From a virus: DNA of 26,490 nt. The stretch is from positions 1 through 26,490 of IMG/VR virus record IMGVR_UViG_3300031621_000027; one strand, given 5' to 3'. The notes below the pieces were generated by a model. The model did not search any database. It worked only from the letters and a program-made list of their open reading frames with translations, and was not told the origin of the DNA. A program made the position numbers and the translations under genes. Below, piece after piece: positions 1-26,490 of the stretch (positions are counted from its first letter, which is position 1; each line of letters begins with the position of its first letter).

Positions 1-440
1 CGGAGTAACCGTGCTAGTCGGAGTAATCGTACTAGTCGGAGTAATCGTCTGAGTTGGAGTAATCGTACTAGTCGGAGTAATCGTCTGGGTCGGAGTAATC
101 GTCTGGGTCGGAGTAATCGTCTGGGTCGGAGTAATCGTCTGAGTCGGAGTAATCGTCTGGGTCGGAGTAATCGTCTGAGTCGGAGTAATCGTCTGAGTCG
201 GAGTAATCGTCTGAGTCGGAGTAATCGTCTGGGTCGGAGTAATCGTCTGAGTCGGAGTAATCGTCTGAGTCGGAGTGATCGTCTGAGTCGGAGTAATCGT
301 ACTAGTCGGAGTGATCGTGCTTGTCGGAGTGATTGTCTGAGTTGGAGTAATCGTACTTGTCGGAGTGGCCGTCTGAGTCGGAGTAACCGTCTGAGTTGGA
401 GTAATCGTACTGGTTGGAGTGACTGTGCTGGTCGGGGTAA
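1..440. repeat. 18-bp tandem repeat array encoding PTQTIT / PTSTIT
   Basis: About 23 degenerate copies of an 18-bp unit of the type ggagtaatcgtctgagtc. Read on the minus strand each encodes six residues (Pro-Thr-Gln/Ser-Thr-Ile/Val-Thr). Many copies are identical, so the array is recent or homogenised and its assembled length may be unreliable. It starts at the window edge and may continue beyond it. Confidence 0.95.
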
Positions 441-1800
441 TTGTGCTGCTGGGCGTTGCCGTTGGACTTATGCAAACATCTTCATCATTATCGACAATTA
501 AAACATTATATGGATTTTTGTACAATATTCGCTCATCAACACAAGGCAAATTTGTCATTCCGTATAATGTAATTTTGAAAAACTCCGACTCTTCATGGAT
601 CGTATCCTCTAGAGTATTGACATGAATTATTTTCATATCTTCACCGTCATTGAAATTTAAAGTGCCAGCGCGGCCAACAAAGTCTAACCCCGACACTGCA
701 GATAAGGATTGGGTTTCAATTTTATAATTTACCGAGAATGGTCCATTATAATTTAATTCACCAATAGCGGGCTCCCTGTAAACCCTAACTCCAGTAGGCT
801 GACCTTCTGTTACGTAGGTCGAATAATACTGGAACCTAATGTTTAAATTTAAAGTATTACAGGTTGGTGTTGGGGTAGTTGTTAATGTTGGAGTAATCGT
901 GCTGGTTGGAGTGATCGTACTGGTCGGAGTGATCGTCTGAGTCGGAGTTGCTGTCTGAGTCGGAGTAATCGTCTGAGTCGGAGTAATCGTCTGAGTTGGA
1001 GTAATCGTACTAGTCGGAGTAATCGTCTGAGTTGGAGTAATCGTCTGAGTTGGAGTAATCGTACTAGTCGGAGTAATCGTCTGAGTTGGAGTAATCGTCT
1101 GAGTTGGAGTAATCGTCTGAGTCGGAGTAATCGTCTGAGTTGGAGTAATCGTCTGAGTCGGAGTAATCGTCTGAGTCGGAGTAATCGTCTGAGTCGGAGT
1201 AATCGTCTGAGTCGGAGTGATCGTCTGAGTTGGAGTAGTTGTTATGGTTGGGGTGACCGTCTGAGTTGAAGTTATCGTGCTGGTCGGAGTAATCGTACTA
1301 GTCGGAGTAATCGTACTAGTCGGAGTAATCGTACTTGTCGGAGTTGTTGTCGGAGTTGTTGTCGGAGTTGTTGTCGGAGTTGTTGTCTGAGTTGCTGTCT
1401 GAGTTGGAGTGGCAGTATTAGAAGGGGTTATTGTGGGGGTCGCCGTAGGTGTGACGCTGTTTGTAGGTGTAGGAGTTGGAGTTAATACTAAAATATCTAA
1501 AACCCCACACTTAGCTTTTCTGTTTGAATTTAAATTCTCAACAAAAACAAAAGCCTTATAGTTTCCCAAATTTGCATAAGAATGATTTAATTTAATGCTA
1601 TAACCTAGATCATGATCCCAAAGTAGTTCTTGGTCACGCATAACATTACCGTCCCCGAAATTCACGCTGTAACGTAAACTTCTATCTACATTAATTTTAT
1701 CCTGAACCTGAAGTATTAAATCAAAAGGATTGCTTCCATACTCAACCCTTGAACCAAAATTAACACAGCAGTCGCCCGATATTGGTGTTGGGGTAATCAT
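1..1800 (-). CDS. PKD / Calx-beta virion display protein with Thr/Pro stalks (partial, C-terminus off the left edge)
   Basis: The frame is open from the ATG at 1798-1800 down to base 1, giving 600 codons with no stop, so the C-terminus lies outside the window. Residues about 1-100 look like a PKD fold: YSVNFGDG is followed by a late NHSY-x4[11 protein letters not shown] strand. Residues about 103-305 are a Thr/Pro stalk made of six-residue PTQTIT-like units. Residues about 306-445 resemble a Calx-beta domain ([34 protein letters not shown]). A second stalk runs from there to the edge. The Calx-beta part is clearly paralogous to the end of the gene just upstream (shared RFQY-x-STY-x2-EGQ and NPY-x-V-x-IVD). 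The ATG lies 2 nt after that gene's stop, with no good ribosome-binding site, so translational coupling is likely. Role inferred: an extended surface protein of the virion, perhaps binding host or particulate glycans. The family assignment rests on motifs only. Confidence 0.8.
884..1480. repeat. Second 18-bp tandem repeat array in the same gene
   Basis: Roughly 30 units of the same 18-bp family as the array at the left edge, separated from it by the Calx-beta segment. Near 1339-1385 the unit shortens to 12 bp (four copies of ggagttgttgtc, encoding PTTT). Both arrays are in frame in one gene, so recombination between them could delete the domain that separates them. Confidence 0.93.
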
Positions 1801-1802
1801 TC

Positions 1803-3935
1803 TTATGAAGGATCAACTATGAATACGGAATATGGATTTACCGCGTAAATTTGAGCGCGAGCCGTAAGACTTCTGGGATTATATAGCTCTAAGTAGAAAA
1901 ATTCGTCGTTTTCTCTGGGGGTTTTAATTGCAGGTATTGGCAGTCCAGTCACGGAAATCTCTTTAAACATTTCTCCTTGTGCGAACGATAAAGTTCCCGA
2001 CCCAGAAATATAATCGTAATGACCAAAAGGAAAACCTATGCCTGATCCAGATGCACTATTATTAGCATTTTTACTCGTGTAGTCTACAGAGAACGATTCA
2101 TAAGAATTATGACTTACGGCTGTATCTCTATAAACCTTTACTGCGGCTGTCTGCCCTTCAATTAAATAAGTGGAAGAATACTGAAACCTTACAAATTGAC
2201 TATTTAGAGGGCTCACTGAAGGAGTTATCGTCACTGTTGGAGTTATTGTTGGAGTTATTGTGCTCGTTGGAGTTATTGTGCTCGTTGGAGTTACTGTTAA
2301 GCTTGGAGTTATTGTTTGGGTTGGAGTCGGTGTTGTGCTATGGGTGGGAGTAATTGTAGGGGTTGGAGTTGGGCTTTTAAATGGAGTTGTAGTAACCGAC
2401 ACGCTCGGAGTTAAGGTCGGAGTGATCGTTTGAGTTGGAGTGACTGTTTGGGTCGAGGTTACTGTCTGGGTAGGAGTAACTGTCTGAGTCGGAGTTATTG
2501 TTTGAGTAGGGGCGACGGTATAGCTAGGGGTAATCGTGCTAGTTGGTGTAATCGTCTGAGTTGGAGTTGCCGTCTGGGTGGGAGTGACCGTGTTGGTTGG
2601 AGTTATAGTTGAAGTGACGGTTATCGTTGGAGTTAAAGTTGGAGTGACGCTTGGAGTAGGAGTGGGGCTTAAGGCTATAATTGGCGGAGGAAATGCTAAA
2701 TGGTCAGGGTCAGATGAAGACGGGTCTCCTGCTGGAGGAAATGGGTTATTAGCCTGAGGGGCTGATGAAGAGTTCAAGCATCCTCCGCTGATTAAAAATC
2801 CATTTTTTCGAGTTAATGTGAAATCAAAACTTAAATCTACAGAAGCTATATCATTAACCTGCATACTTGTATTCTGAGCTTTTAGAACGGCATTGTCTAC
2901 AACATAAGTCATTAATGTATGCCTACTCTGATTTTCGTTTGCGCAGAAATGTGATGCGGGTGGGCAGTTAGACTGACAATCAATAGTTATCTTATAAGGT
3001 TTATCTTTTTTTAAAATTTGATTTAAATTACCATCATTTATTTCTCTTTTTATTATATTAAAATTTAATGAACCTCTTGCTGGTAAATTCATTTTTCTGT
3101 CATATGGATACATAGACCCCATTCCATATAAGTTTCGTCTACTCATATCGATATTTAAATCAAAACTTGTAGCATTAGCGTTAGTTGTTGACACCGCTAC
3201 TCCTCCAACATTTAATTCTTCTAATTTTAATTTTAAATAATTAGGAAGTAATGCTGGATAATCATATTCATTAGCTAAATCTTCTCCACCGAAACCATAA
3301 GTATGTCTCTCTTTGTAAGTGCCGTCGTACAAATGTATTGCTGGTATATAATTATTACCAGAATATGTATCTACTTTTATATTAGAGGCTTGATAACCAA
3401 CAGAGGCTCTCACTGGAGAGTTAATGTTTGCTGACAGGGAATAATTATTAGCGAAAGCATTGCCTATTCCCACTACATAATGACCACTAAAGTCTGAGTC
3501 ATTCAATAAATAATTTGCCTGCTTATTAACATCACTCCTAAGAACTAAAAAGAAATTCTTGTCGCCAAAATGCCTTGATATAAAACTGTTTTCGGCTATT
3601 CCCCCAGAAGGTACCACATTAAAATTTAACAAATATTCATTAAGACCACATGTTGGCAGATATTCAAACTGAAAGTTAACAGGTACGGGTTCAATGTTTA
3701 CATCAATGTTAGAGCCCGGTAGCGGATCGGCAGAAATGATATTAATAGTTCTAGTTAATAAGTCTTCATGTCCAATTTGTTTAATTTCCTCTCTGTTTAT
3801 GTCAAAACCATAAGACACAGATTGAACCTTAGTTATTTTTCTCAACAAAGAAGCATTACCCAATTGATGTGGCCTAAATGCTGGCGATGGTCCAACGAAC
3901 AATGCAGCATAATCCGATCTAAAGAAACTCCTCAT
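1803..3935 (-). CDS. Tail-tube-like protein fused to a Thr/Pro stalk and a Calx-beta domain
   Basis: A 710-aa protein in three parts. Residues 1-415 are paralogous to the 536-aa protein just upstream. Both begin with a [RQ]S[DE]-x-ALFV[GS]P-like motif. Both have a KVQS-x2-Y-x-F-x-INR-x3-x2-GH segment and a Gly-Asn-x5-YSL strand, and both have a DxxCx2-3C-like cysteine group late in the domain (CQSNC here). Residues about 416-577 are a stalk of PTQTIT-like units. Residues about 580-710 resemble a Calx-beta domain ([33 protein letters not shown]). No better start exists than the ATG at 3935, since it preserves the paralogous N-terminus; AAAGG sits unusually close to it. Inferred role: a minor or decorated tail-tube subunit carrying an exposed stalk and adhesin-like domain. 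It could instead be a separate tail spike that reuses the tube fold. Confidence 0.85.
2208..2680. repeat. Degenerate Thr/Pro-coding repeat array
   Basis: Units of 18 bp (six residues, PTxTxT) and shorter ones, more diverged than the arrays in the neighbouring gene. Read on the minus strand they encode the stalk between the tube-like and Calx-beta domains. The divergence suggests this array is older or less often homogenised. Confidence 0.85.
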
Positions 3936-3948
3936 ACCTTTGTAAACA

Positions 3949-3980
3949 ATTACACCACAACCCTAAGATTGTGGTGCAAT
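3949..3980 (-). terminator. 12-bp hairpin between the two tail-tube paralogues (attenuator or partial terminator)
   Basis: ATTACACCACAA (3949-3960) and TTGTGGTGCAAT (3969-3980) form a 12-bp stem with an 8-nt loop. The single mismatch becomes a G-U pair only in the minus-strand transcript, which suits the direction of the flanking genes. The bases after the stem on that strand (TTGTTTACA) are not a convincing U-tract. Partial attenuation, or stabilisation of the mRNA 3' end, seems more likely than full termination. The stem ends 13 nt before the next ATG. Confidence 0.5.
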
Positions 3981-4007
3981 ATAATAAAATTAAAATTAAT
4001 TAATTAC

Positions 4008-4023
4008 ATTTATTTAAATAAAT
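4008..4023. repeat. 16-bp AT-only palindrome downstream of the tail-tube gene
   Basis: ATTTATTTAAATAAAT is a perfect palindrome a few bases past the stop codon of the upstream minus-strand gene. In a region this AT-rich it could be chance. Alternatively it could add to mRNA 3'-end structure together with the nearby hairpin. Confidence 0.3.
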
Positions 4024-4029
4024 TTTATA

Positions 4030-5640
4030 TTAGTTAGTTCTCTCGGACAACTCTCTAGAGAATCCGTCTTGAACTTCAAGCCCTGCAGCATATCCTACAC
4101 CAGTGGTGCCGAGATGTCCATACTTATAGTATTTTAATCCATCTCCAGTATTTTCTACTGTAGGAAAGGATTTATAAAGTCCGTCATGACCTGTTTGATT
4201 TTCAAAGCCGCTCATAAATACGCCAACCCCTTTTTCTTCAGGTCCGCCTATTTGCGTAGAGAAAGTTAGATCCACACTCTTATTGTCTCCAATAGCAGAA
4301 CTAAAGCTTTCCGAGTCAAGCACTGCTTGCTTAAAGTCGATTACGACTGCATCAGGATTACTATTTGGATCACAAACTACACATGCTGGATTTTTCATTC
4401 TGACTTGTAGGTCGTATTTTCCTCCGCAGATAAGGTCAACTAAGTTTCCTTCTTTTAAGTCTGCCACTAAAGCATTCACACTAAGTGTGCAGGTAATTGG
4501 AAAATCAACTTCTTTTGCATAAGCATAAGTATTACCAAGCCTTTGGAGTGAAGTTCTACCCATTGGTGTTGACAATGTAAAGCTTTGAATGTGAGCACTA
4601 CCCTTATCTTCTGGACCGTACCCAAAAGCTTTACCAGAAAGCTGTTTTGCAATCAATCCAGCATCCCTAAGATCAATATTAATATCGCCCGGCTTTAAAA
4701 CACTCTCTCCCTGACCTGTCTCAGCAGGAGGTAAAAAGAAACATCTGTCACAAATCAAAGTGCCGTCTTGAGGCTCAATTGCTGGAATGTCTTTAAAGTT
4801 TGTGCCAATGTCTGATTTTATATTTAAGCCTTCTACAGAAATGGATGCTGTTGGAAATGACCCAACACTACCTTCTAGAGAGTAGTCGGTTACATAACCA
4901 TTACCCAAACTGATTGTTGTTTTGTCTTGCTCCGAGACCATTTGATCTCCGATAGTCACATCTCTTCCTTCTGGAACTGTTTCTATGAAAAAGTTATTTC
5001 CGAATTCATTTTGAGACCTAGTCATCATTCCTGATAAACTCTGAAACGAGCCATCAGTAACCATGCCTAGTAATCTTTCATTTTCTAGATCTGTTAAGTA
5101 ATAAGAGAAGTCCATACTTACTGTTGGGGCCTCTAAAACTACGGAGTCTAGTCTTCCTAAATGCCCAAACTGATTGACGTCTTGTCTATTTATAGTAAAG
5201 CTATAATTTGCACTTTGAACTCTCTTTAATTGTTCAACAGTAGTTCCCCATGCTCCATCTTGAAATTTATTTGAGCTTGCATTTAAATATTGTAAAGCTG
5301 AACCGCTTAAATGAGATTTTCCTGAAAATCCAGCTGCAAGTAAAACTGGATGCACTCCAGACATATCTAATGGGTCCGAACTGCCATAAAATCCTGTACA
5401 TTTAAAAGTTCTGAACTTAAAGTCCTCGAGCGGATTAATTCCTCCAACACCTTTGCAAGCATTGAATGTAATGGCTGTTTGATTATGCCCACTACCCGAA
5501 ACCATACAGTCAGGTAATCCCGCCGCGTTGGCTACACTCTTCGGTGGCATGTAGTATATATGGTGGCCTGTTGTATCAGGCGATACAAAAAGGGCTTCAC
5601 TTTGGTAGATAACTCTATTTCTTGCTGGTAAATTACTCAT
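4030..5640 (-). CDS. Putative major tail tube protein (536 aa)
   Basis: No family is certain by eye, but several clues point to a tail-tube-type protein. It lies after connector-like genes and before stalked tail proteins. It has a diverged paralogue next door, and two smaller relatives lie directly after the tape measure. Shared elements include VQSANYSFTINR followed by GH, a Gly-Asn-Gly-Tyr-x3-YSL strand followed by a FPTASISVEG segment, and a late GRTSLQRLGNTYAY stretch matching [13 protein letters not shown] in the paralogue. At 536 aa it is much longer than the usual 150-250 aa tube subunit. Two CxxC pairs (CDRC and CVVC) could bind a metal or form disulfides. The start ATG has no Shine-Dalgarno sequence but an A/T-rich leader. 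A 61-nt gap precedes it with no confident promoter. Being a major virion protein is inference. Confidence 0.85.
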   Translation of the reverse strand: MSNLPARNRVIYQSEALFVSPDTTGHHIYYMPPKSVANAAGLPDCMVSGSGHNQTAITFNACKGVGGINPLEDFKFRTFKCTGFYGSSDPLDMSGVHPVLLAAGFSGKSHLSGSALQYLNASSNKFQDGAWGTTVEQLKRVQSANYSFTINRQDVNQFGHLGRLDSVVLEAPTVSMDFSYYLTDLENERLLGMVTDGSFQSLSGMMTRSQNEFGNNFFIETVPEGRDVTIGDQMVSEQDKTTISLGNGYVTDYSLEGSVGSFPTASISVEGLNIKSDIGTNFKDIPAIEPQDGTLICDRCFFLPPAETGQGESVLKPGDINIDLRDAGLIAKQLSGKAFGYGPEDKGSAHIQSFTLSTPMGRTSLQRLGNTYAYAKEVDFPITCTLSVNALVADLKEGNLVDLICGGKYDLQVRMKNPACVVCDPNSNPDAVVIDFKQAVLDSESFSSAIGDNKSVDLTFSTQIGGPEEKGVGVFMSGFENQTGHDGLYKSFPTVENTGDGLKYYKYGHLGTTGVGYAAGLEVQDGFSRELSERTN

Positions 5641-5701
5641 TTTATTATTAAATATATGGCGGTTTTAATTAAATACACACAAAATAAAAAGTTGTGAAAA
5701 A

Positions 5702-7486
5702 TTAATGCCACCTACCGGAGAATAATAAGTCAAAATTCCCGTTAATTGCATTGGTAGTTTTCGCTGTTGTATCGCCATCTACTCGAAGTTCTATATAAAA
5801 ATGAATTTTACCATCAGGCTGATTGGCTTTATTGATCTTTGCAGATCTTGCCGCACCCTGACAAGTGAGGCTTCCTGCACAATCAAGTAGTCCAAAGTCG
5901 TATATTCCATATGCAGTATTAGCAGCATAGAAAGCAAGAGGTAATTCTGATGTGTCTGTACTTACAGGGATACTTGTGCCTCCGATACTTACCTCTGCCC
6001 ATTGACTGTAGGTGGTGGAAGAAGATGCTGCTAGACCTCCAAAGGTGGGGCCGCTAAGTGAATTTGGACTTAATTGACTTACTCCTCCTGACGGAATGAC
6101 TGCTGAAGCATCTATACTAAATTCAGTAGCTCCCACAGGCCAAGTCATTGGAAACGAAACACCTCCAGCAGATAAAGTTGTAGAGTTTGCATGCTCATTA
6201 CTATCATCTCCATCCAGTGTGATAATTTGAGCAAATTCGGCAAAGGCTTGGCTGGGAGTGCTTGGGCTAACAGTAGCGGTTGGAGTAACTGTAATACTCG
6301 GAGTTGTGGTCGATGTAATTGTTGGGGTAACTGTATTAGTTGGAGTAACTGTAATACTCGGAGTTGTAGTTGATGTAATTGTTGGAGTAACTGTAATACT
6401 CGGAGTTGTGGTGGTTGAAATTGTTGGGGTAACCGTAATGCTCGGAGTAGTAGTCGATGTAATTGTTGGGGTAACTGTATTGGTTGGAGTGACCGTATTA
6501 GTTGGAGTAACTGTAATGCTCGGAGTCGTAGTTGATGTAATTGTTGGGGTAACTGTAATACTCGGAGTTGTGGTGGTTGAAATTGTTGGGGTAACCGTAA
6601 TGCTCGGAGTAGTAGTCGATGTAATTGTTGGGGTAACTGTATTGGTTGGAGTAACCGTATTAGTTGGAGTAACTGTAATACTCGGAGTTGTAGTCGATGT
6701 AATTGTTGGGGTAACTGTAATGCTCGGAGTCGTAGTTGATGTAATTGTTGGAGTAACCGTATTAGTTGGAGTAATCGTAATGCTCGGAGTTGTAGTCGAT
6801 GTAATTGTTGGAGTAACCGTATTAGTTGGAGTAACTGTAATGCTCGGAGTCGTAGTCGATGTAATTGTTGGGGTAATCGTAATGCTCGGAGTCGTAGTTG
6901 ATGTAATTGTTGGAGTTACCGTATTAGTTGGAGTAATCGTAATACTCGGAGTTGTAGTCGATGTAATTGTTGGAGTTACCGTATTGGTTGGAGTAACTCC
7001 AACGCTCGAAGTAACTGTAAGACTCGGAGTTGTAGTTGACGTAACTGTTGGAGTGGGATTAACATTACCGTTTGTAGGTGTCACTGTGCTAGTCGGAGTT
7101 ACTGTGCTGGTCGAAGTGACGGTTGGCGAGGGAACAATACTAGTCTTAGTAACGGTCGGAGTAACGGTCGGAGTAACGGCTGGAGTGCTGGACGGTAATG
7201 GAGGACACGCGAAAATAATTCCCGTCAAGTTTGGGCCGATACAGTCAATTTCTCCTTCGTTATTAGAGGCTGTAACTTTATAGTTGTAAGTGACACCGCA
7301 GTCAGGAACTAAATCCAATCCAGTAATACTAATAGGGTTTCCTGTTACTCCCGCAGCTATTGAGTTTACATAATAAAAACCGCCAGTAGTACCTTGAGAC
7401 ACATTTTGCCTATACAGCTTATATTCGTCGGCCAGATATGGGCTTTCGTTGCGATGCAGAAAACTATAATATACTTTGTAGGACAT
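5702..7486 (-). CDS. FN3-like virion protein with a long Thr/Pro/Ser stalk and a C-terminal head domain
   Basis: A 594-aa protein. Residues 1-93 look like a fibronectin type III fold, with a YKLYRQN strand, ISITGLDLVPDCG and YNYKVTASNNEGE. Residues about 100-410 are a low-complexity stalk built from two unit types, PTNTVT (6 aa) and PTITSTTTPSITVT (14 aa). Residues about 411-594 form a separate domain without repeats, containing two cysteines (CAGSLTC) and ending FDLLFSGRWH. I do not recognise this domain. FN3-like and Ig-like modules are common on phage tail proteins and are thought to bind weakly to surface carbohydrates. The layout (anchor, stalk, head) suits a fibre-like appendage. Which end attaches to the virion is unknown. 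The gene lies in the leftward tail operon, 26 nt after the 452-aa gene. Confidence 0.85.
   Translation of the reverse strand: MSYKVYYSFLHRNESPYLADEYKLYRQNVSQGTTGGFYYVNSIAAGVTGNPISITGLDLVPDCGVTYNYKVTASNNEGEIDCIGPNLTGIIFACPPLPSSTPAVTPTVTPTVTKTSIVPSPTVTSTSTVTPTSTVTPTNGNVNPTPTVTSTTTPSLTVTSSVGVTPTNTVTPTITSTTTPSITITPTNTVTPTITSTTTPSITITPTITSTTTPSITVTPTNTVTPTITSTTTPSITITPTNTVTPTITSTTTPSITVTPTITSTTTPSITVTPTNTVTPTNTVTPTITSTTTPSITVTPTISTTTTPSITVTPTITSTTTPSITVTPTNTVTPTNTVTPTITSTTTPSITVTPTISTTTTPSITVTPTITSTTTPSITVTPTNTVTPTITSTTTPSITVTPTATVSPSTPSQAFAEFAQIITLDGDDSNEHANSTTLSAGGVSFPMTWPVGATEFSIDASAVIPSGGVSQLSPNSLSGPTFGGLAASSSTTYSQWAEVSIGGTSIPVSTDTSELPLAFYAANTAYGIYDFGLLDCAGSLTCQGAARSAKINKANQPDGKIHFYIELRVDGDTTAKTTNAINGNFDLLFSGRWH
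6258..7200. repeat. Composite tandem repeat (18-bp and 42-bp units) encoding the stalk
   Basis: Two units alternate: an 18-bp unit (PTNTVT) and a 42-bp unit (PTITSTTTPSITVT). Often they join as a 60-bp higher-order repeat. Longer blocks also recur nearly identically, for example around 6375-6530 and 6555-6680, which implies block duplication and not only single-unit slippage. The reverse strand carries a long open frame here that is a by-product of the repeat composition. Confidence 0.93.
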
Positions 7487-7512
7487 GTTTTTTTATAAGT
7501 ACACTTTTTTTA

Positions 7513-8871
7513 CTAACATGGAACATAAACTGAACATTCAAATTCAATATGAGAATTTCCGCCAATTCTAATAAGTTCTAAAATTTGACTTCCCCTACCC
7601 AACCATTTGATTTCAAAGCTTACTCCGCCAATATCTCTAGTTATAGACTCGCCAATATTAGCAAACTTATGTCCGTCCCAGATTAAATTGTTAGAAGAGT
7701 CTGATCCAATTTTTATTGACACTCCCATTAAATTAAGAAAAGCTACTTGGCCCGCAGTTCCATCCATTTTGATTATTATTTTGCCATTTTGTGCGACAAC
7801 TATATTTGCAACTTCGCCAGCTTGCATCCTGTAATGCTGTACCGATGTCAGGAACATTCCGTAAGGGGCATAAGGTTCTAAAGTAGCCAACTCTAACCCA
7901 AAGGGCGGAAATGGAGCTTGCTCAACTTCCAAAGTTAAAGCGTATGGGGCTAAAGGTAAATTTGGAACCAAAGGAGGTCTTGATGCTTTTGGCTCTTGCA
8001 GTGGAGCTCTTGGAAATCTATGAGCTCTAATTGAAAAATCTACAAAACCTATGTACAAACCAGGGTGGGCTTTTTTGGCAACTCGATCATTCAGCTTAGA
8101 AACTACAACCTTGTCTAGATAGAATGTACTTCCACTATTTTGAAGGTTATAGTACCTATCCATCAAGTCCTTATAGTCGTAATGTCCGTATTTTAAATCC
8201 CCAAATTCATTTAATGGGTGCTCGTAAAACCCCACATTAGCAATACTGGTTGATGTTAAATCCTTTAATATTGAAAAAACTCCATCTAATTGATAAGAAT
8301 TTTCTGCAAAAACCACACACCGAATACTACTTTCGGTAATGTCTTCTCCCCCAAAAGCAAAAGGTATATTTTCCCCCTGCTCGTAAGAACAAAAAATTGC
8401 AGGCACGACTTGATCATAAGCTTTTATGCCTTTGAATATGTCCTGATCAAATCTACTATTTTTATCAAATTTAGTTTCGATCAATAATTCTTCTTCAGTT
8501 TGATCTGTAATATATATATTAAAATCTTTTACTGAATACTTGCCATCAATATTTGAGGATGCATCAGCTAAATTTTTCGGTATTAAAACCCGTCCATTAT
8601 TGAAGTCGTATTTTATTCCTTGCTTGGATCTATCTATAAAGTATCCATCTAAATTTATTCCATCAATAATATTAGCTTTGCTTATTGAAGAATCGGTGAC
8701 CCATTGCTTATGGGGAGACGCGAAAGAAATGTAATCTGAATCTAATCTGTCGTCAGACTGATAATAGAAAGAAGAGTCAATGTTCTGGAAAGATTCTCCA
8801 CGGCATAATATGACATGATCTAACCATAAAGCAAAACTAGTTATTACCTGATGCTGAAACTGTGGTTTCAT
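7513..8871 (-). CDS. Phage structural protein, possibly tail terminator or tail-associated (452 aa)
   Basis: I do not recognise a named family with certainty. The N-terminal 280 residues are mixed alpha/beta, with FALWLDHVILCRGE near the start and VVPAIFCSYEQGE and GFYEHPLNEFGD further in. A proline-rich hinge follows at about residues 283-340 (PRAPLQEPKASRPPLVPNLP, then APYG- and PPFG-type turns). The last 110 residues are a beta-rich domain (NIVVAQNGKIIIKMDG, ILELIRIGGN). Its start overlaps the preceding gene's stop by one base (TAATG on the minus strand), so it is co-translated with the putative tail-completion gene. That position, between connector and tube genes, would suit a tail terminator with an added exposed C-terminal domain, but this is inferred from order only. 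Confidence 0.8.
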   Translation of the reverse strand: MKPQFQHQVITSFALWLDHVILCRGESFQNIDSSFYYQSDDRLDSDYISFASPHKQWVTDSSISKANIIDGINLDGYFIDRSKQGIKYDFNNGRVLIPKNLADASSNIDGKYSVKDFNIYITDQTEEELLIETKFDKNSRFDQDIFKGIKAYDQVVPAIFCSYEQGENIPFAFGGEDITESSIRCVVFAENSYQLDGVFSILKDLTSTSIANVGFYEHPLNEFGDLKYGHYDYKDLMDRYYNLQNSGSTFYLDKVVVSKLNDRVAKKAHPGLYIGFVDFSIRAHRFPRAPLQEPKASRPPLVPNLPLAPYALTLEVEQAPFPPFGLELATLEPYAPYGMFLTSVQHYRMQAGEVANIVVAQNGKIIIKMDGTAGQVAFLNLMGVSIKIGSDSSNNLIWDGHKFANIGESITRDIGGVSFEIKWLGRGSQILELIRIGGNSHIEFECSVYVPC

Positions 8872-9470
8872 TATGCTACAATTCTATTTAAGGACTTGAG
8901 TTTTTTCTCAAATGACCTTATCATCGCAGTGATGTATTGAGTGTTTTGAAACTTTCCTCCCCTAACTATGTTATCCACCTGTATCCCCTTACTTGATCGA
9001 CTTAAATCTGACTCCTTATTTAAATAATGCCCCAATCCAGAAAGTCCAGACTCTATACCTCTAGCCCAACTCCTACCTTGAGCCCAAGGTAACGGGGTTA
9101 CTCTAAAGATGTCGTCGGGACTTGGGTATAACACATGGCTTTCCGACGATCCGTCCCTCCTTACCACTGTTGAAGTGAGAAAAATATACTCCAAAGCTTG
9201 CCTTATTGGCTCTGTGGGTTTTTGATTTGCCTCAAACCCAATAAATGTAAATAAATTCCCGACTCCACCCAAAGTTCCAGATGTATTGCTTGCGCTTGGT
9301 CCGGCCTCAATCTCTTCAGTAACCTCATGTTTATCAAACTCGGCAATCAATTCTGCCTTCATGACCTCAAACTCACCCTTTACTATGTTTTTTATTTCGC
9401 TGACATATTGAAAAGATTTTCTAAAATCTAATAATTTTGATATATCTTGCTTTGTGTTTCTTATGTACAT
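8871..9470 (-). CDS. Putative tail-completion / neck protein (HK97 gp10- or lambda gpZ-like position, 199 aa)
   Basis: A 199-aa protein with an alpha-helical N-terminus (residues 1-45). A conserved-looking turn region follows (VTEEIEAGPSASNTSGTL, then GNLFTFIGFE), then a helical segment and an Arg/Lys-rich C-terminus. The pattern of a helix, an Asn-x-Ser glycine-rich turn and a basic tail resembles minor tail/neck proteins that sit between the head connector and the tail tube, but this is a resemblance and not an identified family. It has a good ribosome-binding site (GAAGG, 6 nt before the ATG) placed over the end of the preceding gene, from which it is separated by only 2 nt. The next gene starts on its stop codon. 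Confidence 0.8.
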   Translation of the reverse strand: MYIRNTKQDISKLLDFRKSFQYVSEIKNIVKGEFEVMKAELIAEFDKHEVTEEIEAGPSASNTSGTLGGVGNLFTFIGFEANQKPTEPIRQALEYIFLTSTVVRRDGSSESHVLYPSPDDIFRVTPLPWAQGRSWARGIESGLSGLGHYLNKESDLSRSSKGIQVDNIVRGGKFQNTQYITAMIRSFEKKLKSLNRIVA

Positions 9471-9472
9471 AA

Positions 9473-9931
9473 TTAACCTTCGTCTACAGGCTTTAGATAA
9501 AAATTATAATATCTAGGAGAGAATAATCCATGAGGAATTTCGTCGCTTGCTAAAGAAAACTTCCTGTCATCAAATTCACACCTCTTAGCTTCTTTTAAAT
9601 ATTCGTAACCATCTCTTGCTACCTTTATTCTAACTTCCCCAACATGTTTGTCAACTTTTATTTGAGCATTCGTTTCTCCGTCGAACAAGTCTTCATTATG
9701 CCTACCTACATATAATATTCTAGCCTTAAATGTAGCCTCAACGATTTGTCTTTTAATTGAAGAAATTTGACCTTTGGAGTTTTTATAGAGGTAGTTATAA
9801 TAAGGGTCTGTACTTAATATAATCCTTTGTGCGTCTTTTATAAATTTGATATCCCTAGCAAAAGTATCGTGAATGTCGTCAAATATTGACTCAAAAGCCT
9901 CCTTGTCGCTGTCGTTAATTAGTGAACCCAT
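9473..9931 (-). CDS. Putative head-closure / head-tail connector protein (152 aa)
   Basis: First gene of the leftward unit. I place the start at the ATG at 9931 (MGSLINDSD), giving 152 aa. The frame stays open upstream to 10030, but that extension would run across the whole divergent intergenic region and into the opposite gene. The N-terminal half has a helix followed by FARDIKFIKDAQRIIL. The C-terminal half is beta-rich with EVRIKVARDGYEYL, CEFDDRKFSLASDEIP and a final FSPRYYNFYLKPVDEG. That strand pattern, and a place ahead of tail-completion and tube genes, recalls small beta-barrel head-closure proteins. The assignment is tentative. Confidence 0.78.
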   Translation of the reverse strand: MGSLINDSDKEAFESIFDDIHDTFARDIKFIKDAQRIILSTDPYYNYLYKNSKGQISSIKRQIVEATFKARILYVGRHNEDLFDGETNAQIKVDKHVGEVRIKVARDGYEYLKEAKRCEFDDRKFSLASDEIPHGLFSPRYYNFYLKPVDEG

Positions 9932-9986
9932 ATCTTTTTTTACACATAAAGCAATAATATGTGTATGTTTTATTGGTAAAAGGTTT
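9932..9986. promoter_or_regulatory. Divergent promoter region between the leftward and rightward tail units
   Basis: These 55 bases separate the two divergent starts and are very AT-rich, so both transcription units probably begin here or read out from here. On the minus strand, TATTAT (complement of 9954-9959) lies 16 nt from TTTTAC (complement of 9976-9981), a fair -10/-35 pair. On the plus strand, TACACA (9941-9946) and TATGTT (9964-9969) are 17 nt apart, a weaker pair. Both overlap the inverted repeat at 9941-9965. The promoter hexamers are poor matches individually. Confidence 0.45.
9941..9965. promoter_or_regulatory. Inverted repeat TACACATA-N9-TATGTGTA, candidate operator
   Basis: TACACATA (9941-9948) and TATGTGTA (9958-9965) are perfect 8-bp inverted arms around a 9-nt spacer. 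They lie in the middle of the divergent intergenic region and overlap both candidate promoters. A dimeric regulator binding here could control both tail units together. The arms could also form an RNA hairpin in either transcript. Confidence 0.5.
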
Positions 9987-10268
9987 ATGAAAGCAAAAGA
10001 TTTTCTTTCGGATAGAGTTAACGATAGCACTAAAAGTCTGTTTAAGGGCTTCTTGGTTCTTCTTGAGGACCTTCATGCAGAAAACCAAATCGCATTCAAT
10101 AAACTTAAAAAGAATTTACCCGAGCATTCTCTAGTTGTAGATCAAGCTAATTACTTCGATAAAGAGAAAATGCAATACCTAAGAAAGAAAATACTCGACC
10201 TAGGCAATGAGTCTATTAGAGAGTCAAATTCAGATTTAGAAAAATTTACTATAAAATTCAATTTTTAA
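9987..10268 (+). CDS. Small helical hypothetical protein (93 aa), first gene of the rightward unit
   Basis: I use the ATG at 9987 (MKAKDFLSD), preceded by AAAAGG at a short spacing. The frame is open back to 9873, but that longer version would overlap the oppositely oriented gene and read through the promoter region. The 93 residues are mostly charged and predicted helical, with no membrane segment, no cysteine and no motif I recognise. As the leader gene of the tail-assembly and tape-measure unit it might be a small assembly factor or regulator. That is position-based only. Confidence 0.7.
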   Translation: MKAKDFLSDRVNDSTKSLFKGFLVLLEDLHAENQIAFNKLKKNLPEHSLVVDQANYFDKEKMQYLRKKILDLGNESIRESNSDLEKFTIKFNF

Positions 10269-10271
10269 TAT

Positions 10272-10277
10272 TATAAT
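10272..10277 (+). promoter_or_regulatory. Consensus-like -10 hexamer TATAAT within a 14-bp palindrome
   Basis: TATAAT occurs 22 nt before the ATG at 10300, inside the perfect palindrome AATATTATAATATT (10267-10280). No convincing -35 hexamer lies at the usual distance (CTATAA at 10249-10254). It could be an internal promoter or just a product of AT-rich sequence. Confidence 0.25.
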
Positions 10278-10299
10278 ATTTAAATAACTTAATAAAATT

Positions 10300-11148
10300 A
10301 TGTATACAAAATCTAATAAAGAAATATATCGATTCAAGGTATTCCTAGAACAAGAAACGGATGTTGATGTCGACGTTGAGAAAGAGGTTGAAGTTGAGAA
10401 GAAAGTCGAAGTTGAAAAAACTCGCAAGGGAAAAGATGGAAAGACTGAAAAGTATACAGATACCGAGCTCAAGAAGGTAAAAGAAAAACAGATAGTTATA
10501 GAGTCTCGAAAGAGTGTAGAAAAAGTCGAGCAGATCTTTGTTATCAAGCAGCCGACCCGAAGAGAAATGGAAGAGGCTGACATGGAGTACAGTATAGAAA
10601 TGAGTAAGTGTGTCAAGAAGGGAGTCCTAACTAAGGCTATGCTTATGAATAAATACACCGACACAGGAGGAATGCTTAGTGAGAAAGATGCTCAAGAGCT
10701 TTCAAAACTCTACGGAAAACTAGGAGAGCTACAGACTGACTTTACGGCCTTAAATCTAAAGTCTCAAAGTAAAGCTAGCGAATCAAAAAAATCTGAAGTT
10801 TCAAAAGATATGGCTGAACTTAGAAGGACTATAGCTACAGCCGAAACGAATTTTAGTGCCCTTCTTAATCACACCGCAGATACTAGAGCTCAGAACAAGG
10901 TTATTGTTTGGTACCTATTAACTTTGACGAATTTAGAAAAAGACGGAAAGCTTGAATCGTTTTTTACGGGTGAAACTTTTGAAGAGAAAAAAGATCATTT
11001 TTACAAAATGGAAGAGGAAGAGGATGAATTGCTTGAGGTTGTTTATGATAAAATTACAGCCTTTATAAGTTTTTGGTACTTCAGCAGTTCGGCTAGCGAA
11101 TCAGACTTTAAGGATCTAGAAAAAGATATAGAAGAAGGTAGTTTATAA
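10300..11148 (+). CDS. Putative tail-assembly chaperone-like protein (282 aa, charged)
   Basis: This gene and the next sit immediately ahead of the tape measure, the place of the lambda G and GT tail-assembly chaperones. The N-terminus (residues about 18-72) is an extremely charged Glu/Asp/Lys/Val stretch (ETDVDVDVEKEVEVEKK and onward). Then comes IKQPTRREMEEADMEYSIEM, a helical region with KLYGKLGELQTDF, and an acidic C-terminus (EEEEDELLEVVYDK). No signal peptide or membrane segment is seen. The start ATG has an A/T-rich leader without a Shine-Dalgarno sequence. Chaperone function is inferred from position and composition. The reading-frame relation to the next gene does not fit the usual -1 frameshift product of this pair. 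Confidence 0.8.
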   Translation: MYTKSNKEIYRFKVFLEQETDVDVDVEKEVEVEKKVEVEKTRKGKDGKTEKYTDTELKKVKEKQIVIESRKSVEKVEQIFVIKQPTRREMEEADMEYSIEMSKCVKKGVLTKAMLMNKYTDTGGMLSEKDAQELSKLYGKLGELQTDFTALNLKSQSKASESKKSEVSKDMAELRRTIATAETNFSALLNHTADTRAQNKVIVWYLLTLTNLEKDGKLESFFTGETFEEKKDHFYKMEEEEDELLEVVYDKITAFISFWYFSSSASESDFKDLEKDIEEGSL

Positions 11149-11149
11149 T

Positions 11150-12154
11150 GTGGATTCAACCGCATACAGAAAAATCTTTAGAGACATAGTAAAAGGTCGT
11201 TCGGATGTTAAGATAGAAGGATCAAAATACTACATCAAGCACTTGAGTTCAATAGATCAGGTGGACATTGATGAAATTAAAGAAGTTTATTACGATAAAG
11301 CTATCGCTCGAGGAATACCGACTCAAGAAGATCTCCTAAAAGATCTTAAAGTAAACAAAACTTGGACTGATGTAGATGAGCACGAAATAACTACTCAGTT
11401 AAACTTTATTGAGCAGCTTCACAAAAACAAAACTCAGCTTGTATTAAAATCTAAAATCGACAAGCAGAACAAATTAATAAAAGAAGCCCGAGAGAAGGTT
11501 AGAGAGTTAGAAAATAAAAAGCACGAACTAATTGGAGTTAATGCTGAAGATTATTCCGAAAGGCGAGCCAATGATCATTATATAATAAAGAGTTTTTATA
11601 GTGACAAAGAATGCATTAAGCCGCTCTTTCCAGAAGAAAAAGACTATGATTCTTTGTATGCTGACGAAGTAGCTTATTATATTAATTGTTATAATGAAGT
11701 TTTTTATATGTTTGAGGAATTAAAAATTCAAGAAATGATACTTCAAGACTTTTATTATATCTATTTTCCTTTTAGTGATGATACGGTCGGATTCTTCGGT
11801 AAGCCTGTGGTTGAATTAACTTACAACCAATTAAAACTCATAGTTTATACCAAGATATTTAAAAATATTTTTGAAAACAATAAGCATATTCCGGAAAAAA
11901 TCAAAAAAGACCCCGAAGCCTTGCTTGACTATGGAAGTATTTCTGACGATGCCAAGCAAAAAATACAAGATAAATTTAGTGGAGATAAAGATGGCTCAAC
12001 GTTATTTAATGCAACAGAGGAAGATTTTGAGTACGCTGGGCTAGAAAAGCCTAGTGAAAAATCAGGCATATCACTCCAGAAGGCTGCTGAGAAAAAAGGG
12101 GGAAAATTAAGTATGGAAGATTTAATGGAATTAAGTGGCATAACTTCAAAATAA
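11150..12154 (+). CDS. Second putative tail-assembly protein ahead of the tape measure (334 aa, GTG start)
   Basis: The frame starts with GTG at 11150, one nucleotide after the preceding stop. The overlapping ATG at 11148 reads only a short dead-end frame. GAAGG lies 11 nt upstream. The protein is helical and charged, with a coiled-coil-like segment (residues about 95-130, NKLIKEAREKVRELENKKHE), then an aromatic-rich core (EVAYYINCYNEVFYMFEEL, FYYIYFPFSDD) and a Lys/Glu-rich tail ending MEDLMELSGITSK. I do not recognise a family. Position beside the charged upstream protein and before the tape measure suggests a partner in tape-measure folding or tail-tube polymerisation. Confidence 0.8.
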   Translation: MDSTAYRKIFRDIVKGRSDVKIEGSKYYIKHLSSIDQVDIDEIKEVYYDKAIARGIPTQEDLLKDLKVNKTWTDVDEHEITTQLNFIEQLHKNKTQLVLKSKIDKQNKLIKEAREKVRELENKKHELIGVNAEDYSERRANDHYIIKSFYSDKECIKPLFPEEKDYDSLYADEVAYYINCYNEVFYMFEELKIQEMILQDFYYIYFPFSDDTVGFFGKPVVELTYNQLKLIVYTKIFKNIFENNKHIPEKIKKDPEALLDYGSISDDAKQKIQDKFSGDKDGSTLFNATEEDFEYAGLEKPSEKSGISLQKAAEKKGGKLSMEDLMELSGITSK

Positions 12155-12181
12155 GTGTACTTATCCTTCAAGGAATAAGGT

Positions 12182-15100
12182 ATGTCATTAAATGTAAGAA
12201 CAGAACAGGTTGGTCTCGAAGAGTCCATACAGAGTGTAGTCAGGCGAATTAATCGCAGGGGGCTCAGTGTAAAAATTAAATCTTCTGATTTCACTCAGCC
12301 TTTAGGCCGAATAACGCAAAAAGCTAACGAATTCACAAAATCTCTTGAAGCTTCTAATGCTCGAGTTATAGCTTTTGGAGCTTCTGCCGCAATTATCGGG
12401 GGGGTTACTCGAGGCTTTACCGAACTGGTGGGTCAGGCTATAAAGGTTGAAAAAGTTTTGACTGACATTAATGTTGTCTTAGGAACTACCGCTGCAAACT
12501 TATCTAAGTTTGGGGATAGCCTATTTAAGGTTGCGAGAAATACATCTCAAAGTCTAGAGGCTGCAGCCGAAGCCGCTCTGGAGTTTTCTCGTCAAGGTTT
12601 ATCTATGGAGGAAACTTTAAGAAGGACTAACGATGCTCTCATTTTAACTAGATTGACTGGATTAAAAGCCGCTGACTCCGTAAAAGGTTTAACTGCGGCG
12701 GTTAATGGTTTTGCTGATGCAGGACTCAATACTACACAAATTATTAATAAATTAGCAGCAGTAGATGTAAAGTTTGCTGTCGGAGCTGACGACTTGATTA
12801 ATGCTCTAGCTCGAGCAGGCGCGGTAGCTCAAGATGCTGGAGTGAACTTCGATCAGTTAGTGGGAGCTGTAACTTCCGCTCAACAAATTACGGCTCGAGG
12901 GGGAGCTGTTATTGGTAATAGTTTTAAAACAATTTTTACCAGAATACAGAGGGGTAGCACTTTAGATGCCTTAGAGGAGATGGGAATAGCAGTGAGAGAT
13001 ATTAGAGGTAACACTATGCCCGCACTAACAGTCCTTAAAAACCTATCAGATTCCTATAATGATTTAGGAGCCTCAACAAAAGCTGCCGTCGCAGAGCAGG
13101 TTGGTGGAGTTTTTCAAATAAATGTATTAAAAGCTGCATTAAAAGACTTAAATAAAGAAAATTCTTTATACTCTCAAGCTACAAGAATATCAAGCCAAGC
13201 TACAGATCAAGCTCAAAGAAAAAACGAACAACTACAAAAAACAATTTCCGCACTAGCCGCCCAAACAAGCCTAACCCTCCAAGAGCTTGCCTCAAATATT
13301 GGCGACTTAACTTTAGCCCCAGGCATATCACAGATACTAGAGGCTGTAAATTCTTTTGGTGAAGGTTTAAATAACCTATTTGGCAAAAACTCAGAAGGGC
13401 TTGGGGCAGATTTCGCTAAAGGCATAATGAGGGGCCTAGGTAGCGTGTTGGCGGGCCCTGGTGTGGTTTTGGCATTCGGTGTATTTGCAAAACTATTCAG
13501 TAATGCTTTAAAGTTTGCCAAATCCTCATTAAAAGATATACTTGGAATTGTTACAGCTAAAGATAGAGAGCGCGGAATACAAGAGTCTATCGTTATGGCT
13601 ATGTCTCAAAATAAGCAGTTAGCTATTGAGTTAAATAAATACTCTGGCGACAAAACTAAACAAGAGCAAATTATGCTTGGAGTGATAAAAGAGCAGACTC
13701 ATTTTTTAAGACAGCAGCAAAAAATCGCCGCCACTATAGCCCCTGGTTTAGCTAGAGCGGGAGTAAATCAAAGTCTAACTATGGGGAAAAACAGCCGTAG
13801 CAATGCTGAAGGCTTCATTCCCAACTTCTCTTCTAGCTCAGTGACGCCTTACGAAAAAGCAAAAGAAGAAAGTATGGCTGCGAAGGCTGGATACAGGTCA
13901 GGGCAAGTTAAGAAAATGAACATGCTTGGACTTGGCGAGGTAATTTATAACACTAATGAGTCAGTAAAAACGTTCTCAGGAATGAAACAGCCCGCTATTA
14001 TTCCACCTAAAGATAGTAGAGCTGGATCCAAGTATGGCTCTAAATTTATGAATAAGCATGGATTTGACCCCTACTCCCCAGCCGCTTCCGAATCGGAGGG
14101 TAGCTCAAATAACTCAACTTACCATAAAGGCTTTGTGCCTAATTTCGCTTTACCCGCTAGGCAAACAGGCACTATGCTCAATTTACCTAAAGCCAAAATG
14201 TTTGTGCAGCATCCTCGTGATCGTGGCTGGAAAAAAATGGAGTCTCCGCTAGATAATGTTGCTGCGAAGGCTGCTAGGTTAAAACCCATGATATCAGAAT
14301 TAGAAAAGCTTGGAATTACCGCTCTATCTCGAAGTTTTTACTTTGCAAATCAAGACGCATCAGGTAGAACTAGCGGAGCTAGAAAAGTCTCTGACTTGGG
14401 TCGAGGTTTTTCGAACGATGTAGTTGGCTCAGTTTATGAAGAAGGCTTATATAATAACAAAAAAAGCGGATTAAAAGGTAAAGGGTTTATTCGGACAAGT
14501 AACGATTCCTACAAAATTAAAGGGAAAACTGCTACCAAAAAATCAGGCAGTGGAGATGGTCAAGGTGTGGTTGACTTTGTTAGACCTGGCCGGCTACCTA
14601 TAGAAGCCAAACATGGGTATTCTCCAGCCAACTTATTAGCGAAAAGTATTTTTCAAGCTTCAGACAGATCAATTGAAAACTTCCTAAAAACTAAAAATAT
14701 TAATTCCAGCTCTTTCAGAAAAACGAAAGAAGAGAGAGCGTTAAGAACCGCAAATTCACTAAGAGGATTCAAGGGGTCAACCATTGCAGATGCTGAAAAC
14801 TTAGGCTTATACGGAGGGTTTGTTCCAAATTTTGCTGACGATAAAGTTCAACCTGTTAAATCTATATCTAAGATTATTGACGGAGATAGTATAGAAGCTG
14901 ATGTTTTAGTTGGCACTCAAAGAGTTGACCACAGATTACATGGAGTAGATGCAGTAGAAAAAGATCAAGCATATGGAACTAGAGCTACAAGTATAGCTAA
15001 AAACTTTTATAACAATAAAAAGGGAAAAACAAGACTTAGAGATTTTAGAGTTCAAGACGGAAAAGCTGCTTACGGAAGAGGGCTTTTTAAGGATCAAGAA

Positions 15101-18100
15101 TTAGCTAGATCTTTAGTTGAAAAAGGGTATGGAGTTCCTGATGCTGGATACTTAAATAAAGGAGATTACTTTAAGCACCAAAAAATCGCTGAGACAGCTA
15201 AAAGTAAGGGTGTTGGCATATGGAGAGACAAAACTCCAAAAGGGAGATACAAACATCCTAAAGCAAAATTTTACTTACACCAGCAAGGCGTAGTTCAAAA
15301 AACTGACCAATGGAAGGACGTTACTGTTGGCAGCACCAGATTTAAAGGCAGAGGTAATACTAATTTATCGAATAAAAAACATAAAGGTTATGCTGATGGT
15401 GGTAATAAGTTCAGCTATTCTGGACTTATTCCTAATTTTGCTGACTTTAGAACTCGTGGACAAAAGATCCAAGCTGTTTTATCTGACCCCGCAAACAAAG
15501 GCATTAAGTTTAACAACAAACTAAACAATACAAAAACATTTAAGACCCAAGCTAGAGGCGGCATGTTTCACTCAATGTATGTGGAGAGCTATTTAAAGAC
15601 CGGAAATCAATCCGACTTGAATTATTTAGTCAAAGCCGGCTACAACAAACAAGAGTTGATATCTTTACGTCGTCACAAAAAAAGCGGAGGCAGGGTAAAT
15701 GTGCGCGGCAAAGGCTTCGTTCCGAACTTTTTAAAAACACAGGAATTTAGCCGAACTAGTAGAGGTGCATCTCAGTTTAATTCAACTAATGGCCTTGATT
15801 TACAAACCGCCCTATCAGGGGGTAAGGGTTTCAGGCTCTCTAAATTTAACTTCGATAAAGTTAGACAGTTTCTAAACAGCTCTCAATTCAGACAACTCCC
15901 TGAAAACATTCAGACCCAATTATTAAATAAATTAAAAATCCAATCTAAATTTGTTAAAATGGGCGATGTAACTAGACCTTACTTAAAAGGTAAAACATCT
16001 TTTCCTGGTAGAATTGCAGCGTCTTCCGGATTTATACCTAACTTTTCATCACCCCTTGAGGATGCCATATCAAGAGAAAAAGCTGCGGGAATACCCAAGT
16101 CAATGATGAAAATTGAAAGTGATCCCTCTTTGGTTATGCCTGAGAACCCTCTAGGTCTGGGGGTAACGAATACAAGAGACGAGCCTGCTGGTATCAAGCA
16201 AGGAATCAATAGAGCTATAAGTATGGGTATTGACCCAAAAACCCACGGCAGTTCAAATAATTCCACATATGCTTCAGGCATAATTCCGAATTTTGCTCAA
16301 ACACTTGGCCCCGCAACCAATGACTCCAGAGAAAGGGCTGGGTTGGATAAAAGGGCTGCTGCTGCAACGAAAGAGGCTACAGAAGCAACATCAGATCTTA
16401 CGGGTAGACTTTTCGCAATAACCTCTTTGACCTACATGCTTGAGGGAGCTTTTTCAGACATGGAAGGTCAAGCTGGAAGCGCCACAAAAGGTTTTATAGG
16501 TTTGGTCAAGGGAATTAGCCAAGGAGCTCTCGTTTTTGAAGCTCTTGGTCCAATTTCCAAAGGATTCGAAGGGGGTCTGACGAAATTGAGCGATAAGCTC
16601 TCAAGCTCAGGCGGCAAAATTGGAAAAGGCTTCGGAGGCTTAGTCGGAAAAGTTGCCGGAGCTGCGAAAGCTCTACCCTTCCTCGGTGCGGCGGTTGCTG
16701 GCATTATGCCAATATTTGATGCACTTAAACAAAACACTGATTGGTTTGACTCAGGTTTAGATGCTCTAAGGAAGTCTGCCGAAAAAACATCAAAAACAAT
16801 TGATGCCTTAGGGACTGCGATAACTAGTGCTGAAAGTGTCGAGTCAAGCAAAAAAGAACTAACAGAGCTCAACAACTCAGCCATGGCTGGAACCTTCGAA
16901 GGTGAAATGAAAAGATTGAAGTTAAACCAGCAATTAGTAAAAGAGCAGTCCAACCTTGCGGCTCAATCCGGAAAATTAGCCAGTCAATTAGATCTCACTG
17001 AATCAGAAATTAAAGAAATGACATCAGGAACAGCTGCAGGAATGATGAAATTGCAAAAAGCAATGCTTCAGGCTGGACAATCAATAGCTATGAATACAGC
17101 AGTATCCAGCCTAATTACGGCAACTGAAGGCAATGGTGATTGGGTTGGCGATGATGGAAAAGACCCGCTTCAAGCTAGCATTGAAAAAACGAATATTGCA
17201 AACATGGTAGCTACCTCCACTAACGACAAGGATATAGACTCTGAATTTCAATCATTGCTAAACACCTTAAGCGGAGTTGAAAAAGAAATGAAGGAAAGAG
17301 TAGGGCCTAAAGGAACGGGAGGTCAACAATCGGGCCTCAGTATAAGGATAGCAAAGAGGCGATTCGCAGAAAATGACGACTTAAGTCCAATACTTAAAAT
17401 GCAAGTTCAGGCTGCCTTAAAAGGCAAACTTTCTATCGAAAAACTTAAAAAGCACTTCGAAGATCAAAGGAAAATCGTAAAAGAATTAAATAACAACGAA
17501 GAAGAAAAGTTAAAAATAGGCGAAGGAGAACTTGAGTACGGAAGAGAGACAAAAAAACTAAAACAATCTATTGCGAACTCTCTTGCAATGCGACTCAAGC
17601 AAGCTAAGTTTGATTTACAATTTTCAAAAAAAGAACAATCAATGACTGCCGACTCTGTTGCTTTTAGGGTTAAATATAATGAATCTTTAGGAAAGTTAAC
17701 TGGAGCTCAAAAAGTTCAAGAAGCTATGACCGCAAAGGAACTTAAGCTCCAACAAGACTTTGCAAATACTCAACAAGAAATAACAGACAAATACTCAGCC
17801 GAAGGAAATAAATTCATATCCAGTCTATTTAAAAAACCTACAGGAGTAATAGCTCCAAAACTCAGGCAGTCCACAGGTGTAGAAGGTGAGGAAGACGAAA
17901 AGGTTTTTAGTAAAAGCAAGGAACAATTAAGAGTTAAACTAAAGAAGACTTCTAATTCTGAAGCTCTCCATGATCTACCAGAAGTTCAAAAATCCTTAAG
18001 AGAATTCATGACAAAGCTTCCAAAAATAGAAAGTGGACCTAGAATTGAAGCTGAATTTGAAAAATTCTTAACAGGCATCCAAGACTTAAATGTCCAAGAA

Positions 18101-20752
18101 AAAACTTTAATCGCACTACAAGAAACCGGAGTTATTCCTGAAAGTGTAGTCATTAATTCGGAAATGAAAAGGCTTTCTGACCTTAAAGAACAAGAATCCG
18201 ACAACGCGAAAAAAGTCAACGATGAAGAAATAAAAAATCTTGATCTAGTTAGAAAAAAGTTAAATATGGAAAAGTCAACTCTGGCCTATAATGAGCAAAG
18301 ATTAAAAAACTTACGGAACACTCCTCACCACGAACTAGATGCAGTTTTTAAAGATGAACTAAAAACAAGCAAAGTAAAACTGGACTTAGCGTATGAAGCT
18401 TTAAGAAATAAAGAAATCTACCAGAGGGACGGAGAAGGTCTCGTCTTGCTTCAATCAGAACAGCTCTCTGAGGCGATGAAGTCAGTAGCTTTAGAGAGGG
18501 AGGCTACAAGAATCAAGAGAGCAAGAATTGCGGCTGAAGAGGCGAACTTAAGCTTACAACAAGAAGTCGCTAAGTCAATCCGAGAAGGAGTTCAACTCAA
18601 AAACGAAGAGTCGCCAAAAAGAATTAGAGATTCGCAAACCGAAAGTCAAGAGAAATCTGTAAAAAATAAAATAACAGGCAAAAACACCTTCGAGACAAAC
18701 ACTGAAGAGAAGTTGAATAACTTGGGCATTGAGGCTACGGAACTTGCAGCGCAATTTGCTTCAGATAGAGATTCTGGACTTTTCGTTGAGGAGGCTCTTT
18801 CAGGCATGGGTCAATCTGCTAGAGATTATGAAAAGGCTATGATAAAAGCTAAAACGAAATTAGACAACAATGAATTCGGACGAGAGGGCTTACGAGAGAT
18901 AGGCACAAATAGAATGAATATGCTCGGCAAAGAGAAAAGCCTTCAAGCTCAGGTAGGATTTTATCAATCCGAAGATAACTCTGGCAGATCTTCGGAAGTT
19001 GCCCTCGAACTTGCTCAGCACGAAAAAGAACTGAATTTCGAGAGGGGTAACGGCACTTTATTTGCCGACTCTCTGGCTGTTAAAATTGCCGAAGCTAATG
19101 TGCAGATGGAAAGATTTGGTGAAACTTTAGCTAATACAGCCTTTGACTCCGTAAAAGATGGATTCAAGGGAATGCTTAAGGATATGGGTGACAGCAGTAA
19201 AAGTGTCGGTGACACAATACTTAACTTCTTTGGCGGAATTGCAGGTAAAATCCACGACGCTTTAGTGGAAAGGGCGGCAGCTCAAATTACTTCTGGTATT
19301 TTTGAAATGACAGGCATGTCTGGAGCTGGCGGAATGTACAAAGGAGGCATGGTTTCTCGATACGCAGCTGGAGGTTCGACTAGGTCAGTGCCAGCAATGT
19401 TAACGGCGGGAGAGGTGGTAGTAAGGAAGAAGGTTGTCGACCGCTTAGGTAAAGGCTCTCTTGATAAAATCAACCAATCAGGATCTCTTGAAGATTTGTA
19501 CGACAAGCCAAATCAAGATAATTTCGAAATGTTTAACAGTGGAGGTGTGGTTGCTCCTTCGATAATGAGGCTTAAAGACGGAGGCTCCATGGACAACTAC
19601 TTAGCCAAAAGAAATAAAGGTACCGACAGAGTTTCTCAGAACGAAAGAACTACCGTTGACGGAGAAATTATTAACAGTTTCACGAATACTCTCGCTAAGT
19701 TTATGGGTGGCATGGTCAAAATGAATTTTGGCGGCGATGTTTTAGGCGGGCTGCAAAGCAGTAAAAACGATACTGCTGGAGAAAAAATCGCCAAAGGCGG
19801 AGGCTATCTAGCTGGATCTTCATTAGCGGCATACGAAGACAGAGAAGAGGAAGAATATCAAGGCCCAACAGCCCCTAAAGCTCCTCAAAAACTCAACACT
19901 AATTCTACACTAGACATTGACCCAACGAGCAGAATGATGAGTGCTAGATATAGATCTCAAGATCAATATTCTAAAGATTATGGCAAATACTTATTGGATA
20001 AATATCAATACGATACAGACCAAAAAAATGCTGAAGTTAAGGGCAGAGCTTCGATGCTACAAGCGATAGGTGGATCTGCAGCTCTCGCTGGAGGAATGGC
20101 TCTTGGAAATAAAATGTTCAACAAGAAGGGGCCCGACATGAGCGATACCCTTACTGAAAAAGACATGAACAAAAAAGCTAGAAATCACAAAGACTACACT
20201 GTTAATGGAGTCACCATTAATGGCAATTACAACAATCCAGATGCGGGTAGAACAAATTATTTCAATGGAGGTCAAGTTCAGTCTTCAAATGTAAACTCTA
20301 TTCATATGAATAAAGGAGGTCACGTTTATTCTTCAGTAAACAGTCCTACCGTAAACAAAATGAGCAGTGGGGGAAAAGTTTTTGGGCCTAACGGTATTGA
20401 TAAAGTTGGGCCAGTAATGCTTGATCGTGGAGAATATGTAATTAAAGCTGCAAGTGTGAATAAAGTTGAAAAACAATACCCTGGATTCTTTGATCAATTA
20501 AACTCCATGAAAATGAATCAAGGTGGACCTGTAGACTCAGCTCCAAATATAACTAACAACAAATCTGAAAACAATACATCTAGCGAATCCTCCAGCAATG
20601 TTACTATTAATATTAATGTTTCATCCTCTGGAGAGACTTCTGTGGACGGAGGAGCTCCAGATCAACAAGCCATGGCTTCTAGAATTAAGGATGTTGTGGT
20701 TGGAGTAATATCCCAAGAGAAAAGAGTAGGAGGAATGCTTCGTGGCAACTAA
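12182..20752 (+). CDS. H: Tail tape measure protein with embedded nuclease-like modules (2856 aa)
   Basis: The tape measure sets tail length, fills the tube lumen and is released on infection. Evidence: size; a TP901-type core at residues about 85-330 (VEKVLTDINVVLGTTAANL, then repeated AADS/ALARAGA helical segments); hydrophobic stretches at about 60-80, 418-437 and 1490-1512; a long helical, coiled-coil-rich region (about 1540-2230). The C-terminus has two GGx-type blocks with VPAMLTAGEVVVR (about 2400) and VGPVMLDRGEYVIK (about 2742), typical of tape measures. AAGGA lies 7 nt before the ATG. Unusual: residues 544-1372 contain seven G[FLI][VI]PNF motifs dividing off modules, including PD-(D/E)XK-like and SNase-like domains. 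The C-terminus overlaps the next gene by 11 nt. The gene follows two putative chaperones. H is used for its lambda position; sequence similarity to lambda H is not claimed. Confidence 0.93.
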   Translation: MSLNVRTEQVGLEESIQSVVRRINRRGLSVKIKSSDFTQPLGRITQKANEFTKSLEASNARVIAFGASAAIIGGVTRGFTELVGQAIKVEKVLTDINVVLGTTAANLSKFGDSLFKVARNTSQSLEAAAEAALEFSRQGLSMEETLRRTNDALILTRLTGLKAADSVKGLTAAVNGFADAGLNTTQIINKLAAVDVKFAVGADDLINALARAGAVAQDAGVNFDQLVGAVTSAQQITARGGAVIGNSFKTIFTRIQRGSTLDALEEMGIAVRDIRGNTMPALTVLKNLSDSYNDLGASTKAAVAEQVGGVFQINVLKAALKDLNKENSLYSQATRISSQATDQAQRKNEQLQKTISALAAQTSLTLQELASNIGDLTLAPGISQILEAVNSFGEGLNNLFGKNSEGLGADFAKGIMRGLGSVLAGPGVVLAFGVFAKLFSNALKFAKSSLKDILGIVTAKDRERGIQESIVMAMSQNKQLAIELNKYSGDKTKQEQIMLGVIKEQTHFLRQQQKIAATIAPGLARAGVNQSLTMGKNSRSNAEGFIPNFSSSSVTPYEKAKEESMAAKAGYRSGQVKKMNMLGLGEVIYNTNESVKTFSGMKQPAIIPPKDSRAGSKYGSKFMNKHGFDPYSPAASESEGSSNNSTYHKGFVPNFALPARQTGTMLNLPKAKMFVQHPRDRGWKKMESPLDNVAAKAARLKPMISELEKLGITALSRSFYFANQDASGRTSGARKVSDLGRGFSNDVVGSVYEEGLYNNKKSGLKGKGFIRTSNDSYKIKGKTATKKSGSGDGQGVVDFVRPGRLPIEAKHGYSPANLLAKSIFQASDRSIENFLKTKNINSSSFRKTKEERALRTANSLRGFKGSTIADAENLGLYGGFVPNFADDKVQPVKSISKIIDGDSIEADVLVGTQRVDHRLHGVDAVEKDQAYGTRATSIAKNFYNNKKGKTRLRDFRVQDGKAAYGRGLFKDQELARSLVEKGYGVPDAGYLNKGDYFKHQKIAETAKSKGVGIWRDKTPKGRYKHPKAKFYLHQQGVVQKTDQWKDVTVGSTRFKGRGNTNLSNKKHKGYADGGNKFSYSGLIPNFADFRTRGQKIQAVLSDPANKGIKFNNKLNNTKTFKTQARGGMFHSMYVESYLKTGNQSDLNYLVKAGYNKQELISLRRHKKSGGRVNVRGKGFVPNFLKTQEFSRTSRGASQFNSTNGLDLQTALSGGKGFRLSKFNFDKVRQFLNSSQFRQLPENIQTQLLNKLKIQSKFVKMGDVTRPYLKGKTSFPGRIAASSGFIPNFSSPLEDAISREKAAGIPKSMMKIESDPSLVMPENPLGLGVTNTRDEPAGIKQGINRAISMGIDPKTHGSSNNSTYASGIIPNFAQTLGPATNDSRERAGLDKRAAAATKEATEATSDLTGRLFAITSLTYMLEGAFSDMEGQAGSATKGFIGLVKGISQGALVFEALGPISKGFEGGLTKLSDKLSSSGGKIGKGFGGLVGKVAGAAKALPFLGAAVAGIMPIFDALKQNTDWFDSGLDALRKSAEKTSKTIDALGTAITSAESVESSKKELTELNNSAMAGTFEGEMKRLKLNQQLVKEQSNLAAQSGKLASQLDLTESEIKEMTSGTAAGMMKLQKAMLQAGQSIAMNTAVSSLITATEGNGDWVGDDGKDPLQASIEKTNIANMVATSTNDKDIDSEFQSLLNTLSGVEKEMKERVGPKGTGGQQSGLSIRIAKRRFAENDDLSPILKMQVQAALKGKLSIEKLKKHFEDQRKIVKELNNNEEEKLKIGEGELEYGRETKKLKQSIANSLAMRLKQAKFDLQFSKKEQSMTADSVAFRVKYNESLGKLTGAQKVQEAMTAKELKLQQDFANTQQEITDKYSAEGNKFISSLFKKPTGVIAPKLRQSTGVEGEEDEKVFSKSKEQLRVKLKKTSNSEALHDLPEVQKSLREFMTKLPKIESGPRIEAEFEKFLTGIQDLNVQEKTLIALQETGVIPESVVINSEMKRLSDLKEQESDNAKKVNDEEIKNLDLVRKKLNMEKSTLAYNEQRLKNLRNTPHHELDAVFKDELKTSKVKLDLAYEALRNKEIYQRDGEGLVLLQSEQLSEAMKSVALEREATRIKRARIAAEEANLSLQQEVAKSIREGVQLKNEESPKRIRDSQTESQEKSVKNKITGKNTFETNTEEKLNNLGIEATELAAQFASDRDSGLFVEEALSGMGQSARDYEKAMIKAKTKLDNNEFGREGLREIGTNRMNMLGKEKSLQAQVGFYQSEDNSGRSSEVALELAQHEKELNFERGNGTLFADSLAVKIAEANVQMERFGETLANTAFDSVKDGFKGMLKDMGDSSKSVGDTILNFFGGIAGKIHDALVERAAAQITSGIFEMTGMSGAGGMYKGGMVSRYAAGGSTRSVPAMLTAGEVVVRKKVVDRLGKGSLDKINQSGSLEDLYDKPNQDNFEMFNSGGVVAPSIMRLKDGGSMDNYLAKRNKGTDRVSQNERTTVDGEIINSFTNTLAKFMGGMVKMNFGGDVLGGLQSSKNDTAGEKIAKGGGYLAGSSLAAYEDREEEEYQGPTAPKAPQKLNTNSTLDIDPTSRMMSARYRSQDQYSKDYGKYLLDKYQYDTDQKNAEVKGRASMLQAIGGSAALAGGMALGNKMFNKKGPDMSDTLTEKDMNKKARNHKDYTVNGVTINGNYNNPDAGRTNYFNGGQVQSSNVNSIHMNKGGHVYSSVNSPTVNKMSSGGKVFGPNGIDKVGPVMLDRGEYVIKAASVNKVEKQYPGFFDQLNSMKMNQGGPVDSAPNITNNKSENNTSSESSSNVTININVSSSGETSVDGGAPDQQAMASRIKDVVVGVISQEKRVGGMLRGN
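13848..14149 (+). other. Linker-type module copy 1 (tape-measure residues about 556-656)
   Basis: Contains EKAKEESMAAKAG, MLGLGEVIYNTNES, FDPYSPAAS and SSNNSTY ahead of a GFVPNF motif. The order of elements matches a second module at residues about 1292-1372 (EKAAGIPKSMM, PLGLGVTNTRDEP, MGIDPKTH, SSNNSTY). The two are diverged duplicates flanking the nuclease-bearing part. Confidence 0.6.
14150..14815 (+). other. PD-(D/E)XK-type nuclease-like module in the tape measure (residues 657-878)
   Basis: Bounded by GFVPNF motifs at both ends. Contains a helix with VGSVYEEGL (E753), then VVDFVRPGRLPIEAKHG. This gives D798, nine residues, then E808-A809-K810, the D-x(n)-E-x-K signature of this nuclease superfamily, preceded by the usual helical glutamate. 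A helix-rich segment follows (SPANLLAKSIFQA). The assignment comes from the motif and its spacing only. Confidence 0.6.
14857..15234 (+). other. Staphylococcal-nuclease-like (SNase/thermonuclease) domain in the tape measure (residues about 892-1018)
   Basis: Follows the SNase pattern in order: KIIDGDSIEADV (D900 and D902), RLHGVDAVE (R918, D923, E926), AYGRGLF (R966), LVEKGYG and a closing GVGIW (W1014). The positions matching the SNase calcium ligands D21 and D40 and the catalytic R35, E43 and R87 are all present. The family's usual Thr after D40 is Ala here. The domain has no signal peptide of its own and lies in frame between GFVPNF and GLIPNF motifs. Confidence 0.8.
15443..15712 (+). other. 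Unrecognised basic module in the tape measure (residues 1088-1177)
   Basis: About 90 residues between GLIPNF and GFVPNF motifs, rich in Lys, Arg and Asn (FRTRGQKIQAVLSDPANK, SYLKTGNQSDLNYLVKAGY, LRRHKKSGG). No family recognised. The basic character would allow nucleic-acid binding. It could be a further cargo domain or part of the nuclease unit. Confidence 0.45.
15734..16027 (+). other. Unrecognised module in the tape measure (residues 1185-1282)
   Basis: About 98 residues between GFVPNF and GFIPNF motifs, basic, with predicted helices (FNFDKVRQFLNSSQFRQL, NIQTQLLNKLKIQSKF). No family recognised. Confidence 0.45.
16055..16297 (+). other. Linker-type module copy 2 (tape-measure residues about 1292-1372)
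   Basis: Closes the motif array. The PLGLGVTNTRDEP, DPKTH and SSNNSTY elements correspond to those of the first linker-type module, before the final GIIPNF motif. After this the sequence returns to ordinary helical tape-measure character. Confidence 0.55.
20728..20733 (+). promoter_or_regulatory. Strong ribosome binding site AGGAGG for a GTG start
   Basis: AGGAGG ends 8 nt before the GTG at 20742 and lies inside the end of the tape-measure gene. It supports the GTG as the real start, and is the best Shine-Dalgarno sequence in the window; most other genes here have weak or no such site. Confidence 0.75.
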
Positions 20753-21563
20753 AAATGCAATACAAAACTATGAGCAGCAATTTTATCTTTCTGGTATATT
20801 ACTGTCTGGAGTTACTAGTTTAAACGGAGGTTACTCAATAGAAGAAAACCCTATTAATATTATAGGTAAAGGTCACACATACCCAGTAACTCAGGGCCCA
20901 TTGGTTGGTAATTTTGAAATATCAAAATACTACATAGGTCAAGAGCCTCTACTTTACTATACTGGAGACTCTCCAATTAGCGGAAGTATTAACTTCGTGA
21001 ATGCTTCCTTAGGTAAAGGTCAGAGTTTTGGCTTCAATAGTGGGTACTTAACTGAATATAGTTTGTCTGCAGGTATAGGTAGAATACCTGAATCTACAGC
21101 CTCAATAGTTGTATATGGTGATATCGGCTCTGGAATTAATGCATCTGGCTCTCAACCGCACCCTAAGATTGAAATTCCCAACCAAGGATCTATATCACTA
21201 AATGCTAGCGGCTATCAAACCAATAGAATTACGGACTTCTCTTACTCAATGAGAATAGATAGATCCCCCGTATACAAAATAGGATCACCCTTTCCCGTTC
21301 AAGTTGATCGAGCCTTCCCTATTTCACAAGAAGCTACATTTAGTTTGGAAGTTCATGACTTTGAGATTAATAAAATTCAAGAGTATTTAATTTCTCCTAA
21401 ACAACAAAATTTAATTTTCGACCTCCAAAACCCGATCAACTCAACCTCCATCGAAACTTTCTCAATGAATAAAGCTAGACTACTAAGTCAATCAATTACT
21501 TCTAGGAGTGACGATGTATTGACTGTTAGTTTGCGTTATATTTCTTACATTAATAAAAAATGA
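20742..21563 (+). CDS. Tail-tube-like / distal-tail protein (273 aa)
   Basis: Starts at GTG with a strong AGGAGG site and overlaps the tape-measure end by 11 nt. Beta-rich throughout, with no membrane segment or signal peptide. It shares with the other tube-like proteins here a FGFNSGYLTEYSLSAG strand followed by ESTASIVVYGDI, and a second-half FSYSMRIDRSPVYKIGSPF motif ending in a PISQEATFSLEV strand. In lambda-type tails the genes right after the tape measure encode the tip. This one and the next probably form a distal-tail ring or tube cap that connects the shaft to the M/L/K/I tip proteins. It overlaps the next gene by 4 nt (ATGA), so the two are translationally coupled. Family naming is by internal paralogy only. 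Confidence 0.85.
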   Translation: MATKNAIQNYEQQFYLSGILLSGVTSLNGGYSIEENPINIIGKGHTYPVTQGPLVGNFEISKYYIGQEPLLYYTGDSPISGSINFVNASLGKGQSFGFNSGYLTEYSLSAGIGRIPESTASIVVYGDIGSGINASGSQPHPKIEIPNQGSISLNASGYQTNRITDFSYSMRIDRSPVYKIGSPFPVQVDRAFPISQEATFSLEVHDFEINKIQEYLISPKQQNLIFDLQNPINSTSIETFSMNKARLLSQSITSRSDDVLTVSLRYISYINKK

Positions 21564-22729
21564 CTTTCTTACCATATGAAGATGTACCCTTATATCTTGC
21601 CGTCAATGGTCATACGGGGGAATATATATTCGCCGAAAGTGCTCAGTTATCCGTCAGTCAAGCTCTAAGTGCTAACAGGCATATGGATGACCAAGTATTG
21701 CAGATCTGCGAATACGGACTTGGTGCCTCAATGAATTATGCACCAATTAATTTCGCTGCTAATGTCGACTTTCCTGTTGTATTAGGGCCAATAGATGGCC
21801 CACCTAAACCTCTAGCTACATCAATAAACAAAATACCTTCAGGAACAAAAATAACTTTTCCAAATGAGAAGCATTTGTTTTTTTCTAATGACGTGTTCCC
21901 GAATGGTCAAGAATACATAGTCTCTCTAAAAGCCCACAGTGGTGGATGGAATTTATCTTCAGATGAATCTCAAAGCGGTTACTTTGAGCCCATATTCGAC
22001 TACTCAACCCAAGCTCCAGTTGAAGGTTCTCTTTCTGTTAATTTTTATGTCAATACCGGAAACCTAAATAGCTTTTTCAACATTACAGGGCTATCAAATC
22101 CATCCCAGTATCCCCCGATTGATGAAGAGAAAATTACTGGCCACCTAGGAGACTTTAGATTCTCTGACGCTTATTTAACTGACTTCAACTTCTCTCTATC
22201 TCCCAATTCTATTTCTCAAGCATCAGCCTCTTTTAAGGTTTATGGGGAGCTGATTCATGATTCATCCGCAACCACAGCTTATTTCTCTTCCTCACTATAT
22301 CAACAGCAATCAGTACCTCACGGCAAGTATAGTCAAATCTTAGGATCCCAAGACGCTGGCATGAATCATCCTATATCATTTAGCTATGCAATATCTGTCG
22401 ACAGGAAGCCTAGATATTCAACTCCCACTGGATCCAGCTTTGAAAGTCAGGGTTTAGTTCCGGATAGAGTCTCTAAATCTTCCACAAAAATTACAATGTC
22501 CATGCAGGGAGAAAATTTAGATCCTAACATATTAATCAATGGCTTTGACGGAAAGAGGGCAAATCTTACAGCGGTAGTCAAAGATTTATCTTATGCAGGC
22601 TTTGAGGATAACTCTAACGGAACTTTACATACTTTTAATTGCAGCGGAGTGATAGACTCTCAATCTTTGTCTGTAGGTTCAGCGGGATACCTAAACGGCT
22701 CCGTATCAGTAAGTCAACTTTTAAGATAA
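21560..22729 (+). CDS. Second tail-tube-like / distal-tail protein (389 aa)
   Basis: ATGA-coupled to the preceding gene and joined to the next by TAATG. It shares the tube-like pattern: a GDFRFSDAYLTDFNFSLS strand, then SQASASFKVYGEL, and a second half with FSYAISVDRKPRYSTP, then a serine-rich stretch and KITMSMQGENLD. The C-terminus adds a further beta segment (GTLHTFNCSGVIDSQSLS). It is longer than its neighbour by an N-terminal 150 residues that contain ILGPIDGP-type loops I do not recognise. No signal peptide. Probable role: distal-tail or tail-tip ring, from position and paralogy. Confidence 0.85.
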   Translation: MTFLPYEDVPLYLAVNGHTGEYIFAESAQLSVSQALSANRHMDDQVLQICEYGLGASMNYAPINFAANVDFPVVLGPIDGPPKPLATSINKIPSGTKITFPNEKHLFFSNDVFPNGQEYIVSLKAHSGGWNLSSDESQSGYFEPIFDYSTQAPVEGSLSVNFYVNTGNLNSFFNITGLSNPSQYPPIDEEKITGHLGDFRFSDAYLTDFNFSLSPNSISQASASFKVYGELIHDSSATTAYFSSSLYQQQSVPHGKYSQILGSQDAGMNHPISFSYAISVDRKPRYSTPTGSSFESQGLVPDRVSKSSTKITMSMQGENLDPNILINGFDGKRANLTAVVKDLSYAGFEDNSNGTLHTFNCSGVIDSQSLSVGSAGYLNGSVSVSQLLR

Positions 22730-23859
22730 TGGACATCAAAAACACGAACTCTTTTGGAATAAACTTATCTCCATCCTTCGGAGCTTCCGCTTCTTTTTCC
22801 TCCGTTTCTGAATATGTTAATTACGGAGATAGTCATAGCCAGAGAATGCTAAAAGGTATAAACGGTTTGTCAATGTCTTTAGATTTGAGCTTCAATGAAC
22901 TAACTGATCCTGAATCTCAAGACCTAGTGAGCTTTCTGCAGAGCCAATTCCACTATCAAGAGCAAGCTTACTCTAATGATGGAAGCTTTAGCAATAAACG
23001 ACTAATTCCCTTTGCATACCAACCATTTTTTCCGTACAAAGAAAATCAATTTAATTGCTTAGAGTTCTCACATGATCAATCTTACTTTAATATTAACAAT
23101 ATATCAGCCAAGCTTGTAGCTATTGCCCCAAGCATACTTAATAGCATTGAGTCTGCAGTGGATCATAACCCAATTATTGACGGCACAATCAATGCCACAA
23201 TTAATGCAAACTCTTCCGTGTCTAACAACGGAGTACTTTTGCCATCCAACTCGTTTATCTACCAATCGGGCAATTACTCTCATGCAAAGATCACTTCTGA
23301 CTTTAATGTAACTAATGGCAATACCTCAGTCTTGTCTGCTGACGCTCCATTTAGGTTCAATGCTGGCAATGTATCGTGCAACCAAACAGCTATCAGGAAT
23401 TCAATTTATATCAACAACCCAAATGACTGCTCTTATTATCCATATGCTCCTATTGTGGCTGGAGGAAATTTAAGTTGTAGAATGTTTGACTTTAGGCCTA
23501 GCATTTCAGTTTCATTACAAAACTCCCCTAAGTACAAACAGAGCACAGCTTCTGATATTTATAAGAAATTTAATAAATATGGATTCAATCCTAATTTAAA
23601 TAATTTAAGATTGAGCTTTAAGGGTAGATCCGACCAAGAAGCTAAGCGAATTCTATTATTTCTTGAAAGTCATTTAGGATACAAAAAATTTGGATTCCAC
23701 CTTTCCAAAGATTATGTCGGGTCTAATTCAGATATAATAAATACATCCCCACACAGAAAAGGTATGTCATTTTTTTACTGCCCTGAATGGCAACATACAT
23801 TTACCTATAAAGATAATCATAATATATCTGCCTCTTTCGTGGAATGTATTGATTATTAA
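22729..23859 (+). CDS. M: Minor tail protein, gpM-like, with the M domain duplicated (376 aa)
   Basis: I place the start at the ATG at 22729, overlapping the preceding stop by one base (TAATG). The frame extends 30 codons further upstream but only inside the previous gene. Residues about 20-125 match the lambda gpM pattern: VNYGDSHSQRMLKGINGLS against the familiar V-x-FGDGYSQR-x3-GLN of gpM, followed by a FL-x-S helix. Residues about 285-376 repeat it: LSFKGRSDQEAKRILLFLES, then FYCPEWQHTFTYKDNHNISASF, like the C-terminal CxxW segment of gpM. Lambda gpM is a single domain of about 109 aa, so this is roughly three times that size with a middle insertion (residues about 130-280). It works in the tail tip between distal-tail protein and gpL. 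Confidence 0.8.
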   Translation: MDIKNTNSFGINLSPSFGASASFSSVSEYVNYGDSHSQRMLKGINGLSMSLDLSFNELTDPESQDLVSFLQSQFHYQEQAYSNDGSFSNKRLIPFAYQPFFPYKENQFNCLEFSHDQSYFNINNISAKLVAIAPSILNSIESAVDHNPIIDGTINATINANSSVSNNGVLLPSNSFIYQSGNYSHAKITSDFNVTNGNTSVLSADAPFRFNAGNVSCNQTAIRNSIYINNPNDCSYYPYAPIVAGGNLSCRMFDFRPSISVSLQNSPKYKQSTASDIYKKFNKYGFNPNLNNLRLSFKGRSDQEAKRILLFLESHLGYKKFGFHLSKDYVGSNSDIINTSPHRKGMSFFYCPEWQHTFTYKDNHNISASFVECIDY

Positions 23860-23872
23860 TTTATAATATATC

Positions 23873-24742
23873 ATGGAGAAATCTATACATAATGAAATAA
23901 TGGAGCTTGAGCCTTCGACCGTGGTTATTTTATACGAGTTGGTTCTCAAGGGTCATGCAGCAAGTTATTATTTTCATTCTGGGGAAAACGGCTACACTAA
24001 TGAGATCGTCTTTCAAGGTAATAATTATTACTACATACCAATTAAAACGGATGGTTTTGATTTTACTGATTCAAAGCTACCTCGACCTACATTGACAGTA
24101 GATAATACTGATTCTTTTTTCAGCTTGAAAACTAGATTCTTCAAAGACTTCATTGGTTTTACTTTTAAAAGAACCAGAACTTTTGTTAAGTTTCTAGCTG
24201 ATGTGAACTTCCCGAGTAATGTGAACCCTTTTGGAACGCCTACAGAAGTTTCATTTCCAGTAGAGCAGTATGTAATCAATAAAAAGAATGCAGAGAATCA
24301 AAACTTAATTCAATTCGAACTAGTATCTCCTCTAGAAAAAGAGTCGGCATTCATTCCAAATAGAAAAATAGTATACAATACATGTCAATGGAAATATCGC
24401 AGTAATATAGGTTGCGGATATAATGGGCTACCTGTCACTGATATCAAGGGCAATTTTATAAACTTCACTCCAGCTGGCCCAACCCAAACCTTTGATCCAT
24501 CCACAACTTATAATTCAGGAAATTACGTTATGCTCGACTCGCCGCCAAACTCTTCTGACCCAGATAGAGTTTATGTGTGTGTTCAAAATGGCACTCTAGG
24601 GAAAAATCCAGCCACAGACAAGTCTTCTTGGATTGCGGACGATTGCCCTAAAAACATTTCTGGATGCCGATGCCGCTTTCAGGGAGTAGAAAGCACGAAT
24701 GGATTACCTTTTGGAGGATTTCCTGGGACTTGGGAATACTAA
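23873..24742 (+). CDS. L: Minor tail protein L, Fe-S cluster type, with an inserted carbohydrate-binding-like segment (289 aa)
   Basis: Aligns along its length with lambda gpL: VVILYEL near residue 17, VFQGNNYYYIPIKTDGFDF, RPTLTVDN, the FLADVNF strand and the final FGGFPG. The four cysteines that hold the [4Fe-4S] cluster in gpL are kept: C171 and C181 (CQWKYRSNIGC), C258 and C265 (CPKNISGC), with an extra C267. In lambda the two pairs are about 22 residues apart; here the gap is 76, because a segment is inserted (FDPSTTYNSGNYVMLD and on to VCVQNGTLGKN, then SSWI). It looks like a CBM5/12-type chitin-binding fold. Function: tail-tip assembly and host contact. The start ATG has no Shine-Dalgarno; M10 is an alternative start. 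Confidence 0.88.
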   Translation: MEKSIHNEIMELEPSTVVILYELVLKGHAASYYFHSGENGYTNEIVFQGNNYYYIPIKTDGFDFTDSKLPRPTLTVDNTDSFFSLKTRFFKDFIGFTFKRTRTFVKFLADVNFPSNVNPFGTPTEVSFPVEQYVINKKNAENQNLIQFELVSPLEKESAFIPNRKIVYNTCQWKYRSNIGCGYNGLPVTDIKGNFINFTPAGPTQTFDPSTTYNSGNYVMLDSPPNSSDPDRVYVCVQNGTLGKNPATDKSSWIADDCPKNISGCRCRFQGVESTNGLPFGGFPGTWEY

Positions 24743-25445
24743 ACCTATAAAAGAATGCTTTCGGTATTCTCTTGTAGATAATAAGTTCGAGAAATTTGGA
24801 ATATTTAAATTCTTAAATCACCAGTACGACTATGAGTTTAAACCATTCAAAAACTTAAACACCAAGAATAAGGAAGTGTTTGCGATTGATAATTCTGATT
24901 TTTATTCAGATTATTTTAGTGGCGATATTATTTCCATATTCCACACCCACACAACCGATAGCTCTGAATTAAGCTCTATAGATGTAGAAATATCTGAATC
25001 GCTAGGGCTTCCTTCTTATGTTATATCATCTGTGTCAAAATCTCAAAACATATACTACCCCAAAAGTTACAAACCAAGAGGTCTTTATGGGCGTGTATTT
25101 ATTCCTTTCTTTCAAGACTGTATTTCTTTCGTAAAAGACTTCTATCAACTACATCTTAATATAACCTTTAATGGTATATCTAACTGGGCAAGAGAAAAAC
25201 AAAATTCTAATTTAAAATTAATTAATCAAATTAAGAATTATTTTAATGAAATTGATATTAAAAATATAACTTATGGTGATTTAATTGTATTCAAGCCATC
25301 TATTAGCCCCTTTATGCATCTTGCCGTATTCAATAAAGACAATAGATACTCTCACCACCCAATGGGCTTAGTTCCCAAGGATGAATTATTTACTGAAGAA
25401 TCACTTAATAAAGTGTATAAAGTATATAGGTATAAGGATTTATGA
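24699..25445 (+). CDS. K: Tail tip protein K: JAMM (MPN) metalloprotease plus NlpC/P60 peptidase (248 aa)
   Basis: The N-terminal domain carries the JAMM zinc motif H82-x-H84-x7-S92-x2-D95 with the upstream catalytic E19. The C-terminal NlpC/P60 domain has C141 (FQDCISFVKDFY), H207 (FMHLAVF) and a final H220 (YSHHP), with GDLIVF before the first His. This is the lambda gpK architecture, and gpK is a tail-tip peptidase thought to cut the peptidoglycan or process tip proteins. It overlaps the end of gpL by 44 nt; the ATG at 24699 puts the JAMM glutamate at residue 19, matching gpK. It is followed by an ATGA junction to the gpI-like gene. Both active sites look intact. Confidence 0.9.
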   Translation: MDYLLEDFLGLGNTKPIKECFRYSLVDNKFEKFGIFKFLNHQYDYEFKPFKNLNTKNKEVFAIDNSDFYSDYFSGDIISIFHTHTTDSSELSSIDVEISESLGLPSYVISSVSKSQNIYYPKSYKPRGLYGRVFIPFFQDCISFVKDFYQLHLNITFNGISNWAREKQNSNLKLINQIKNYFNEIDIKNITYGDLIVFKPSISPFMHLAVFNKDNRYSHHPMGLVPKDELFTEESLNKVYKVYRYKDL

Positions 25446-26490
25446 AAAGATTTATTTTGCATGGGGAAATGGCTTCGAATTTTTGTCAAGAAATTGATCT
25501 TGATGTAAAGACAATTCGAGAAGCTATTAACGGGCTATCATCTAACTTCCCCAACTTTAGGAAATTCTTTATAAATAAATCGCTCAAAGGAGTACAGTAT
25601 TTATTCGTTGACGAGAATAAAAACACGATGGAGCAATACTGCTTAGATATACCTTTGGTGGAAAATTCATACAATATAGTTCCATCGATGGAAGGCTCCG
25701 CATTGGCTGCTCCCTTTGTAGGTAATTTCGCCTTGGGTTATTTAATGCAGAAATTCATGAACGACATGTCTCCAGAAGACGACGGAACTCCAGAGTACGA
25801 AATTATAAAAACCAATTCTTTTATATATAGCAATAATGAAAATAGGGTCGAGCAAGGCACTCCAGTTCCGGTAATATACGGTCAGCTTAGGGTTGGCTCA
25901 AAAGTTATACATTCTAGCATTCATAACTATGATTATGACTATGATAAAGCTGAAATTTTTGCTGGAAATCCAACGCCAACAAGAATATCTAAAATGGCTG
26001 CGGATTATACTTTTATAAATTCAAAAGAAATAGTTGACTACCGAAGTGAATCTTCTGGCGAAGCTTTTAGCAACTACAAAGACTCAAGACAAGACCCATC
26101 AAAAAGAAACAGTATCGAGGTTGGCGGTAACGGTGAAAAAAATCACAGTTTACTAGGAGAAAATGAACCCATCAATGCTGGTTATGTAAATGATGGATCA
26201 AGTTCTAACGAACATGTTCAATTTGGACCCTCAGAAAACAAAGCGGTTTATGCTTCGGCTAATGCCTCTTGGTGGGACTTTCCCCAATATAACACTCAGC
26301 CCAGACCTTTCGTCTACCCTAAACTTGGCAGTATTGACCAAGACATGCGTCCGAAATCAAGCGACGATCTTTCGGTAGAACTTCTATCGAAAGACGGAAT
26401 GGCTCCAAGCGCAGCTCAAAAAACTCTAGCTTGGCGTAACGCAGGCTCTCCGATGAAAGTTGGCTCGCGCGGAGATTATCAAAAATTGGA
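25442..26490 (+). CDS. I: Tail assembly protein I-like, extended (partial, right edge)
   Basis: Starts with an ATGA overlap on gpK and is open to the end of the window (349 codons plus two bases). The N-terminus MKRFILHGEMASNFCQEIDL, followed by IREAINGLSSNFPNFRKFF, matches the ubiquitin-like start of lambda gpI. A hydrophobic stretch at residues about 84-100 (SALAAPFVGNFALGYLMQ) is followed by VEQGTPVPVIYGQLRVGSKV, the conserved Gly-x-PVPVxYG-x5-VGS-x-VI segment of gpI and of the start of gpJ-type tip proteins. Beyond that it does not stop as gpI would, but continues for over 180 more residues. So it could be an I-J fusion or an enlarged gpI whose C-terminus lies outside. Role: tail-tip assembly beside L and K, and possibly the host receptor-binding hub. 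Confidence 0.82.
   Translation, partial: MKRFILHGEMASNFCQEIDLDVKTIREAINGLSSNFPNFRKFFINKSLKGVQYLFVDENKNTMEQYCLDIPLVENSYNIVPSMEGSALAAPFVGNFALGYLMQKFMNDMSPEDDGTPEYEIIKTNSFIYSNNENRVEQGTPVPVIYGQLRVGSKVIHSSIHNYDYDYDKAEIFAGNPTPTRISKMAADYTFINSKEIVDYRSESSGEAFSNYKDSRQDPSKRNSIEVGGNGEKNHSLLGENEPINAGYVNDGSSSNEHVQFGPSENKAVYASANASWWDFPQYNTQPRPFVYPKLGSIDQDMRPKSSDDLSVELLSKDGMAPSAAQKTLAWRNAGSPMKVGSRGDYQKL

Follow-up and report, generated by a model that had tools for sequence, protein, structure and literature searches.

In a family of uncultured phages, the tape measure protein probably doubles as a cargo carrier, in which two bracket domains frame exchangeable, motif-started modules between an N-terminal and a C-terminal core (N-core and C-core) and which is predicted to enter the cell early. 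A tape measure of this family holds one to about ten enzyme or other modules, each opening with the peptide G[FLY][IV]PN[FY], and whole modules have been exchanged, deleted, duplicated and moved between phages with their ends at this motif. The window described here, that is, the whole stretch of DNA analysed, is a virus record of 26,490 bases, and its features are collected in Table 1.

Table 1. Features of the tape measure array and of the neighbouring tail genes in the window
Feature	Position	Strand	Basis
Tape measure protein, array carrier, 2856 aa	12182..20752	+	PF10145, PHROG, tail-tip genes downstream
PF10145 PhageMin_Tail, residues 118-309, inside the conserved N-core (1-543)	12533..13108	+	E 3.1e-23
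Segment 1, first bracket domain, GYxxGxVKxMNxxGxGxVxYNxxExVKxFxGMxQPAIxPPxxSxAG...HGFDPY	13811..14128	+	alignment A11; 76/80 relatives
Motif copy 1, GFIPNF	13811..13828	+	exact pattern match
Segment 2, cargo, PD-(D/E)xK-like	14129..14815	+	24-sequence alignment A5; AF2 pLDDT 90.6
Motif copy 2, GFVPNF	14129..14146	+	exact pattern match
Segment 3, cargo, predicted Staphylococcal-type nuclease (SNase); D24, R40, D45, E48, R88 invariant	14816..15421	+	PF00565; alignment A6
Motif copy 3, GFVPNF	14816..14833	+	exact pattern match
Segment 4, cargo without assigned function	15422..15712	+	cluster 3: shared with nine further non-redundant segments, variously placed in relatives
Motif copy 4, GLIPNF	15422..15439	+	exact pattern match
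Segment 5, cargo without assigned function	15713..16027	+	homologous to C-terminal part of L002 SNase module
Motif copy 5, GFVPNF	15713..15730	+	exact pattern match
Segment 6, last bracket domain, AIxRExxAGxPxSxIRV...NPxGLxVxNTRDEPxGxxQGIxRAxxMGIDPKxHG	16028..16276	+	alignment A10; 73/80 relatives
Motif copy 6, GFIPNF	16028..16045	+	exact pattern match
Motif copy 7, GIIPNF, junction with C-core	16277..16294	+	exact pattern match
Tail-tip genes: M-, L-, K-like minor tail proteins and I-like tail assembly protein	22639..26488	+	PHROG 14, 18, 30, 32

The array carrier matches PF10145 over its 2856-residue reading frame (E 3e-23) and a PHROG tape measure family (E 2.6e-44), and it combines the family domain with a large size and a place near tail-tip genes, as a tape measure should. 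Since the downstream genes resemble lambda M, L, K and I, their sequences indicate a noncontractile-tail setting. A preliminary description had reported seven copies of G[FLI][VI]PNF in this protein, and all seven were recovered where it had placed them, at residues 544, 650, 879, 1081, 1178, 1283 and 1366; none of 2000 composition shuffles contained the motif, and the rest of the window, scanned in all frames, lacks it. Synonymous codon choices differ among the seven copies, so the repeat is one of protein and not of copied DNA. The division of the array into modules by the motif also holds, with a lower cargo count: there are six segments, the first and last are conserved brackets, and the window thus holds four cargo modules. 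The order is N-core, first bracket, segment 2 (PD-(D/E)xK-like), SNase, segments 4 and 5 (both without assigned function), last bracket and C-core.

Relatives of the N-core were taken from viral contigs (at least 544 matches in a second scan), and 80 non-redundant tape measures were kept; identity in the N-core is 42-75% across relatives. The motif could have been a single occurrence in each relative; instead, most of the 80 carry 3-12 copies, and the proposed database search for tape measures with a repeated motif yielded a large family with exchangeable domains between the copies. The stricter form of the motif occurs in no other open reading frame among 776 of the relatives' loci. In a homology-free scan, a DNA search with back-translated GFIPNFA returned at least 120 stretches; among the stretches listed there are 113 open reading frames with the motif, of which 103 have it at least twice and 102 fit N-core or bracket profiles, which makes the motif a signature of this tape measure family. 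Four relatives (L011, L012, L058 and L061) considered as motif-free negatives were rejected as such: they keep the reduced cores VPNF, APNFSPxGDA or NLPNF, and each has one swapped cargo. Phage isolates (50,697 records) contain only distant relatives of the N-core; the first bracket, the SNase segment, segment 2 and a cluster-4 module had no match there, and the last bracket had one chance match (E 0.2). Host assignment through genome contigs led only to mixed MAG bins.

The order N-core, first bracket, variable cargo, last bracket and C-core is constant across the family, and separate profiles detect the first bracket in 76 and the last in 73 of the 80 non-redundant tape measures. Cutting the relatives at the motif gave 354 segments, 245 of them non-redundant, which fall into 27 multi-member families and 56 singletons; one segment group of about 80 residues sits first or last, with one exception. 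The idea that the two brackets are paralogues was dropped, as their alignment covers the motif half only.

Between the brackets, the best-characterized cargo is segment 3. It matches PF00565 (E 2.9e-5; 24.9 bits against a cut-off of 21), and its profile matches solved thermonucleases (E 1e-8), the sole match of any segment profile to a solved structure. The five residues invariant in the four sequences of alignment A6 (Table 1) are the equivalents of the SNase catalytic residues D21, R35, D40, E43 and R87. Segment 3 is solidly predicted, from its sequence, to be a nuclease of this type with the catalytic residues kept.

The second nuclease signature claimed for the array is of a different standing: the SNase assignment is solid, while segment 2 is PD-(D/E)xK-like by its invariant residues, with no fold match. 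In alignment A5 (24 sequences), D149 and E159-x-K161 are invariant and E104 is nearly so (tape measure residues 798, 808, 810 and 753, respectively). The AF2 model is an alpha/beta fold (pLDDT 90.6) in which a helix with E104 and strands ending in E159-x-K161 are followed by a helix, an order compatible with a PD-(D/E)xK core; pLDDT drops below 50 only at residues 1-6, which are the motif. No fold match to this model was found by Foldseek in PDB and BFVD or by VIA-align, nor did the sequence profile match solved nucleases, so that the putative PD-(D/E)xK-like call is one from conserved residues. Other families at the same place in the array show G-x-x-F-E ... D ... (D/E)-x-K. Two of the PD-(D/E)xK-like families, A7 and A8, are related by hhalign (E 2e-11); a kinship of A5 with A7 was rejected, as the alignment ran through the motif only. 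At least one of three E..D..(D/E)xK profiles matches in 59 of the 80 tape measures.

Profile scans of the relatives' modules gave matches to GNAT, polynucleotide kinase, phosphoheptose isomerase and endonuclease families, and most modules had no detectable family in Pfam, PHROG or NCBIfam. An ADP-ribosyltransferase of the R-S-E class is possibly among them, found in relatives only: the family has the residues LYRG, SxSTS...A..FA and E-x-E, its AF2 model from 8 sequences is weak (pLDDT 43.9), and its hhalign match to T4 ModA/ModB is also weak (E 0.05, about 1% probability). Defence-system profiles gave SNase-type and marginal matches only. The modules might have turned out to be ordinary coiled coil; those tested are not, as indicated by the SNase match and by the alpha/beta model of segment 2.

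The modules are not conserved together with the rest of the tape measure but exchanged between phages. Entire modules distinguish phages whose N-cores are 88-99.7% identical (L006/L007, L036/L038/L041/L042, L045/L046, L039/L040, L070/L072 and L077/L082), and cargo length varies between near-identical phages by hundreds of residues while the cores are unchanged. In L006/L007, one module is replaced between the motif at 1317 and that at 1665/1595; L036 differs from L038 by one module of 152 residues and from L041 by two modules, and L041 and L042 share one module in different places. L006 also carries a motif-to-motif tandem duplication (98.8% identity). Break ends lie from -4 to +12 residues of a motif in both partners in 23 of 27 cases, against 11% expected (the pairs are not all independent), and in 19 of 23 when the tandem-duplicate ends of L006/L007 are set aside. 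As the alignments continue through the conserved motif, the modules are bounded by it, but crossing-over inside the motif does not follow from this. Comparison of sequences further indicates horizontal transfer between distant lineages: the SNase of the window is 79% identical to that of L045, with cores at 56%, versus only 43-51% to the SNases of phages whose cores are 74-79% identical, and a cluster-4 module is 77% identical between L016 and L054, with cores at 54%. The dN/dS of common modules is mostly 0-0.3, as under purifying selection, with one fast family at 0.67-0.89.

The motif had been proposed to act as a hinge or a cut site. In the segment 2 model it is a disordered linker, but the peptide hardly varies between neighbouring sequences that are free to change, which is more than a passive hinge calls for. 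In the motif logo, built from 374 unique contexts, the search pattern itself dictates G, P and N, and the flanks, which the pattern does not constrain, read A-[SA]-x before and [AS] after, with all synonymous codons used. From the near-invariance, the occurrence at all borders, those with the two cores among them, and the disorder in the model, we infer, more weakly than the exchange itself, that the motif is a recognised peptide serving as a processing or docking site and not a flexible hinge alone; on present evidence the two roles are equally likely.

As a processing site, a possibility well short of an even chance, the motif would be cut by a protease at each copy after assembly or on entry, thereby freeing the modules. 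Proteolytic processing before packaging has a precedent in the polyvalent protein DdrB of P1 (PMC5512222). Processing also fits the conservation of the flanks, the disorder of the motif and the count of motifs in the window, which exceeds that of segments by one so that both outer core borders carry a copy, and an intact JAMM metalloprotease motif (HTHTTDSSELSSID) is present in the K-like tail-tip gene (24699-25445). On the other side, no family-dedicated protease was identified, a cut before assembly would split the ruler in two, and to our knowledge the motif is unlike any known cleavage site. With the same modest probability, the motif could instead serve for docking or packing, as a peptide that attaches to the wall of the tail tube, to a chaperone or to the tape measure coil and pins the folded cargo to fit the lumen while leaving length measurement undisturbed. 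Such a role would suit a peptide that is aromatic, near-invariant and always at the module start, the brackets flanking nearly every array, and the changes in cargo length between phages with unchanged cores; it lacks a known partner, and it sits less well with copies spaced unevenly, from 8 to over 1000 residues apart.

The nuclease-like modules, many in number and mobile between phages, might also be selfish homing-type elements inserted in frame in a tolerant gene, with any host function incidental. We consider this unlikely, since GNAT and other non-nuclease modules have the same borders, the brackets are ordered and the modules are under purifying selection. The splice residues of inteins, an Asn with Cys, Ser or Thr after it, are also missing: in nearly all 374 contexts the residue next to the motif Asn is Phe or Tyr (the pattern allowed F, Y and L only). 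A conventional tape measure, with inserts that act on peptidoglycan or are structural only, is very improbable: single peptidoglycan hydrolase domains are well known in tape measures (TM4, PMC1796659; SPbeta YomI), but none of the 132 modules has such a family (SLT, M23, NlpC or lysozyme), the SNase catalytic residues are intact and modules are exchanged whole.

The array is basic, with a net charge per 100 residues of +5.3 against +1.4 and +1.2 for the cores. The tail lumen houses the tape measure, which exits before the DNA. By this established biology, the tape measure of the family would sit with its cargo in the tail tube lumen and pass out of the tail before the DNA does, bringing the modules into the cell together with the genome or earlier. 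Being basic on average and often nuclease-like, they could act at once, for instance against the DNA of host or rivals or against components of defence. Folded cargo inside the narrow lumen is plausible. A fuller proposal, which we hold tentatively and judge just short of evenly balanced, is that of a reloadable magazine: the separator peptide and the two brackets would slot folded enzymes into the lumen for a predicted delivery ahead of the genome and release in the cell, and the cassettes would spread by recombination at the separator.

Among known systems, polyvalent proteins and MuF toxins appear nearest in logic, and neither are tape measures. Polyvalent proteins, of phage or plasmid origin, have 2-15 diverse domains per polypeptide and are inferred to enter the host with DNA (Iyer et al. 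2017, PMC5512222); the arrays likewise combine several diverse predicted catalytic domains in one polypeptide. That paper mentions tape measures nowhere, and its phage examples include head-packaged proteins, whereas the carrier here is a tape measure that has two brackets and repeats a separator peptide. Polyvalent signature domains (the metallopeptidase MPTase and others) were found in none of the 132 modules by Pfam, PHROG and NCBIfam profiles, which are not that paper's own models. MuF polymorphic toxins of temperate phages (PMC5576092) also join a phage structural carrier to an exchangeable enzyme domain, but MuF belongs to the head and bears a single toxin at its C-terminus, accompanied by an immunity gene, while a tail protein here carries several cargo modules in its interior. 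For polymorphic toxins in general, the comparison drawn in the preliminary description is apt in logic, as there is a conserved carrier with exchangeable effector domains at a conserved junction motif, and it fails for the single C-terminal toxin domain, the array being internal and made of several modules. No candidate immunity gene was noted beside it.

Sle1 (PMC13277306) and Tme (PMC11126660) are tape-measure-related proteins packaged in tail-like particles, with functional domains differing by species. They belong to bacterial contractile injection systems and have one C-terminal functional domain with no repeated motif reported, in contrast to the internal multi-module array of phages with lambda-like tail tips. 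TM4 and SPbeta YomI, the latter a distant relative of the N-core (26-31% identity), also hold an enzyme domain within a tape measure, but it is a single wall-degrading domain aiding entry, and none was found in these arrays. T4 Alt and other internal proteins are injected, early-acting enzymes (PMC9503650), but each is a head protein of its own rather than part of a cargo array in the tail. In the open-access literature, preprints aside, we found no description of a phage tape measure with an internal enzyme array divided by a motif, and searching the literature for the motif strings returned nothing relevant.

Taken as a whole, the array seems to be a means, not described before, by which phages load proteins and bring them into bacteria. 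With it, the delivery of proteins by phages would reach beyond the head (T4 Alt, N4 RNA polymerase, MuF, polyvalent proteins) and include the tail ruler, and through its inbuilt grammar of cassettes a single peptide motif may lead to candidate effectors in metagenomes. The array would also supply dozens of early-infection proteins without assigned function, test how length measurement tolerates folded cargo, and give a natural protein-delivery scaffold in noncontractile tails.

A whole cargo module of the tape measure protein (TMP) is tandemly duplicated in two related viral loci (L006 and L007), from one six-residue G[FLI][VI]PNF-type motif to the next, with 98.8% identity between the copies. 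Cargo is also swapped between L011 and L012, which have conserved N-terminal TMP parts 94% identical to each other. Together with L058 and L061, these loci form a sister branch in which each tape measure holds one cargo and the borders are reduced (VPNF, APNFSPxGDA, and NLPNF); an E..D..E-x-K pattern was recognized by eye in the cargo of L012, L058, and L061. In L024, the motif variants GHIPNF and GYVPNF bound a module bearing the GNAT acetyltransferase signature RGKGYGRKLYEYM.

Downstream of the window's TMP, the tail-tip protein resembling lambda K contains a canonical JAMM motif (HTHTTDSSELSSID) and is a possible candidate for cleaving the tape measure. Elsewhere, three large ORFs, one of them open at the window end, carry long Thr-Pro-rich repeats, possibly linkers of a fibre or adhesin.

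Coordinates of the features
Feature	Locus	Position
Duplicated module	L006, L007	TMP 656-824 and 825-993
GNAT module	L024	TMP ~800-920
A9 modules	L036, L041, L042	TMP ~866-1233
K-like protein	window	24699-25445
Thr-Pro-repeat ORFs	window	1-7486, minus strand

Finally, the A9 module family evolves fast (dN/dS 0.67-0.89) beside several slow neighbouring modules (0.02-0.16) in L036, L041, and L042, which hints at an arms race.
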